Shown here in pieces: positions 1 through 58,817 of a DNA stretch of 58,817 nucleotides (its first letter is position 1; each line of letters begins with the position of its first letter). The position numbers and the translations under genes are program-made. Under the pieces are notes generated by a model. The model searched no databases. It saw only the letters and a program-made list of their open reading frames with translations, and was not told the DNA's origin. Origin of the DNA: Candidatus Taylorbacteria bacterium (lineage in GTDB: Bacteria; Patescibacteriota; Minisyncoccia; Phycocordibacterales; HO2-43-120). Location of the stretch: positions 1 to 58,817 of the forward strand of contig JBDTMN010000007.1 in assembly GCA_039934295.1 (NCBI GenBank), given 5' to 3'.

Positions 1-448
1 GATTTGAAAATCCTGCATTCTCGAGATCAACGAGTTTAGGTTTGATGTTTTCCTCAAATGAATAATTGAGGATTGTCGGAAACTTCTCAACCAACTTTAC
101 GGGATTTTCAAATCCCGCTTTCTTGAGGTTTTCAAGCTTTGCTTTGATGTTTTCTTCGAATGAAAGGTTGAGGATTTGCGGATTCTTCTCAACCAATGCT
201 ACAGGATTTTCAAATCCCGCAATCTTGAGGTTAGAGAGTTTAGCATCAATATTATGCTCAAGGTGACTTTTGTCACCCATAAAATCTGCGACAAATTCCG
301 GAGAGAACCCGAGGTCTGTCAAATGCACGCTTCTTCTTAGCATCTCCTCCGAAGTACCGGCTTTGTTATCAGTTCGTCTTAAATCTTTAAATGATTCATC
401 ATTCATAATTGGTATGATTAGGGGCAACTCGGTTTGTTCGATGAGCAT
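1..448 (-). CDS. mTERF-like helical repeat protein (partial, runs off the window start)
   Basis: Seen: an open frame reads leftward from an ATG at 448 to the window edge, so only the N-terminal 149 codons are visible. After about 60 residues it becomes tandem 34-residue repeats of the form KxKLxxLKxAGFENPVxLVE followed by KxPxIL(N)xSFEENI. Two full copies and part of a third are visible, and the DNA repeats with a 102-bp period. Known: a roughly 30-36-residue repeat with a Leu-rich helix, a Pro-x-x-Leu turn and a following helix is the mTERF repeat, which builds a superhelical nucleic-acid-binding protein mainly in mitochondria and chloroplasts. Inference: a bacterial mTERF-like nucleic-acid-binding protein. 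It is transcribed divergently from holB, and no Shine-Dalgarno precedes the ATG. Other alpha-solenoid repeats remain possible because the C-terminus is missing. Confidence 0.7.
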   Translation of the reverse strand, partial: MLIEQTELPLIIPIMNDESFKDLRRTDNKAGTSEEMLRRSVHLTDLGFSPEFVADFMGDKSHLEHNIDAKLSNLKIAGFENPVALVEKNPQILNLSFEENIKAKLENLKKAGFENPVKLVEKFPTILNYSFEENIKPKLVDLENAGFSN

Positions 449-503
449 AGTATATAAAAATTGGAATCAAAGAGAAAGCAGGAGGTTATGATAGAATGAT
501 TAT

Positions 504-1190
504 ATGCCCATAACACTAGAGGATATTTCAAAGAATAATTTACATCATGCATATTGCATAGAAGGAGGAAAGGATGAAGTATATGCAGAACTTTTAGAAT
601 TTATAGAAAATACACTTGGAATTTCAACGAGGGGCAATCCGGATTTTTCGCACCTTGATGTGGAGACTTTGAATATCGAAGAAGGGAGAGCGCTCAAAGA
701 GCGTCAGCAAAATAAATCTCTAGATGGAGGAAAGAAGATTTTTGTCGTTTCCGCAAACAGCATCACTCGCGAGGCGCAGAACTCGCTTTTGAAAATCTTT
801 GAAGAGCCAACCGAGAATACCCATTTTTTTCTTATCTTACCTTCCGCAGAGATTTTGATTCCCACATTAAAATCACGTTTGCATATTGTAAAACAGACTG
901 GCATGAAAGAGGAGTCTGTCGAGGCAAATGAAGAAGCAAAGAAATTTGTCTTATCATCTAAATCTGCACGGCTTCTCCATTTGAAGAGCATTATCGAAGA
1001 AAAGGATAAACAAAAAGCTATTTCATTTCTGAATCTACTGGAGGGGTATCTTGCGAGTGATAGGGATATGAAAAAATTGAAAAAGGAAGAAGTGTTTGTC
1101 TTAGAAGAAATTATACGAATGAAGCAATATTTAGGAGACCGAGGGGCAAGTGTGAAAATGATTTTGGAATACATAGCGCTGATCGTGTGA
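504..1190 (+). CDS. holB: DNA polymerase III delta-prime subunit-like clamp loader protein
   Basis: A 228-residue protein of the AAA+ clamp-loader family. The N-terminus HHAYCIEGG occupies the place of the ATP-binding loop but lacks a real Walker A GKT, as is usual for delta-prime. Diagnostic stretches are KIFVVSANSITREAQNSLLKIFEEP (residues about 77-101, read as sensor/lid helices) and the ILPTLKSRL-type SRC region near residue 125. It is shorter than the roughly 330-residue E. coli protein, lacking most of the C-terminal collar. Role: non-ATPase stator of the complex that loads the sliding clamp. The ATG at 504 follows an extended -10 (TAGAAT at 492-497) by six bases, so the mRNA is probably leaderless. 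Divergent from the mTERF-like gene. Confidence 0.85.
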   Translation: MPITLEDISKNNLHHAYCIEGGKDEVYAELLEFIENTLGISTRGNPDFSHLDVETLNIEEGRALKERQQNKSLDGGKKIFVVSANSITREAQNSLLKIFEEPTENTHFFLILPSAEILIPTLKSRLHIVKQTGMKEESVEANEEAKKFVLSSKSARLLHLKSIIEEKDKQKAISFLNLLEGYLASDRDMKKLKKEEVFVLEEIIRMKQYLGDRGASVKMILEYIALIV

Positions 1191-1338
1191 CATGTAACAT
1201 ATAACATGTAGCATGTAACATGTAACATGTAGCATGTAACGTAAGAAATCAAACGACACTCTTCATTCAGGTGTTACCCTAGTCCGTCCGAACGGGTTTA
1301 GGACAAGTTACATGTTTTGTGTTACATGATTATTGCGT
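1189..1338. repeat. Intergenic inverted-repeat spacer built from ACATGTAAC words
   Basis: Between holB and frr, the left arm (about 1191-1243) is a run of ACATGTAAC/ACATGTAGC words and the right arm (about 1306-1328) carries GTTACATG in the opposite sense. The spacer could fold into one long imperfect hairpin. The same word set occurs again at 16954-17044. There are no spacers of constant length, so it is not a CRISPR array. Confidence 0.6.
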
Positions 1339-1344
1339 TATACT
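1317..1344 (+). promoter_or_regulatory. Promoter of frr (leaderless type)
   Basis: TTGTGT (1317-1322), a 16-bp spacer and TATACT (1339-1344), with the frr ATG only six bases after the -10. Transcription would begin at or next to the A of ATG. No Shine-Dalgarno is present. Confidence 0.6.
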
Positions 1345-1350
1345 CTTTGC

Positions 1351-1899
1351 ATGTATAATTTTTCCGATTTCAAAAAGAAAACTGATGGCGTGCACGACTG
1401 GCTTAAGAAGGAGTTGGGCAATATTCGCACAGGACAAGCATCTCCACAGCTTTTGGACTCAATAGAAGTTGAGTCGTATGGCTCAAAAGTGTCTTTAAAC
1501 CAAATTGCTCAAGTCACCGTGGAGGATGGCAAGACACTTCGTATTTCTCCTTGGGATAGCTCGCAAATTAAGGACATTGAAAAAGCTATTTTAGTTTCAA
1601 ATTTAGGGCTTTCACCGCGAGTGGACGAAACGGGACTTCGGGTCGCATTTCCTCCTCTTACCGGAGAGAGAAGGCAGGAACTTTCAAAAGTCGCGGGAGC
1701 GAAACTCGAGGAATCAAAAATTTCAGTTCGAAACGAGAGAGAGAAGGTGCTCAAAGATATCCAATCGAAGGAAAAAAAGGGCGAAATGACAGAGGACGAC
1801 GTGCGCAAGTCAAAGTCAGAACTTCAAAAGCAAATTGATGAAGCGAACAAGAAATTATTGGAAATAAAAGAAAAGAAAGATAAGGAAATTTTGAATTAA
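1351..1899 (+). CDS. frr: Ribosome recycling factor
   Basis: A 182-residue protein covering the whole RRF family length. Visible signatures are ELGNIRTGQASPQLLDSI near the N-terminus (the RTGRA(S/N)P-type motif) and the C-terminal coiled coil with EDDVRKSKSELQKQID. Role: with EF-G it splits the post-termination ribosome. The ATG at 1351 is chosen because MYNFSDF matches the usual N-terminus and because TATACT lies six bases upstream; the frame stays open to a TTG at 1333, which is less likely. A GC-rich hairpin follows at 1968-2002. In many bacteria frr lies near the rseP/cdsA/proS group, as it does here. Confidence 0.95.
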   Translation: MYNFSDFKKKTDGVHDWLKKELGNIRTGQASPQLLDSIEVESYGSKVSLNQIAQVTVEDGKTLRISPWDSSQIKDIEKAILVSNLGLSPRVDETGLRVAFPPLTGERRQELSKVAGAKLEESKISVRNEREKVLKDIQSKEKKGEMTEDDVRKSKSELQKQIDEANKKLLEIKEKKDKEILN

Positions 1900-1904
1900 A
1901 TATA

Positions 1905-2130
1905 CCAATATACCAATGAAGAAATATACGAATGCATACTAATACATTCCTCCTGCGACGAAGCAATGCCCGCCCGTACCGAAATAGTACGTTCGGGCGG
2001 GCTCCCTTTAGCGAGGAAGAATTGGAATTCCTCCTTTGGAAAGGAGGTGTCGAGTTTGCGAGACGGAGGATGTATACATTATTCGTTTTCATTAGTATAT
2101 TAGGGATTTATTCGTATATTGGTATTTGAA
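1905..2130. repeat. Intergenic spacer: GC hairpin nested in ATATACCAAT inverted repeat
   Basis: The frr-rseP spacer contains a perfect GC stem (GCCCGCCCG 1968-1976 with CGGGCGGGC 1994-2002) that may act as the frr terminator. Outside it, ATATACCAAT words (1901-1934) are matched by reverse-complementary words near 2075-2125. A 28-bp stretch at 1907-1934 recurs exactly at 6746-6773. Confidence 0.6.
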
Positions 2131-2133
2131 GCT

Positions 2134-3234
2134 ATGTCAGTAATAATATTCATAATCATCCTCGCGATTCTTGTCCTCGTCCACGAGTTCGGGCATTTTA
2201 TCGTTGCTAAGAAGTCGGGGATTCGAGTGGACGAATTCGGTCTCGGTTTTCCGCCAAGAATCTGGGGCAAAAAATACGACGGGACCATTTATTCTATAAA
2301 CTGGATTCCATTCGGAGGATTTGTGAAGATATTTGGAGAAAATCCCGATGACGAATCTCTAAGCGGGCCTCAAAGCTCGAGAAGTTTTGTGAACAAGAAG
2401 CGTCCGATACAAGCGTTAGTTTTAGTTGCCGGAGTCACCATGAATATTCTTTTTGCGTGGGTATTGATTTCCATCGGGTTCATGTCCGGACTTCCCACGA
2501 GTGTTGACGAGACGAACCAGTCTCAAATCAAAGATGCAAAGCTTGTGGTCACGCAAGTTTTGTCGGACAGTCCCGCGCAAAAAGTCGGGTTGAAAGCTGG
2601 AGACGAAATCGTATCGTTGCATTCTGGTGCCGACACTTTAAGTGATGGGGCAGTGGATGTCTCTCGCGTTCAGAATTTCATTTCTCTTCATGGCGGAAAA
2701 TCTGTATCCCTCGAACTCCAAAGGGGAGGGAATGCAGTTGAGATTGAGGCTATTCCTACCGAGGGAATTGTTCCCGGTAAAAGCGCACTCGGATTTTCAA
2801 TGGATTTTATTGGTTCGCTTCGGCTACCCATTCATGAAGCTCTTTGGGAGGGAGCGAAGCTTACTGCGAACCTGACTTACGCGATTGCAGAAAGTCTCAC
2901 ACTTTTTATTTACCATGCATTTACCGGAACTGCCGATTTTTCGGAAGTGACCGGCCCGGTGGGGATTGCTGGCATGGTGGGGGATGCAACGCAACTTGGC
3001 TTTATCTACCTTCTTTCATTCACTGCTTTTATATCTTTGAATCTCGCAGTTTTGAATCTACTGCCATTTCCGGCGCTCGATGGAGGAAGGCTCTTGTTTG
3101 TACTCATCGAATCCGTTATAAGGAAGCCCATTAACCATAAAGTGGCAAATGCATTGAATTCCGCGGGCTTCGCACTCCTTATTTTGCTCATGCTTGTGGT
3201 AACATATAAAGACATTATTAAGTTGATTCATTAA
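2134..3234 (+). CDS. rseP: Site-2 intramembrane zinc metalloprotease (RseP/RasP family)
   Basis: A 366-residue membrane protease. The zinc site HEFGH is in the first membrane segment (residues about 18-22 from the ATG at 2134). A PDZ domain follows (SPAQKVGLKAGDEIVSL, residues about 145-165), and the C-terminal NLLPFPALDGGR supplies the third metal ligand in a late membrane segment. The single PDZ and length near 370 fit the Gram-positive/CPR type rather than the two-PDZ E. coli RseP. Role: cuts transmembrane segments of anti-sigma factors or signal peptides in the membrane. The ATG at 2134 is preferred over a TTG at 2119 because MSVIIFIIILAILVLVHEFGH begins the first helix directly. Confidence 0.92.
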   Translation: MSVIIFIIILAILVLVHEFGHFIVAKKSGIRVDEFGLGFPPRIWGKKYDGTIYSINWIPFGGFVKIFGENPDDESLSGPQSSRSFVNKKRPIQALVLVAGVTMNILFAWVLISIGFMSGLPTSVDETNQSQIKDAKLVVTQVLSDSPAQKVGLKAGDEIVSLHSGADTLSDGAVDVSRVQNFISLHGGKSVSLELQRGGNAVEIEAIPTEGIVPGKSALGFSMDFIGSLRLPIHEALWEGAKLTANLTYAIAESLTLFIYHAFTGTADFSEVTGPVGIAGMVGDATQLGFIYLLSFTAFISLNLAVLNLLPFPALDGGRLLFVLIESVIRKPINHKVANALNSAGFALLILLMLVVTYKDIIKLIH

Positions 3235-3267
3235 AATTCTGTAGTCGATAATCCATACTCTATTCAA

Positions 3268-4515
3268 ATGCGCCAATCACAGCTATTTACAAAAACCCGC
3301 AAAGAGGCCCCGAAAGACGAGGTTTCAAAAAACGCGATTCTTTTAATCCGCGCAGGATTCATCAACAAAGAAATGGCGGGCGTGTATTCTTTCTTGCCGT
3401 TGGGTCTGCGGGTATTGAATAAAATAAACGCGATTGTGAGAGATGAGATGAACGCAATCGGAGGCGTAGAATTCTTTTTGACCTCGCTTCAAGACAAAGC
3501 AGTTTGGGAAAAATCGGGAAGGTGGGATGACAAAGTTGTGGACAATTGGTTTAAGACAAAGCTCAAAAATGGGACGGATTTGGGGTTGGCTTTCACTCAT
3601 GAAGAGCCGTTGACACAACTTATGAAAGAACATATCCGTTCGTGGAGAGACCTTCCGCGATATCCGTATCAGATTCAAACAAAATTTCGCAACGAGGCGA
3701 GAGCAAAGAGCGGAATCATGAGGACTAGAGAATTTCTCATGAAAGACCTCTACTCATTTTCCGAGAATGAGAAGGAGCACGAAGTTTTCTATGGTAAAGC
3801 AAAAGATGCGTATAAGAAAATTTTTGAGAGAGCGGGTGTGGGAGAGAGTACTCATCTTACCTATGCTTCGGGCGGAACATTTTCGAAATTCTCGCATGAA
3901 TTTCAGACCGTTACCCTCGCCGGTGAAGATGACATCTATGTTTGCGGGAAATGCGGTGTAGCTGTGAATGAAGAGGTTGTCGCGGACTTTAACTCAAGCT
4001 GTCCGGAGTGCAAAAACAAAGACTTAAAAAAGGAAAAGGCCGTGGAGGTGGGAAATATTTTTCCACTCGGTTACAAATACTCCGAGACTCTCGGTCTCTC
4101 ATTTATTGATGCTGAGGGAGAGAAAAAATCGGTTTTCATGGGCTCATACGGCATCGGTCCCGCCCGACTCATGGGAGCGGTTGTAGAGGTTCTCTCCGAC
4201 GACAAAGGTCTGGTCTGGCCTTCCGCAATTTCGCCTTTTGCTCACCATCTCATTCCCATATTCGATAAGGAAGAAAAGGCTCTAAACTATGCGGATAAAT
4301 TGTATGAAAATCTACTCGACAAAGGCGTGGAAGTCTTATACGATGACAGAGACATGAGGGCGGGAGAGAAATTTGGCGACGCAGATTTAATGGGTATTGC
4401 AAGCCAAATTGTGGTGAGTGAAAAAACAATAGCCGAGGACAGCGTAGAGGTAAAAGACAGAAAAACGGGAAAGGTAGAAAAAATTAAATTAAAGGAATTT
4501 CTCTCTCAAGTTTGA
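3268..4515 (+). CDS. proS: Prolyl-tRNA synthetase, short form without editing insert
   Basis: A 415-residue class II synthetase. Motif 2 is visible as YPYQIQTKFRNEARAKSGIMRTREFLMKD, and motif 3 as MGSYGIGPARLMGAVVE. An anticodon-binding domain (PIFDKEEKALNYADKL onward) ends the protein. Bacterial ProRS is normally about 565 residues with a roughly 180-residue INS editing domain; here that region is replaced by a short four-cysteine knuckle (CGKCGVAVN with CPECKNKD, residues about 228-250). The enzyme should therefore lack editing of Ala-tRNA(Pro) in cis. It follows rseP by 33 bases, so the two are probably co-transcribed. The ATG at 3268 begins the usual MRQSQLF start. Confidence 0.93.
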   Translation: MRQSQLFTKTRKEAPKDEVSKNAILLIRAGFINKEMAGVYSFLPLGLRVLNKINAIVRDEMNAIGGVEFFLTSLQDKAVWEKSGRWDDKVVDNWFKTKLKNGTDLGLAFTHEEPLTQLMKEHIRSWRDLPRYPYQIQTKFRNEARAKSGIMRTREFLMKDLYSFSENEKEHEVFYGKAKDAYKKIFERAGVGESTHLTYASGGTFSKFSHEFQTVTLAGEDDIYVCGKCGVAVNEEVVADFNSSCPECKNKDLKKEKAVEVGNIFPLGYKYSETLGLSFIDAEGEKKSVFMGSYGIGPARLMGAVVEVLSDDKGLVWPSAISPFAHHLIPIFDKEEKALNYADKLYENLLDKGVEVLYDDRDMRAGEKFGDADLMGIASQIVVSEKTIAEDSVEVKDRKTGKVEKIKLKEFLSQV

Positions 4516-4519
4516 TAGT

Positions 4520-4632
4520 AAATACCCATAACTCATAATGTATAACTGAATAACTCATAACGAAATTCAGGATTGTTTTTGTAATTCAGTTAAGCAGTTA
4601 TACAGTTATGAGTCATAAGTTGTCGTTTATAA
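4520..4632. repeat. Intergenic inverted repeat of ATAACTCATAA/TTATGAGT words
   Basis: The proS-mreB spacer has a left arm rich in AACTCATAA and GTATAACTGA (4527-4563) and a right arm GTTATACAGTTATGAGTCATAA (4598-4619). The two arms are imperfect reverse complements. No gene is seen here. Confidence 0.55.
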
Positions 4633-5694
4633 ATGAACAAACACAAAGAAAAAATATATCGCTGGCTGTCAAACGATATCGGAATTGATCTCGGAACCAC
4701 GAGCACCTTAGTGTATGTGCGTGGACAAGGGATTATATTGAACGAACCTTCTGTCGTGGCATTGAATCAAAAAACCGGGCAGGTTGTGGCAGTCGGACTT
4801 CCCGCAAAAGCAATGTTGGGGAGAACACCTGCGCACATTCAGGCGGTGAAGCCACTTGTCGATGGTGTCATTTCGGATTTTGAAATTACCGAAGAGATGA
4901 TTCTCTATCTTTTAAACAAAGCGGGAAAAAATTCCAAAAAATTTCTTGGTCCCCGCGTCGTTGTGGGAGTACCCTACGGCATCACAAACGTTGAAACGAG
5001 AGCCGTGCGTGATGCGACCAAAAACAGCGGTGCAAGAGAGGTGCATATTGTCGAGGAGCCCATGGCGGCCGCAATCGGCATCCGCCTTCCCGTGAATGAG
5101 CCGGTCGGGAACATGATTATTGACATCGGAGGGGGGACGGCGGACATCGCCGTGATTTCGCTCGGAGGCATTGTTCGTGCCAAGACTCTGAAGTCAGCGG
5201 GGGAAAAATTAAACAGCGACATCATTTCTTATATCCGTGGGGAATTCAAGATTTTAATCGGGGAAAAAACGGCTGAACTCATAAAAATTACTATCGGCTC
5301 CGTTATTCCCACCGACCATTCCCAAGAGATTTCCGTCAAGGGCAGAGATTTGGTGACAGGTCTGCCCCGTGAAGTCATTATCACGGACTCCGACGTGCGG
5401 GAGGCAATATCGCAAACTATCGAGAACATAGTGGAATCTGTGAAGGAAGTGCTGGAGACGACTCCTCCAGAGATTGTTTCCGATATTATGCAAAGAGGAA
5501 TACATGTAGTGGGAGGAGGAGCTCTATTTCAGGGGTTGGGAGAACTTTTGCATGAGAGTGTTAAAATCCCTATCCATATTGCGGAGGATCCTCTTACTGC
5601 GGTTGCGCGCGGAACCGGAATAATCCTGGAGAATATGGAAATGTACGAAGATCTTCTGATTCAAAACGAAGATGAATTACCCCCTCAAAAATAA
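4633..5694 (+). CDS. mreB: Rod shape-determining actin-like protein
   Basis: A 353-residue MreB, full family length. The phosphate-1 loop DIGIDLGTTST (residues about 15-25), the VEEPMAAAIG stretch (about 139), phosphate-2 IDIGGGTADIAVIS (about 162-175) and the adenosine loop HVVGGGALFQGLGEL are all intact. Role: ATP-dependent filaments under the membrane that direct the elongation peptidoglycan machinery. First gene of an mreB-mreC-mreD-pbp2 run; its 3' end overlaps mreC by 23 bases, implying translational coupling. The organism should therefore be rod-shaped or at least have an elongasome. Confidence 0.95.
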   Translation: MNKHKEKIYRWLSNDIGIDLGTTSTLVYVRGQGIILNEPSVVALNQKTGQVVAVGLPAKAMLGRTPAHIQAVKPLVDGVISDFEITEEMILYLLNKAGKNSKKFLGPRVVVGVPYGITNVETRAVRDATKNSGAREVHIVEEPMAAAIGIRLPVNEPVGNMIIDIGGGTADIAVISLGGIVRAKTLKSAGEKLNSDIISYIRGEFKILIGEKTAELIKITIGSVIPTDHSQEISVKGRDLVTGLPREVIITDSDVREAISQTIENIVESVKEVLETTPPEIVSDIMQRGIHVVGGGALFQGLGELLHESVKIPIHIAEDPLTAVARGTGIILENMEMYEDLLIQNEDELPPQK

Positions 5695-6478
5695 AGTCGG
5701 AAACCGAAGAAAGAAAGCGAGCCTGCTCGGAATTCCGATACTTTTCCTTATCCTCATTTTTTTATTGAGCGCGTATTTGCCTAATGGTGGGGGCACGATT
5801 CTGCTTGCAATCGGACGACCCTTCTTTGTAGCAAAAAATAGCATAGTGGAAGGCGGAGGAAATTTCCTCGAATATTTCCGATCCAAAGGAGCGCTCATCG
5901 AAGAAAATAAAAATTTAAAGGCAGAGGCCGATGATCTTGCTTACGGCTTAATACGATTGAATATACTTGAAAAAGAAAATCAGGAGCTCAAGGCGGAGTT
6001 TGGAAGAGCAAAACCAGAGAAGTCTGTTCTTGCCTACGTACTAACTTCTCCAGGCTTCTCGCCCTATGACACATTTCTTTTAGATGCGGGGTCGAAGGAT
6101 GGGGTAGCTTTTGGTGACACGGTCTCGATTGCGGGCGGACTCGGGGTGGGACATATTAAAGAAGTGTTTTCTCGAACCTCGCTTGCCCTCCTGTATTCAT
6201 CGCCGGGAGAAGAAGTCACTGTCCGCATTCCTCCTCAACAAATTATGGCAAAGGCCTACGGTCGAGGCGGAGGGAATTTTGAAATAAAATTACCAAAAGA
6301 TATTGACGTTCAAAAGGGCGCACTTATTTCAATGCCGGGGGTCGACAACGCAATTTTGGGGGTTGTGGAGGCAATCGAAACGGATGCCACTCAATCACTC
6401 CAACTCGTTCTTGTGAGAAATTTGTTTAATATCAATCAGATTGATAAAGTCTATATCAAAAAACAAAAGCAAATTTGA
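5672..6478 (+). CDS. mreC: Rod shape-determining protein MreC
   Basis: A 268-residue single-pass protein. A membrane anchor (LGIPILFLILIFLLSAYL, residues about 19-36) is followed by a coiled coil (about 70-110, LKAEADDLAYGLIRLNILEKENQELKAEF in pieces) and the beta-barrel domain (GFSPYDTFLLDAGSKDGVAFGDTV and onward). Role: extracytoplasmic scaffold that activates PBP2/RodA. It starts inside the end of mreB, so is co-translated, and ends just before the MreD-like gene. The basic residues before the membrane segment favour the listed ATG. Confidence 0.9.
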   Translation: MNYPLKNKVGNRRKKASLLGIPILFLILIFLLSAYLPNGGGTILLAIGRPFFVAKNSIVEGGGNFLEYFRSKGALIEENKNLKAEADDLAYGLIRLNILEKENQELKAEFGRAKPEKSVLAYVLTSPGFSPYDTFLLDAGSKDGVAFGDTVSIAGGLGVGHIKEVFSRTSLALLYSSPGEEVTVRIPPQQIMAKAYGRGGGNFEIKLPKDIDVQKGALISMPGVDNAILGVVEAIETDATQSLQLVLVRNLFNINQIDKVYIKKQKQI

Positions 6479-6488
6479 GAGACGCATA

Positions 6489-6740
6489 ATGACAGATATG
6501 ATTCTCATGCTCTCGGTTTTCTTTATTCCCTGGTGGGTGGTCTTGGGGCTCGGAATCTGTTTTCTTTTTTATTTTGACTCATTTGTCGAGATTTTGATTT
6601 TAGGATTTATGATTGATTCAGTTTATAATGTGTCCTCATCACACTATCTGCATTTTCAATTTATTATTTCTCTCCTTTCAGTCGTTCTCTTTGTTTTTTC
6701 GACGCAAATAAAAAAACGACTTACGATTTATAAGAATTAA
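6489..6740 (+). CDS. mreD: Small MreD-like membrane protein
   Basis: An 83-residue protein that is nearly all hydrophobic, with about three membrane helices (MILMLSVFFIPWWVVLGLGI, FVEILILGFMIDSVYNV, FIISLLSVVLFVFS). Sequence motifs are too weak to prove MreD, which is usually about 160 residues. The call rests on its place between mreC and pbp2 and on the membrane profile. The ATG at 6489 is taken because the 16 upstream codons would overlap mreC and are basic. Role, if correct: membrane partner of MreC in cell elongation. Confidence 0.55.
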   Translation: MTDMILMLSVFFIPWWVVLGLGICFLFYFDSFVEILILGFMIDSVYNVSSSHYLHFQFIISLLSVVLFVFSTQIKKRLTIYKN

Positions 6741-6862
6741 ATACTAATATACCAATGAAGAAATATACGAATGAAAACCAATAATTCAAGATTTTCTAAG
6801 TTTCTTATTCGTATTCATTTGTATATTAGGAGTTATTAGTATATTGGTATGCTTATCTTTCA
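6741..6862. repeat. Intergenic inverted repeat sharing a 28-bp word with the frr-rseP spacer
   Basis: Left arm ATACTAATATACCAATGAAG onward (6741-6773) and right arm ending TTAGTATATTGGTAT (6836-6850) are near reverse complements. The 28 bp at 6746-6773 are identical to 1907-1934. This shows the spacer words are a dispersed repeat family, not local accidents. Confidence 0.65.
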
Positions 6863-8542
6863 ATGAAAAAAAAGTTTGACTCAAGCCGAAATCTCGAAAT
6901 TCATCCAGATGAAATATTTCTTGATTCAAAAAATCTTCCCGATTTTGATACCGACCAATTTGAGGGAAGAATTGAGAAACCAATATCCAAGAAACCTTAT
7001 ATTTTTCTTTGTTTGATATTTTTATCGATCGGGCTTGCTTATATCGCAAGGATCGGTATTCTGCAAATCCGCGATGGAGAAGCCTACTCGCTTCAAAGCG
7101 AAAATAACCGCCTCCGTCACAGCCTGATTTTTGCGGAGAGGGGAGTCATTTATGACAGAAACGGCGAGTTGCTTGCTTCCAACGTGGAAGATCCTCTAGG
7201 ACGGCCTTTTTCGGCGAGGAAGTATAGTTCTCTCTCCGGGCTATCGCACATTTTGGGCTATATGAAATATCCGGCGAAAGATGCGAATGGTTTTTATTAC
7301 GACGAAACTTACGACGGCAAGGACGGGGTGGAGAAATTTTATAATGAATATCTTACGGGAGTAAACGGCCTTAAAATAATTGAAACGAATGCGACCGGAG
7401 GCGCGGAATCCGAAAATACTATCGAACCACCTCAATCGGGAAAGAGCCTCAACTTATCCGTCGACGCAAAATTGCAGAACGCTTTTTATGAGATTATAAA
7501 AAAGATTGTTGATGACATAGGCTTTACGGGAGGGGCCGCCGCCCTCATGGACATCAAGACTGGGGAAATTATCGCACTTACGAGTTTTCCCGAATACTCG
7601 TCTCAAATTCTCACTGACGGATCTGATTCATCCGCGATTCAAGACGTTTTAAGCGACCCTCGAAACCCTTTTCTTGATCGGATTGTCGACGGGCTGTATA
7701 CGCCCGGCTCTATCGTAAAGCCATTTATCGCTCTCGGTGCATTGCAGGAAGACGTGATTAATCCGGAGACAAAAATATTGAGCACGGGATCAATTTCTCT
7801 TCCAAATATCTATGACCCCACGAAGAGCACAGTCTTTAAGGATTGGAAAGCGCACGGCTATGTCAATATGAGAGAAGCAATTTCCGTGTCCTCCGATGTC
7901 TATTTTTATGAAGTTGGCGGAGGATTTCAAAACCAGAAAGGCTTGGGCATTTCACGGATAGTAAAATACATGAAACAGTTTGGCTTCGGCGCAAAGATTC
8001 CTTCGAAATTTTTCTCCGGCTCTGAAGGTGTGGTGCCCGATCCCGCGTGGAAAAAGTTACATTTTGACGGGGAAGAATGGAGCGTGGGCGACACGTACCA
8101 CACCGCAATAGGCCAGTATGGTTTTCAGATTACTCCACTTCAAGAAATGCTTGCCGTCGCGGCAATCGCCAATGACGGCGTTATGGTTTATCCCACGATT
8201 GTGAAAGGCGAGAGCGAGACTCCACCAAGGGAACTTCCCATTGCAAAACAGTATTTCACGGTTGTCCAGGAAGGAATGCGCCTTAGCGCCGTTTCCGGGA
8301 CGGCGAGCGCTTTAAATATAAGCTCCGTCCAAATTGCCGCTAAAACAGGAACAGCCGAATTAGGGACTTTAAAGCACTATGTGAACTCATGGGTAACCGG
8401 CTTTTTTCCATATGAGAAGCCAAAATACGCGTTCGTAGTGATAATGGAGAAGGGTCCCACCGGCAATCCTGTAGGAGCTTCGGCGGTTGCGAGACAATTT
8501 TTTGATTGGGTAGCGGTTCATGCGCCGGAGTATTTGAGGTAG
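6863..8542 (+). CDS. mrdA: Penicillin-binding protein 2 (elongation transpeptidase)
   Basis: A 559-residue class B PBP. One membrane helix (IFLCLIFLSIGLAYIARIGI, residues about 48-67) is followed by the pedestal domain (RGVIYDRNGELLASN) and the transpeptidase domain with SxxK (TPGSIVKP, about residue 283), SxD/N (SVSSDVY, about 342) and KTG (AAKTGTAELG, about 494). Role: cross-links peptidoglycan in the lateral wall together with RodA, which is not in this window. It is the last gene of the mre group, separated from mreD by a repeat spacer. The acidic N-terminal tail of about 45 residues before the anchor is longer than usual. Confidence 0.92.
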   Translation: MKKKFDSSRNLEIHPDEIFLDSKNLPDFDTDQFEGRIEKPISKKPYIFLCLIFLSIGLAYIARIGILQIRDGEAYSLQSENNRLRHSLIFAERGVIYDRNGELLASNVEDPLGRPFSARKYSSLSGLSHILGYMKYPAKDANGFYYDETYDGKDGVEKFYNEYLTGVNGLKIIETNATGGAESENTIEPPQSGKSLNLSVDAKLQNAFYEIIKKIVDDIGFTGGAAALMDIKTGEIIALTSFPEYSSQILTDGSDSSAIQDVLSDPRNPFLDRIVDGLYTPGSIVKPFIALGALQEDVINPETKILSTGSISLPNIYDPTKSTVFKDWKAHGYVNMREAISVSSDVYFYEVGGGFQNQKGLGISRIVKYMKQFGFGAKIPSKFFSGSEGVVPDPAWKKLHFDGEEWSVGDTYHTAIGQYGFQITPLQEMLAVAAIANDGVMVYPTIVKGESETPPRELPIAKQYFTVVQEGMRLSAVSGTASALNISSVQIAAKTGTAELGTLKHYVNSWVTGFFPYEKPKYAFVVIMEKGPTGNPVGASAVARQFFDWVAVHAPEYLR

Positions 8543-8589
8543 ACAGTAAGTAGATTATAGAAATTAATAGAATATGGAATGAAGGGAAA

Positions 8590-8622
8590 AGAAAAAGGCG
8601 GAGTCTCTAAGAGAGTCCACCT
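8590..8622 (-). terminator. Intrinsic terminator of the 58-residue gene
   Basis: On the minus strand a 12-bp stem (8610-8621 with 8597-8608, one mismatch) is followed by TTTTTC. It lies 23 bases after the stop of the small minus-strand gene. Confidence 0.75.
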
Positions 8623-8644
8623 TGGTTACAAATGAGCGGGGCCG

Positions 8645-8821
8645 TTATAAATCGAAATCGGCCTCTTCCAACGAAGTGGTAACAGGTCTGTGCTTCTTTT
8701 CCTCGTCCCGTTTTTTTGCCATAGCGATAAGCTCCGCGTAGCCCCCCGCTCGGCCAATTTTTTCAGGTTGCTCCCCGCTTTCTGTTTGCGGAGTGTCAGA
8801 TGATGTTGGTTTGCGTGCCAT
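8645..8821 (-). CDS. Small charged protein of unknown function (58 residues)
   Basis: A frame too short for usual gene calling, starting MARKPTSSDTPQ and ending EEADFDL. It is hydrophilic, with a Ser/Thr/Gln/Glu-rich first half, a GRAGGYAELIAMAKKRDEEKK helix in the middle and an acidic tail. I do not recognise the family. It is believable as a gene because it sits in a complete unit: a strong promoter (TTGACT, 17 bp, TAGAAT) upstream and an intrinsic terminator directly downstream. No Shine-Dalgarno is evident. It lies divergent from greA and convergent with pbp2. Confidence 0.6.
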   Translation of the reverse strand: MARKPTSSDTPQTESGEQPEKIGRAGGYAELIAMAKKRDEEKKHRPVTTSLEEADFDL

Positions 8822-8871
8822 TTTTATTCTGTTTGTTTTTTTGTGGAAATGTGTACCGAGTTCAACTGTCT

Positions 8872-8900
8872 ATTCTATATTAGAAACGTAAATTAGTCAA
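8872..8900 (-). promoter_or_regulatory. Promoter of the 58-residue gene
   Basis: Read on the minus strand: TTGACT (8900-8895), 17-bp spacer, TAGAAT (8877-8872). The expected start leaves a 5' leader of about 45 bases before the ATG at 8821. Confidence 0.65.
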
Positions 8901-8929
8901 GAGCATGTACAGTTAACATCCGCTTGCTA

Positions 8930-8957
8930 TTGACATCTGGACGTATATCCATATGAT
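8930..8957 (+). promoter_or_regulatory. Promoter of greA
   Basis: TTGACA (8930-8935), 16-bp spacer, TATGAT (8952-8957). The leader to greA is about 115 bases and contains imperfect inverted repeats (AGAATTTAGATTCT near 8994 and AGATTCTAGAATC near 9046). Confidence 0.6.
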
Positions 8958-9079
8958 TAATAATATTAATTTTTGAATGGATTGTAGGTTATAGAATTTA
9001 GATTCTCAAGGATCGGATAATTTCGATTCTCCTCTTTGTATTCCAGATTCTAGAATCCGTAATCCAAATTCCACTTATT

Positions 9080-9547
9080 ATGTCTGATCAAAAAGAATAT
9101 CTATCCAAAGCAAAATTTGAGACGCTGAACCACGAGCTTGAGCATCTAAAAAAAATTAAAAGGAAAGAAGTGGCTGAGGATTTGGAGTATGCCAAATCAC
9201 TGGGCGATCTCGCCGAGAACGCGGAATACCATGAGGCAAGGGAACTTCAGGCAAGCATTGAAGACAGGATTTTAAAACTCGAAAGCATTTTGAATTCTGC
9301 GGTTATTATGACTCTCCACCACTCTGAAGCTGTGGGAGTGGGCTCCACCCTTATCGTGGAGAGAGAAGGTGAGCTCAAAAAATATAAATTTGAAATGGTC
9401 GGTTCGGAAGAGTCCGACGTTAACTCGGGGAAATTATCTATCCATTCTCCGCTCGGCTCTGCCATGATGGGAAAGAAAAAAGGTGAAAGCTTTTCTTTCC
9501 AGTCTCCGAAAGGTTCGATGAACTATAAGATACTTAGCATCGAATAA
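9080..9547 (+). CDS. greA: Transcription elongation factor GreA
   Basis: A 155-residue protein of normal GreA/GreB length. The N-terminal coiled coil carries EDLEYAKSLGDLAENAEYHEAREL, with the acidic D/E tip (DLAENAEY) that donates the residues helping RNA polymerase cut backtracked RNA. The C-terminal FKBP-like domain ends with SPLGSAMMGKKKGE. Role: rescue of arrested transcription complexes. It stands alone with its own promoter; a small hairpin (TTGCTTTGTCGCAAAGCAA, 9548-9566) follows the stop and may end transcription. Confidence 0.95.
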   Translation: MSDQKEYLSKAKFETLNHELEHLKKIKRKEVAEDLEYAKSLGDLAENAEYHEARELQASIEDRILKLESILNSAVIMTLHHSEAVGVGSTLIVEREGELKKYKFEMVGSEESDVNSGKLSIHSPLGSAMMGKKKGESFSFQSPKGSMNYKILSIE

Positions 9548-9703
9548 TTGCTTTGTCGCAAAGCAATTATTCGATGCAATTTCTAATTCCTAATGAAAGA
9601 ACGTGGACGATTTTAGACATTTTAATGACCAATGTCGTTTTGCTTGATATACTATAAAAACATTCCTTCATTAGAAATTAGAAATTAGTCATTTCTTCAA
9701 TTT

Positions 9704-11173
9704 ATGCCTTCACTCGAGGAAATACGTCAAGGGAGATTAGCCAAACAAAACCTTCTCAAAGAGAAGGGAATAAATCCGTATCCGATTTCCACATCCCGCA
9801 ACCACGAGAATGCGGAGGTGATAGCGAAGTTTGATTCGCTTCTTGAAAAGGAGCTTGTTTTAGCGGGTAGAGTGATGACGCTTCGGCCACAGGGCGGACT
9901 TATTTTTTTCAACTTTTTTGACGGCACGGCAACTTTTCAGGCATTGCTAAAAAAAGATGAGTCCGATGAAGGTGCTTTTGAATTATTTGAATCCGTCGTT
10001 GACATCGGAGATTTTGTCGAACTTTCCGGATCGCTTTTCGAGACCAAGCGCAAAGAGAAAACGCTTAAAGTAAAAAGCTGGCGAATGCTTTCGAAGAGTC
10101 TTCTTCCCCTTCCGGAGAAATGGCACGGCCTCCAGGATATCGAAGAACGCTTCAGGAAAAGGTATCTTGACTTGCTTTCAAACAGTGAGGTGAGAGAGAG
10201 GTTCATCATTCGGGGCAAATTAGTGAGCGAAATTCGGGCATTTTACGATGCTTCAGGGTATCTCGAGGTGGAAACACCTGTTCTTCAGACGCTTGCCGGA
10301 GGCGCAACAGCAGAGCCCTTCGTGACCCATCACAACGCTCTCGATGTTGACTTCAACCTTACCATTGCCCAGGAGCTATATTTAAAAAAACTTCTGATCG
10401 GGGGCTTCAACAAGGTGTACGAAATCGGCAGGAAGTTTAGAAATGAGGGGATTGACTCGACGCACAATCCCGAGTTTACCATGCTCGAGTCAAACGAAGC
10501 TTATGCGGATGCAAAGAGCCAGCGAGAATTCATTGAGCTCTTATTCAAGACTGTGATTTCGAATGTTCTTGGAAAAAGCAAGGTGACTTTTGACGGGAAT
10601 GAAATCGACCTCTCCAAGCCTTTTGAGGTTTTTAGTTTTTATGAACTTCTCCGAAAGTTTGCGGGTATTGCGCATCCTCAATCAATTGAGCGAAATGAGC
10701 TCAAAAAGCACGCGGAAAAAATGGGTCTCAAGATTGCTCCGAAAGACTCTCCCGAAAAAATAATGGACGCGCTCTACAAGAAAATGGTTCGGTCAAAACT
10801 TATTTCGCCGACCTTTATTGTCGACTACCCGCTCGCATTCAATCCTTTCTCAAAAAGAAAAGAAGACGACCCGTCTCTTATTGACCGCTTTCAGCTCATT
10901 ATCGGAGGATTGGAAATGGTCAATGCTTTTTCCGAACTAAATAATCCGATTGACCAGAAGGAGAGATATGAGGAAGAGGACAGAAAGAAGAAGGAGGGAG
11001 AAGGGGATATTTCTCCGTCTGATTTGGACTATCTTGAAGCCATGGAATACGGCATGCCTCCGAATGGCGGAATTGGCATAGGCATTGATCGTGTGGCGAT
11101 GTTCATAACTGATTGCAAAAACATTAAGGAAGTTATACTGTTTCCCACTCTACGGGCGAAAAACGATAAGTAA
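9704..11173 (+). CDS. lysS: Lysyl-tRNA synthetase, class II
   Basis: A 489-residue LysRS-II. The N-terminal OB-fold anticodon domain (about 40-125) contains AGRVMTLRPQGGLIFFNFFDGTATFQ in pieces. Motif 1 is near LVSEIRAFYDASGYLEVETPVLQ, motif 2 is KVYEIGRKFRNEGIDSTHNPEFTMLE, and motif 3 is PPNGGIGIGIDRVAMFITD. Role: charges tRNA(Lys). There is a candidate -10 TATACT (9648-9653) in the upstream spacer, and a strong terminator follows. Length and motifs are ordinary. Confidence 0.96.
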   Translation: MPSLEEIRQGRLAKQNLLKEKGINPYPISTSRNHENAEVIAKFDSLLEKELVLAGRVMTLRPQGGLIFFNFFDGTATFQALLKKDESDEGAFELFESVVDIGDFVELSGSLFETKRKEKTLKVKSWRMLSKSLLPLPEKWHGLQDIEERFRKRYLDLLSNSEVRERFIIRGKLVSEIRAFYDASGYLEVETPVLQTLAGGATAEPFVTHHNALDVDFNLTIAQELYLKKLLIGGFNKVYEIGRKFRNEGIDSTHNPEFTMLESNEAYADAKSQREFIELLFKTVISNVLGKSKVTFDGNEIDLSKPFEVFSFYELLRKFAGIAHPQSIERNELKKHAEKMGLKIAPKDSPEKIMDALYKKMVRSKLISPTFIVDYPLAFNPFSKRKEDDPSLIDRFQLIIGGLEMVNAFSELNNPIDQKERYEEEDRKKKEGEGDISPSDLDYLEAMEYGMPPNGGIGIGIDRVAMFITDCKNIKEVILFPTLRAKNDK

Positions 11174-11186
11174 TTTAATTCTATTA

Positions 11187-11223
11187 AACGCCCTCAACCT
11201 AGAGAGGTTGAGGGCGTTTTTTT
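11187..11223 (+). terminator. Intrinsic terminator after lysS
   Basis: A perfect 14-bp stem (11187-11200 with 11205-11218) closes on a four-base loop and is followed by T residues to 11223. It separates lysS from the dcw control region. Confidence 0.9.
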
Positions 11224-11256
11224 GTGCGGTTTACAAATGTCAATTGTTGTTTCGCA

Positions 11257-11332
11257 GTGTTGAAAAGTGGATAACTATGTATGCAAGTGGGATGAAGTGT
11301 TATACAATGGTAGACAAGTGGGAAAAAGTGGT
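11257..11332 (+). promoter_or_regulatory. MraZ operator array (10-bp phased GTGGG-like boxes)
   Basis: Boxes resembling GTGGG occur at 11257 (GTGTT), 11267 (GTGGA), 11277 (ATGTA, weak), 11287 (GTGGG), 11297 (GTGTT), 11307 (ATGGT), 11318 (GTGGG) and 11328 (GTGGT). Spacing is 10 bp throughout except one step of 11. Known: MraZ binds tandem GTGGG repeats separated by 5 bp at the promoter of its own dcw operon. A candidate -10 (TATACA/TACAAT near 11301-11308) sits inside the array, so bound MraZ would cover the promoter. Confidence 0.7.
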
Positions 11333-11435
11333 ACGCGAATATGCGACCACGAATACGCACACACGAATAAAGAAAAGGAGTAGCAAGTTTTTATTTGTGG
11401 CATTAGCAAATATTTGTAGATTCGTATTATAAGAC

Positions 11436-11579
11436 ATGAAAATTCAGACGAAAAAATACAAAGTAATATCGGGAAATATTTCGTATGAGTTTGTTGCATC
11501 TTCACTCAAGGTCAAAGTGCGCGAAAAGGTATTAGTCAGAAAAAATACTGCTTCTTCAAAAAAGCTAACAGCCAATTAG
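11436..11579 (+). CDS. Small basic protein of unknown function (47 residues)
   Basis: A short frame beginning MKIQTKKYKVISGNISYEF and ending SSKKLTAN, lysine-rich and soluble. The ATG follows a TATTAT element (11426-11431 region) by about five bases, matching the leaderless pattern seen at other genes here. It lies between the MraZ operator array and mraZ, so it would be the first gene of the dcw transcript or have its own promoter. I do not recognise it; it could be a leader peptide or a spurious frame. Confidence 0.4.
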   Translation: MKIQTKKYKVISGNISYEFVASSLKVKVREKVLVRKNTASSKKLTAN

Positions 11580-11669
11580 TTCACGCCGATATTCGGAAAT
11601 ATCTGCGTCCTCAATTTTATAATCACAAATAGTAATTTGCGAATAAAATTGGGACCTAACACCTACCCC

Positions 11670-12104
11670 ATGCTCATCGGCGAATACACACACAGTATTG
11701 ATGATAAGAACCGTTTGTCCTTGCCCTCAAAATTCAGGAAGGAAATGGGCAAAAGTGTTGTGCTCACCCCGGGCCTCGACGGCTGTCTCTTCGTCTTTAC
11801 GGGAAAGCAGTGGGAGAAGATTTCGGAAAAGCTGTCGCAGGGAAGTTTTTTGAAGTCGGATTCGAGGTCATTTAATCGTTTTATGTACGGGGGAGCTGTG
11901 GAGGCGGAGGTGGACGCTATCGGTCGAATTTTGGTTCCAGATTTTTTAAAGGACAGGGCGAAACTCAAGGAAAAAGTGGTCATCATTGGTGTTCAAGACC
12001 GGGTAGAAATTTGGAACGAGGATTCGTGGATGGATTACAAGAAAATGGTTGAAAAGCAGGCAGATTCTTTGGCGGAGAAGCTTGATGGAATTGGAATCCT
12101 TTAG
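11670..12104 (+). CDS. mraZ: Division/cell wall cluster transcriptional repressor MraZ
   Basis: A 144-residue protein with two AbrB-like SpoVT domains. The first begins MLIGEYTHSIDDKNRLSLPSKFR, the second carries EAEVDAIGRILVPDFLKDRAKL. Role: DNA-binding regulator of the dcw operon through GTGGG repeats, which are present at 11257-11332. The ATG at 11670 is preferred over an upstream GTG/ATG-like start at 11637 because MraZ proteins start at the M(F/L)xGEYxHxID motif. First clear gene of the dcw cluster and spaced 69 bases from rsmH. Confidence 0.92.
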   Translation: MLIGEYTHSIDDKNRLSLPSKFRKEMGKSVVLTPGLDGCLFVFTGKQWEKISEKLSQGSFLKSDSRSFNRFMYGGAVEAEVDAIGRILVPDFLKDRAKLKEKVVIIGVQDRVEIWNEDSWMDYKKMVEKQADSLAEKLDGIGIL

Positions 12105-12173
12105 AAACAATTGACAGTTAACAGGTAACAATTGACACAAAATCAGTTTCTTATGTCAAATGTCATTGGTCAC

Positions 12174-13073
12174 ATGTTAAATGTTCATAAATCGGTTCTT
12201 TTACAGGAGGCAATAGATGGTTTGGATTTCCACAAGGGTGATATTTTTGTTGATGCCACCATAAATGGAGGAGGACACAGTCTGGAGGTGGCAAGGAGAT
12301 TTGGGAAGGAGGTGAAAATAGTGGGCATTGACCTTGACCGAAACGCTCTTGCGAATGCGGAAAAAGCACTTCAAGATTCGGGTGCCGATTATGCACTTCA
12401 CGAATCGAGCTTCAAAAATATCGTGGAGGCGCTCAACAAGGAAACTATTGCCGAGGTCGGGAAGATTCTCTTCGATTTAGGGTTGAGTTCAAATCAGTTT
12501 GAGAATTCGGGTAGGGGATTTTCATTTCAAAAAGACGAACCGCTTTTGATGACATTTAAGGAGAAGCCGGACGAGCGCGACCTCACTGCTTACACCATCG
12601 TGAACGAGTGGGGAGAGCAAAGTATCGCTGACATCATTTATGGATTCGGTGAAGAGCGATATTCAAGAAGAATTGCAAAAAAAATTGTCGAGGCAAGGGC
12701 AGTCCGTCCTGTGAAGAGCACGTTCGAGCTCGTCGAGATTATCAAACAGGCGACGCCATATACGTACCACAAGGGAAAAATCCATTTCGCTACAAGAACA
12801 TTTCAGGCTCTACGGATAGCGGTAAATGCCGAGACGGATGCCCTCGTTGCGGGCCTAAGCGGTGGGTTTTCGAAGCTTGGGGCAGGCGGGAGAATGGCGG
12901 TAATTTCTTTTCATAGCATCGAAGACAGGATTGTGAAGCGGTATTTTAAAGAGTTAGCGAGGGAAGGAAAAGCAATTTTAATAAATAAAAAGCCGATTGT
13001 TCCTACCCGCGAAGAAATCGCTGAAAACAGGAGAGCGCGAAGCGCGAAGTTGAGAATCATACAGAAACTGTAA
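12174..13073 (+). CDS. rsmH: 16S rRNA (cytosine1402-N4)-methyltransferase
   Basis: About 299 residues from the ATG at 12174 (MLNVHKSVLLQEAIDGL, the usual start). The SAM site FVDATINGGGHSLEVARRF (residues about 21-39) and KILFDLGLSSNQFENSGRGFSF (about 100) are the MraW/RsmH signatures. The C-terminus AVISFHSIEDRIVKRYFK is also diagnostic. Role: N4-methylation of C1402 in the ribosomal P site. In-frame starts at 12132 (TTG) and 12153 (ATG) are possible but fall in spacer-like sequence. Second gene of the dcw cluster. Confidence 0.94.
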   Translation: MLNVHKSVLLQEAIDGLDFHKGDIFVDATINGGGHSLEVARRFGKEVKIVGIDLDRNALANAEKALQDSGADYALHESSFKNIVEALNKETIAEVGKILFDLGLSSNQFENSGRGFSFQKDEPLLMTFKEKPDERDLTAYTIVNEWGEQSIADIIYGFGEERYSRRIAKKIVEARAVRPVKSTFELVEIIKQATPYTYHKGKIHFATRTFQALRIAVNAETDALVAGLSGGFSKLGAGGRMAVISFHSIEDRIVKRYFKELAREGKAILINKKPIVPTREEIAENRRARSAKLRIIQKL

Positions 13074-13100
13074 AGCACGAAATCCGAAATTAAAAAGAAA

Positions 13101-13418
13101 ATGAAAACAAAATATAAAAAATTTCAGTCTCGGCAGAACACTTTTTGGTGTTTGGTTTGCGCCGTGCTCGTCGGAGCTTTTGCTTACGGATATCTCGTGA
13201 ACGATATGGTCCACAACGTGGCGAATAGGCAGAAAATGGAGAAAGAAATATCTACCATGCAGTCCAAATTGAGCGAACTCGAATTTAAATACATCGCGAT
13301 GAAGAATGACATCTCTCCGGAATACGCCTACTCGCTAGGATTTAAGGACGTGAAAAAACAGGTGTTCATCACCTCAAACGGTATCTCCGCGGGGTTGTCC
13401 ATGAAAACCCAGGAATAG
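13101..13418 (+). CDS. ftsL: FtsL-like cell division protein
   Basis: A 105-residue bitopic protein: basic N-terminus, one membrane segment (TFWCLVCAVLVGAFAYGYLV, residues about 14-33), then a coiled coil (NRQKMEKEISTMQSKLSELEFKY). FtsL is too variable to identify from motifs; the call rests on size, topology and position between rsmH and ftsI, where ftsL normally lies. Role: with FtsB/Q, activates the septal synthase. It stops seven bases before ftsI, indicating co-transcription. Confidence 0.7.
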   Translation: MKTKYKKFQSRQNTFWCLVCAVLVGAFAYGYLVNDMVHNVANRQKMEKEISTMQSKLSELEFKYIAMKNDISPEYAYSLGFKDVKKQVFITSNGISAGLSMKTQE

Positions 13419-13425
13419 TTTTCAT

Positions 13426-15129
13426 ATGAAGAATAACTACATATTAAAAATTCGACTGCTCGGAACAGCGATTATCCTTTTCGCTTTTGTACTCGTCGGA
13501 AGACTCTACGTGGTGCAAATTGTTCGGGGCGAAATGTACAGCGAGCGCGAGGAACACCAATATTATAAGCCGAATCAGTCGGATATTGACCGAGGTGTGA
13601 TTTATTTTTCCGATAAAGATGGAAGTTCGATTTCCGCCGCTACTCAAAGAAGCGGGTTTATCGTTGCCCTCAATCCGAAAATCCTCGTCGATATGGAGGA
13701 GGCGTATAAAAAAATAAACGCCATTGTACTCCTCGACCACGACACTTTTATCGCGAAAGCCTCGAAATCAGACGACCCGTACGAAGAGATACTGAAAAGA
13801 GTGGATGAAGAAAAAGGCAGGCAGATTGATGACCTCAAGTTGAAAGGAGTTCAACTGTATCGGGAAAAATGGAGATTTTATCCCGGCGAAGAGCTCGGAG
13901 CTCATGTCCTCGGGCTTGTCGGCTATAAAGGAGACTCATTGGGCGGAAGGTACGGGCTTGAGAGCTTTTTTGAGGATACGTTGAGGAGAAACTCCGACAG
14001 TCTCTACACCAATTTCTTCACCGAGATTTTTTCAAATGTCAATCACGCGCTTTTAGGTGGGGAAGTGCCAGAAGGAGACATTGTGACCTCGATTGAGCCC
14101 AATGTTGAAATCACTCTTGAAAGGGAAATAAAAAAAATTACTGACGACTGGCATTCTGAAATGACGGGTGGTGTAATCATTGACCCCGCGACCGGGGAAA
14201 TTTATGCCATGGGGGCATATCCTTCCTTTAATCCCAACTCGTTTCAAACAGAGAAGAACGCGAACGTCTTTACGAATCCGCTTGTCGAAAATGTGTATGA
14301 GATGGGTTCAATCATAAAAACGCTAACCATGTCTGCGGGGCTGGACTCCGGAGCAGTCAATGCAGACACCATGTATGATGACAAGGGTTTTGGAATTCTC
14401 AATAATAAAAAGTTTTCGAACTATGACGGCAAAGCCCGAGGCTGGGTATCCATGCAGGAAGTTTTGAACCAGTCATTGAATACTGGAGCGGCATTTGTCG
14501 CAAGCAAAATAGGCAAACAGAAATTCGCGGACTACATGTTCAATTTTGGGTTGGGTGAAAAAACCGGCATCGACTTGCCCAACGAGGCTACTGGACTGGT
14601 GTCGAATCTTAAAAGCCCTAGAGACATTGAATACGCCAATGCTTCTTTCGGGCAGGGGCTAGCGATGAGCCCGATTGCAACGGTGAGGGCGCTCTCGGTG
14701 CTCGCGAACGGGGGACTTCTCACGCGTCCTCATGTAGTAAAAGAAATCAAATACATAAGCGGTTTGACAAAAGATATTCCAACTGAAACTGGCAAGCAGG
14801 TGATAAAAAAAGAATCGGCCGAGGAGATTACCCGGATGCTCGTTGAAGTTGTGGACAAAGCGCTTCTCGGTGGTAAAGTAAAGCTCCCGAACTACAGCGT
14901 TGCGGCAAAAACAGGAACCGCCCAGATTGCGAACGGAAGCGGGTACTATGAAGACCGATATCTCCATTCGTTTTTCGGCTATTTTCCCGCTTACAAGCCG
15001 AGATTTTTGATTTTTCTCTTCACAGTCAATCCCAAAGGAGCAAAATACGCATCGGAGACACTGACCCACCCTTTTATTGACATGACGAACTTTTTAATCA
15101 ATTATTATGAAATACCGCCGGATAGGTGA
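13426..15129 (+). CDS. ftsI: Septal penicillin-binding protein 3 / FtsI-like transpeptidase
   Basis: A 567-residue class B PBP. N-terminal membrane helix (LLGTAIILFAFVLVGRLYVV, residues about 10-29), pedestal domain, then transpeptidase with SxxK (MGSIIKTLTM, about residue 293), SxN (NQSLNTGAAF, about 350) and KTG (AAKTGTAQIANG, about 491). Role: cross-links septal peptidoglycan. Its place after ftsL and before murF is the normal dcw order, although murE, mraY and murD are not between them. The first codons follow the FtsL-like stop closely. Confidence 0.9.
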   Translation: MKNNYILKIRLLGTAIILFAFVLVGRLYVVQIVRGEMYSEREEHQYYKPNQSDIDRGVIYFSDKDGSSISAATQRSGFIVALNPKILVDMEEAYKKINAIVLLDHDTFIAKASKSDDPYEEILKRVDEEKGRQIDDLKLKGVQLYREKWRFYPGEELGAHVLGLVGYKGDSLGGRYGLESFFEDTLRRNSDSLYTNFFTEIFSNVNHALLGGEVPEGDIVTSIEPNVEITLEREIKKITDDWHSEMTGGVIIDPATGEIYAMGAYPSFNPNSFQTEKNANVFTNPLVENVYEMGSIIKTLTMSAGLDSGAVNADTMYDDKGFGILNNKKFSNYDGKARGWVSMQEVLNQSLNTGAAFVASKIGKQKFADYMFNFGLGEKTGIDLPNEATGLVSNLKSPRDIEYANASFGQGLAMSPIATVRALSVLANGGLLTRPHVVKEIKYISGLTKDIPTETGKQVIKKESAEEITRMLVEVVDKALLGGKVKLPNYSVAAKTGTAQIANGSGYYEDRYLHSFFGYFPAYKPRFLIFLFTVNPKGAKYASETLTHPFIDMTNFLINYYEIPPDR

Positions 15130-15165
15130 GTCTATAGTAGGTAGTCTTTAGTCGATAGGAAAGAA
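15129..15165. repeat. Left arm of an inverted repeat flanking the four-helix-bundle gene
   Basis: The words GAGTCTATAGTAGGTAGTCTTTAGTC start right after ftsI. Their reverse complement occurs, imperfectly, at 15525-15556 on the far side of the gene (GACTACAAACTAAAGACTACAGACTC). The two arms look like the halves of one intergenic palindrome with a gene placed in the loop. Confidence 0.55.
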
Positions 15166-15168
15166 AAT

Positions 15169-15543
15169 ATGAATAAAAGTTACAAAGACTTAATTGTTTG
15201 GCAAAAATCGATGGATCTCGTAATTGTTTTATATGAGTTAGTCGGACAATTTCCTACAGAGGAGAAATACGGCTTGTCCTCACAGATGAAGCGTGCAGTT
15301 TTGTCGATTCCTTCTAATATCGCAGAAGGGTCGAGAAGAAGAACTAAAAAAGACTTCGCTCATTTTTTAAGAATTTCTTACGGCTCTGGATCTGAACTTG
15401 AGACTCAAATAGAAGCGTCTCGTCGGCTTCCTTTCGGAAAAAATCTTGATTATAGGAAAGTCGATTCATTGATGGACGAAGTGATGAGAATGTTAAACAA
15501 AATGGAAGAAAGCCAGAGGTCCGAACTACAGACTACAAACTAA
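15169..15543 (+). CDS. Four-helix-bundle protein (23S rRNA intervening-sequence family)
   Basis: A 124-residue protein with the family hallmarks YKDLIVWQKSMDLV at the N-terminus, SSQMKRAVLSIPSNIAEGSRR in the middle and a final helix with EVMRMLNKM. Known: this family, first seen inside 23S rRNA intervening sequences, forms pentameric helical bundles; its function is unknown and it is common in CPR genomes, often as scattered copies. Here it interrupts the dcw cluster between ftsI and murF and is flanked by inverted-repeat arms (15129-15165 and 15525-15556). That suggests a mobile or at least recently inserted gene. Confidence 0.88.
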   Translation: MNKSYKDLIVWQKSMDLVIVLYELVGQFPTEEKYGLSSQMKRAVLSIPSNIAEGSRRRTKKDFAHFLRISYGSGSELETQIEASRRLPFGKNLDYRKVDSLMDEVMRMLNKMEESQRSELQTTN

Positions 15544-15557
15544 AGACTACAGACTCT
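15525..15557. repeat. Right arm of the inverted repeat flanking the four-helix-bundle gene
   Basis: GACTACAAACTAAAGACTACAGACTC is the imperfect reverse complement of the words at 15130-15155. It overlaps the last codons of the four-helix-bundle gene and ends just before the murF start. Confidence 0.55.
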
Positions 15558-15559
15558 TC

Positions 15560-16864
15560 ATGAAATCTATACTCAAACAAACCATCGTATACCTCCTGAC
15601 CCTCGAGGCCAAGCTTGTACTCAAAAAGTACAAGCCGAAAATCGTTGGTATAACCGGAAGCGTGGGAAAAACTTCAACGAAGGACGCGATTTACTCCGTG
15701 CTCGCGACACAATTTTTTGTGCGAAAGAGCGAGAAGAGCTTCAATAGTGAAATAGGGGTGCCCCTCACTATTTTGGGTGCTCGAAACGGCTGGGGCAATC
15801 CTTTCATCTGGCTTGCCAATCTCTTAAGAGGGCTTGGGCTTATTATTTTCCCCTTTAACTATCCGGACTGGCTCGTAATCGAAATCGGAGCGGATAGGCC
15901 TCTCGACATAAAAACTCTGGCTTCGTGGGTGAAGCCTGATATCGCGGTCATTACGCGCATCGGTAACATTCCTGTCCATGTGGAATTTTTTACATCCCGC
16001 GCTCAACTAATCGAGGAGAAAAGCTATCTTGCGCGATACATGAAAGAAGGAGGAACCCTGATTGTAAACGGCGACGACGCGGACGCAGTTTCATTCATCG
16101 GACTCACGAAGAATAAATCGCTTACCGTTTCCCTCGAGGGCGAGGGCGATGTGGTCGCGTCTCATTCTCTCATTTCCTACCGCAAGCAGGAAAATGGAGA
16201 GGAAGTTCCTGTCGGTATAAACTTCAAAGCCAATTTGGCCGGGTCGAGCGTTCCCGTCAATTTGACCGGAGTCCTCGGTATCCAACACGTGTATCCTTCA
16301 CTATTTGCCATTGCCATCGGGCTGTCGCAGAATCTCAATATTCTTACACTCTGCGAGGCAATTTCTGGCGAGATAAAAACTCCGGGCAGGATGAAGATTC
16401 TTCCGGGCATCAAAAACACGATTATTATCGACGACACCTACAACTCTTCTCCGGTCGCTCTCTCGGAAGCTCTGAAAACTCTGCTTGAAATTAGTGTGAA
16501 GAAAAGAAAAATTGCGATTCTCGGAGACATGATGGAACTTGGGGCGCATTCCAAGGACGAGCATCTCCACGCGGGAAAGCTCGTGGCGTCGGTCGCGCAT
16601 ATTTTAATCACGGTCGGGATACGTGCGCGAGATATTGCAGAGGGCGCCCAGCTAAATGGCATGAGCGAAAAAAATGTATTTCAATTTGACGACGCGAAGG
16701 ATTCTTTCTCTTTTTTGGACGGCTTGCTTATCGAGGGGGACATCGTTCTCGTGAAAGGCTCCCAATCGGTTCGGATGGAAAAAATTGTAGAAGAAATCAT
16801 GGAGCACCCCGAGGACAAAGAAAAACTTTTAGTGAGGCAGGATAGGGAGTGGCGGAGAAGGTAG
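15560..16864 (+). CDS. murF: UDP-MurNAc-tripeptide--D-Ala-D-Ala ligase (MurF-like)
   Basis: A 434-residue Mur ligase. ATP loop KIVGITGSVGKTSTKDAI (residues about 29-46), central VIEIGADRPLDI and NGDDADA, and the C-terminal DDTYNSSPVALSEAL, which is the MurF form of the family motif, then AILGDMMELG. Role: adds D-Ala-D-Ala to the UDP-MurNAc-tripeptide. It starts with a hydrophobic helix (IVYLLTLEAKLVL) that is unusual for MurF but seen in the membrane-linked MurF/MurT-like proteins of some lineages. Last dcw gene of this block. Confidence 0.85.
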   Translation: MKSILKQTIVYLLTLEAKLVLKKYKPKIVGITGSVGKTSTKDAIYSVLATQFFVRKSEKSFNSEIGVPLTILGARNGWGNPFIWLANLLRGLGLIIFPFNYPDWLVIEIGADRPLDIKTLASWVKPDIAVITRIGNIPVHVEFFTSRAQLIEEKSYLARYMKEGGTLIVNGDDADAVSFIGLTKNKSLTVSLEGEGDVVASHSLISYRKQENGEEVPVGINFKANLAGSSVPVNLTGVLGIQHVYPSLFAIAIGLSQNLNILTLCEAISGEIKTPGRMKILPGIKNTIIIDDTYNSSPVALSEALKTLLEISVKKRKIAILGDMMELGAHSKDEHLHAGKLVASVAHILITVGIRARDIAEGAQLNGMSEKNVFQFDDAKDSFSFLDGLLIEGDIVLVKGSQSVRMEKIVEEIMEHPEDKEKLLVRQDREWRRR

Positions 16865-16879
16865 GATACAGAGTTATAA

Positions 16880-17052
16880 AGTAGAAAGTAGAAAGTGATA
16901 AAATTCTCATTTTGTCATTCCCGCGCAATTTTATACTTGTTCAAGTAATACAAAACATGTAACATGTAACATGTAACATGAAGAAAAAAGGAGGGAATAA
17001 TCATTCTTTTCTTACGTTACAAGTTACATGTTACACGTTACACATTTATTCT
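16880..17052. repeat. Intergenic inverted repeat of ACATGTAAC words before dnaJ
   Basis: Three ACATGTAAC words (16954-16980) face GTTACAAGTTACATGTTACACGTTAC (about 17019-17042) in inverted order. It is the same word family as the holB-frr spacer. The open frame running from 16978 into dnaJ is read through this repeat and is not a real N-terminus. Confidence 0.6.
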
Positions 17053-18153
17053 ATGTCGAAGGATTACTACAAAATTTTAGAAGTTGAAAAGAGCGCGTCG
17101 AAGGACGATATAAAAAAGGCCTTCAGAAAACTCGCGCACAAATATCATCCCGACAAAACGGGAGGAAGCTCCGATAAGTTCAAAGAAGTGAACGAAGCCT
17201 ATGGCGTGCTTTCTGACGATAACAAACGCGAGCAATACGACACTTACGGGAGCGCGTTTCAAGGAGCCGGGTCCCAAGGAGATCCTTTTGCGGGAGGGCA
17301 GGGGTTCGGCGGATTCGACTTTTCTGGGTTTACCAATCAGGGTCAAGGTCAGGGGCAAGGTTTTCAAGACTTCGACCTCGGAGACATATTCGGAGATTTT
17401 TTTGGCGGAGGAGGAAGGAGGGAAGAGCGGGCTCGCGGGCGAGACATCTCCATCGATTTGGAAATACCTTTTAACGAGTCCATATTTGGCACCGAACGGA
17501 ACGTGCTTTTGAATAAAACGGGGGTCTGTGCGCATTGCAAAGGGCTTGGGGGAGAGCCGGGGACGACAATGGACACGTGCCCGACTTGCAATGGAAAGGG
17601 AAAAGTGAGAGAGACCAAGCGCTCGTTTTTGGGAAGTTTTACGGCGGTGCGAGTCTGCTCCGAGTGCAAGGGCGCGGGGAAAGTGCCAAAAGAAAAATGC
17701 AAAACGTGCAACGGCGCAGGAGTGATTAAAAAACAAGAGGAGATAAAAATTCAGGTTCCTCCGGGAATTGACGACGGAGAAATGATTCGCATGAGCGGAC
17801 GAGGCGAGGCGATAGCGGGAGGCTTGGCGGGTGATTTGTATGTAAAAATGCACGTGAAGAGGCATCCGGTTTTCAGAAAGGATGGAGCCAATCTTGTGTC
17901 GGAAGTGCCACTCAAGCTTTCCACGGCGCTACTCGGAGGCGAATACGTGCTTGAGGCTCTTGATGGCAAAGTAACCATAAATATTCCCGCAGGCATCGCT
18001 CACGGCGAAATTCTCCGAGTTAAAGGCCGTGGCGTCCCGCAAGAAAATGGTCGCCGAGGCGATATCTTCCTGAACATTTCCATAACCTATCCCAAAAAAC
18101 TCTCAAAAGACGCGCGAAAACTCATCGAGGACCTCAAGAAAGAAGGAATTTAA
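17053..18153 (+). CDS. dnaJ: Chaperone protein DnaJ
   Basis: A 366-residue type I J-protein. J domain begins [24 protein letters not shown] and holds HPD (residues about 32-34). A Gly/Phe-rich stretch (about 75-125) precedes four zinc-binding repeats [24 protein letters not shown] and CKTCNGAG (about 158-222), then the two substrate-binding beta domains. Role: DnaK co-chaperone. Start set at the ATG at 17053 because the J domain begins there; 25 upstream codons derive from a spacer repeat. No dnaK or grpE is next to it. Confidence 0.95.
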
Positions 18154-18289
18154 TTCCTCATCCACTTCCCCTTTCCAAGGGGAAGTGCCGAGTTTTCGAG
18201 GCGATGGGGTTCACCTTAATCTTTCGCTGAATTTTTTTGAGCACGTACAGGATTCATGATTCATGCTTCATGATTCAAGATTTCGACCC

Positions 18290-18345
18290 AAGCCTCTTTC
18301 TTAAAGGTTCGACCTTGAATCGGAAAAAAGGTCGAACCTTAATCT
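18290..18345. repeat. Hairpin with AAGGTTCGACCTT / AAGGTCGAACCTT arms
   Basis: In the dnaJ-CYTH spacer AAAGGTTCGACCTT (18303-18316) is matched by AAGGTCGAACCTT (18328-18340). The spacer 18154-18290 also holds repeated ATTCATGATTC words and a GGGAAGTG/CACTTCCCC stem. The arms resemble the AAGGTT-AACCTT palindromes at 45369, 46030 and 56337. Confidence 0.5.
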
Positions 18346-18351
18346 TAAACC

Positions 18352-18942
18352 ATGCAAACCGAAATCGAAGCAAAATTTGCCGATGTTGACCCGAATGCAA
18401 TCCGCGAAAAACTAAAAAGGTTAGGCGCTCGCCAACTCTACGCGGAAAAAATGATGCGCCGAAAAACATTTGACCTTCCGGGGGGCGAGCTGTATAAGAA
18501 AAAGGCATGGGTGAGAGTGAGAGATGAAGGAGACAAGGTTACGCTAAGCTACAAACAAATGACGGGGAGAACTCTCCACGGCACAAAGGAGCTTACGGTA
18601 ACTGTTTCCGATTTCGAAAAGACCTGTGACTTTCTCTTGGCTATTCATTTGAACTTAAAATCCTATCAGGAAACAAAACGAGAGGCATGGGAGTTTCGCG
18701 GTTTAGAAATAACAATCGATACTTGGCCATGGGTTCCTCCGTTTATTGAAATTGAAGCAAAGAATGAAAAGACTTTGAAAAGTGTCGTGAAAGACTTGGG
18801 CTTGGACTGGAAGAGAGCCATGCACGGCAGTGTTGAGCCAGTCTATCAAATGCATTACGATTTTACCGATGCTGAAATAAATAGCTGGAAATCAATCACC
18901 TTTACTTCTCCTCCGAAGTGGCTTCTAAAGAGAAAGAAATGA
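18352..18942 (+). CDS. CYTH-domain protein (triphosphatase / class IV adenylate cyclase family)
   Basis: A 196-residue protein starting with the family signature ExExK (TEIEAKF, residues 3-8). Basic residues alternate along predicted beta strands (RRKTFDLP, WVRVRDEGDKVTLSYKQ), as expected of the tunnel fold that binds triphosphate; PFIEIEAKNE near residue 130 supplies acidic metal ligands. Members hydrolyse inorganic triphosphate, thiamine triphosphate or make cAMP; the sequence alone does not say which. TAATCT lies six bases before the ATG, so it may be leaderless. Stands alone. Confidence 0.85.
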   Translation: MQTEIEAKFADVDPNAIREKLKRLGARQLYAEKMMRRKTFDLPGGELYKKKAWVRVRDEGDKVTLSYKQMTGRTLHGTKELTVTVSDFEKTCDFLLAIHLNLKSYQETKREAWEFRGLEITIDTWPWVPPFIEIEAKNEKTLKSVVKDLGLDWKRAMHGSVEPVYQMHYDFTDAEINSWKSITFTSPPKWLLKRKK

Positions 18943-18969
18943 CCGTTGTTAAGGATATTCGTACTTTCC

Positions 18970-18998
18970 TTGACATTTCTAGCCACTAGTATTACCAT
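18970..18998 (+). promoter_or_regulatory. Promoter of the trp T-box transcript
   Basis: TTGACA (18970-18975), 17-bp spacer, TACCAT (18993-18998). It would start transcription near 19005, just ahead of the T-box leader. Confidence 0.55.
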
Positions 18999-19004
18999 AG
19001 TCGG

Positions 19005-19378
19005 TAGTTAAATATTACAAGTTTTAACATCTGTAAGGTCCCTCCCTCCGCCTTGGCGGAGGGAGGGATTGGGCCTTATTCTTCCATATTTCATATGGAA
19101 AAGATGGTTTCTGCAAGTCTCTCAAAGATGCGTGGAAATCCGGTTTACCCCGACAGTCTTCTGTCAGGGCTTCCCCCGTAACAGGGATAATTGATGTCGT
19201 TCCTCGCGTAAGCGAGAAAGCCTGAGTCAATGAGTATGATTCTTGAATCTAGAATATAGATTCATGAGTCTATTAATTAAGGTGGTACCACGGCTCGCCC
19301 GAACCTCGCAGGTTCAGGGTAAGAATCCCGTCCTTATTATGCAACTTTGCGTTGTGTAATGAGGACGGGATTTTTTGT
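19005..19378 (+). promoter_or_regulatory. T-box riboswitch controlling trpE-trpG
   Basis: The hallmark AAGGTGGTACCACGG (19279-19293) is close to the T-box consensus AGGGTGGTACCGCG. It is followed by a strong terminator (CCCGTCCT... 19328 with ...GAGGACGGG ending 19370, then a T run), the standard order. Upstream about 270 bases hold several hairpins, including a long GC stem (19037-19073). Candidate Trp specifier TGG triplets occur at 19096 and 19105, but I could not assign the specifier loop. Known: uncharged tRNA(Trp) would stabilise the antiterminator and let transcription reach trpE. The stretch 18943-19439 holds no gene. Confidence 0.85.
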
Positions 19379-19439
19379 TTTCTCTGCCGTTTGGCGGAGC
19401 AAGAAGTCCTTTGGTCAAAAAATTGGTTCTTTGAAAAAT

Positions 19440-20900
19440 ATGAAAACATCACGTAAATTATTCGGGGCTGCTTTCGAGCAATCGAAAACCGAAGGGCGTC
19501 AACTTGTAACGCTCATTCACTCGACTAAGCTGGTTGAACCCTTAGTCGTCTATCGGAAAATCTGCGAGCAGATTAATGAGACGGTCTGTATCATGGAGAG
19601 TGCAACACACACAGGCGAAAAGGGACGTTTCTCTTATGTCTGCGTTAGAGGCAGTGAGCTCCTCAAAATTGAAAAAGAGGAGGATCTAACGGTACTGAAG
19701 AATATGCTTCAGAAGTATTCTCCGCAAGCGCACCCGACACTTCCGTTTATCGGAGGAGCCGTGGGGTACCTCGGGCATGACCTTATCACACTTGTTGAAA
19801 AAACAATTGTGCCTCACGAACACGACCCGTTTCAGCTTCCGCTCGGCGCACAGTATTTCTTCACTGACGTTATTGTTTTTGATCATACTCAGAGGGAAAT
19901 GCACTACGTAGCAAACGTGAGCATATCAGACGGTAAAACCGCTGACGTGGCTTACGAAGACGGGCTCGCCCGAATATCGGAGATGGAACGTTTGGTGGCG
20001 AATGAAGTCATCATGCAAAAAACACCTCCGCATATTGGTCCTATTTCATCAAATGTAAGCCGAGCCGAGTATCATGAAATGGTACTTAAGGCGAAGGAAC
20101 ATATCGTGGCAGGGAATGTGATGCAGGTCGTCCTTTCACAGCGTTTCCAAGCGTCGTACGATTTAGGTCAATCGGAAGGGTGGGGATTACCAATCTATGA
20201 AAAACTTCGCGAGTTGAACCCCTCTCCGTATATGTTCCACATGCGCTTTGGGGCGCAGATGAACCATCTGACGCTTCTCGGTGCTTCACCGGAAATCATG
20301 GTGCATATTGCTCATGAACGGATGCGGATTCGGCCGATTGCCGGGACTCGCAAACGCGGCAAAAATGCCGAAGAAGATAAGCAACTTGCGGAAGAACTGC
20401 TGAATGACCCGAAAGAAATAGCAGAGCACGTAATGCTCCTTGATCTGGCAAGACATGACGTTAGCCGGTTCTGCAAGGATCATTCAGTTCAGATTACATC
20501 GCGAATGAAGGTTGAGTCGTACAGCCATGTGATGCACATCGTCTCGGAAGTTGAGGGGGTGCTTCGCGACAAGGTTCATCCGTTAGATGCTTGCATCGGG
20601 TCGTTACCCGCGGGGACGCTGTCAGGAGCTCCGAAAATACGCGCACTGCGAATTATCGTTGAATTAGAAAAATCAAGACGTGGCCCTTACGGAGGGGCGT
20701 TCGGATGGATGACGAACGTAGCAACTGATACTTGCATATTCATTCGGAGCGCGATGCTCTATAAGGGGGTGATTTACTGGCAGTCAGGTGGCGGTATTGT
20801 AAATGACTCCGAGCCGGAAAGTGAATATCAAGAAACACTGGCAAAAGCCAAACCCATGGAAACAGTACTCGGAAAACTCGGAAAACTCGGAACACATTGA
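19440..20900 (+). CDS. trpE: Anthranilate synthase component I
   Basis: A 486-residue chorismate-using enzyme from the ATG at 19440. The C-terminal catalytic domain is complete: LSQRFQ, SPYMFHMRFG, GASPEIMVHI, RIRPIAGTRKRG, ELLNDPKEIAEHVMLLDLARHDV, SRMKVESYSHVMHIVSEVEG, SLPAGTLSGAPKIRA and GGAFGWM. The N-terminal VCIMESATHTGEKGRFS corresponds to the LLES-type tryptophan feedback site, favouring TrpE over PabB. Role: chorismate to anthranilate with TrpG-supplied ammonia. Preceded by a Trp-type T-box. Visibly different in base use and regulation from the core genes before it, suggesting transfer. Confidence 0.93.
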   Translation: MKTSRKLFGAAFEQSKTEGRQLVTLIHSTKLVEPLVVYRKICEQINETVCIMESATHTGEKGRFSYVCVRGSELLKIEKEEDLTVLKNMLQKYSPQAHPTLPFIGGAVGYLGHDLITLVEKTIVPHEHDPFQLPLGAQYFFTDVIVFDHTQREMHYVANVSISDGKTADVAYEDGLARISEMERLVANEVIMQKTPPHIGPISSNVSRAEYHEMVLKAKEHIVAGNVMQVVLSQRFQASYDLGQSEGWGLPIYEKLRELNPSPYMFHMRFGAQMNHLTLLGASPEIMVHIAHERMRIRPIAGTRKRGKNAEEDKQLAEELLNDPKEIAEHVMLLDLARHDVSRFCKDHSVQITSRMKVESYSHVMHIVSEVEGVLRDKVHPLDACIGSLPAGTLSGAPKIRALRIIVELEKSRRGPYGGAFGWMTNVATDTCIFIRSAMLYKGVIYWQSGGGIVNDSEPESEYQETLAKAKPMETVLGKLGKLGTH

Positions 20901-20908
20901 ACAAAATT

Positions 20909-21541
20909 ATGAAGAAATTCATCAAACCACAGGTGGTCATCCTTGACCACGAAGATTCATTCACCTATAACCTTGTCGCGGCGCTCGGCATACTCGGTGC
21001 CTCGGTTACTGTTTTTAGGACGACCGTTGATATCGAGGAGATCAAAAAGTTATCTCCAACTCACATCGTGTTTTCACCAGGGCCAGGGCATCCAAATGAA
21101 GTCCCGCTCTTTCAAAAAGTGCTCGATGAATATAAATACACCCCAATTTTGGGTGTGTGCCTCGGACATCAAGCGATTGCAGTGCATTTTGGAGCAGAGG
21201 TTGTTTGTGCCTCGATGATTATGCACGGAAAGACATCGGAGATTGAGCATGAGGGTGGCAGTATCCTTCAGGGCTTGCCTAATCGGTTTATTGCCTGCAG
21301 GTATCATTCGCTGATTGTCCGCAGAGTGACCATAAACCCAAGACTACTGGAAGTCACCTCCGTCGCTACGAATGATGGAGCGGTCATGGGTTTACAAAGC
21401 ATTGACTACCCTCATATCGTTGGCGTGCAGTTTCATCCGGAAGCATTCCTCACTGAACACGGACCAGCCTTGCTCGGTAACTTCCTGAATCTTGAAGTCA
21501 AGGGGAAATCCGAAAGTAGCACTCGGGGAAAGTCCTTGTGA
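20909..21541 (+). CDS. trpG: Anthranilate synthase component II (glutamine amidotransferase)
   Basis: About 210 residues from the ATG at 20909 (a TTG at 20897 overlapping trpE is an alternative). Class I glutamine amidotransferase: ILDHEDSFTYNLV at the start, FSPGPGHP oxyanion strand, nucleophile in ILGVCLGHQAIA (Cys near residue 80), and VGVQFHPEAFLTEHG with the catalytic His-Glu. Role: releases ammonia from glutamine for TrpE. Only eight bases separate it from trpE, so the pair is one operon. A perfect terminator follows at 21589. Confidence 0.93.
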   Translation: MKKFIKPQVVILDHEDSFTYNLVAALGILGASVTVFRTTVDIEEIKKLSPTHIVFSPGPGHPNEVPLFQKVLDEYKYTPILGVCLGHQAIAVHFGAEVVCASMIMHGKTSEIEHEGGSILQGLPNRFIACRYHSLIVRRVTINPRLLEVTSVATNDGAVMGLQSIDYPHIVGVQFHPEAFLTEHGPALLGNFLNLEVKGKSESSTRGKSL

Positions 21542-21588
21542 ACTGACTTTCCCAGATGGTTCAAATGTAAATTAGTTCTCTCTCACAG

Positions 21589-21622
21589 ACACCTCAATTC
21601 TTCGGAATGGAGGTGTTTTTTT
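21589..21622 (+). terminator. Intrinsic terminator after trpG
   Basis: ACACCTC (21589-21595) pairs with GAGGTGT (21610-21616), extended by an inner ATTC-TTCG-GAAT tetraloop stem, then seven T residues. Confidence 0.9.
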
Positions 21623-21862
21623 ATTCTTGCCTCGTATCTGAAAAAAGTGCGTGGGCACTTTGAAGTCCTTGTTGCAGTTGGCTTCGGTATATCAACACCT
21701 GATCAAGTGAGAGAGCTCTCCAAGCATGCCGACATTGCTGTCGTCGGTAGCGCGATTATTCAGACCATCAACAGCTTAACCTCAAACTCGCTTCTTATCG
21801 ATATTTTTCGAATTGTAGATTCGTATGCGAAAGAAACTCTAATTCACGAGAAGATCACATAA
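21623..21862 (+). pseudogene. trpA: Remnant of tryptophan synthase alpha chain (C-terminus only)
   Basis: About 79 codons are open and read ILASYLKKVRGHFEVLVAV, then GFGISTPDQVRELSKHADIAVVGSAI. Known: GFGIS(T/A)P(E/D)QV and (V)GSAIV belong to the last third of TrpA, near its phosphate-binding site. The first roughly 180 residues (including the catalytic Glu and Asp) are absent; the fragment starts directly after the trpG terminator and has no start codon of its own apart from a GTG at 21647. It shows that the trpEG segment came from, or once was, a larger trp operon. Confidence 0.8.
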
Positions 21863-21882
21863 TGAAAAAAGTCTAAATTCAT

Positions 21883-21911
21883 AAAAAAAGAGCAGTTTTT
21901 GCGACTGCTCA
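21883..21911 (-). terminator. Intrinsic terminator of the 345-residue PRTase-like gene
   Basis: On the minus strand GAGCAGT (21910-21904) and ACTGCTC (21896-21890) form a stem followed by seven T residues. Confidence 0.85.
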
Positions 21912-21935
21912 GTAGTGGATCGAATGGAACTATCC

Positions 21936-22973
21936 TCATGACTGATTCTCTCGGTCCAGTTCAATAAGATGCTCAACTTTATCATCTTCAAGAGGGAAAC
22001 CGAAGTACCCTCCGTGGCTAACTGGGATGTAGGTGGCCGGATTTGATCCGATGATATCGCCGACGTGGATCGCCTCTCCTCGCAGGTCTTTCATTCTGCG
22101 AAAAATATCTTCAGCAGAATGGAGACAAATGTAGCTGAAGGCATTGAGTGCGTGGTGATCGCAGGGCAAGCTTGCCCACTCCGGTTTTCCGTATGGCTTC
22201 ACATACGGCATGGCGATAGATGCGCTGGCGAAATTGAGATAGACGGGCATGATGATTTTTCCAAGCTGGTATCCCACCACCCTCCCAGCATTTGGAATAA
22301 ATGGAAAGAAATCATGCGACGGCATCCAATCGAGAGGATTAGCTGGTTTGAGGCAGTAATGGATCTCGCCCTGGTACACTTGTCTGATCGATTTTTCCGC
22401 CTCGGGAAACATGATTCCAAGCACGATTGCCTGCACTCGAGCCCGTTTTTCCAACAGTAACCGGAGGGAATAGAGAAGTGTACTTCCGGTGAAAGCGCCA
22501 TCCTCAACCAGAATCACGTCGCGGTCAGCAATTTCAGGGTTAAGGTCTGCAATTTGCTGAGACGGAAGTTTATGGCGCGGTCTCGGTCCAATACCGATGA
22601 TGTTGCCATCGATGTCAACAATCCTACTCAAATGAATTGAGCGACCATCGGCGCCGAATGAGAGCAGGGGACAGGTACTCAGGACGAGTGGTTGATGAAA
22701 CTTCTTTCTAACTCGGTTCACTGTCGTGGTGATCTCGCGACTCTGCTCGCGGGCAGGAATTACGATAATCTCCACGTCATCATTCCTGCTGAAGATTTCC
22801 TTCAGCGCTGAGACGAGCCGATTCTCAATATTCTGAATGAAGTCGGGCTCGGGAATCTTAAGCCCGATATTTGCAAATGCATCAATCTGCTCTGCAAGGG
22901 TCTGCGTGACAATGTACTGTCGGGGGGCACAATGGTGCCCATCGGCCTTTTCTGGAACTTCAGTTTTTTTCAT
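21936..22973 (-). CDS. Phosphoribosyltransferase-like protein, family A
   Basis: A 345-residue protein from the ATG at 22973 (a TTG at 23009 is open but less likely). The type I PRTase PRPP loop is visible as DRDVILVEDGAFTGSTLLYSL (residues about 176-196, read in part), after a beta-rich first half. The C-terminal third has the unusual segment KPYGKPEWASLPCDHHALNAFSYICLHSAEDIF. The same plan (PxGxPxxWAS(L/I)P, then a Phe-Ser-x-(I/F)-Cys helix) ends the protein at 27586-28518, so the two are distant paralogues. The substrate is unknown. It has its own promoter (TTGACA 23075-23070, TAGCAT 23053-23048) and terminator. Confidence 0.65.
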   Translation of the reverse strand: MKKTEVPEKADGHHCAPRQYIVTQTLAEQIDAFANIGLKIPEPDFIQNIENRLVSALKEIFSRNDDVEIIVIPAREQSREITTTVNRVRKKFHQPLVLSTCPLLSFGADGRSIHLSRIVDIDGNIIGIGPRPRHKLPSQQIADLNPEIADRDVILVEDGAFTGSTLLYSLRLLLEKRARVQAIVLGIMFPEAEKSIRQVYQGEIHYCLKPANPLDWMPSHDFFPFIPNAGRVVGYQLGKIIMPVYLNFASASIAMPYVKPYGKPEWASLPCDHHALNAFSYICLHSAEDIFRRMKDLRGEAIHVGDIIGSNPATYIPVSHGGYFGFPLEDDKVEHLIELDRENQS

Positions 22974-23047
22974 ACGATTAGGTCTTCGCGGTTTTTCGGT
23001 TGTGGTCAAACATAGCTCACAGAGATATGAGCCAGTTACTAAGACTT

Positions 23048-23075
23048 ATGCTAGGGCATGTCCGCATAATGTCAA
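23048..23075 (-). promoter_or_regulatory. Promoter of the 345-residue PRTase-like gene
   Basis: Minus strand: TTGACA (23075-23070), 16-bp spacer, TAGCAT (23053-23048). Leader of about 70 bases to the ATG at 22973. Confidence 0.55.
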
Positions 23076-23144
23076 TTGACAGAACGAGGGGTATGTTTTT
23101 AAATAATTTAGAAGAAGAATGCAAAATTCTGTCTAACCCTGACT

Positions 23145-23831
23145 TTATAGGGTTAATGATTCGAGAGCGATTTCAAGATGTATGATATTTTTTAAGCGAA
23201 AATCGGCAGATGAAAGAATCTCTTTCTTGCTTACAAGAATTGTTTTCATGCCAGCATTCTTTGCGGGAATAATATCAGTATTTTCTTGGTCTCCGACGAC
23301 TATGCATTGTTGAGGTTTTATGTTTAATGATTTTACTAGAGATTCAAACGCATTGCCGTTACCTTTGCGCGTGTTTCCTTCTCCAGAAATAATATGACCA
23401 CTGAATAGGTCATCTATTTGAAGTTCTCTCAACACATTATCAATCCAGATTTTTGGCGCGTCACTCAAAATAAAGATGTCATATTTTTTGCAGATGCGAA
23501 TCAGCATCGGCCTCAATTCTTTTGAATGCGAAACAAATTGGCGTGCTGGGATATTCCAAACGGTATTAAAGTAATCATAACGATTCAAACCGTATTCTTT
23601 TTCAAGAGCGATGCTGATGTCTTCTCCATACTTTTTGAAAATCCGAGACAGAATTTTTCCCGCCTCATCACCGGTGACCTGAAGCTGGGCAGAAATAAAT
23701 TCCCGTGCATTTGAAAGTATTTTCGCCTGAAGTTTCGAATCTCGAAATTTGCCTCCTTTGAATGAATAGAGGGTGCCGTCCAGGTCGAAAATGATAGTAT
23801 CGTCTTTTTTTTTTAATTTTCTTGTTCCCAT
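23145..23831 (-). CDS. HAD-superfamily hydrolase (pyrimidine 5'-nucleotidase-like)
   Basis: A 228-residue HAD phosphatase. Motif I is IIFDLDGTLYSF (residues about 13-24), motif II is FILSDAPKIWIDNVL (about 120), motif III Lys lies in the ISGEGNTRKGNGNAFE region, and motif IV is CIVVGDQENTDIIPAKNAGM. The cap is inserted between motifs I and II, as in the SDT1/YjjG-type nucleotidases (the DLDGTLY form). Role: probably dephosphorylates a nucleotide or sugar phosphate. It lies on the same strand as the PRTase-like gene and the second HAD gene. Confidence 0.82.
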   Translation of the reverse strand: MGTRKLKKKDDTIIFDLDGTLYSFKGGKFRDSKLQAKILSNAREFISAQLQVTGDEAGKILSRIFKKYGEDISIALEKEYGLNRYDYFNTVWNIPARQFVSHSKELRPMLIRICKKYDIFILSDAPKIWIDNVLRELQIDDLFSGHIISGEGNTRKGNGNAFESLVKSLNIKPQQCIVVGDQENTDIIPAKNAGMKTILVSKKEILSSADFRLKNIIHLEIALESLTL

Positions 23832-23886
23832 TTGTATTTTAACTCGATTTAATCTTACAATGATTCAGCTAGATTGACAAAAGTTT

Positions 23887-23919
23887 AAAAAAACCGACTG
23901 CACAATTAAGCGGAGTCGG
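23887..23919 (-). terminator. Intrinsic terminator of the second HAD gene
   Basis: Minus strand: CCGACT (23919-23914) pairs with AGTCGG (23899-23894), followed by seven T residues. Confidence 0.85.
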
Positions 23920-23941
23920 GAGAAAACGACAAATTAGAATT

Positions 23942-24784
23942 TTATTCTGAAGCCACTATTTGGTCAAGAATCTCCATGACCCCTTGTGTCATTGTTTTGG
24001 TAGCTATCATTGAACATTGCTTCTTAAACTCATTTGATGCATTTTTGACGGCGCAATGAGTAACGGAGGGGTCATTGAGCAAGTCTGATATGCTGTCCCC
24101 AACCATATATATTCGAGCATTCTCGCTATGTTTTCTTAGCAAGGGAAGAGCATTTCTTTTTTCGGTTTTTGGATGGTGAACAATGCAAATGCCGTAATCA
24201 GGGTTATTGTCAATTACAGCTTCTTGCCACCATTTGGGCGCTAAACGAGAACCGATTTTATGAACCGATGAAAGCACTGCGTCAAGTGCCATCTTATCCA
24301 TCACCCATTTTCCACCAGTATTTGCGAAAACAAAAAATGACAGACTAGCGTTTCGTAGACCGTTAATGAGTATGGCACTTTTTGAATAGCACTCTGCTCT
24401 CTCGATGGCAAGCATGGAACGTGACAATCGATTTACATCACCAATAATAAGCAAAAGAGAACCGGTAAGAGAATCAGATGCAAGTCCTGATATCATTAGC
24501 TCTCTTATTCTCATGAACTTTTCTGTTTCATCATTGACCCGAATCTCACTATCCAATATTTTTACAAGCCCCCCTTTTTCTGCCACAATTGGACCTTGAA
24601 GACCGTACAATTTTGCGATTAGGCTCAAAGTTGCAAGACCGGAATCCGAGCTTAGGCCTATACTCAGACCTCTTTCTTGCCCGTATTGAATAGCCTTTTT
24701 GAAATCAGTCTCGGGCACAGTGAGCTGGTAGTCCCTGTCAAAGATGGTACTGTCCACATCAAGCAATACAAGCTTTTTCCTCAT
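23942..24784 (-). CDS. HAD-superfamily phosphatase, Cof/SPP-like
   Basis: A 280-residue HAD protein. Motif I KLVLLDVDSTIFDRDY (residues about 4-19), motif II GLSSDSGLATL (about 42-52), C-terminal GDSISDLLNDPSVTHCAVKNAS with the acidic metal ligands. A large C2-type cap is in the middle. Such enzymes dephosphorylate sugar or nucleotide phosphates. It has its own terminator and is divergent from the kinase-like gene at 24931. Substrate not readable from sequence. Confidence 0.78.
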   Translation of the reverse strand: MRKKLVLLDVDSTIFDRDYQLTVPETDFKKAIQYGQERGLSIGLSSDSGLATLSLIAKLYGLQGPIVAEKGGLVKILDSEIRVNDETEKFMRIRELMISGLASDSLTGSLLLIIGDVNRLSRSMLAIERAECYSKSAILINGLRNASLSFFVFANTGGKWVMDKMALDAVLSSVHKIGSRLAPKWWQEAVIDNNPDYGICIVHHPKTEKRNALPLLRKHSENARIYMVGDSISDLLNDPSVTHCAVKNASNEFKKQCSMIATKTMTQGVMEILDQIVASE

Positions 24785-24930
24785 AAATCAACTTTCCTTT
24801 TAAGTTTTGGGGATCTATATTCAAGACAATTCTACACATTTCAATGCGGGAATCAAGCAGCAGAAAAATTGACAGTAGATAATAAGGGTGTTAAATTATA
24901 ATTTGACAAGTCTTTTAAAGGATACCAAGA

Positions 24931-25791
24931 ATGAATGTTCATGAACAAGTTGAAATTGTACTTGACGCCCGTTACGTTAACGACATGTCCCCAGGCCATA
25001 TGGGTTCCCGGATTATGCGTTTTATACGTCAAAGCGATCAAGCTTCGTTGGTTGTAAAATACGCTCACCCGAAAAATAGGCTCGCTTCAAATGACCTTGC
25101 TGAAAATGTCTTTGCTTACTCCGGACTAAAGAAAATCGGTGCGTCGATCATGTTGCCGAAGGATATTCAGGTCATCTCAATCTGGGGTGAAAAAGTCCTT
25201 GTAATGAGTGATATCGGGCAGACGATGGCGCAAAGAAATGGTGGTGTTAAGGAATTCAATTTTCTCGCTAAGCATTTGCTTAACGTATTGGAGAAAACGA
25301 GATGCACAACCTCTGAAGATATTGCAGATATCGGGGAGAGAGAAACCCTTCGAAACATCAAACGATTTTTGCCAAAGGGAAGCAATATTTGTCTCAGCAT
25401 TGCTCAGAGCGGCGAAAATAAGCTAAAAAAATTAGCTGTCATGGTGTTGGATTTTACTCCGGACAATGTCTCCGTGAATGAAAATGGTTTGTCATTTATT
25501 GACCCGTGGCGCCAAAGGTCATATTTGGGCAATCCAGCGATAAGTATCGGGCAGTTTGTGACACTGGCTCGTTTATACAAAATGCGAGATGCGAAGGCGG
25601 GGGGAGAAGTTCTGGAAGGAATGGCGAAGGTAAAATTGCCAAAGCTTCTCGGAACTAAATCTTCAGTAATCGAAAGAGGATTGAAACTTGGGGCAACTCT
25701 GCAATATGTTCTTTCCGCTTATGTACGGAGGAATTCTGAGCCGGAGCAATCAAGGGATTTTTTGAACAGAGCTCGAGATATGTGGATTTAG
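24931..25791 (+). CDS. Protein-kinase-fold-like protein (possible small-molecule kinase)
   Basis: A 286-residue protein not assignable to a named family. One segment resembles the catalytic core of APH/choline-kinase-like enzymes: VMVLDFTPDNVSVNENGLSF then IDPWRQRSYLGNPAISIGQ (residues about 170-208). That would place a catalytic Asp in LDFTPDN and a metal-binding Asp in FIDPW. An upstream LVVKYAHPKNR may be the ATP-binding lysine strand. The catalytic loop lacks the usual His. A Shine-Dalgarno-like AAAGGA lies 11 bases before the ATG, TTGACA-17-TAAATT lies upstream, and a perfect terminator follows at 25813. Function unknown. Confidence 0.5.
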   Translation: MNVHEQVEIVLDARYVNDMSPGHMGSRIMRFIRQSDQASLVVKYAHPKNRLASNDLAENVFAYSGLKKIGASIMLPKDIQVISIWGEKVLVMSDIGQTMAQRNGGVKEFNFLAKHLLNVLEKTRCTTSEDIADIGERETLRNIKRFLPKGSNICLSIAQSGENKLKKLAVMVLDFTPDNVSVNENGLSFIDPWRQRSYLGNPAISIGQFVTLARLYKMRDAKAGGEVLEGMAKVKLPKLLGTKSSVIERGLKLGATLQYVLSAYVRRNSEPEQSRDFLNRARDMWI

Positions 25792-25812
25792 TCACGAAAT
25801 AGCATTACCAAT

Positions 25813-25837
25813 GAGCTGGAAATTCCAGCTCTTTTTT
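25813..25837 (+). terminator. Intrinsic terminator of the kinase-like gene
   Basis: GAGCTGGAA (25813-25821) and TTCCAGCTC (25823-25831) form a perfect stem followed by six T residues. Confidence 0.85.
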
Positions 25838-25844
25838 GTAATAA

Positions 25845-25879
25845 AAAACCGACTACATCATTTGTGACGAGCCGGTTGA
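25845..25879 (-). terminator. Intrinsic terminator of the hisS-tRNA-His transcript
   Basis: Minus strand: AACCGGCT pairs with AGTCGGTT (one wobble), followed by TTTTTT. It lies about 45 bases beyond the 3' end of tRNA-His. Confidence 0.8.
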
Positions 25880-25923
25880 TATGAACTAAACTTTTGAAAG
25901 AATGACCAAATCCTAAATCGGAA

Positions 25924-26000
25924 TGGTGGGTATGACGGGACTCGAACCCGTAACATCTGGTTCCACAGACCAGTGCTCTAGCCGGTTGAGCTACACACCC
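25924..26000 (-). tRNA. tRNA-His (anticodon GTG), A73 and no G-1
   Basis: A complete cloverleaf on the minus strand: acceptor GGGTGTG/CATACCC, D arm GCTC...GAGC, anticodon stem CTGGT/ACCAG with loop CTGTGGA (anticodon GTG), T arm ACGGG-TTCGAGT-CCCGT, then A73 and an encoded CCA (25926-25924). Odd: normal bacterial tRNA-His has an extra G at -1 facing C73. Here position -1 is encoded as T and 73 is A, as in the alphaproteobacterial type. The gene starts 11 bases after the hisS stop and shares its terminator, so hisS and its own tRNA are one transcript. Confidence 0.92.
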
Positions 26001-26011
26001 ACCCAGTTACC

Positions 26012-27406
26012 CTACTTTTGTAGTGCAAGCGTAATCATATCACTCGCTTCCTTTTCTGTCAACAGTTCTTGTTTTTTGGCGTCAAGATCGCGAAGGGCAA
26101 CCTTTCCCGACTTGATTTCATCGGGTCCGAGAATGATGACAAACCTGATTCCTTGTTTCAGGGCGTATCCCAATTGTGCCTTGATTGTTCGCTCATTTCC
26201 CAGATATATTTCTGTTGGCACCCCTCCTCTGCGAATCCTGCTAGCACAAGCAAGTGAAGCTTCGGCCAACGATTGGTCGAAGATGGTGACGAGGACTTTT
26301 GAAACGCTTGTTTCCTCTTTCACCCTACCGAGACGAGTGAGGGCGGTGAATAGGCGGTCGACCCCCACAGAAGCTCCCACGCCAGGCATGTTAATGTCGG
26401 CATCGAAGCGATTTACCAGACCATCAAACCGCCCGCCCGAGAAAATACTACCGATGTCGGGCATGTCTTCGATGACCGTCTCGAAAACAGGTCCGGAGTA
26501 GTAATCCAGTCCTCGTGCTACTGCGAGGTCTATTTTCCAAAACTCCTCTGGGATACCAATCAAAAGGAGATTCTTCGTGAGAGCCTTCAGGGCATCGATG
26601 CCTTTACTCGCGTCCTCTGATTTTGCTTCGAAGAATTTCTCGACCAGATTCAACAGTTCAGAGGAAGTTTCCGACTTTAAGGCGAGGAAACCCTTCAGAA
26701 TTTGAATTTGCTCTGGGTTGAGGAGTAGTGGGTTAGTGAGCGCAGTATCAGATTCCTTCGTGAGTTCGGCGATGACCCCGTCGACTCCAAGGGAATCGAT
26801 TTTGTCGATTGCTCGGTCCAGCTCTTTGCACTTGTCCGAACAGTTTAGAATTTCGGCCAAACCGTTCAAAATTCGACGGTCATTAATGCGTATCGAAAAC
26901 TTTGGGAGTTCAAGATTACTCAGCGTTGCATAAATAACCTGCACGATTTCGGTGTCGGCAAGGATCGAATTAGACCCGACGATGTCGGCGTCGAACTGGA
27001 AAAACTCCCTGTAGCGGTTGTTTTGCGGCTTTTCGCCCCGCCAGACTTTGCCAATTTGATACCGCTTGAAAGGCCGAGGAATTTCCTGGTAGGATGCCAC
27101 TACGCGAGCGAGGGGCACAGTAAGGTCGAATCTTAAGGCAGAGTCCTCGTCGCCGAGGTCTTTGCCCCGATCTTCTGCACCTCTCACTACCCGCGTTCGG
27201 AATATGCTTTTGTTGAAGTCTTCCGAACCGCCGGTAAGCACCTCCAGACGCTCCATTCCCGGCGTCTCCAGTGGCACGAATCCAAACGATTCAAAGATGA
27301 TCTTTATTCGAGCAATGAGCTTCTGGAACGGGATCATTCTAGCCGGCAGAATGTCCTGAAAGCCAGAAAGAAGGGACGGTCGGACTGTTTTTTGTTCTGT
27401 TTTCAT
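26012..27406 (-). CDS. hisS: Histidyl-tRNA synthetase
   Basis: A 464-residue class II synthetase from the ATG at 27406. Motif 2 is KRYQIGKVWRGEKPQNNRYREF followed by FQFDADIVGS; the His-specific segment LDYYSGPVFET, then GGRFDGLVNRF and motif 3 GVGASVGVDRLFTAL are intact. The C-terminal anticodon-binding domain ends at ASDMITLALQK. The WRxEKPxxxRxR(E/Q)F-FQFDAD form of the motif 2 region resembles, from memory, the HisRS of lineages whose tRNA-His lacks G-1, which matches the tRNA encoded immediately downstream. An upstream extension to 27472 is open but contains promoter-like sequence (TATACT near 27450). Confidence 0.93.
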   Translation of the reverse strand: MKTEQKTVRPSLLSGFQDILPARMIPFQKLIARIKIIFESFGFVPLETPGMERLEVLTGGSEDFNKSIFRTRVVRGAEDRGKDLGDEDSALRFDLTVPLARVVASYQEIPRPFKRYQIGKVWRGEKPQNNRYREFFQFDADIVGSNSILADTEIVQVIYATLSNLELPKFSIRINDRRILNGLAEILNCSDKCKELDRAIDKIDSLGVDGVIAELTKESDTALTNPLLLNPEQIQILKGFLALKSETSSELLNLVEKFFEAKSEDASKGIDALKALTKNLLLIGIPEEFWKIDLAVARGLDYYSGPVFETVIEDMPDIGSIFSGGRFDGLVNRFDADINMPGVGASVGVDRLFTALTRLGRVKEETSVSKVLVTIFDQSLAEASLACASRIRRGGVPTEIYLGNERTIKAQLGYALKQGIRFVIILGPDEIKSGKVALRDLDAKKQELLTEKEASDMITLALQK

Positions 27407-27546
27407 GTGTTTTTTTGTTCTGTTTTTCAATGAGACTGTGTTGACATTACAGTATAATGTGATTTTATGCAAGTCTAATGAATATCTCCCACTATTGGCG
27501 ATTTATTACAAGACAAAAAGTACAATGTAAGCATACTAAAAAAGAA

Positions 27547-27570
27547 AACCAGCTCATAAATGAACTGGTT
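27547..27570 (-). terminator. Intrinsic terminator of the 310-residue PRTase-like gene
   Basis: Minus strand: AACCAG (27570-27565) pairs with CTGGTT (27552-27547), helped by inner TCA/TGA pairs, followed by a T-rich tract (TTCTTTTTT). Confidence 0.8.
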
Positions 27571-27585
27571 AGGTAGCGTGAGGCT

Positions 27586-28518
27586 TCAATGAATCTCACT
27601 CTCCGCGACTTCCAGGTAATCAACGAATCTAGTTCCATTATCGGGCCAGTTCGTCAATTTCCTGTCTATGTCGGAACAAAGAACAAGTTTGCACGTTTGC
27701 CTTTCAATTTCTTGAAAAAGATGGATTGATTGTCCTATGCAAAACCGCGAGAAGTTCGTCGCCTGTTCACGGGGTATGCTCGCCCATGAACACGGGTTAC
27801 CGAAGGGTAGCAAATACGGCAGGCCCACAGCATGATCAGTGTGAAGCGTTCTTCCCGAGTAATCGATGCCAGGATAGAAGTCGCGTTCACAAACTTGGTC
27901 GACTACTTCGTCATATGCTTTGCTAGACGCCACCGTAAGTCCTCGGCGATTGATTCGGTCAATACCGCTTTGAATTCCAACTCCACACATTACCGTAGCG
28001 ATTTTGAAACCAGCGGACTCGAGTTCTGCGCAAACTGACTCCAATAGGTGTCCGGTAAAGATGACATCGTCATAAACGACAATAGTATTCGCTCGTCGCA
28101 ATCGTTTGCGAAGCATCTTGATTTGGGTAGCCAAGTCTGGGTGGTTTTGCCGGGGACTAAGGGGCCCGTCGGTCAAATCTGGAAGTGCTGTTCTTGTGAG
28201 TTCAATGTTGAACTTGGAATTGACGTACGTCTTATCCAACGTCACCAAAGTTGCTTTTTCGCCAGAAGCACTGATTAGTTTTGGATTTTGAAGCGCACAC
28301 GATGGTATGAATTCCACATTACCAAATATTGAACGTAACTTCTCTACAAATACTGACCTTACTGTGCGGAAGAATTTTTTTGATGGGAGACGAAATCTAT
28401 GATTTGTCGCCCACTGCGCAAGGAGAATATCAATGTCTCCGGAAACTACATACGGTTTGTTAGTCATAAGTTCAATCCTCTTTTTGAAATTTTCAAAGGT
28501 CGTCCTTTCTGAAGTCAT
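27586..28518 (-). CDS. Phosphoribosyltransferase-like protein, family B
   Basis: A 310-residue protein. The PRPP-loop-like segment is RANTIVVYDDVIFTGHLLESV (residues about 145-165), with the two acidic residues and TG of type I PRTases. The first 130 residues are a separate region (SKKFFRTVRSVFVEKL). The end has LPFGNPCSWASIP and RFCIGQSIHLFQEIE, the same layout as the 345-residue protein at 21936-22973. Preceded by a candidate attenuator (28565-28735) and followed by its own terminator. Substrate unknown; the lack of an extended PRTase hood makes a salvage role only a guess. Confidence 0.6.
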   Translation of the reverse strand: MTSERTTFENFKKRIELMTNKPYVVSGDIDILLAQWATNHRFRLPSKKFFRTVRSVFVEKLRSIFGNVEFIPSCALQNPKLISASGEKATLVTLDKTYVNSKFNIELTRTALPDLTDGPLSPRQNHPDLATQIKMLRKRLRRANTIVVYDDVIFTGHLLESVCAELESAGFKIATVMCGVGIQSGIDRINRRGLTVASSKAYDEVVDQVCERDFYPGIDYSGRTLHTDHAVGLPYLLPFGNPCSWASIPREQATNFSRFCIGQSIHLFQEIERQTCKLVLCSDIDRKLTNWPDNGTRFVDYLEVAESEIH

Positions 28519-28564
28519 TTTCGGAAAGGGTGGGAATATTAAATAACTTTAAGAGCCATACCCT

Positions 28565-28735
28565 TTCAAAAAACAAAACCCTCCCATAAAAGGTGAGGGT
28601 CTTGTCAAATATGTTCCGATTGCTTAAGTAAGAGAGAGCAAGATACCCACCTTTTATGGGAGGGTATGATGATGAATTGAAATTAAGAGTATTTTTGGCT
28701 CGCTTCTACACATGTACGGATATCATATCAAATCT
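28565..28735 (-). promoter_or_regulatory. Candidate transcription attenuator leader of the 310-residue PRTase-like gene
   Basis: Minus strand, in order: a segment ACCCTCCCATAAAAGGTG (28667-28650) that can fold on itself (with GGGTATC following), about 50 bases later CACCTTTTATGGGAGGGT (28595-28578), then TTTTGTTTTTT. The second segment alone forms a terminator hairpin (ACCCTC...GAGGGT). The first is its perfect 18-base complement, so it can sequester the terminator arm. These are mutually exclusive folds, as in an attenuator, about 60 bases before the ATG at 28518. A -35/-10 pair (TTGATA, TAGAAG) may lie near 28700-28733. The ligand is unknown. Confidence 0.55.
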
Positions 28736-28770
28736 TTTTTTTCTGTCAAACCTATGCTATCATTCGAAAA

Positions 28771-29322
28771 ATGAAGTCAAAAAAGAGAAAATTTCAAATT
28801 GGGGTTATGGGCTCTGCAGCGGATTTGAAGTACACAAAGGAGATTGAGAAACTTGCTTTTGAAGTAGGGAAACGTATTGCCGAATCGGGTAACATCACAG
28901 TTTACGGAGCAGAGAAGGATTATGACTCACTTTCTACAGCGGCATCACGCGGGGCAAAAAGCCTTGGCGGACTAACTGTAGGTGTTACCTATGGAAAAGG
29001 AAAAGACATTTGGGACAAGGAGGGGATGACCGACGTGACTATAGTGACAGGAATGGAAAGGGGAGGCGGACGCGAGTTTGTTCTCGTAAATTCTTGCGAT
29101 GTTTTAATCATTATCTCGGGTGGTTCAGGCACGCTTACCGAAACTGCGATTGCGTATCAAATGAATATTCCGGTGATTGCAATAACAGGAACGGGCGGAT
29201 GGGCAGATAAACTTGCCGGACAATATATTGATGCTCGAGAAAGAATCAAAATAATTGCGGTTGAAAATCCAAAGGAAGCAGTGCGTGTTGCAATAGATGA
29301 AGTTAGGAAGATGACAAGCTAG
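28771..29322 (+). CDS. LOG / TIGR00725 family Rossmann-fold protein
   Basis: A 183-residue protein. N-terminal QIGVMGSAADLKYTKEIE, central ERGGGREFVLVNSCDVLIIISGGSGTLTE (residues about 95-125) with the PGGxGTxxE motif in the form SGGSGTLTE. Related proteins cleave cytokinin ribotides (LOG) or bind nucleotides in DprA-like folds; the TIGR00725 branch has no assigned role. An extended -10 (TGCTATCAT) precedes the ATG by seven bases, so the mRNA is probably leaderless. Followed after 13 bases by the Nudix gene, so probably one operon. Confidence 0.8.
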   Translation: MKSKKRKFQIGVMGSAADLKYTKEIEKLAFEVGKRIAESGNITVYGAEKDYDSLSTAASRGAKSLGGLTVGVTYGKGKDIWDKEGMTDVTIVTGMERGGGREFVLVNSCDVLIIISGGSGTLTETAIAYQMNIPVIAITGTGGWADKLAGQYIDARERIKIIAVENPKEAVRVAIDEVRKMTS

Positions 29323-29335
29323 AACGTCTCAAGCG

Positions 29336-29827
29336 ATGCAAATCAAATCAAAACTTACGAATAGGGAGGGGAAGACGTTAGAGGTGGTGTATCGGGATGT
29401 TGAATCGATTTCTGAACTGGGGGAGAGGAAAGTTTCTAGTGTGAAAGGGTATTGTTTCTTCGGAGATAAGCTGGTAGTTGTCTACTCTGGAGCTAATAAA
29501 TTTTGGACCCTGGCAGGTGGCGGTGTCGAAAAAGGGGAATCGCCGGAAGAAGGGCTTATACGGGAAGTGAAAGAGGAGACAAATATGGAAGTTCTCGCAA
29601 TTAAACTTGTGGGCTTTCAGGATGTATACGAGCCGACTCGAGTTGTTACGCAGGCAAGGTATGTCTGCATCGTGAGGCCATTTGGCCCATTTACTATTGA
29701 TCCAGACGGCGACGTGACGGAGATAAAGCTCATTGAGCCGAAAGACTACAAATCCTATTTTGACTGGGGAATTGTTGGCGAGCACCTTATAGAACGGGCG
29801 CTTGAAGTGAGACGGGAAATGACATGA
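29336..29827 (+). CDS. Nudix hydrolase
   Basis: A 163-residue protein with a complete Nudix box at residues about 62-84: GGVEKGESPEEGLIREVKEET, the final Gly of the box replaced by Asn. Role: hydrolyses a nucleoside diphosphate linked to another group; the substrate cannot be read. It follows the LOG-like gene closely, which would fit a nucleotide clean-up pair. Stop is shortly before the convergent HD gene. Confidence 0.85.
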   Translation: MQIKSKLTNREGKTLEVVYRDVESISELGERKVSSVKGYCFFGDKLVVVYSGANKFWTLAGGGVEKGESPEEGLIREVKEETNMEVLAIKLVGFQDVYEPTRVVTQARYVCIVRPFGPFTIDPDGDVTEIKLIEPKDYKSYFDWGIVGEHLIERALEVRREMT

Positions 29828-29905
29828 GAAGATGAGCCGAGAATACGAAGAAAGTATTAGAGATTCAGTAATTAAAGTCGGAACTCGGTCATGAAATTGT
29901 CTTGA

Positions 29906-30616
29906 CTAAAATCTCTTTAAATATGTCATCGCCAATTGTTCCTTCAGCCGATTTTTTTGCATCTTACTTAATTTTGGCAACAAAGATTCGGCGATTTTCT
30001 CTGTTACTATTCCTTTTATTGCCTTTGGCGCAACGAAAAAGATAATCTCTTTTGCTTTTTTGCGCGAGACTGGTATCGAGACATATGTGTAGATTTGTCT
30101 TGCTAGGGGAGTCGACAATTTCTTTGACCTCCATTGTAAGTGTTTAAGAATGACGTCTGACGTTTTGTCGTCGATAAAACCGCGGTTGCCTTGATTAGAG
30201 ACTTTCCATGTGTGGCGGATGATTCCAAGTATCCCAGATTTCTCTAACACATCCGCGTCATGTACAATCCTGGCCTCGAGAGATTTTGCTTTACCTGTAC
30301 CTTCATGAGAAGCGACACATTCAGCAATTTCATTTTGTTCATGCTTTGTTAAATCCAATTCCTCTAAAATTTTTAAGACAATCCTCTTATTTGAGGAATA
30401 ATTATAATCATTTCCAGATGGAAGGGCAGTGTCATGTAGCCACGCTGCCGCTTCAACTATAGGAACATTTGCTCCAAGTTTTTTTGCCATAAAGACCGCA
30501 AGTTTTACGACTCGAAATAAATGTCTGTTTCCCTTAGATTTTGCGCCAAATGCTTGATTCCAATCGGTTTCTAGGCCAATATTCGTTATTTTCTTCATTG
30601 TGACTTTGTCTAACAT
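29906..30616 (-). CDS. HD-domain phosphohydrolase
   Basis: A 236-residue protein from the ATG at 30616. The HD signature is AAAWLHDTALPSG (residues about 56-68), with a preceding HLFRVVKLAVFMAKKLG helix supplying the first His and HDADVLEKSG the later metal ligand. Role: metal-dependent phosphohydrolase, substrate unknown. The start is chosen because TACACT lies six bases upstream and because the longer open frame (to 30853) would overlap the divergent C39 gene at 30665. Confidence 0.82.
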   Translation of the reverse strand: MLDKVTMKKITNIGLETDWNQAFGAKSKGNRHLFRVVKLAVFMAKKLGANVPIVEAAAWLHDTALPSGNDYNYSSNKRIVLKILEELDLTKHEQNEIAECVASHEGTGKAKSLEARIVHDADVLEKSGILGIIRHTWKVSNQGNRGFIDDKTSDVILKHLQWRSKKLSTPLARQIYTYVSIPVSRKKAKEIIFFVAPKAIKGIVTEKIAESLLPKLSKMQKNRLKEQLAMTYLKRF

Positions 30617-30664
30617 CGAGTCAGTGTAGCATAAAAAATATTCCGCTTGTGTTAGTATCATGGA

Positions 30665-31171
30665 ATGAAAAAAATACTTCTCGATGTGAAGCCATTTCAG
30701 GAAACACTTCACGCGGATATGTGTGGTCCAGCTACTCTTAAGATTCTGTTTAGTCACTACGGAATAAACAAAAGCGAGCAGGAGCTTGCGAAGCTGTGTG
30801 GATTGAAGCCTGGCTTGGGAATTGACGACTCGGCCATCGTTAAAGTTGCGCAATCTCTGGGGCTAAAATCAGAGATAAAAAATGAAAGCACATTTCAAGA
30901 TGTAGAGGCATGGCTTAAAAAGGGTGTACCGTTGATTGTTGATTGGTTTACTAAAGGGCGGAGAGAATATCCCGACTCGCAAGTCTCTGATGGGCACTAC
31001 TCTTTGCTTATCGGGCTCGATGACGAACTTGTGTACCTCCAAGACCCGGAAATCGGTGGCATACGAAAAATCGCTCGAGAAGATTTTCTAAAAGTTTGGT
31101 TCGATTTTAGAGGCAAGACTATAAAACCCGACGAGCTCATAATCAGGCAAATTATCGCGATATATAGGTAG
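30665..31171 (+). CDS. C39-like (papain-fold) peptidase domain protein
   Basis: A 168-residue stand-alone domain. The Cys motif is MCGPATLKILFSHYG (residues about 19-33), the His motif DGHYSLLIGLDDE (about 109-121) and the Asp in LQDPEIGG. Known: C39 domains cut double-glycine leaders of bacteriocins inside ABC transporters; free-standing ones are common and mostly uncharacterised. No transporter or bacteriocin gene is adjacent. TAGTAT with an upstream TG lies six bases before the ATG. A second, more divergent member is at 45504. Confidence 0.78.
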   Translation: MKKILLDVKPFQETLHADMCGPATLKILFSHYGINKSEQELAKLCGLKPGLGIDDSAIVKVAQSLGLKSEIKNESTFQDVEAWLKKGVPLIVDWFTKGRREYPDSQVSDGHYSLLIGLDDELVYLQDPEIGGIRKIAREDFLKVWFDFRGKTIKPDELIIRQIIAIYR

Positions 31172-31230
31172 TTCTATCCTTGTCTGACGTAGAAATTGAT
31201 TATTCGTATCAACACCTCAATCGTCAAAAA

Positions 31231-31926
31231 TCAGACCCCGGGAGATAAAATAAGTGCTTTTGTAATGCGTGGTACTTCTTTTTCAAAAAAATTCTTGACC
31301 ATTTTCCAATCTGCTTTGAAATTGGTGACAGGATCTGGATCATTTTCCGCGTCCTCAAAATACACAAGGCTCTTGAGAATGTGGACGGGATTCTGCTTCA
31401 CGGTATACTGATTTTGGGCAGACTCGATACTTTTCATAAGTGTCTGAATATGCGCGGAGAGCCAATATAAGTCGAAGAAGTCTCGTTTTTTTCCACGTTG
31501 GCATATTGCAATAATTTTCATCGCGGCAATATCCTCCGGTTTAACGAGAGATATGCTTCCAAGCTCTAAAAAAGGCTGGGAAAATTTTATAAAAGGATAT
31601 GCAATCAAGCTCACTTTAGCCCCATTGAGCTCTCCGTATACGGTAGCGCGATCAAGGGAAGATGTTTTCCATTTCCCGACTGTGCTTAATGTCTCTTCTA
31701 TTTTTTTTTCATCGAACGATTTTTCTGGAGTAAAAAAATCAAGGTCAACAGACGAACGATGTCCGACTTGAAGTGCAAGCGCCGTTCCGCCTGCCAGATA
31801 CCATCCCCCGCTCGAAAAAAAAGCATTTGATATGCACAGTAAAAAAGCTTCCTTCGTAGCTTGAGGAAGGACATCAAGATGCAATGACTTCAAAACCGCC
31901 ATGTCTATGTTAGGAGTAGAGACCAT
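31231..31926 (-). CDS. AbiEii-like nucleotidyltransferase (toxin-type)
   Basis: A 231-residue protein with the AbiEii/MNT-type core WYLAGGTALALQVGHRSSVDLDFF (residues about 41-64, read in part): GG(T/S) then DxDFF. SISLVKPEDIAAMKIIAI and KKRDFFDLYWL follow, as in the AbiEii family. Known: AbiEii enzymes add nucleotides to tRNA acceptor ends and act as toxins. It overlaps the 3' end of the 74-residue gene upstream by 22 bases, a toxin-antitoxin-like arrangement. Confidence 0.82.
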   Translation of the reverse strand: MVSTPNIDMAVLKSLHLDVLPQATKEAFLLCISNAFFSSGGWYLAGGTALALQVGHRSSVDLDFFTPEKSFDEKKIEETLSTVGKWKTSSLDRATVYGELNGAKVSLIAYPFIKFSQPFLELGSISLVKPEDIAAMKIIAICQRGKKRDFFDLYWLSAHIQTLMKSIESAQNQYTVKQNPVHILKSLVYFEDAENDPDPVTNFKADWKMVKNFFEKEVPRITKALILSPGV

Positions 31927-32129
31927 AAAGCTTTTGATTTACTCATAACCTGACTCCGAGGAAGATTCATGACCCGACTTATTTCGTCTTTTGAATAGGT
32001 GTCAAAAAGCCAACGAACATCATCTGGTTCTCCAAAATCCAAAATCCGCTCAATCACATATTGAGCGTTTTTTTTCGGGTCAATCTTTTCTGGGTCAACG
32101 TCCCAGAAGAGTGATTGTCTGAATTTCAT
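31905..32129 (-). CDS. Small putative antitoxin (DUF6922-like) paired with AbiEii
   Basis: A 74-residue protein. FWDVDPEKIDPKKNAQYVIERIL and GEPDDVRWLFDTYSKDEI match what I recall of the small proteins that precede AbiEii-like genes in CPR and Bacteroidetes (DUF6922). An ideal extended -10 (TGCTATAAT) lies six bases before the ATG, so the message should be leaderless. Role, by context: antidote or regulator of the following nucleotidyltransferase. Confidence 0.65.
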   Translation of the reverse strand: MKFRQSLFWDVDPEKIDPKKNAQYVIERILDFGEPDDVRWLFDTYSKDEISRVMNLPRSQVMSKSKALWSLLLT

Positions 32130-32291
32130 TGGTACATTATAGCATATTTTGACTAGAAAATCTCTCTGAAGTTCAGTTCAATAAGGCAGGGAGTAAGGCC
32201 CGACCTTTCTTTCGATTTAAGGTCGGGCCTTGAATGGGAGTCGAGTCGGTAAACAAAACCAAAATTCTCGACTTGTGCTAAACTATAAGCC

Positions 32292-32432
32292 ATGAATCCC
32301 GTAGTGAAAAATGACATTGAAGCGATATTTTGTTATGAACAGTCTTTGAGGAAAAATCGACGTATGTTTAATAATAACTTTAGGATGACAACAAGTTCCA
32401 CAAGAGCGATGTCATTTTCTACTACAGGATGA
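32292..32432 (+). CDS. Short upstream ORF overlapping the EamA gene (46 residues)
   Basis: A short frame, MNPVVKNDIEAIF to SFSTTG, ending in TGA that overlaps the next ATG (ATGA, 32429-32432). TAAACT with an upstream TG lies seven bases before its ATG. The protein has no recognisable domain. It may be a coupled leader ORF for the transporter rather than a functional protein. Confidence 0.35.
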   Translation: MNPVVKNDIEAIFCYEQSLRKNRRMFNNNFRMTTSSTRAMSFSTTG

Positions 32433-33334
32433 ACTGGTTTTTTATTGCCCTAGGGGCGCCGATTTTGTGGGCGCTCGTCAACCACGCGGATAAGTATCTT
32501 CTTTCCAAATATTTCAAAGGCAACAACGTCGGAGCGTTGGTTATTTTTTCCACTATCGTCGCTATTGTTATTGCGCCGATTCTCTACATCGTCAGTCCCG
32601 ATGTGTTTGACGTGAGTGCAAGAGACATCTCTTTGCTCATCGTCTCCGGGGTTTTATATTCTATCGCTATTTTGTTCTATCTGTATGCCCTTGAAGACGG
32701 TGAGACATCTGTCGTAGCTCCTCTCTTTCAGCTTATTCCGGTTTTCTCTTTCTTTCTCGCCTATATTCTGCTGGGGGAGGTGATAAATGGAAGGCAGGCG
32801 CTCGGAATCATCGCGGTCATAGCGGGCTCTCTCATTATTTCTCTTGACCCTAAAAAAAAGTTTTCGGTCAAGAAGAAAATTCTTCTCTACATGATTCTCG
32901 CCTCTCTCTCCATTGCTCTTTACGAAATATTTTTTAAAATCGCGGCGCTCGACGTCGGCTTTGCAGTTTCGTCTTTCTGGCAGTACATCGGAGTGTCCCT
33001 GGTCGGAGTATTTCTTTTTCTGTTCATAAAGCCGTATCGAAATCAATTTTTGAAAATGATTAAAGCGAAACCGGTATTTATGATTATTTTTAACGGCGCG
33101 AGCGAGATGGTGACAATTGTCGGCAATCTTCTGGTCAACTTCGCGGTGCTCCTCGCTCCGGTCGTTTTGGTGCTTGCGGTCACCAATCTCCAGCCGATTT
33201 TCGTCTTTCTTATCGGCATCATCTTGAGCTTATTCTTCCCTAAAATTGGAAAAGAGGATATGAGTAGGCGAAGCATTATTCAAAAAAGCCTGAGCATAGT
33301 CATTATTATTTTCGGGTCGTATCTTATCTACTAG
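32429..33334 (+). CDS. EamA-family (DMT) membrane transporter
   Basis: A 301-residue integral membrane protein with about ten helices in two repeated halves, each beginning with a WxxxNHADKYLLSKYF- or ALYEIFFKIAA-type segment typical of EamA domains (first half residues 1-135, second 145-300). Role: export or import of a small metabolite; substrate not predictable. It is coupled by ATGA overlap to a short ORF and lies directly upstream of speD on the same strand, so a polyamine- or amino-acid-related substrate is possible but unproven. Confidence 0.85.
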   Translation: MNWFFIALGAPILWALVNHADKYLLSKYFKGNNVGALVIFSTIVAIVIAPILYIVSPDVFDVSARDISLLIVSGVLYSIAILFYLYALEDGETSVVAPLFQLIPVFSFFLAYILLGEVINGRQALGIIAVIAGSLIISLDPKKKFSVKKKILLYMILASLSIALYEIFFKIAALDVGFAVSSFWQYIGVSLVGVFLFLFIKPYRNQFLKMIKAKPVFMIIFNGASEMVTIVGNLLVNFAVLLAPVVLVLAVTNLQPIFVFLIGIILSLFFPKIGKEDMSRRSIIQKSLSIVIIIFGSYLIY

Positions 33335-33382
33335 TGTATTCGCTTACGTTCAAAATGCTTGGTATACTATAGAGCAAAGAAT

Positions 33383-33778
33383 ATGGAGCAGGAACATTTT
33401 GGGGAACATCTCACAATAGACGGATATGGGGGGAGCAGGGAATTGCTCAACAGCAAGGACCTTGTGCTTGGGAGTCTCTCGGCAATTCCAAAACTTTTGA
33501 AAATGGAGGTATTATCCGAGCCACAAGTTTTTTTCGCTCCTGAAAACGACGTGAAAGACCCCGGAGGGTGGAGTGGGTTTGTGATTATCGCGGAAAGCCA
33601 TGTGAGCATTCACACCTTCCCGAAGAGGGGATTTATAAGCGCCGACGTCTACACCTGCAAAAATGGCTTAGAGAAGAAGATTATAGAAGATTATTTCAAA
33701 AAGACTTTCGAATTAAAAGACTTAGAGACCAACTTTCTCATTCGAGGAAAAAAATATCCTCCCGAAAATATTTACTGA
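33383..33778 (+). CDS. speD: S-adenosylmethionine decarboxylase proenzyme
   Basis: A 131-residue bacterial class 1b AdoMetDC from the ATG at 33383. The maturation and active-site stretch is GFVIIAESHVSIHTFPKRGF; self-cleavage at ESHV-S gives the pyruvoyl cofactor on Ser. The proton donor Cys lies in ADVYTCKNG. N-terminal HFGEHLTIDGYG also matches. Role: SAM to decarboxylated SAM, the aminopropyl donor for spermidine. No spermidine synthase is recognised in the window. It ends three bases from the stop of the convergent ATP-grasp gene and near a SAM-producing island. Confidence 0.9.
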   Translation: MEQEHFGEHLTIDGYGGSRELLNSKDLVLGSLSAIPKLLKMEVLSEPQVFFAPENDVKDPGGWSGFVIIAESHVSIHTFPKRGFISADVYTCKNGLEKKIIEDYFKKTFELKDLETNFLIRGKKYPPENIY

Positions 33779-33780
33779 CT

Positions 33781-35187
33781 TTAGCCCTGCTTCTCTTCGT
33801 CCACTTTTACGGCTCGGCGGAATTCGATACCAAAAATCTTGCCGAAATTTAAGAAATTGGACTCGGTTTTGCGGAAATTATAGCCCCATTTTTTAAGAAG
33901 CGCGTTGCTCTCGAAGATAAAGCGATTCCCGATGTCATTTCTGTAAATAACTTTTGGAATAATGATTTTCTTCGCCAAATCATAAACTTTTTTTTGCGCT
34001 TCTTCGACAGTTTTCCCCATTCCCGTGGCGTAAAGCACATATCCACGGCTATCTGAAATATAGTAGCGACCCTTCTCCGGATTTTCAAGATAATTGCTTC
34101 TTACGGACACTTCTTCAAAGTGGATGTGCTCAAATTCCTTCTCCGAAACATCATCAAAGAAAATCGTCATGCCGTAGAATAAGTTGTCCTTCATTTTTTT
34201 AGAATAGGGGAATGGTGGCACTGCCATCACGACGACAAGACCGTATCCCTGGTTCCATTTCAAATCATAGCTCTCGCCCTTGGCAATCGCAAAGAGGAAC
34301 TCTCCCCAGTGCGATTCGTGAATTTCTGTTTGCAGATGAACGATCGGAGACCCCATTCGAGTAGTTGCTTCCAAGGGGTATACTCCGCTTTCATTTACGA
34401 CGCAGTTAATCTCAAAATCTCCGCGATAATTGATTTCCTGAAGATACGGTTTGAATCGGGCGACAGTTTCCATGTACAGTCTATTGCTTTCATCGTCGTC
34501 ATACCATGCAAGCGTCCCCATTTCACTTGTGGTGGGCCCGATATCGCCGGGGAAAAATTTCTTGTGCTCCAAATTGTACTCAATAGGGCCTACCCAATCC
34601 TTGCCGTTGAAATAACGCCCGACGCCGATTTCAACACCCACGATTTTTTCATGGAGAGTTATCCTCTCTTTGTTTACAGTTCTATTTTGGAAATAATTCT
34701 TGAGAACGCTTATTGCATCGCGACCGTCGTCAAAATGCCCGATATAATTTAAAGTTTTTGGAGCGTGCCCGTTTTGCTTTATCACCCAAGCGCGGGGGTG
34801 GTCTTTCACATACATGACTGCGTCGTCCATGTTTTCAAAATCCTTGAGTTCTACTGTCTTCATCCCGTAGTCCGCGAAAATTTTCTGCCCATATTCTCTG
34901 TCAAGCTCCAGCTTATCGCCGAGCTCCGAACCTCCGAATACGATGTAACCCTGCTTTCTTAATTTATCTTGAGTCCTGCCGAAGCCCACATCATCAAACA
35001 CGATAAGACCATCTTTACCCACCCAGGATAATTCATTTTTCCATTCTCCAGTTTTTTGGACGAGGTTGTCCAAATTGCCCCGACGAGCTTTTTCTTTTAT
35101 ATAGAGCTTGACTTCGTGACCTTCCTTGACCAGCTCGTGAGCAACGCTTCCCGCTATAAGATCATTTGTAATAAAAAGTATTCTCAT
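33781..35187 (-). CDS. ATP-grasp ligase of the PurD type
   Basis: A 468-residue protein from the ATG at 35187. N-terminal MRILFITNDLIAGSVAHELVKEG resembles the PurD Rossmann domain. The ATP-grasp core follows (LELDREYGQKIFADYGMKTVEL, WVIKQNGHAPKTLNYIG, GVEIGVGRYFNG, GDFEINCVVNESGVYPLEATTRMGSP). PurD joins glycine to phosphoribosylamine, but the glycine-loop features are altered and there are no other purine genes here, so a different ligase reaction is likely. TTGATT-17-TGTATAAT drives it with a near-leaderless start. It is convergent with speD. The first copy of the 65-bp repeat covers its start. Confidence 0.75.
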   Translation of the reverse strand: MRILFITNDLIAGSVAHELVKEGHEVKLYIKEKARRGNLDNLVQKTGEWKNELSWVGKDGLIVFDDVGFGRTQDKLRKQGYIVFGGSELGDKLELDREYGQKIFADYGMKTVELKDFENMDDAVMYVKDHPRAWVIKQNGHAPKTLNYIGHFDDGRDAISVLKNYFQNRTVNKERITLHEKIVGVEIGVGRYFNGKDWVGPIEYNLEHKKFFPGDIGPTTSEMGTLAWYDDDESNRLYMETVARFKPYLQEINYRGDFEINCVVNESGVYPLEATTRMGSPIVHLQTEIHESHWGEFLFAIAKGESYDLKWNQGYGLVVVMAVPPFPYSKKMKDNLFYGMTIFFDDVSEKEFEHIHFEEVSVRSNYLENPEKGRYYISDSRGYVLYATGMGKTVEEAQKKVYDLAKKIIIPKVIYRNDIGNRFIFESNALLKKWGYNFRKTESNFLNFGKIFGIEFRRAVKVDEEKQG

Positions 35188-35229
35188 AGTATAATGAATT
35201 ATACAACTATATGGATAAGAAATCAAAAA
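35165..35229. repeat. 65-bp direct repeat, left copy (edge of the methionine island)
   Basis: Identical over 65 bp to 41795-41859, the period being 6630 bp. It spans the start of the ATP-grasp gene (minus), the shared promoter region and the first 19 bases of the divergent small membrane protein gene. In this copy the ATP-grasp gene is intact and the divergent gene is cut off. Confidence 0.9.
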
Positions 35230-35276
35230 GAATTGCTTATTTTTGCTTATTGATGAAATGTCGACGAGATTCCTAA
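35211..35276 (+). pseudogene. Truncated copy of the small membrane protein gene
   Basis: Reads MDKKSK identically to the start of the 53-residue gene at 41841, then switches to unrelated codons (RIAYFCLLMKCRRDS) and stops. The switch coincides with the end of the 65-bp repeat, so this is a 5' remnant left by insertion of the island. Confidence 0.75.
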
Positions 35277-35282
35277 AAAAAA

Positions 35283-35421
35283 TTGACATTGAAATGATAT
35301 CGTGCTAGGTTTGCTTCAGCTCTTCGCTGTAAGCACCTTAATTGGTGTTGCATGGACTATGCTAGTCCTGCAGGAAACTCTTTGCAGATAGGGTCAATGT
35401 TCCTCAAAAAGCTAGATTACT
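35283..35421 (+). promoter_or_regulatory. metK promoter and structured leader
   Basis: TTGACA (35283-35288), 17 bp, TAGGTT with upstream TG (35306-35311). The roughly 105-base leader holds a row of small hairpins: GCTTCAGC/GCTGTAAGC (35313-35334), CACC/GGTG (35334-35347), GGACTA/TAGTCC (35354-35368) and CTGCA/TGCAG (35368-35387). No poly-T terminator and no Shine-Dalgarno are seen. I could not match it to a named SAM riboswitch class. Confidence 0.5.
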
Positions 35422-36531
35422 ATGGAAAATACAGAACAAAATGGCATGCCTATGGGCATGCGTAAGGCTCGTTCAATGGCAGTTGAATTTGTCACGAACG
35501 GCCATCCCGACAAGGTTTGCGACCAGATGGCGGATTCCATCCTGGATGCCGCGATCTCTCAAGATCCGCTCTCGCGAGTGGCGATGGAGGTCACTGGCGG
35601 ACATGGTATAGTTTTCGTCACGGGAGAGATGACAACGAAAGCCGATTTTGACATCGGAAAAGTTGTCCGAGATGCTTACCTCAAGATTGGTCATGACCAC
35701 TCCATCGGTGTGATAACGAACGTCGTGAAGCAGTCTCCTCACATATCACAAGGTGTCGACACTGGTGGTGCCGGGGATCAGGGCATCATGGTCGGTTATG
35801 CAGTTAAAGGTGAATTGGATTTCATGCCGAAACCATGGGGTCTTGCTCGCAAGCTTACCCGACGACTCCGGGAAGTTAGAGTGAAGGGAATTTTACCCTA
35901 CCTTCGTCCAGACGGAAAAAGTCAGGTCACTATGACTGGTGATCGTGTCACTCATGTTACCATTGCAGCTCATCACAGCGAATCGGTATCACTCGAGCAA
36001 GTACGACACGACATTATCAGTCAAGTTGTGCAACAAATCATACCCCAGATCGACGCTGTCGTTGTGGTCGTGAATGGCACAGGAATATTTGCTCAGGGCG
36101 GGTTCGAAGCTGATGCTGGCACAACGGGCAGAAAGCTTATTGTGGACAACTACGGTCCTGTGGTCGAGATTGGTGGGGGTGCATACTCTGGGAAAGATCC
36201 TTCGAAAGTTGACAGAAGTGCCGCCTACTTCTGCAGGATGGTCGCAAAATCCATAGTGGCTGGAGGGCATGCGGATGAAGCGATTGTGAAAGTTGGCTAT
36301 GCCATCGGCGTTGCTAAACCTACGTTCTTTTCGGTGGAAACATCTCTCCCTGAAAAGGAGGCTCTTGCCCTTGAGGAACGGGTTCGGTCTCAGTTTTGTT
36401 TCGAGCCAAGAGCAATCATCGATCAACTCGGCCTCCTTAAGCCGAAGGGATGGTGCTACTGTGATACTGCCGAGGCGGGTCATTATGGTGATGACCGATT
36501 TCCTTGGGAACAGGTCTCTCAAATCGTATAG
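35422..36531 (+). CDS. metK: S-adenosylmethionine synthetase
   Basis: A 369-residue MetK. Visible motifs: FVTNGHPDKVCDQMADSILDA (ATP/methionine site, normally SEGHPDK), VDTGGAGDQGIMVGYA (the GAGDQG loop), IVDNYGPVVEIGGGAYSGKDPSKVD with the P-loop GGGAFSGKD form, and SVET near the end. Role: Met + ATP to SAM. The N-terminus is unusually Met-rich (five Met in the first 19 residues). It is the only plus-strand gene of the island, convergent with the homocysteine methyltransferase, and has its own promoter and terminator. Base use is visibly more GC-rich than in the genes after 41.8 kb. Confidence 0.95.
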   Translation: MENTEQNGMPMGMRKARSMAVEFVTNGHPDKVCDQMADSILDAAISQDPLSRVAMEVTGGHGIVFVTGEMTTKADFDIGKVVRDAYLKIGHDHSIGVITNVVKQSPHISQGVDTGGAGDQGIMVGYAVKGELDFMPKPWGLARKLTRRLREVRVKGILPYLRPDGKSQVTMTGDRVTHVTIAAHHSESVSLEQVRHDIISQVVQQIIPQIDAVVVVVNGTGIFAQGGFEADAGTTGRKLIVDNYGPVVEIGGGAYSGKDPSKVDRSAAYFCRMVAKSIVAGGHADEAIVKVGYAIGVAKPTFFSVETSLPEKEALALEERVRSQFCFEPRAIIDQLGLLKPKGWCYCDTAEAGHYGDDRFPWEQVSQIV

Positions 36532-36552
36532 GTCAGTTACTTGGCGGACTCG

Positions 36553-36584
36553 AGGTGTCACTGAAGTCAGGGACACCTTTTTTA
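36553..36584 (+). terminator. Intrinsic terminator of metK
   Basis: AGGTGTC (36553-36559) pairs with GACACCT (36572-36578) and is followed by a T run. The remaining spacer to 36716 shows no convincing gene. Confidence 0.9.
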
Positions 36585-36716
36585 TATATAAGTGAGACGA
36601 ATAGCTCAGTCTCAATGCCGATTGGATTCAGTTTTTTTCGACAAATCCGCGGAAAAATCTTACCCGTAACAGAGCTCCAACTCGCACAAAATCTTGCAAT
36701 TCTTACTTCCAAAATT

Positions 36717-37592
36717 CTAACGACGTTTTAGCTGGCTATAAGCGCGAGTGTAATCGGGATTAGTACCGCAACACCCACCAATAATCGTGGCACCTAAATC
36801 GACCCAATTTGAACAGTGGTGAAGATAATTTTCTATCTGATCCGCAGTGGTAAATTTCCAACCCTCTTTATTGTCAGCTTCGCCTGCACCGTTACCATAA
36901 GCGCCAAAGGGCAGAGACGTGACTTTTTTGATTTTGTTCAGAGCTTTAGAGGCGACTCCTCCTTGCACGCAATTTACCAAAATTGCGATAGGATGAAATT
37001 TGCTCAATTGATCGATAGCTTCTTTCCAGCGGTCGCCGTTCAGAATGTCACCCGCCTCGTTGGTAGTGAAACTGACAGCAAATGATTTTCCAGTAGAATA
37101 GACTTCTTCTGCGACAATAATTGCCTCCCTAAAGCTATTGAATGTTTCCAAAAGAAAAAAATCAATTGGCGTATCGGCTAAAAGTTGTACTTGCTCTCTA
37201 TGTTCAGTTTTCATTTCACGTTCTGTAGGTAATAAATCCGGCCGATAACAATCTTCCAAAGTAGTGACGCATCCAGCTATATATACCGGTCGCTTAGCCT
37301 TGGCTTCATTGCGCGCTTCCACTGCAATATTTACCGCTAGACGGTTAATCCGTTCCGTCTCTCTTGATAATCCCACTTTCGCCAAAGTCCGACGTTGCGT
37401 ACGGAAAGTGTTAGTGGTAATGATATCAGCTCCCGCTTCAATATAGTCAATGTAAATCTGTTTTAATAATTCCGGATTATCGAATAAGACTTGGGCTGAC
37501 CACAATGGCAGTTTCGTTGGAAATCCTCTGCGCAAAATTTCTGTACCTGTGCCACCAGCTAAGTAATATATTTTTTCTTTTTCAATTTTCAT
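36717..37592 (-). CDS. mmuM: Homocysteine S-methyltransferase
   Basis: A 291-residue zinc-dependent methyltransferase of the HMT/MmuM (Pfam S-methyl_trans) family. N-terminal LAGGTGTEILRRGF, then ADIITTNTFRTQRR, FFLLETFNSFREA, ILVNCVQGGVAS (first Cys ligand) and IIGGCCGTNPDYTRA (the GGCCGT Cys pair that binds zinc). Length matches MmuM, not the cobalamin MetH. Role: moves a methyl group from S-methylmethionine (or SAM) to homocysteine, giving methionine. It is downstream of the methionine S-methyltransferase on the same strand, with a hairpin between them, and the two together would form a cycle. Confidence 0.88.
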   Translation of the reverse strand: MKIEKEKIYYLAGGTGTEILRRGFPTKLPLWSAQVLFDNPELLKQIYIDYIEAGADIITTNTFRTQRRTLAKVGLSRETERINRLAVNIAVEARNEAKAKRPVYIAGCVTTLEDCYRPDLLPTEREMKTEHREQVQLLADTPIDFFLLETFNSFREAIIVAEEVYSTGKSFAVSFTTNEAGDILNGDRWKEAIDQLSKFHPIAILVNCVQGGVASKALNKIKKVTSLPFGAYGNGAGEADNKEGWKFTTADQIENYLHHCSNWVDLGATIIGGCCGTNPDYTRAYSQLKRR

Positions 37593-37622
37593 ATAGTTTT
37601 GTCGTATTTAGGTCAGACTGAT

Positions 37623-37662
37623 AAAAAATGGGTGACAGGCTTTTTAATATACCAATCACCCT
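37623..37662 (-). terminator. Terminator-like hairpin between the two methyltransferase genes
   Basis: Minus strand: GGGTGA (37661-37656) pairs with TCACCC (37635-37630) around a 20-base loop, followed by ATTTTTTAT. It follows the methionine S-methyltransferase stop and would limit read-through into the homocysteine methyltransferase gene. Confidence 0.6.
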
Positions 37663-37674
37663 GTGATAAGAAAT

Positions 37675-38523
37675 TCATGCCAAAGTTCCCGCCATGACAT
37701 AAATGTTATGATAGACCGTCGCTCGCTCAACTCGAAGCTTTTCGGCTTTACGAGCGTTAATCAACTTGCTACCTTTGCAATCAGAGAAAAACTCAAAGTC
37801 ACAATGACCGTTTCCTTCAAGCGCGACAAGCGATGCTAGCGAAGTACCCGAATGTTGAGGGATTGTTTCTTTGTGCACCAATGTGGGTTTGTAACCTAAA
37901 CCACTAAAGAGGGAGCGCAGAGATTTTAGCCCGGGTCGCCCGCCCAGATTTAGCACGACTTTCCCTCCCGGTGCGAGAACATCGCGTGCTTTGATCAGAA
38001 GCGTTTCCACCAGACCAAGTCCGAGAGCATTTAGATGTGCACTAGGATAGTGGGCCGGGTCATAGTAATGAGCAAGCCTGTCACCAATCGAGAGGTCAAT
38101 TTCTGATGGTACTTGCGGGAGACATCCGAAAATAATGTCAACTCTCGGAGGCTTGAGACCACCTCTGGATGGGGGTGTTACCAAGTCCCACGATCCATAG
38201 AGTGGGTGTAACCCATCGCGCTTTCCGTTTGAGGACAGCAGATTTCTCATCGCAAGTGGCACAAATCGGGCGTCATAGTCCGAGAAATACCAATTCGAGC
38301 TCAATGCTTGGTTTCGAAGCACAACAAGATTGATGCCGGTGCCCACTCCAACTTCCCACACACATTTGTTTTTCCACGAATATGTGAGCTTTGAAAGTCC
38401 ACGCAAGAAAGCCACACTCCAGTGGTCTGGTTTGAAAGCCCATTCTGGCACACGGATAGTGACATTCGTATCGAGGTTACCAATTGAATCATTCAGAATC
38501 TTCGAAATTAAAAAGTCTGGCAT
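37675..38523 (-). CDS. mmtN: Methionine S-methyltransferase-like protein (MmtN / plant MMT N-domain type)
   Basis: A 282-residue class I methyltransferase. SAM motif I is CVWEVGVGTGINLVVL. Segments match, as I recall it, the N-terminal domain of plant methionine S-methyltransferase: VPEWAFKPDHWSVAFLRGL (plant VPEDWSFTFYEGL), DIIFGCLPQ (VGCIPQ), ALGLGLVETLL (FGLGLIARAV), PGGKVVLNLGGRPG (AGIMIFNMGGRPG), LASLVALE (ISALVEIE) and DFEFFSD (RFEFF). The NxPPY motif of PrmC-like enzymes is absent. Free-standing bacterial MmtN has this length. Role: Met + SAM to S-methylmethionine. Next to homocysteine methyltransferase and metK, and behind a Met-rich attenuator-like leader. Activity is inferred. Confidence 0.75.
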   Translation of the reverse strand: MPDFLISKILNDSIGNLDTNVTIRVPEWAFKPDHWSVAFLRGLSKLTYSWKNKCVWEVGVGTGINLVVLRNQALSSNWYFSDYDARFVPLAMRNLLSSNGKRDGLHPLYGSWDLVTPPSRGGLKPPRVDIIFGCLPQVPSEIDLSIGDRLAHYYDPAHYPSAHLNALGLGLVETLLIKARDVLAPGGKVVLNLGGRPGLKSLRSLFSGLGYKPTLVHKETIPQHSGTSLASLVALEGNGHCDFEFFSDCKGSKLINARKAEKLRVERATVYHNIYVMAGTLA

Positions 38524-38588
38524 AGTTATCCGCTTCTTGTTGAGTTTTGATTGTTGAAAGAACCATTTTTTTACATTGCGTTCCTAAG

Positions 38589-38766
38589 CAAAAACCAACC
38601 TTTTGTGTAAAAGGTTGGTTTTTGGTCTGGATACGGTCTACTTATGCCAAAACAAAAATCAGCCTTCTACGTTGGGTTTGCATGGACATTTTCATCGAAG
38701 CTGACTTCTGGAAAATTAATAGTTTCATTTGAGACATGATAGCAAATGGTGCGGTGGACGTCAATC
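38589..38766 (-). promoter_or_regulatory. Attenuator-like leader of the methionine S-methyltransferase gene
   Basis: Minus strand: TTGACG (38766-38761 region), 17-bp spacer, TATCAT with upstream TG (38738-38733). A roughly 200-base leader follows. Two terminator-like hairpins lie in it: TCAGCTTC with GAAGGCTGA then TTTTTG (38704-38655), and a classical AACCAACCTTTT/AAAAGGTTGG hairpin then TTTTTG (38620-38589). A Met-rich short ORF (38728-38642) spans the first hairpin. No other promoter is evident before the ATG at 38523, so the gene seems to be read only when these hairpins are passed. The spacer 38524-38855 has no other gene. Confidence 0.55.
38642..38728 (-). CDS. Putative Met-rich leader peptide (28 residues)
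   Basis: Reads MKLLIFQKSASMKMSMQTQ and then RRRLIFVLA. Methionine codons cluster at positions 12, 14 and 16 (ATG AAA ATG TCC ATG), inside the loop of the first terminator-like hairpin. The ATG follows the -10 TATCAT by seven bases, the leaderless spacing seen elsewhere in the window. By analogy with amino-acid attenuators, slow decoding of the Met codons could change which hairpin forms. It may also be a chance frame. Confidence 0.4.
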   Translation of the reverse strand: MKLLIFQKSASMKMSMQTQRRRLIFVLA

Positions 38767-38799
38767 ACATTATGTGGCGGAGTATCATTATGAAGTTTT

Positions 38800-38838
38800 C
38801 AGAAAATTAAAATGCCACGTCCTATTAGACATGGCATG
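38800..38838 (-). terminator. Terminator-like hairpin after metG
   Basis: Minus strand: ATGCCATGTC (38837-38828) pairs with GGACGTGGCAT (38822-38812, one wobble), followed by TTTAATTTT. Confidence 0.65.
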
Positions 38839-38855
38839 GCTTGAATCGTTACCGT

Positions 38856-40487
38856 CTATTTCGTTCCATTAGTAATTGCATCAAGATCAACCTTTTGCAC
38901 CAAAGGACTTGGTTCGCCAATTGTGTGACCTGCAGGAAGTGGCGAATACGACCAAACGACATCCGTGACTCCGAGGAACCGGTTCAATCGTTCTGTCGTG
39001 TTTGGAATAAAAGGCTGTGAGATCCGACGGAGTGTATCTGAAACAATGCAACATACGGCGAGGGTCTCTGCAACATGCACTCGATCGGTACCAAACTGCT
39101 CCCATGGTTTTCGATGTTCAAGATAGACATTTGCATGTCGCGCTAGATTCAGAAGTCCATTTAGTGCAAGACGTAGTTCTGCGTCTTGGATATGCTGGCC
39201 AACAGCTCTGAATATGGCTTCGCACTCTCGCATTAATTCCAGACTTTCTTGACTGACTACCTCAACATCTGGAACAGATCCAAAATAGCGATGGGTCATT
39301 GAAAATGTCCGATTCCAGAAATTGGCAAGGACACCGATCAACTCAGCGTTCACTCTTTGCTGAAAATCCTGCCATTGGAAGTTAGTGTCATTCGTCTCCG
39401 GGCCACTCGCTACGAGATAAAAGCGGATAGCATCAGGCTCGAACTTCTCCAAAACCTGTGGGAGCCAAACTCCAATTCCTTGACTTTTCGAAAACTTGAC
39501 GCCTTCGAAGTTGAGGAACTCACTCGAGATAATCCGATCTGGCAGGTGAAGTCCAAGTCCCATGAGTATTGCCGGCCAAATAATCGTGTGGAACGGAATG
39601 TTGTCCTTGCCGTGCACATAATAGTGGAGAGAATCAGGATTTTCCCACCATTCACGCCACGCCTCGGGACTCCCATGAAGTGTGGCCCACTCCTTAGAAC
39701 AGGAGAGATACCCACAAACCGCCTCAAACCAAACATAGATACACTTCTCCTCGAAACCGATGACAGGTACAGGGATACCCCATGAAAGATCACGAGTTAC
39801 GGGCCTCTCCTTGAGACCCTGTTTGAGCCAACTTTTAGTGGTGGTTACCGCATTCTCACGCCATCCCCTTTGTGCAACCGACCATTCTTCGAGGCGGTTC
39901 TGAAACTTGGGCAAACATAAGTAAAGATGAGTGGAAGGACGCCATGAAGGTGTCGCTCCGCACGTCTTGCATCGAGGATTCTCTAGCTCCTTAGGTGTAT
40001 ATGGTTTACCACAAGAATCACATTGGTCTCCCCGAGCCGAAGCTGAAGCGCACCGTGGACAAGTTCCTTCGATGAATCGATCAGGGAGAAAACGTTGGCA
40101 CGTGTTGCAATAGGCTTGCTCCTCCTCATGGGACACCATGTGTCCCTCGGAATGGAGGGTCGCGAATACATTTTGAGCGACTCCTTTGTGGAAATCTCCC
40201 ATCGTCTTTGAATAGAGCGAGTAACTGAACTTGAGCTTCCCGACGAGCGTGTCCACAAACTCATTGTGATATCGTGTAGCAACCTCACCTGGTGAAAGTC
40301 CCTCTCGATCAGCAGTCACGAGAATTGGAGTTCCATGACAATCGCTCCCCGAAACAAACAACACGTCATCACCACGTGCACGGTGATAGCGAGCAATAAC
40401 ATCTGCTGGTAAGAGTGCCGCTACATGGCCAAGATGTAGTGAACCATTGACATACGGCCATGCTGCCGCAATAAGTACTTTTTTCAT
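38856..40487 (-). CDS. metG: Methionyl-tRNA synthetase
   Basis: A 543-residue class I synthetase. HIGH motif AAWPYVNGSLHLGHVAALLPADV (residues about 8-30 in part), KMSKS form KFSKSQG (about 334). A zinc knob has two Cys pairs (YCNTCQRFLPD, GTCPRCAS, DQCDSCG, PRCKTCG), the duplicated four-Cys knuckle of the MetG1 type. It ends after the anticodon-binding helices without a C-terminal dimer domain. It has TTGACA-17-TAGTTT (40619-40591), a leader of about 100 bases and a real Shine-Dalgarno (AGAAGGA), which most core genes here lack. Its presence in a methionine island is functionally consistent; it may be a second or replacement copy. Confidence 0.94.
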   Translation of the reverse strand: MKKVLIAAAWPYVNGSLHLGHVAALLPADVIARYHRARGDDVLFVSGSDCHGTPILVTADREGLSPGEVATRYHNEFVDTLVGKLKFSYSLYSKTMGDFHKGVAQNVFATLHSEGHMVSHEEEQAYCNTCQRFLPDRFIEGTCPRCASASARGDQCDSCGKPYTPKELENPRCKTCGATPSWRPSTHLYLCLPKFQNRLEEWSVAQRGWRENAVTTTKSWLKQGLKERPVTRDLSWGIPVPVIGFEEKCIYVWFEAVCGYLSCSKEWATLHGSPEAWREWWENPDSLHYYVHGKDNIPFHTIIWPAILMGLGLHLPDRIISSEFLNFEGVKFSKSQGIGVWLPQVLEKFEPDAIRFYLVASGPETNDTNFQWQDFQQRVNAELIGVLANFWNRTFSMTHRYFGSVPDVEVVSQESLELMRECEAIFRAVGQHIQDAELRLALNGLLNLARHANVYLEHRKPWEQFGTDRVHVAETLAVCCIVSDTLRRISQPFIPNTTERLNRFLGVTDVVWSYSPLPAGHTIGEPSPLVQKVDLDAITNGTK

Positions 40488-40590
40488 TTTTTTCCTTCTG
40501 CTTATGTTCAGGTTTATACGTCAGTAACCGCAGTTTCAAACTGAGTGTGCAACAAGCACCAGTGTCCCTCTTTTAAAGAACACTCACATC

Positions 40591-40619
40591 AAACTAACAG
40601 AAGTGACTAGTGTTGTCAA
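40591..40619 (-). promoter_or_regulatory. Promoter of metG
   Basis: Minus strand: TTGACA (40619-40614), 17-bp spacer, TAGTTT (40596-40591). It leaves a leader of about 100 bases with an inner AAACTGAGTG/CTCAGTTT stem. Confidence 0.55.
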
Positions 40620-40656
40620 GCAACGCAGGGGTTCGCGAAATCATATTTTAAAGTCA

Positions 40657-40953
40657 CTAATTTATAGAATATATAAGCTTACCTTTTATTTTTTTTATCT
40701 TGATTTGATCCATCACGTTTCGATGATCCCTGTTTATTTGCATAGTCATATCAGGAGGAAGTGCGTCACCCTCAATATAGAAAGCGAGGAATTTTCTTCC
40801 ATACAATTCAAAATAGAAAACCGTTTCTTGCGTCACTTTTTCTTGTTCAATAGATGCAAGGGCCTCTTCGTACCTTTTTCCCATCACTTCCTTCGCCCAT
40901 TTTTTTACGGGTTTCTCACTATTTATCTCCATTAGAGAAAGCTTTTTATCCAT
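40657..40953 (-). CDS. Small protein, DUF6176-like
   Basis: A 98-residue protein from MDKKLSLMEINSEK. The pattern of an N-terminal strand, a W-containing helix (KKWAKEVMGKRYEEALASIE), then EKVTQETVFYFELYGRKFLAFYIEG recalls the DUF6176 dimeric alpha/beta-barrel family (ferredoxin-like). I hold this loosely. No function is known. It lies inside the 65-bp-repeat island between metG and the GRDP-like gene. Confidence 0.45.
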   Translation of the reverse strand: MDKKLSLMEINSEKPVKKWAKEVMGKRYEEALASIEQEKVTQETVFYFELYGRKFLAFYIEGDALPPDMTMQINRDHRNVMDQIKIKKIKGKLIYSIN

Positions 40954-41021
40954 ATGAAAATAATACCACATTTAGTAAAAAAGAGATGTCCGAAGAACAT
41001 CTCTATGTGACTTATCTCCAA

Positions 41022-41657
41022 TTATGCGAAGGTGAGGTGACGCATAGCGAGGAGTCGGAGATTTGGTTCGAACTGTTCCTCCCCTGGAATCGCCAGGAGG
41101 GGTGATTCAGAGTGGCTACACATGACACGATTTGTCGGCGGATCTTTCTCCCAAAATGCCTGATCCACGTGTCCATTGAAGATCACGTTCAGGATGTCGA
41201 GCGTGTAGTCATACAGCTCACAGATCGCCGCCACTTTTTGCTCTTCGTCGTGGTCAAGAGGGCGATGATGCATGAAGTAACCGATGGCCTCGCGGCAGAA
41301 CTGTTCGTACCTTTCCGTGTGAAGGATGTGGGCGTGCCAGTAGGGGTCAACCATGTACCCAATTGCATGCATGTTCTGCGGGTTGATAACCGCGACGGCG
41401 TAGTACTGCTTCAAGGCATAGATTGCCCGTTCCGATTCCATCGGAGTAACTCCTTGCGAACGCAGGTCGAGTTCGGCCTTTTTCGCGATGCGCGAGTAGT
41501 CTTCGCTATCAACGCGTCGTAGAAGTCCCATTTGGCGATCAGACACCTTGATTTGGACGGTATCTGCAACGTTTTTGCACCGAGACTGCCAGTTACCAGG
41601 CAAGGGCGTAACGTTATTTACCCACGTTAGCACAGGGTTGAAACCAGTCTGTTTCAT
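41022..41657 (-). CDS. GRDP / DUF1399-like protein
   Basis: A 211-residue protein. The recognisable segment is YMVDPYWHAHILHTERYEQFC followed by GYFMHHRPLD (residues about 101-133): the D-x-x-WH-x-H ... Y ... F/C ... G ... H-x-P pattern of the glycine-rich-domain-protein-like (DUF1399) family, mostly known from plants, fungi and some bacteria. Conserved His and Asp residues suggest metal binding. Role unknown. It has its own promoter (TTTACA 41763-41758, 16 bp, TATAGT 41741-41736) and a leader hairpin (GTACTG/CAGTAC). First minus-strand gene at the right end of the island. Confidence 0.6.
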   Translation of the reverse strand: MKQTGFNPVLTWVNNVTPLPGNWQSRCKNVADTVQIKVSDRQMGLLRRVDSEDYSRIAKKAELDLRSQGVTPMESERAIYALKQYYAVAVINPQNMHAIGYMVDPYWHAHILHTERYEQFCREAIGYFMHHRPLDHDEEQKVAAICELYDYTLDILNVIFNGHVDQAFWEKDPPTNRVMCSHSESPLLAIPGEEQFEPNLRLLAMRHLTFA

Positions 41658-41794
41658 ATTTTTGCTTTTCCGAAGTGATGTACACTACAGTAATCATCCA
41701 ATCTCACAATGAGAGTCGGTACTGTGATAAACAGTACTATACATGTTATCTGAAATTTGTAAATGAGATGATCCGATGTTTCAGTCATTCATTG

Positions 41795-41859
41795 TTTGTA
41801 ATAAAAAGTATTCTCATAGTATAATGAATTATACAACTATATGGATAAGAAATCAAAAA
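41795..41859. repeat. 65-bp direct repeat, right copy (edge of the methionine island)
   Basis: Identical to 35165-35229. Here the divergent small membrane protein gene is intact, while the ATP-grasp start survives only as MRILFITN before the sequence changes and stops. Together the two copies restore both flanking genes. Confidence 0.9.
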
Positions 41860-42002
41860 CGTTAGTCGCCATTATCATTCTACTTGTCTTTTTCACCATT
41901 GGATATACATTTTATAAAACAATTATCCTTCAGGATTTCATTACTGTTGATACGTCTGATCAAGAAACTGGAGATGAGTCATTAGATAGTCAGGATATCT
42001 AA
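41841..42002 (+). CDS. Small single-pass membrane protein (53 residues)
   Basis: Reads MDKKSKTLVAIIILLVFFTI and onward to an acidic tail (TSDQETGDESLDSQDI). It has a basic N-terminus, one membrane helix (residues about 8-26) and a short acidic outer or inner tail. Its stop is five bases before the PRMT-like gene, so they are probably co-transcribed. The ATG lies in the right 65-bp repeat; an identical but truncated start lies at 35211. No family recognised. Confidence 0.6.
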   Translation: MDKKSKTLVAIIILLVFFTIGYTFYKTIILQDFITVDTSDQETGDESLDSQDI

Positions 42003-42007
42003 AAAAT

Positions 42008-42844
42008 ATGGAAGAAGAATTATTTAGTTCAATAGACCTTGTTAGTCAATGCCTTATTGATGAAGAAAAGACGTCGGCCTTTGACAAATCGATCAGAAGA
42101 CAGATCAAATCTAATTTTGAAGTTCTTGACATTGGAACAGGGTCAGGAATTTTATCCCTTTTGGCTGCACGAGCAGGGGCAAATCACGTCACAGCACTCG
42201 AATTTGACCCATATATAGCAGAGATTGCAAAAAATAATATTAAACAGAATCACTTTGAAAATGTGGTCAAGGTGTGCGTGGGAGATGCAAGAACGTATGA
42301 TTACGAAAGAAAGAGCCCATTTGATATGGTGCTTATGGAAATGTTGTCTACCGGAATGGTCGATGAGTATCAAGTTCAGGCTAGCAATAACTTGCACTCA
42401 AGAAAACTTATTTCTCCTTCCACAATTCTTCTTCCAAATAAACAGATGACCTATGTTACCTTGTCAGAATTTGATTTTACTGTAGGCGGGTTTGAGATGA
42501 AGATGGTTAGGCATCTTTGGAATCATAACGAAAACAGGAATCTTTTGGATTTAAAAAGTTTCCCGACTCTTCTTAGTAACATTGATTTTTCCGCATTAAT
42601 TGAAGAAAAAGGAAAATATTCGATTGAATGCGAGGCAACCAAATCTGGGAAAATAAACAGCATTTATTTTACAAGCAAAACAATTCTCAGCGAAACAATC
42701 TCACTCGATGACACAAGCTCTCTAAATGCTCCTGTAGTCATTCCGATTCCCGAAAAAATCGTAAAGATAGGAGAAAAAATAAAATTGGAAATAAAATATA
42801 AATTTGGAGGGGGATATGAAAATTTTACTGTTGAATTCGATTGA
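42008..42844 (+). CDS. PRMT-like class I methyltransferase
   Basis: A 278-residue protein. Motif I VLDIGTGSGILSLLAARAGA (residues about 38-57) and VTALEFDPYIAEIAKNNI match the protein arginine methyltransferase fold. Most telling, MVLMEMLSTGMVDEYQVQ (about 108-125) has the spacing of the PRMT double-E loop, the two Glu that hold the arginine guanidinium, and is followed by LISPSTILLPNKQMTYVTL like the PRMT beta-barrel entry. The barrel is short. Role: methylation of a guanidino or amino group in a protein or small molecule (inference). It is followed by a GAMT homologue, also a guanidino methylase family. Confidence 0.65.
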   Translation: MEEELFSSIDLVSQCLIDEEKTSAFDKSIRRQIKSNFEVLDIGTGSGILSLLAARAGANHVTALEFDPYIAEIAKNNIKQNHFENVVKVCVGDARTYDYERKSPFDMVLMEMLSTGMVDEYQVQASNNLHSRKLISPSTILLPNKQMTYVTLSEFDFTVGGFEMKMVRHLWNHNENRNLLDLKSFPTLLSNIDFSALIEEKGKYSIECEATKSGKINSIYFTSKTILSETISLDDTSSLNAPVVIPIPEKIVKIGEKIKLEIKYKFGGGYENFTVEFD

Positions 42845-42949
42845 TTTATTGAATAATCGGGATATTAGCCTTTTCTTCGCCGACTCAAATGAGCAGTGTA
42901 GACACAAATGTAGATAAATGTTGGGTCATTATTTTTTAATCATAAATAT

Positions 42950-43672
42950 ATGAAAGATGTACATAATAAAAAAAACGAAAAAGACGCTGATTTTCTTTCT
43001 CAAATACCGAATTGGGAAAAAAAGTATAAGGAATCAGATGAAGCAGCCATATCGTTTAAGAAAGCAGAATGGAAAGACGCAAAAGCAGTCTTCTCTGAGC
43101 ATGATCTCAAGATTTTTGGTTATGCGGTCATGGAGGATTGGGAGACACCATATATGGAAGAACTTGCAAATATTGCTTCGTCAAAAGGTGGTGTTGTTCT
43201 AGAACTAGGTTATGGAATGGGTATTTCTGCTAGGTTTATTCAAAAGAGCCCCATATTAAAACATATTATTATAGAGGCAAATAAGGAAGTTGCGGATGAA
43301 GCGAGAAAATTTGCCAAAACTGCTAAATATGAAACTCAGATTCTTGAGGGTCTTTGGGAAGAAGTAATAGATGATGTTGCTGATAACTCTCTCGATGGTA
43401 TATTATTTGATACATACCCTTTGGCAGAAAAAGAGCTGTATCAAAATCATTTCACTTTTTTTCCGTTCGCCTACAAAAAGTTGAAAAATGGGGGAGTGTT
43501 TACTTACTATTCAGATGAAGTCGATAAGTTTGGGGAAGTGCATCTTGCAAAGTTACAAGAAGCAGGATTCCAACTTAAAAACATACATTCTAAAGTTACA
43601 AAAGTTACTCCACCAGCTGATTGCGAATATTGGAAAGCGGAGACAATTTTAAGCCCAATGATAATCAAGTAA
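42950..43672 (+). CDS. Guanidinoacetate N-methyltransferase (GAMT) homologue
   Basis: A 240-residue class I methyltransferase. Segments match animal GAMT closely as I recall it: VMEDWETPYMEELANIASSK, GGVVLELGYGMGISARFIQ (animal GGRVLEVGFGMAIAASKVQ), HIIIEANKEV (WIIECNDGV), LEGLWEEV (LKGLWEDV), DGILFDTYPLAEK (DGILYDTYPLSEE), KNGGVFTYYS, LQEAGFQLKNI and VTPPADCEYW (LVPPADCRYY). The DTYP motif carries the Asp that binds the guanidino substrate. Role: SAM-dependent methylation of guanidinoacetate to creatine, or of a related guanidine as in fungal RMT2. The histidine kinase gene starts three bases after the stop. Rare outside animals. Confidence 0.82.
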   Translation: MKDVHNKKNEKDADFLSQIPNWEKKYKESDEAAISFKKAEWKDAKAVFSEHDLKIFGYAVMEDWETPYMEELANIASSKGGVVLELGYGMGISARFIQKSPILKHIIIEANKEVADEARKFAKTAKYETQILEGLWEEVIDDVADNSLDGILFDTYPLAEKELYQNHFTFFPFAYKKLKNGGVFTYYSDEVDKFGEVHLAKLQEAGFQLKNIHSKVTKVTPPADCEYWKAETILSPMIIK

Positions 43673-43675
43673 TTT

Positions 43676-45319
43676 ATGGAGGATCTATATTGCTCATTAG
43701 CAGTTCCACAGTTTGCGACTTTTTTTGATTTTAGCTTTGCACCGACCTTATTATTTTACGCATATCTTCCCGTAATAGTTATTTCCCTCTTTCTCGGATT
43801 TTATATTCTTTTAAAAGATAATTATTCTCTTCAGAGTAAGCTCTTTTTCGGAATCTCGATTTCGTTCTCCTTGTGGGTGCTCAATATTATTGTTCAATGG
43901 GTGGGAGTATATGGTCAAATTGTTCATTTCTCCTGGCAAATATCAGCAATTCTTGAAATTTTCATCCCAATATTTGTAGTCTATTTTATTTATGTCTTTG
44001 TAGAAAAGAGAGATGCATCCTATTCATTAAAATATTTTTTCTCATTGGTTATAGTAGCAGTAACTTTCTTGACTCCGTATAGCTTCAATATGCAATCATT
44101 CGATCTTGCTAATTGTGAATCAAACGTAGGTCCTCTGCTTTATGGAGTGTACGGGTTTGAAATTCTTTCTATTTTTTGGATCATAATGATTGGAATTAAA
44201 GGATTAAGGGGTTCATTTGCAAAAAATGAAGACAAAGATTTCAAGGGGCAGATTTTATTTTTGATATCGGGTGCTTCGATTTTTCTCGGTCTGTTTGCCG
44301 CATCAAATATTTTTGGAGAAGTAACCCAGATTTATCAAATGAACTTGGTCGGCCCTCTCGGGATGGTTCTTTTTCTTGCCTTTCTATCTTATCTAATTGT
44401 AAAGTTTAAGACATTCCATATTAAACTTCTAGCGACGCAAGTTTTTGTATTTTCGCTCTGTGCGTTATTGTTCGCTCTTATTTTTATTAATGAGATTTCT
44501 ATTAGTCACATAGTAGTTGGTGTAACACTCTTCATGGCTATCATTTTGAGCGTATTCTTAGTGCGAAGCGTCCAAAAGGAAGTAGAGCAGAGGGAAAAAA
44601 TTGAAAAGTTGAATGAGCAGTTGGAAGGGCTGGTACATTTCATCAGTCATGAGATTAAGGGCTATTTGTCAAAGAGCGCCAGTGTATTTGCGGGGATTAT
44701 AGATGAAGATTTTGGACCGATTTCTCCCGAGCTCAAAAATGCTTCAGACATAGCTCTCAAGGCAAATAGAGCAGGTGTGGAGACGATTATGACGATTTTG
44801 AATTCCGCGAATGTGAAGAAGGGGACAATGACGTTCACTATGGCTCCATTTGATATAAAAGCGTCTGTGCTTGCGCAAGTCGAGGAGATGAAGCCTACTG
44901 CGGAGGCAAGGGGTTTGAAATTGGATGTACATATTGAGAATGCCGATTACTTGATAACAGGGGACAAGGAGCAACTTGAAAAGCATGTCATTCGGAATCT
45001 TATAGACAACTCTGTGCGCTACACAATGAAAGGAAGCGTAACTGTGTCGCTCAAGCGCCTGAACGACAAAATTCTTTTCACCGTCAAAGACACGGGAATT
45101 GGAATAACCCTCGAAGATAAGGGCAGACTATTTACCGAAGGGGGAAGGGGAATTGAATCAGTGAAGGTGAACGTCGCCTCGACCGGCTACGGACTCTTTT
45201 TTGCAAAAGGTATCGTTGAAAAGCACGGCGGGCGCATCTGGGCCGAGTCTGAAGGTGCCGACAAAGGAGCGACATTCTTCGTCGAGTTACCAATAAAGAA
45301 AGCAATAGCTAATTCCTAA
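43676..45319 (+). CDS. Membrane sensor histidine kinase
   Basis: A 547-residue protein. The first 300 residues hold about eight to nine membrane helices (7TM/MASE-like sensor). A coiled linker (SVQKEVEQREKIEKLNEQLEG) leads to a HisKA-like domain with the phospho-acceptor HFISHEIKGYLS (residues about 321-332). The ATPase domain has RNLIDNSVRYT (N box), VKDTGIGITLEDKGRLF (G1) and STGYGLFFAKGIVEKHGG (G2). No response regulator is adjacent. It is coupled to the GAMT-like gene by a three-base gap, so it may sense a related metabolite or the cell envelope. Confidence 0.88.
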   Translation: MEDLYCSLAVPQFATFFDFSFAPTLLFYAYLPVIVISLFLGFYILLKDNYSLQSKLFFGISISFSLWVLNIIVQWVGVYGQIVHFSWQISAILEIFIPIFVVYFIYVFVEKRDASYSLKYFFSLVIVAVTFLTPYSFNMQSFDLANCESNVGPLLYGVYGFEILSIFWIIMIGIKGLRGSFAKNEDKDFKGQILFLISGASIFLGLFAASNIFGEVTQIYQMNLVGPLGMVLFLAFLSYLIVKFKTFHIKLLATQVFVFSLCALLFALIFINEISISHIVVGVTLFMAIILSVFLVRSVQKEVEQREKIEKLNEQLEGLVHFISHEIKGYLSKSASVFAGIIDEDFGPISPELKNASDIALKANRAGVETIMTILNSANVKKGTMTFTMAPFDIKASVLAQVEEMKPTAEARGLKLDVHIENADYLITGDKEQLEKHVIRNLIDNSVRYTMKGSVTVSLKRLNDKILFTVKDTGIGITLEDKGRLFTEGGRGIESVKVNVASTGYGLFFAKGIVEKHGGRIWAESEGADKGATFFVELPIKKAIANS

Positions 45320-45368
45320 TATCTAATTTTTAATAAAAGTGTTGCTTTAAAAAAGTGTTGCCTTAAAG

Positions 45369-45389
45369 CACAAAGGTTGAACCTTTGTG
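45369..45389. repeat. AAGGTT-AACCTT palindrome
   Basis: CACAAAGGTTGAACCTTTGTG is a perfect 21-bp palindrome around a central base. Related palindromes lie at 46030, 47283, 47338, 56337 and 18303. The spacer 45320-45503 also has a run of nine G (45399-45407) and no gene. Confidence 0.6.
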
Positions 45390-45503
45390 AATGATGCGGG
45401 GGGGGGGTTGAAGCCTGACAGGAAAGTTGAAACTTGAGACTGACAAGGGCGGATTTTCGGCAGCATTTATGAAAATTTTATCTCGTGTTATAATAAGGTA
45501 GTT

Positions 45504-45989
45504 ATGAAAATCTCTCCCCTAAAACAACGTGATGAATCAGCATGTGGTCCAACAACTATTGAGATGGTTTTAAAATATTTTAATATTAAACACTCATATA
45601 AAGAAATCGCCACTGTTTCAAAATACAAAGAAGAAGAGGGTTTTTCGAATACTGATATAGTATACACCCTCAAAAAATTTGATCTCAATGTGAAAGAGAA
45701 AATAAACACGCAGTGGAGCGATCTTGCGTTTTATAATAAAAAAAATAACGTTATCATTCTTTCGTGGATGCTCGATGGATACATCGGTCATGTAAGTGTT
45801 CTGGAAAAGATTACCAAAAGTCATATCTACCTTGCAGATCCACACACAGGAACAACTAAGAAAATACAAAAAATAGTATTCATGCGTCTTTGGATGGATT
45901 ACGACGGTATGTGGTATCCGGTAAAAAATACAGATATTCAGTTACGCTGGATGTGTGTTGCTTCAAAGAAAAAGACCCGAAGTAGATAA
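45504..45989 (+). CDS. C39-like (papain-fold) peptidase domain protein, second copy
   Basis: A 161-residue stand-alone domain. Cys motif ESACGPTTIEMVLKYF (residues about 11-26), His motif YIGHVSVLEKI (about 93-103) and the Asp in LADPHTGTTKK. It is related in layout, not closely in sequence, to the protein at 30665. No double-glycine peptide or exporter is nearby, so its substrate is unknown. TATAAT with upstream TG lies nine bases before the ATG, leaving two or three leader bases. Confidence 0.75.
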   Translation: MKISPLKQRDESACGPTTIEMVLKYFNIKHSYKEIATVSKYKEEEGFSNTDIVYTLKKFDLNVKEKINTQWSDLAFYNKKNNVIILSWMLDGYIGHVSVLEKITKSHIYLADPHTGTTKKIQKIVFMRLWMDYDGMWYPVKNTDIQLRWMCVASKKKTRSR

Positions 45990-46029
45990 ATCTACTTCGC
46001 AAGAGGTCTGTAAATGTATATCTCAATCC

Positions 46030-46053
46030 GTGTCAAGGTTTAACCTTGACACG
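46030..46053. repeat. GTGTCAAGGTT-AACCTTGACAC palindrome
   Basis: A perfect 24-bp palindrome with arms GTGTCAAGGTTT/AAACCTTGACAC, in the spacer before hicB. The core is shared with 56337-56361. Confidence 0.65.
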
Positions 46054-46140
46054 GGCTTTCCTGTTTAGAAATCGGCAACCTCTGCGAGAATGACATGGTG
46101 AGCAGTTGAATACTCCTTGATTTTGTGGTAGATTTTAGTC

Positions 46141-46344
46141 ATGAAAAAAATTAGAGCCGGAAAAAAACAGCTTCCCATTGTTATTGAAAAAGACAGTGAC
46201 GGATTTTATGTTGTTGAATGTCCTGTTTTTGACGGCTGTTATAGTCAGGGCAAAACGTTGGATGAGACAATCAAGAACATTCGGGAAGTAATCGCGCTCA
46301 TTCTCGAGGAGAAAAACGGACGCGAGATGTTAAGCGTATATTGA
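46141..46344 (+). CDS. hicB: HicB-family protein (orphan antitoxin-like)
   Basis: A 67-residue protein with the HicB partial RNase-H fold: IVIEKDSDGFYVVECPVFDGCYSQGKTLDETIKNIREVI in pieces, with GFYVVECP-DGCYSQG the family signature. The C-terminal DNA-binding domain of full HicB is missing. No HicA toxin is found on either side, so it may be solitary, or the toxin may be lost. TAGATT with upstream TG (and TTGAAT 17 bp before it) precedes the ATG by six bases: a leaderless promoter. Confidence 0.8.
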   Translation: MKKIRAGKKQLPIVIEKDSDGFYVVECPVFDGCYSQGKTLDETIKNIREVIALILEEKNGREMLSVY

Positions 46345-46371
46345 ACCGAACAGAGGTTGAATCTCTGTTTA

Positions 46372-46395
46372 AACTTGGAGGTCTTGCCTCCAAAG
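46372..46395. repeat. REP-like palindrome ACTTGGAGG-CCTCCAAAGT
   Basis: ACTTGGAGGTCTTGCCTCCAAAGT matches the four palindromes around the RAYT transposase at 57.9-58.8 kb apart from loop changes. It lies about 12 kb away from the transposase, just before the gene at 46413. Confidence 0.7.
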
Positions 46396-46412
46396 TGATA
46401 CGAATTAAATAT

Positions 46413-47267
46413 ATGAAGAAAAAACTAGCAATCCAGTTGTCAGTAGTTGCTTTGCTCATTTTCGGGATTTTCATACTGAAAAATGTTTCGAACGATACCT
46501 TAGGTGAGCCGACTTTAGTGGATTCATTACCCGAACCAAGTTCGGAGGTTTTGTTTGTTGGTCAGCCCATAGTTACAGGTGGCGAACTTACTATAGGGGA
46601 TGTAGCAGGTACTTTCACTGGTAGCACCACCGACCAGATAACATATACGAGCAATCCGATTCCAGATAGTGCAGGACTTTTCGTACACACAATGTCAGGA
46701 TCATTTGGTATTCAGTATGCAACCACTTCTTCATCTGCTAATCCGTTTTCATCATGTGAAAAAGAGTTTGAGGCGACTAGGCCCGAAGTGATAAGCATTT
46801 CAAGTCCCGACTCAAGTTGGATTGATTTTAGCGATAAAAAATATGGATACACTTTTAAAATGCCTAAGCACTGGACGGTGAGTCATATCGCGGGATATAG
46901 CCAAGAAAATACAAAGATAGATTTTAGCAATCATGCTGTAATTATTACAAAAATTGATTCTGCAGGAGATAATCTCGGTGCAGGTGGCGTATTGGTATGC
47001 AATCAATCGGATTTTTCCTCAATTAAAATTGATAGTCAGTATATTTCCAGGTCAAAGACACCAACTATATATGAGATGAGTACTGAAAAGTATTTCAATT
47101 TCTGTATTATGGGTACCGCATCGGATAATGGGTGCCGTTCTCCTATTAAACTGGGCAGTAATTTCTATCAAATTGATTATGTTCTAGAAAAAGGTGACAC
47201 ATTCGATTCTAAGCTACTCAAAGACATGGACACTTTGGTCAGCACACTTAAAGCAAGAGTAAATTAA
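46413..47267 (+). CDS. Membrane-anchored exported protein of unknown function
   Basis: A 284-residue protein from MKKKLAIQLSVVALLIFGIF (a single membrane anchor or uncleaved signal, residues 1-20). A Thr/Ser-rich stretch (TFTGSTTDQITYTSNP) precedes a C-terminal domain with YGYTFKMPKHWTVSHI, the Y-x-F-x-x-P-x-x-W pattern of PsbP-like domains, and two Cys pairs. The frame is open from 46341, but the first 24 codons come from the repeat at 46350-46395. Function unknown. Confidence 0.65.
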   Translation: MKKKLAIQLSVVALLIFGIFILKNVSNDTLGEPTLVDSLPEPSSEVLFVGQPIVTGGELTIGDVAGTFTGSTTDQITYTSNPIPDSAGLFVHTMSGSFGIQYATTSSSANPFSSCEKEFEATRPEVISISSPDSSWIDFSDKKYGYTFKMPKHWTVSHIAGYSQENTKIDFSNHAVIITKIDSAGDNLGAGGVLVCNQSDFSSIKIDSQYISRSKTPTIYEMSTEKYFNFCIMGTASDNGCRSPIKLGSNFYQIDYVLEKGDTFDSKLLKDMDTLVSTLKARVN

Positions 47268-47416
47268 TAAAGTTATGAACCGCACAATGGTTCAACCTTT
47301 GTGAACTTTGTTGATGACGTGGGGCTGTAGACTTGACATGAAGGTTGAACCTTGGGTTAGTCTAAAGTGAATTTGACATTTTTCGTGGCTATGTATACTT
47401 AGGGCAAACACCCTTC

Positions 47417-50400
47417 ATGATACGATATTTTGCCTTTCACAAAATAATTCGTAGATTGAGAAGACTCATAGAAAAAGTGATACTCTATTGTCTTGTATTG
47501 TCACTTTTGACATCTCCGACGGCGCAAGTCTTGGCTTATCAAGGCGACTTGTCCTTGCGCTCTCCAATTCAGGAAGATACGAGAGCATTTAGCGAGCTCT
47601 TAAATGAACTACAAGCAGGCGACGAGTCGTTAGCTCCCGGGGTGACGACTTCGGATGTGCCGGCAAATGTTGTCAATGAGCCTTCTCCCCTTGAACAACC
47701 GCAAGCTCACGTATCAAATGGGACTTCAACCGCGACAAACGCAGAGTCTACACCCACACCTACTCCTACTCCCACCCCTTCCTCGACTCCCACTCCCACT
47801 CCTTCTTCATCACCTACTTCGACACCAACGCCGGCACCTTCTCCTACCGCAACTCCATCGGCAGAATCTTCGGCACCCGCGACAGAAGAAGCTGTTGCAA
47901 CCACAACCGAAGAAATAATTCCTCAAAATGCAAAGTTCAAAAAGAACAGCAATTTATCTATTGAAGACGAGTTAAAGGCAGTTCGAGAACATCTTGTCAG
48001 AAATATACTCCCGCAAGTCGCGCTCGACCGACTCACGGCTTTCGAAGAGCAATTGAAAAAGGGTCCGGAAGAAAAAGGCTTACTCGGCAAAGCATATGAT
48101 TTTGTAATGGGTAACTCGGACGAAGAAAAGGAAAAAGCGGAAGCGGAACGGCTCATCAAACAGGAACCGTTCAAAGTCGAAACCTTCGAGGGGGAAATTA
48201 ATACTGCTCCTGCGGATAGATATGAGCGAGATTTTTCCCAAGCAAAAGAGCAGGGAAATATGTTCAAGAAGATTGAGAAAATCTTCCAAAATGGAACATC
48301 TTTCAATTCGAATTTTGATAAAACAAAAAAAGAGGGAGGCGTACTGACGTGGATTTTCGGCTCGGGAGAAGCGATAGCAGACGCAAGCAATAATCCGAAT
48401 GACTATCTCGCCCCGGGTGGCGAGATAACTTTTTCACAGGCGCTTCAAGACGAGGCAAACTTGCTCGGCAAAGATCCGCTCACCATGTTGAACTTTGTCC
48501 GAAACAACATTGAGTATGTGCCTTACTACGGCTCGAAGAAAGGCTCCTCTCCCACGCTCATTGAACGCGCTGGTAACGACATGGACCAATCCTCGCTTTT
48601 GATTGCAATGCTTCGATATAGTGGCATCCCAGCTCGATATCGGCAGGTGGACGCAAAGATGGACATAAGCACGGTTACAGACCTTTTGGGGGTTGATTCT
48701 GCCATATCTGCCGCGCAGATTTTGTCGCTCGAAAAAATACCTTACACACTTTACACACAAAACGGAGAGCCGTTTTTCGTCGTCGAACACACATATGTTG
48801 AAGCATATATTCCATACGGTTACAGCCGAGGCGCTGACATGAAAGACGGAGGAACGAAGCAATGGGTGGCGATGGATCCTTCTGTGAACTCATATTACTT
48901 TGAGCGATTTGCTGATGTGGTAGATATTTTGAATACAAACGGTTTCACTATTGAAAAATTCTTCGATGATTATCTCAACGGAAATTATCCGTCGATGGAG
49001 CCACTTGGAGCATTTAAGAGCGAGGTGACAAGATATTTAGCTTCCCATAGCCCTGAATATTATCCGGATCTCAACTATGATGATGCCCTTATGAGGTCTT
49101 ATACGAACGTTCAAAATCTTGAATTTATTCCGGGCTCACTTCCTTATAAAATTTCTGCAGATTTGAATACATACGATTACATACCATCTGCACTCCGACA
49201 TTCGATCAAGTTTACTATGCAGAACGATAGCAATAACAACGAGGTGCTTAACTACACAGCCTATGTTTCAGACTTGGCGGATAAAGAACTTCTCATTGCC
49301 TATGATGCCGCAACTCCAAATGATCAAACCATCATAGATTCTTTTGATACCATTTATGACGTGGTCCCGCTCTCTATCGTCAACGTAAAGCCGAAAATAA
49401 AAATAAACGGCAATGCTGTGGCGACAGGCGGTACACCTACCAGCATGGGGCAGAAGCAAAAGTATTCTTTGGAATTTAAAGTGCCTGTCCGGTCAATTGG
49501 CGGAGCAATAACTGAAAATATTTCTGACACAGTTGATAACAAACTTACCACGGGGAACACGGAAGCCATTGCGCTCAATACCGACCGAGTAGTCCCACGC
49601 GAAATTCGTCCGAAGGCGGATACACAATCGAGTAGCTTCATCTCCAATCAGATACTCCATGAAAGCTCGCTCAATTACTTGGATAGTTTGCAATACACCC
49701 AGCAGGAACTATCAGCCATAATGGGTGCTGACTTTACCCATATTGCCACACAGGCCGCGGTTTCAAACGGTCTCGCCATAACATACAGCAACGGACAGCC
49801 CTACTCCTTTGACTGGAAGGGTTTACGAATCGATTCCTCATCAACGGTTAGATATTTTAATAGATTTGGAGATACTATTAATGCTCACAAAAAAGAATTT
49901 ATTGCACTGTTCGGTCTCCAAGCATCCCAAGACGAGTCCGACATCTTTGAAGACAATTTCAACGTTGAATCAGTGGCGACAGTCAAGGGCTTGAAGCTGG
50001 TATCAAGCGGTCGTTTCCCGGGAGTAACAATGCGCAAGATTACAAAGGCGAACGAAAGTGATATTGATTCCCTCAATATCTCCGCAAGCACAAAGTCGGC
50101 CTTTCATTCAGCGATAGGTGATGGAAGAAGCATCTACACTCCTACGGCACCCATAACGTACGGACAATGGCAAGGTCTCTTCTATATCACTATTGATTTT
50201 GCGGGCGGAGGCGGGACGTATGCTATTGGCGAAGGATTGAATGGGGGGTACACTGTGGAGGTATTTTCAAACGCCGCCCAAAATTGGCTTCGTCATCATA
50301 CTGGATATGTCGACGCAATCATTATTTCTCCAAGCAATAATCAATCATTCACGAAACCGGCAGATATACAATGGGAAGTCTTCTACACAGCCCATCCTTT

Positions 50401-51337
50401 CGGTTTAGGGATTTATACCTGGACGGACAAAAAGACAATCAGCTCAGAGAATATTGAAAAGGGCCTTGTAGTTTTCAGTGCTGGTTATGGAGCGCCGCAG
50501 AAAGTTACAGTGAAAATAAAAGAAAAGAGGTTAGGTGATTTGTATCCTGGCTTTGATAAATTGTTCTTCAAATACGGATTGAAAAATGACATTCCTCCAG
50601 ACCTCCTAAAATCAATGGCTTATCAAGAATCATGTTGTACGTACAGCGATGTGTTAAAGCAAAGTATATTTGATGCTAAGGCGTATAGATACGAAGCCCA
50701 CAAAGATTATGACTGGTACTCTGGTCCAAGTGCAACAGCTGCCGCTCGCATAAAGAGCCATCCAGAGAGACATTTCGCAGTTGGGGGCACTGCAATTCAT
50801 GGTTCTGTAGAACAGGGTGATCAAGTTCCTTCAAAATCGCAGTATCTTGAATGGAGTAAGCGCATGAGTGGATATCAGGACGGTTTCGATATTAGTGCAG
50901 ATGAAGATGGTAATCTTACCGCTCAAGAATTGTTAGATAAAAATCCAGATAGGTTCTGGGTCCTGTATAAGGATCCAGGGGAAGATTGGAATTTTACAGC
51001 GCAACTTTTACTTGCTTCGAGCTACGGGATTTTGCAAGCAATGTACGAGACAGCGCTAACCAGATTAGTTTTAGCTGACCTTGAGAAAAGACGTCCTGCT
51101 ACTGATCCAGCCGAGAAACCACAAGATGCTGTGCCAATCATAAATTTATTTGATCCTGATTTGAGTATAAAAATAGGGGCTAATTACTTGAAAATTAAAT
51201 ATAATATAAATGATGAAGACTGGTGGTCAGCTTTAAGAGATTACAATGGGGGTGGTAAAGGGGCAGAAAGTTATGCCGATGCTGTAATTTCAAGGTGGAA
51301 TAATAAAGAAGGAATATTTAAAGAAATAATCGAATAA
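47417..51337 (+). CDS. Large secreted protein: transglutaminase-like plus lytic transglycosylase-like domains
   Basis: A 1306-residue protein. An N-terminal membrane segment (VILYCLVLSLLTSPTAQVLA, about 22-41) is followed by a Pro/Thr/Ser linker (about 112-155). A transglutaminase-like domain has DQSSLLIAMLRYSGIPARYR (about 390), VVEHTYVEAYIPYG (His, about 456) and WVAMDPS (Asp, about 485); the usual catalytic Cys position is occupied by Ser/Gln. The end has LLKSMAYQESC (Glu, about 1068), SYGILQAMYETA, IKIGANYLKIKY and LRDYNGGG, the layout of lysozyme-like transglycosylases. Role: probably acts on or is linked to the cell wall or surface. It precedes a gene with calcium-binding-type repeats by six bases. 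Confidence 0.7.
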   Translation: MIRYFAFHKIIRRLRRLIEKVILYCLVLSLLTSPTAQVLAYQGDLSLRSPIQEDTRAFSELLNELQAGDESLAPGVTTSDVPANVVNEPSPLEQPQAHVSNGTSTATNAESTPTPTPTPTPSSTPTPTPSSSPTSTPTPAPSPTATPSAESSAPATEEAVATTTEEIIPQNAKFKKNSNLSIEDELKAVREHLVRNILPQVALDRLTAFEEQLKKGPEEKGLLGKAYDFVMGNSDEEKEKAEAERLIKQEPFKVETFEGEINTAPADRYERDFSQAKEQGNMFKKIEKIFQNGTSFNSNFDKTKKEGGVLTWIFGSGEAIADASNNPNDYLAPGGEITFSQALQDEANLLGKDPLTMLNFVRNNIEYVPYYGSKKGSSPTLIERAGNDMDQSSLLIAMLRYSGIPARYRQVDAKMDISTVTDLLGVDSAISAAQILSLEKIPYTLYTQNGEPFFVVEHTYVEAYIPYGYSRGADMKDGGTKQWVAMDPSVNSYYFERFADVVDILNTNGFTIEKFFDDYLNGNYPSMEPLGAFKSEVTRYLASHSPEYYPDLNYDDALMRSYTNVQNLEFIPGSLPYKISADLNTYDYIPSALRHSIKFTMQNDSNNNEVLNYTAYVSDLADKELLIAYDAATPNDQTIIDSFDTIYDVVPLSIVNVKPKIKINGNAVATGGTPTSMGQKQKYSLEFKVPVRSIGGAITENISDTVDNKLTTGNTEAIALNTDRVVPREIRPKADTQSSSFISNQILHESSLNYLDSLQYTQQELSAIMGADFTHIATQAAVSNGLAITYSNGQPYSFDWKGLRIDSSSTVRYFNRFGDTINAHKKEFIALFGLQASQDESDIFEDNFNVESVATVKGLKLVSSGRFPGVTMRKITKANESDIDSLNISASTKSAFHSAIGDGRSIYTPTAPITYGQWQGLFYITIDFAGGGGTYAIGEGLNGGYTVEVFSNAAQNWLRHHTGYVDAIIISPSNNQSFTKPADIQWEVFYTAHPFGLGIYTWTDKKTISSENIEKGLVVFSAGYGAPQKVTVKIKEKRLGDLYPGFDKLFFKYGLKNDIPPDLLKSMAYQESCCTYSDVLKQSIFDAKAYRYEAHKDYDWYSGPSATAAARIKSHPERHFAVGGTAIHGSVEQGDQVPSKSQYLEWSKRMSGYQDGFDISADEDGNLTAQELLDKNPDRFWVLYKDPGEDWNFTAQLLLASSYGILQAMYETALTRLVLADLEKRRPATDPAEKPQDAVPIINLFDPDLSIKIGANYLKIKYNINDEDWWSALRDYNGGGKGAESYADAVISRWNNKEGIFKEIIE

Positions 51338-51342
51338 ACAAT

Positions 51343-52176
51343 ATGTCTAAAAATACTATCAAAATTATTACATCAATAGGAATACTCGTAATTTTAGGAG
51401 CGAGCTTCTATTATTTTTCAAGTAATTCAAAAAAACAGGACCTGCAAACGACAACTTTGGCACCATCTCCGGATAGTGACTTTGATTCGAGCGACCCGTA
51501 TGACAGACAAAATCGTATTAATGATGTCATCATTACAAAAGGTAAAGATTATCCGAGATTTTCCTTAACAAAAGATGGTCCTAAGAATCTCATCATTACC
51601 TATTATCTGATTAATCTAAAAAATTTACACTCGGAAGACATGAATCTCCGCAGACACTCGGAAGGAATTTTGGTTTTTGAAGAAAAAACTCCCGGAGAAA
51701 TTAAACTTATTTGGGAAAGTGCGGATGAATTTACTGACCCAAGAGTAAAAGTTGGAGTATACGACCTAACGGCTGACGGAGTAAATGAACTCATTGCTCT
51801 TTTGGATAATGATCAAGGTGGAGCTATGTTGGTATATAAGTGGAATGGTGATGGCTTTGACCTGATTACCCCTTACGATGAGCACATCCGTCCAGACGGA
51901 AAAGTGTCGCCCTCCCTGGCGTTCGGTGCGGACTCCGGTATGACAAAGATCTACGACGTCGATAAAGATGGTATTCCAGAAATTGTTTTTCCATTTGATA
52001 TTAGATTAAATTGGGATGAGAGTACATTGAACTTCAACTACCGAAAAGTATATCGTGCCTACAAATGGGATGGTTCAAAATATTATTTATGGAAAGAGCA
52101 GAAACAGTCCTTTACCCCGTCGACAACAGAAGATCAATATTCTGTTATAAGTATCTTAAACAGGCTTGAAAATTAG
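51343..52176 (+). CDS. Membrane-anchored FG-GAP/VCBS-like protein
   Basis: A 277-residue protein with an N-terminal anchor (IKIITSIGILVILGASFYYF, residues about 5-24). Two repeats carry the D-x-(T/D)-x-D-G-x-x-E pattern: VYDLTADGVNELIALLDND (about 145) and IYDVDKDGIPEIVFPFD (about 202), typical of FG-GAP/VCBS beta-propeller blades that bind calcium. Role: probably an extracellular binding module. It is six bases downstream of the 1306-residue gene, so is likely part of the same surface complex. Confidence 0.65.
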   Translation: MSKNTIKIITSIGILVILGASFYYFSSNSKKQDLQTTTLAPSPDSDFDSSDPYDRQNRINDVIITKGKDYPRFSLTKDGPKNLIITYYLINLKNLHSEDMNLRRHSEGILVFEEKTPGEIKLIWESADEFTDPRVKVGVYDLTADGVNELIALLDNDQGGAMLVYKWNGDGFDLITPYDEHIRPDGKVSPSLAFGADSGMTKIYDVDKDGIPEIVFPFDIRLNWDESTLNFNYRKVYRAYKWDGSKYYLWKEQKQSFTPSTTEDQYSVISILNRLEN

Positions 52177-52241
52177 CGAACTTTGCAACAGAAAAGAAAG
52201 AGTTTCAGTACGTGAAGAAGATTATATCCCATTAAAATTGT

Positions 52242-52682
52242 ATGGAAAATAAAAAAATTATTATAGATTTAAAAGGAATTAAAAATGAGAATGATATTCA
52301 GTATAGATTTTATAAATCTATTGATTGCTTTTATTCTTATTCGGAAAGTGAATTTATTGAAAAAGTAAAAAATGATAATTTAAATGCAAGTTGGGCAGCC
52401 TTTGAAGATAATATCTCTGGATTAGATATTAAAGAAAACGGAGAGAGAATTAAAGAATTAACTTTTATTGTTACAAATATTTTAGATTTAAAACAAAAGC
52501 TTTCTCAAGAAGCATTAATTAATCTTTTGCTTATTCTTTCTCGTTTAACTGATCCCGCGCAAAGGATAGATGGTATAAACTTCTTTTTTCAAATTCGCCT
52601 TAAGGATTATGAGCCAGAAAAAGAAGAATTGCATAGTAGACTTCACAGAGGATTACCTGGAGGTAAAGATATGAATAATTAA
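52242..52682 (+). CDS. AT-rich gene for a soluble protein of unknown function
   Basis: A 146-residue protein. The opening KKIIIDLKGIKNENDIQYRFYKSI and NASWAAFEDNISG faintly recall barstar-like (ribonuclease inhibitor) proteins, which begin with a strand and a helix and have an NLDALWD-type motif, but the key residues are not clear. Codon use is far more AT-rich than in the neighbouring surface protein genes. It is followed after 11 bases by a DUF805-like gene of similar composition. Best treated as unknown. Confidence 0.5.
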   Translation: MENKKIIIDLKGIKNENDIQYRFYKSIDCFYSYSESEFIEKVKNDNLNASWAAFEDNISGLDIKENGERIKELTFIVTNILDLKQKLSQEALINLLLILSRLTDPAQRIDGINFFFQIRLKDYEPEKEELHSRLHRGLPGGKDMNN

Positions 52683-52693
52683 TTAAAAAATAA

Positions 52694-53131
52694 ATGGAAA
52701 AAATAGACAAATTTAACGAAATAATTACAAAACCGTATAAAGGTAGGATAAGTAGAATACATTTTATTATTGCTTTTTTTCTAATCTTACTTTCAATACC
52801 AGTATTTATTTTGTTGCTTTATAAACTAAACCATTTAATAAATAGTGAAATATTTAGCAACATTATAAAGTTTATTTGTTTTGCTCTTTTGGTTTTTATG
52901 ATGGTGGCAATGAAAATAATCGCAACTCGTCGAGGTCAAGACTATTCAACACGCCATGCATCTTTACTTTTTCCACTGCTCCCAGTGTCACTCTTTACAT
53001 TTTTTAGAGGAAGTGACAAGGGTAAAAATGAATATGGTGAAGAGCCTGTAGGAAGTTTTGTTGAGGAAGTTATACTATACAAATCAGCACCAAAAAAAAT
53101 AAATCCGATAACTCATAAAATGATAACATAA
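52694..53131 (+). CDS. DUF805-like small membrane protein
   Basis: A 145-residue protein with three membrane segments (FIIAFFLILLSIPVFILLLY; IIKFICFALLVFMMVAM; the weaker ASLLFPLLPVSLFTF). GRISRIHFIIAF near the start and GKNEYGEEPVG near the end match the DUF805 pattern (GRxxRxxF, GxNxYGxxP). Role unknown. Very AT-rich, like the gene before it; the pair may be a recent joint acquisition between two surface protein genes. Confidence 0.65.
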   Translation: MEKIDKFNEIITKPYKGRISRIHFIIAFFLILLSIPVFILLLYKLNHLINSEIFSNIIKFICFALLVFMMVAMKIIATRRGQDYSTRHASLLFPLLPVSLFTFFRGSDKGKNEYGEEPVGSFVEEVILYKSAPKKINPITHKMIT

Positions 53132-53183
53132 AGATTTCTGACATCTTTTTACCACTTTTTTACCTAATTAATTTATGAATTAC

Positions 53184-56100
53184 ATGAAAACAAAACAAAA
53201 TATCTTTTCAAAAACCATCTCTGCTTTTTTGGTTGTCGTGATGGTTTTGCCGGCGTTTGTTCCTCATGCTGTTTCGGCCGCGGTGCCGACACCGCAGGGC
53301 TCTGTGTCACTCGCTTCCCTTATTCACATTCCGGAGGTTACGATTGGAGCAGAGGTCTATGGAGATATCTCTCGTATTAACTGGGACGAGAAGGTAATAA
53401 TAAATGGTGAAAGTGTTGCGCTCAACTCTGATGAAGCTCTCAACGTGCTTGACATACCTCTCGATATTAAGGAATTGGTGAAGCAGTATCGGAGCGACAA
53501 ATCCTCGATTGATGGAACGTTTTTCATGTGGCCTTCGACGAAGACCGAAAAGAAAGGGCTCATGGACGATGGTCTCCAGTTTTCCATTGCGAAAAAACTT
53601 GTCGAGGAAGGTCAGCTTCCAGCGAACTATTTTGACCTTGTCGCGCAGGGCTTTGTTCAGCTTGGAAATACTGTTTTTGATGGCGCAAGCGCGAAGGTGT
53701 TGAATCCCGAGGCAATTACGCCTGTTGAGCCCGATGTCAAGATTCTTGATGTTACACCTGTTGAACCCGAGACAAAGATAAAAAAAGTTTCTTTGATTGA
53801 AAAGATTTGGAATTCAATGGGGCGCGCAGTTGATAACCTGATAGCTTTCCTTACACCGAAGAACGCCTATGCCGATGTGTCATCTGTGAGCCAACGCTCA
53901 ATCGCATATCTTGTCGGCAAACAAAATACGGACGGGTCGTGGGGCACTGCCACTTCCACTAAATTTATAACGACGGTCGCGGTCCTGGACGCGCTTCAAG
54001 TGAATGGGATTACCGGAACGACGACGGACAACGGTGTTACGTGGCTCGATAGTTATATTATTGATAACAATGATTATCTCGCTCAACAATTAAAAATAAT
54101 GGCTCGAGCCGGAGCTGGCACATCCACAATAGCATCGCTCGTAAACGATATTGACCAAGATACGGGCGGATTTGCCTTTGACCGAAGCTACGAAGCTGAC
54201 CCCATTACCACCGCGAAAGCAATTCAGGCGCTTCATGCCTCCGATTACAAGGACGAAGGGGGTGAACCGAATGTTACTGCTTCACGCGCAATCACCTATC
54301 TCATTGGCAAACAACGATTTGATAACGGATGGAGCGTCTCCCCAAGCGGAGTAAGCTCAATACCCGCGACAAGCGAAGTAATTGAAGCTCTTCTGCTTTG
54401 GAAAAACCGCACACTTGGCGCCACAAAAGTAAATGACACGCTTGACCCGGCGGTTTCGTCTTTTGTGAGCACGCAACTATCGAACGGCACTTGGGGAAAT
54501 GATGTCCTCAACACTGCGCTTGCCTACCACGCAATCAAAGCCGCCGGTCAAACCCCCACCTTTCAACTTAAGACGGTAGAGTATTTCGAACGCGAACAGA
54601 AAAGCAGCGGAAGTTTCAGCGACGATATTTATATAACGGCGAAGGTCGCGAAGGCGCTCTCGATTGCAACCAACTCGGGACAACTTCTCATTACCGATAT
54701 TATCCCAACCTCAATCATAGAGACCGGCACAACGACGGTATTCAAAATTCGGATGACGAATCCCGGCAATTTAGCAGTAGATTCTGGCACGCTTCACATC
54801 ATTGCGGACGATGTTCTCACTAGTTCGTTCGATTTCCCAACCAACCACATCGTTGTGAACGCGAACTCCTCCACTGACGTTACCGTCGGAATCAACAACA
54901 CAAGAAACTACCTCGGCGCTGTGAAATTCAAAGTATTCGTCGAGGGAACAAGTGGCGTGATTCATCCGGGGTCGCGGTATGAGGAAACTCTTACCTATGC
55001 GGGGGCATCTGACGGCCGTCCGGCGCTCCCAATGTATTTTGTAGCGTACAAAAATGTTTCCGGAGGCAAGGCCGCGATTACCTGGAAGTGGCCGGTGAAG
55101 AGCGATCCGAAGCTCAAAAATATTGTGCTCATGTGGCGAGCGGCGGGCACATCTACATGGTCATCGCGTAACATTACTTCAACAACGACCTCGTCCGGCG
55201 CGACAGTAACACCTGATGGACTTGTAAACGACGCTCTGTACGAAGTCACGCTTGGAACATCTGATTCTGATAATGCAGGACCTCTTTTCTTTTTTAGCGG
55301 AAGTAGTATGGCGTCAATCAAGGCAAGTAGCGTCGTTCAAAACTATACTCACGGAACTGCGACGGGCAAAGTAAAGGCAATCGACGGAATTGTGCCCGAG
55401 GTTCAGATTCTCGGCGTGACAGCGTCCACGACCGCGCAGTCCGACAAAGATGGAATATTCCTCCAGAAAGATATTCCATGGGGGACAGGATATGCTCGCG
55501 TAAATGATTTTCGTTATGAAGCATACACGAGGAAGTTCGCGACGGCTGACACCAATATTTCGGACATGAATGTATACACGAACCTGAAGCCGGATACTGC
55601 AAACCCGACTGTCACCGGCGTTTTTATTGTGGGCGAATCGGACAGGGTGATGGAAAATAAAAAAACGAAACTGATTCAATACACTGTTGGCGATGACATT
55701 GGCTCACTCGGAGGCATTGTCAAGAGCGCGACATTCTACTATTACGAACCGAACGATTTAACTTGGCACCTTATTGGTACTGAACAAGGCTTACTCACCG
55801 GCACTCGCACGTACGCCTGGACTATTCCGGGCAACCTGCTTGGAACAGGATACAAGATCAAAGTGATTGTTCGAGATTTTGCCGGCAAAGATTCTGCGGA
55901 AACGGAATGGGGAGGGACCTTTGAAATTATTGCCGGCAACACTGCTCCAACATTTGTCTTTAGGGCGCCGGTCGCGGGAGTGCCACAAAATGCAGACAGA
56001 ACGTATGTTATCAAATGGACTGATGATGACCCGGACGACAATGCGTCAATCACACTGTATTACGATTTGGACAATAATCCGAACAACAGCAACCAGGTCA

Positions 56101-56315
56101 TAATCAAGAAAATATTGGAAGATGACCCAATCAATGAATATGTTTGGAACACCTCTCCAATTGCAAATGGCCCCAAGTTCTTGAGAGCCGATATTGATGA
56201 CGGTCATAACGGGACAGTCAGAGTCTACTCGACTGCCTTAGTAACTATCAAGCATCAAAAACCTCCGCCCGATGTGTTGGAAAAACGTCGACCTGGCTCT
56301 GTAGTGGATTTCTAA
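53184..56315 (+). CDS. Large secreted protein with alpha/alpha-toroid (prenyltransferase-like) repeats
   Basis: About 1043 residues from MKTKQNIFSK. A signal peptide (TISAFLVVVMVLPAFVPHAVSA) ends near residue 33. Residues about 235-500 have repeats of the squalene-cyclase/prenyltransferase type: SIAYLVGKQNTDGSWG, YLIGKQRFDNGWSVSP, FVSTQLSNGTWGNDV, YFEREQKSSGSFSDDI. These are followed by CARDB/Ig-like modules (about 500-1030). Enzymatic DxDD-like motifs are not evident, so a structural or binding role is likelier. No anchor is seen at the C-terminus. It may work with the 1306-residue protein. Confidence 0.7.
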   Translation: MKTKQNIFSKTISAFLVVVMVLPAFVPHAVSAAVPTPQGSVSLASLIHIPEVTIGAEVYGDISRINWDEKVIINGESVALNSDEALNVLDIPLDIKELVKQYRSDKSSIDGTFFMWPSTKTEKKGLMDDGLQFSIAKKLVEEGQLPANYFDLVAQGFVQLGNTVFDGASAKVLNPEAITPVEPDVKILDVTPVEPETKIKKVSLIEKIWNSMGRAVDNLIAFLTPKNAYADVSSVSQRSIAYLVGKQNTDGSWGTATSTKFITTVAVLDALQVNGITGTTTDNGVTWLDSYIIDNNDYLAQQLKIMARAGAGTSTIASLVNDIDQDTGGFAFDRSYEADPITTAKAIQALHASDYKDEGGEPNVTASRAITYLIGKQRFDNGWSVSPSGVSSIPATSEVIEALLLWKNRTLGATKVNDTLDPAVSSFVSTQLSNGTWGNDVLNTALAYHAIKAAGQTPTFQLKTVEYFEREQKSSGSFSDDIYITAKVAKALSIATNSGQLLITDIIPTSIIETGTTTVFKIRMTNPGNLAVDSGTLHIIADDVLTSSFDFPTNHIVVNANSSTDVTVGINNTRNYLGAVKFKVFVEGTSGVIHPGSRYEETLTYAGASDGRPALPMYFVAYKNVSGGKAAITWKWPVKSDPKLKNIVLMWRAAGTSTWSSRNITSTTTSSGATVTPDGLVNDALYEVTLGTSDSDNAGPLFFFSGSSMASIKASSVVQNYTHGTATGKVKAIDGIVPEVQILGVTASTTAQSDKDGIFLQKDIPWGTGYARVNDFRYEAYTRKFATADTNISDMNVYTNLKPDTANPTVTGVFIVGESDRVMENKKTKLIQYTVGDDIGSLGGIVKSATFYYYEPNDLTWHLIGTEQGLLTGTRTYAWTIPGNLLGTGYKIKVIVRDFAGKDSAETEWGGTFEIIAGNTAPTFVFRAPVAGVPQNADRTYVIKWTDDDPDDNASITLYYDLDNNPNNSNQVIIKKILEDDPINEYVWNTSPIANGPKFLRADIDDGHNGTVRVYSTALVTIKHQKPPPDVLEKRRPGSVVDF

Positions 56316-56336
56316 ATTTTTTAGAACTACCGGCCC

Positions 56337-56361
56337 ATGTCAAGGTTTAACCTTGACGTGG
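56337..56361. repeat. ATGTCAAGGTT-AACCTTGACGT palindrome
   Basis: Same core as 46030-46053. It is followed by GTCCAAAG/CTTTGGAC words (56365-56403) forming a second small hairpin. No gene lies between 56316 and 56449. Confidence 0.6.
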
Positions 56362-56414
56362 GGTGTCCAAAGCGTCTCTTTGGACAGATGGAACACTTTG
56401 GACAGATGGAGGGA

Positions 56415-56443
56415 TTGGAGCTAGCGAGATTTGTTGATATACT
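56415..56443 (+). promoter_or_regulatory. Promoter of trpS (leaderless type)
   Basis: TTGGAG (56415-56420), 17-bp spacer, extended -10 TGATATACT with TATACT at 56438-56443, and the ATG six bases later. Confidence 0.7.
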
Positions 56444-56449
56444 GTTCGC

Positions 56450-57400
56450 ATGTCAAAAAAGATATTGCTTTCGGGGGTGAAGCCGACGGGGAGGCCGCAT
56501 ATTGGCAATTATTTCGGCGCGATGCGTCAATTTGTGACGTTCCAGGATGAATATGACTGTCATATTTTTATTCCCGACCTTCACGCGCTCACTTCAGTGC
56601 AGAATAAGGAAGAGATGAGCCAGGCGATTTTGGATGTTGCGATTGATTATCTTGCAATCGGGCTTGACCCCGAAAAGGCGCTTCTCTACAAGCAATCGGA
56701 TATCCCAGCTCATGCCGAGCTCGCGTGGATTTTCAATTGCATAACCACGATGCCGTATCTTATGCGAGCCCACGCTTTCAAGGATGCCGAAACGAAGAAC
56801 AAAGAAATCAATGTCGGAGTATTCGATTACCCGATGCTCATGGCGGCGGACATTTTGCTCTATGATGCCGACCTCGTGCCTGTGGGACTTGATCAGAAAC
56901 AGCATATCGAGATTGCCCGCGATACGGCGGAGAAATTTAACAGGATTTTCGGCGAGACGTTCAAACTGCCCGAGGCGCACATGATGAAGGAAGTGGCAGT
57001 GGTGCCCGGGACAGATGGGCAAAAGATGAGCAAGAGCTACAAAAATACCATTCCTTTATTTGCAACGGATGACGAGCTTAGAGATTTAGTGATGGGCATT
57101 GTGACGGATTCCTCCGCAGGAATGCCAAAAAATGTTCGAGCCATTCACGAGCTTCTTCGCGACAAAAACTCTCTCGATACTCTCTACGAAGAAAAAAAGG
57201 GGAAGTACAAAGATTTGAAGGAAGCACTGCTCAAAGACTTGACCTCACTCATTGCGCCACTTCGCGAGCGACGTGAAAAAATTGCTAAAGACGAAAAGAA
57301 AGTTTTGGAACTTTTGAAAAGGGGAGGGGAGAAGGCTCGTAAAGTCGCCCAAGCCAAAATGGAAATTGTGCGAGAAAAAATTGGCGTGAGGCTCTACTAA
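56450..57400 (+). CDS. trpS: Tryptophanyl-tRNA synthetase
   Basis: A 316-residue class I synthetase. HIGH form GVKPTGRPHIGNYFGAMR (residues about 8-25), the Trp pocket segment DYPMLMAADILLYDADLVPVGLDQKQHIEIARD in pieces, and KMSKS in DGQKMSKSYKNTIPLF (about 190-205). The length is that of the bacterial enzyme. A highly charged C-terminal helix ends it. Unlike trpE-trpG it has no T-box; it has a leaderless promoter like the other core genes. A weak hairpin (CATCCTTA/TAAGGATG, 57404-57433) follows. Confidence 0.95.
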   Translation: MSKKILLSGVKPTGRPHIGNYFGAMRQFVTFQDEYDCHIFIPDLHALTSVQNKEEMSQAILDVAIDYLAIGLDPEKALLYKQSDIPAHAELAWIFNCITTMPYLMRAHAFKDAETKNKEINVGVFDYPMLMAADILLYDADLVPVGLDQKQHIEIARDTAEKFNRIFGETFKLPEAHMMKEVAVVPGTDGQKMSKSYKNTIPLFATDDELRDLVMGIVTDSSAGMPKNVRAIHELLRDKNSLDTLYEEKKGKYKDLKEALLKDLTSLIAPLRERREKIAKDEKKVLELLKRGGEKARKVAQAKMEIVREKIGVRLY

Positions 57401-57472
57401 TAACATCCTTAAAAACTGGAGTTTATAAGGATGATTTAGATTGGGTCCTTTTTATTTTTTTATGTTTGAGCG

Positions 57473-57501
57473 AAAAAAACTCCGCGAGGGTCTCGCGGAG
57501 T
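57473..57501 (-). terminator. Intrinsic terminator of the pseudopilin-like gene
   Basis: Minus strand: ACTCCGCGAG (57501-57492) pairs perfectly with CTCGCGGAGT (57488-57479), followed by six or more T residues. Confidence 0.85.
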
Positions 57502-57520
57502 GTCTATAGTCTTGCGACCT

Positions 57521-57883
57521 TCAAGGAGCAACGCCATGAACCGAACATCTCGGTTTTTCATCAAGCGACGGGATCGAGTAGGTCCCCAAGGAGAGACAGC
57601 GCGGTTCTTGGGCAAAATAGTTCGTCGGGGTTAGGATTTCCCCCTCCAAGACGAACGCAGGTGGAGAAATGTGCCAGGTCGCGCCCTCAATTCTCTGTTG
57701 CTTCTTCCACGCCTTTTGCGCTTCCCCAATCCTCTTGAGATTCTTGAGGCAGGCTTCGCGTTTTTTGACGGAGTTTAAGTTTCCAAATAGTATTGTCGAA
57801 ACTGGTATCGCAATCATTACGAGGAAAGCGACTACGATGCCGAGGTCGACGACGTTAAACTTAGGCTTGCTGTTCATGCTCAT
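57521..57883 (-). CDS. Pseudopilin-like membrane protein
   Basis: A 120-residue protein. The N-terminus KFNVVDLGIVVAFLVMIAIP is a pilin-like hydrophobic helix without a clear Gly-Phe-x-x-x-Glu peptidase site. Then ACLKNLKRIGEAQKAWKKQQ and a Cys-rich end, PRCLSLGTYSIPSL and KPRCSVHG, resemble what I recall of verrucomicrobial and planctomycete pseudopilins (C-x-N-L-(R/K)-x-I, CPxGGTYT, CSxHG). Role: possible minor pilin or surface anchor. No pilus genes are near. Own terminator at 57473. Confidence 0.55.
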   Translation of the reverse strand: MSMNSKPKFNVVDLGIVVAFLVMIAIPVSTILFGNLNSVKKREACLKNLKRIGEAQKAWKKQQRIEGATWHISPPAFVLEGEILTPTNYFAQEPRCLSLGTYSIPSLDEKPRCSVHGVAP

Positions 57884-57920
57884 AACTGATGTCAGGTTTC
57901 AGGATATTTGGTCTTTTTTG

Positions 57921-57943
57921 ACTTGGAGGCCTCGCCTCCAAGT
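57921..57943. repeat. REP-like palindrome near the RAYT gene (copy 1)
   Basis: ACTTGGAGGC-CTC-GCCTCCAAGT, 23 bp, ten-base arms. Confidence 0.85.
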
Positions 57944-58030
57944 GGGGGAGGCTTCAATTCAAATTGGCGACAGATAAGCTCCCTGTGCTTCACTGTGTCT
58001 ATAATGCAGAGTCATTTAGGATTGTCAATA

Positions 58031-58053
58031 ACTTGGAGGCGAGGCCTCCAAGT
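58031..58053. repeat. REP-like palindrome near the RAYT gene (copy 2)
   Basis: ACTTGGAGGC-GAG-GCCTCCAAGT, 23 bp, just beyond the 3' end of the transposase gene. Confidence 0.85.
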
Positions 58054-58060
58054 GGAAAGG

Positions 58061-58086
58061 CAATCAATCAATCAATCAATCAATCA
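58061..58086. repeat. (CAAT)6 tetranucleotide repeat at the RAYT 3' end
   Basis: Six CAAT units (58061-58084) then CAA. On the minus strand the repeat (TTGA/ATTG) runs over the transposase stop codon, so changes in unit number would alter the last residues. Confidence 0.85.
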
Positions 58087-58723
58087 AGATATCCCGAAAA
58101 TTCTTTTCACACTCTTTTCTTTCAATAATATCTTTGAGAGAATCAAGGGCAAATTTTTTGTACCCATTGACTGTGTATTGTCCGAGAATAATATCTTTAT
58201 CGCATATACCTTTTGAATTTGGGACGATATATTCATTCCAGCTGGATTTCACCAACTTGGAGGCCTTGCCTCCAAGTTGGTGAACTTCATTATTTAAATT
58301 AACGTAGGCGCTGACATGAAGGAGATACTCATTTGAACTGATATGTGACGCCTTATATTTGCCCTGAAAAAGGCAGCCCGACCGATCGTACCTTTCATTA
58401 AAATACATGGTATATCCCGTTCCTAGTCTTTGCATAAAAAGTTCGATACCCTTCTCTGCTACAGGTGTGACGATGAAATGAAAGTGATTGGGATTCAGAC
58501 AGTATGCAACAAAAGAAACGAGTGGATTCGGCTTTTCATTATCAATTTTTTGAAACGATTTTTCGTACAGACTTCCTATCGGGTCTTCTCTATTAAATTC
58601 AGTCATACTAAGAAAGAAGCGATTTACATCGACGATGGAATTAAAAATAGCGCGTTTGTCCACCCCTCGATTGTAGACGTGATAGTACTCGCCCTCAACA
58701 AAATTTACTTTTCGCAGTGACAT
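58076..58723 (-). CDS. REP-associated tyrosine transposase (RAYT, Y1/IS200-like)
   Basis: A 215-residue Y1 transposase from the ATG at 58723 (MSLRKVNFVEGEYYHVYNRG). The metal-binding HUH motif is CLNPNHFHFIVTP (residues about 75-87). The catalytic Tyr region is QRLGTGYTMYFNERYDRSGCLFQGKYKA. Known: RAYTs cut and join single-stranded REP palindromes. ACTTGGAGGC palindromes occur on both sides and inside the gene, where one copy encodes HQLGGKASKL in frame. TACAAT with upstream TG lies six bases before the ATG. The frame upstream to 58780 is read through a palindrome and is not used. Confidence 0.85.
   Translation of the reverse strand: MSLRKVNFVEGEYYHVYNRGVDKRAIFNSIVDVNRFFLSMTEFNREDPIGSLYEKSFQKIDNEKPNPLVSFVAYCLNPNHFHFIVTPVAEKGIELFMQRLGTGYTMYFNERYDRSGCLFQGKYKASHISSNEYLLHVSAYVNLNNEVHQLGGKASKLVKSSWNEYIVPNSKGICDKDIILGQYTVNGYKKFALDSLKDIIERKECEKNFRDILID
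58250..58282. repeat. REP-like palindrome inside the RAYT coding sequence (copy 3)
   Basis: CACCAACTTGGAGGC-CTT-GCCTCCAAGTTGGTG, a 33-bp palindrome with 15-base arms, longer than the flanking copies and in frame within the transposase gene. Confidence 0.85.
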
Positions 58724-58737
58724 GAATATATTGTAGC

Positions 58738-58760
58738 ACTTGGAGGCGAGGCCTCCAAGT
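58738..58760. repeat. REP-like palindrome upstream of the RAYT promoter (copy 4)
   Basis: ACTTGGAGGC-GAG-GCCTCCAAGT, identical to copy 2, directly upstream of the transposase -10 element. The last 37 bases of the window show no gene. Confidence 0.85.
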
Positions 58761-58817
58761 TGATGTATAAGGCCACCCATCTTTGCACTCTCCGCCTCTC
58801 GTTAGTTGATAACGGTT

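Follow-up and report, generated by a model that had tools for sequence, protein, structure and literature searches.

The genome behind the window, a 58,817-nucleotide stretch of Candidatus Taylorbacteria DNA, encodes two histidine systems. A canonical histidyl-tRNA synthetase (HisRS) and a canonical G-1:C73 tRNA-His lie on other contigs, and the window carries a divergent second HisRS (HisRS2) linked to a tRNA-His gene without G-1. The same linkage recurs in four relatives. One cell probably holds two separate histidine-charging systems, and we consider it likely that the second pair is a laterally spread cassette, orthogonal to the canonical pair in at least one direction, which would supply His-tRNA under certain conditions or in spite of an inhibitor. 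The genome measures 1.05 Mb in 25 contigs, is 99% complete and has 38 tRNA genes above the cut-off.

G-1 is regarded as a near-universal mark of tRNA-His. The cassette tRNA-His(GTG) gene (25924..26000, minus strand) was called by ARAGORN and by Rfam RF00005 at 70.8 bits, among the top scores of the genome's 38 tRNAs. It folds into a clean cloverleaf with acceptor pairs G1:C72, G2:C71 and G3:C70, and CCA is encoded. Reading of the bases places T (U in the RNA) at position -1 and A at position 73 in place of the encoded G-1:C73 of canonical bacterial tRNA-His; the first-pass annotation had noticed these two bases, and the tRNA calls agree with them. The mature tRNA would lack G-1. Upstream, across a gap of 11 bases (26001-26011) and on the same strand, lies hisS2 (26012..27406, minus), at the distance described earlier. 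It has an ATG start and encodes an accessory HisRS of 464 aa, assigned by TIGR00442 (345.3 bits; cut-off 286.75), PDB relatives and alignments. Its motif 2 reads WRGEKPQNNRYREF (WRGE...); with the HisA motif RGLDYY, SGGRFDGL and the motif 3 stretch GVGASVGVDRL, the class II and HisA/HisB catalytic motifs are intact in alignments.

Downstream of the tRNA, near 25843..25877 (minus), is an intrinsic terminator, AACCGGCTCGTCACAAATGATGTAGTCGGTTTTTT, with a predicted hairpin and T run; none was found between hisS2 and tRNA-His. Similar terminators stand directly 3' of the cassette tRNA in G385 and G217, two of the relatives described below. A search with Rfam found no T-box or other known regulatory RNA at the locus. 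Transcription of hisS2 and the tRNA as one unit, as previously proposed, is likely but stays putative, because a promoter-like TTGACA-17-TATGAT site with 11 of 12 matches (26034..26062, minus) lies inside the 3' end of hisS2, where it could drive tRNA-His on its own. In such a scan, 1.7 sites with at least 9 of 12 matches are expected by chance per 2 kb.

The first-pass annotation had read the locus as an altered histidine identity, a reading at odds with a second, normal tRNA-His elsewhere in the genome. Our whole-genome tRNA survey finds one on contig C10 (4734-4808), a tRNA-His(GTG) with encoded G-1, C73 and CCA, which a search for the canonical pattern also recovers. A second HisRS of 435 aa, with motif 2 FRYEKPQRGRLREHWQ, is encoded on contig C15; it groups with the HisRS of a same-genus genome (G001) and is 26% identical to HisRS2. 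As canonical tRNA-His and canonical HisRS are both present, the cassette is an extra pair and not a replaced identity. The C10 tRNA (L025 1500-1574) scores 59 bits versus 71 for the cassette tRNA and has a C27.U43 mismatch that is absent from its counterpart in G001, perhaps through relaxed selection.

Among 60 genomes, mostly of the same order, only three have a HisRS near 38% identity to HisRS2. Across 380 genomes of the phylum, the four closest enzymes are those of G385 (53%), G217 (52%), G147 and G203 (43% each), and all four genes adjoin a co-directional tRNA-His without G-1, located downstream of hisS in G385 and G217 and upstream in G147 and G203. Together with the window, these loci form a group of five hisS2-tRNA-His cassettes, defined by adjacency, shared direction and absence of G-1; a HisRS of this close group is missing from 375 of the 380 genomes sampled. 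By contrast, no tRNA-His lies near any of 105 other hisS loci: the 25 from the phylum that rank next by similarity (1.5 kb flanks) and 80 named ones (flanks up to 6 kb; best HisRS identity 42%). The difference in adjacency, 4/4 against 0/105, gives a Fisher P of 8e-9, with the groups set by similarity rank after a first look. Because four independent relatives repeat the same layout, the arrangement is not due to chance.

The bases at -1 and 73 vary between cassettes: T/A in the window, C/C in G385, T/C in G217, T/A in G147 and C/A in G203, giving C73 in two of the tRNAs. We rejected a conserved U-1:A73 pair as a substitute for G-1:C73, as it occurs in the window and G147 and in none of the other three. 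Canonical G-1:C73 tRNA-His is also present in G385, G217 and G203, and was not found in G147, whose genome is 89% complete. The tRNA-His genes read in other genomes, including G001, G005, G059 and G434, have G-1:C73. An A73-CCA pattern scan of the 380 genomes, which misses cassettes without encoded CCA and hence is no census, returned the window gene as the only true tRNA-His among the matches examined; the others were a tmRNA, a tRNA-Val and some tRNAs with a variable arm, these last judged by eye.

Across families, the cassette tRNAs are 68-82% identical to one another, compared with 54, 49, 63 and 69% to the canonical tRNA-His of the genome in which each resides. All five begin with GGG and have CCC at 70-72. 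Their greater likeness to each other than to the resident tRNA-His indicates that enzyme and tRNA travel together; joint movement had been suggested from the window alone, and the recurrence of the cassette supports it as well. In an IQ-TREE phylogeny of 70 HisRS sequences, the order's housekeeping enzymes cluster with the E. coli type, and the window enzyme falls in a 16-sequence clade (support 100/98) made of two halves. One half contains the five cassette enzymes, that of G059 and one from Desulfobacterales (96/82); the other contains alphaproteobacteria, Phycisphaerae, Planctomycetota, Zixibacteria and Hydrogenedentota (100/98). For the five cassette enzymes as a sole clade, the AU test gives P = 0.46, with the G059 and Desulfobacterales enzymes nearby. 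The earlier assignment of HisRS2 to the alphaproteobacterial, G-1-less kind is thus right as to a sister relationship (100/98), but the enzyme does not lie inside that clade.

In E. coli HisRS, Q118 reads C73 and R123 reads G-1, and the enzyme loses about 250-fold without G-1 (PMC10100707). The Gln118 equivalent is kept in all five aligned cassette enzymes, and the R123 equivalent is Arg in the window, G385 and G217 and Asn in G147 and G203. Since the window enzyme retains both residues, mutual orthogonality is not implied, and HisRS2 may charge canonical tRNA-His too.

Extra HisRS genes recur in the phylum. Three lie within 13 kb in G350 (C11:73090-86096; L289, L290), and two in G334 (C3:176951-193125; L286, L287), one of them with R123 changed to Asn. 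G005 (C2; L071) has two that differ in type and are separated by 10 kb. A long-type HisRS occurs on Clostridia plasmids (L285, Paraclostridium bifermentans pHD0315_2-1), indicating that second HisRS genes move on mobile DNA.

The window matches G001 on both sides of the cassette, at 9.0-18.2 kb (contigs C17 and C32) and at 44.6-45.3 and 56.4-57.2 kb (contig C2); the cassette itself sits in an accessory region of its genome (18300..42000). In the parts of this region that were searched, 18.3-28.9 kb and 38.9-42 kb, no G001 DNA match was found beyond a short repeat. An intergenic repeat of ~55 bases lies at 18157-18211, and about 25 similar copies are scattered in G001. Contamination or a misbinned contig is unlikely, as the flanks match a genome of the same genus and the tetranucleotide correlations of three window parts with C10 and C15 are 0.90-0.96; the cassette region may be a chimeric assembly. 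We also rejected a phage or plasmid origin: the nearest homologues from phages, plasmids and IMG/VR reach at most about 40% identity, and in the five viral loci read hisS had no tRNA-His nearby.

Several neighbours recur with the cassette. A SLOG cluster-4 (LOG/TIGR00725-like) protein (28771..29322, plus; Pfam PF18306) recurs, at 62-77% identity, as a neighbour of four of the five cassettes. A phosphoribosyltransferase-like protein (21936..23009, minus; PF00156 at 25.9 bits, just below the 26.3 cut-off) has homologues beside the cassettes of G385, G217 and G147, and a paralogue in the window (27586..28518, minus) with a weak OPRT/APRT fold match. These two kinds of gene accompany four of the five cassettes and none of the other hisS loci examined; G203 lacks both. 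A HAD phosphatase resembling pyrimidine 5'-nucleotidases (23145..23831, minus) and an unannotated, possibly kinase/APH-like protein assigned from a motif only (24931..25791, plus; poor AF2 model, pLDDT 46) have homologues by the G147 cassette, 49% and 39% identical, respectively. Histidine ammonia-lyase adjoins the cassette in G147 and G203.

The accessory region of this 1 Mb genome also holds a trpE/trpG anthranilate synthase pair (19347-21541) with no G001 DNA match, as well as metK (35422-36531) and a homocysteine S-methyltransferase gene (36717-37592) by a MetRS gene (38856-40487; 506 bits). The latter is one of two in the genome, the other being at C13:14534-15919 (382 bits). An AbiEii-like nucleotidyltransferase toxin gene (31231-31926; Pfam 78.6 bits) lies 4 kb from the cassette; it and a weak mads_2 match (37675-38523) are all that PADLOC reports, and we discarded the idea of a defence system.

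From these features we infer how the pair would work. HisRS2 would charge the G-1-less tRNA-His, reading its GUG anticodon and probably its GGG:CCC acceptor end, while the housekeeping HisRS, from a family that needs G-1:C73, should charge the cassette tRNA poorly. Two histidine-charging pairs would then coexist in a cell, orthogonal in one direction or more. The tRNA would have to travel with HisRS2 because the housekeeping enzyme would serve a G-1-less tRNA poorly, and since HisRS2 and the unusual tRNA function as a pair, the cassette would move laterally as a unit, in four of five cases with the SLOG cluster-4 and phosphoribosyltransferase-like genes. Its most likely use would be to supply His-tRNA for translation, either conditionally or in an inhibitor-insensitive manner.

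A rival reading, to which we give only a modest chance, is self-resistance, whereby HisRS2 would withstand an inhibitor that acts on the housekeeping HisRS and the tRNA would come along as HisRS2 needs it. Antibiotic producers that carry a second SerRS, IleRS or TrpRS offer a precedent (PMC9437257). The wide gap between the two HisRS (26% identity) and the accessory region with nucleotide-metabolism genes are consistent with this, but no pathway known to yield a HisRS inhibitor is encoded, and a resistant enzyme by itself is usually enough. We know of no resistance-synthetase family that carries its own tRNA.

Ordinary redundancy is unlikely. It would make the cassette a laterally gained second pair, neutrally kept or lost, or now displacing the canonical one; the mismatch and lower score of the C10 tRNA and the absence of the close HisRS group from nearly all sampled genomes would fit this reading. 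Against it, the phylum is poor in genes, yet both pairs recur in several of its families with intact motifs.

We find it equally doubtful that the cassette is a dedicated, non-translational source of His-tRNA for the surrounding pathway, set apart from the ribosomal tRNA-His pool. The company of SLOG4 and phosphoribosyltransferase-like genes points that way, as do the adjoining histidine ammonia-lyase and the TrpE/TrpG, MetK, homocysteine methyltransferase and second MetRS genes of the region. However, the cloverleaf and anticodon of the tRNA are normal, nothing in it would keep it off EF-Tu or the ribosome, and no enzyme known to use His-tRNA was recognised among the neighbours. Moreover, hutH is also close to many ordinary hisS genes, and the G203 cassette does without the SLOG4 and phosphoribosyltransferase-like pair. 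In its fuller form, in which an orthogonal pair would reserve its own pool of aminoacyl-tRNA for secondary metabolism or signalling, in a nucleotide-linked pathway away from the ribosome (SLOG4, phosphoribosyltransferases, HAD, kinase), we think the proposal slightly less likely still.

A tRNA-His without G-1 is familiar from alphaproteobacteria, reportedly through the work of Ardell and Andersson in 2006, Wang in 2007 and Yuan in 2011. Rhodobacteraceae, Rhizobiales, Caulobacterales and Hyphomonadaceae combine it with a divergent HisRS, as relayed in PMC3937112 and PMC9976931; PMC3937112 presents this identity as confined to a single alphaproteobacterial clade, and in Caulobacter it requires U72 (PMC9976931). 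The window tRNA likewise lacks G-1 and has A73, and its HisRS comes from the neighbouring clade, yet plain acquisition of the alphaproteobacterial identity in place of the lineage's own is very improbable, given the persisting canonical pair, Gln instead of Gly in motif 2, C72 instead of U72 and the two C73 cassettes. The alphaproteobacterial system is the cell's sole histidine system, whereas the window pair is additional. Gly replaces Gln118 in the alphaproteobacterial enzymes (4/4 aligned), and the earlier impression that motif 2 of HisRS2 is of their type is not borne out. Their tRNA uses U72, whereas the cassette tRNAs have C72 in 5/5, within GGG:CCC, and either A or C as base 73. The cassette hisS is linked to tRNA-His, unlike the hisS of the alphaproteobacterial clade in the flanks read (up to 6 kb for L086, L097, L128, L133 and L154), which contain none. 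The cassettes thus appear, from sequence comparison, to use a different G-1-less identity.

The alphaproteobacterial type itself extends beyond alphaproteobacteria. Position 118 is Gly in alphaproteobacteria, Zixibacteria and Phycisphaerae and Ala in Hydrogenedentota, and the tRNA-His of Zixibacteria and Hydrogenedentota has A73, no G-1 and G1.U72, as in the Caulobacter rules (HisRS with motif 2 GPG or APG in L086, Zixibacteriota, and L133, Hydrogenedentota; tRNAs at L201 1502-1578 and L196 1501-1577, minus). GPG-motif HisRS also occurs in Phycisphaerae and Planctomycetota (HisRS only: L097, L128, L154). Loss of G-1 in bacteria has been seen as one event within alphaproteobacteria; the cassettes would add a different G-1-less identity that is mobile and sits beside the normal one. 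They open to direct test how one cell tolerates two identities for a single amino acid, and whether a tRNA and its synthetase can cross identity barriers only by moving together.

Duplicated aminoacyl-tRNA synthetases serve stress or antibiotic resistance, according to the part of the review consulted (PMC9437257), which lists HisZ and no second charging HisRS; we found no second charging HisRS/tRNA-His pair in the literature searched. HisRS2 shares with them a second, deeply divergent synthetase gene, but the cognate tRNA usually stays behind, save for PylRS2 and TrpRS-A. The TrpRS-A/tRNA-Trp(A73) operons of candidate phyla radiation bacteria (PMC5370408) resemble the cassette in the small genome, the single operon for an odd tRNA and its synthetase, and the coexisting canonical pair; they differ in amino acid, in the class I enzyme and in an unrelated accompanying ORF1. 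One archaeon has two mutually orthogonal PylRS/tRNAPyl pairs (PMC9071458), which serve a non-canonical amino acid and stop codon decoding, and whose orthogonality has been tested where that of HisRS2 is predicted. The likeness lies in two pairs per amino acid, A73 on the second tRNA and a recognition difference in the motif 2 loop, and the cassettes may give genetic code engineering a natural source of HisRS/tRNA-His pairs that are possibly orthogonal.
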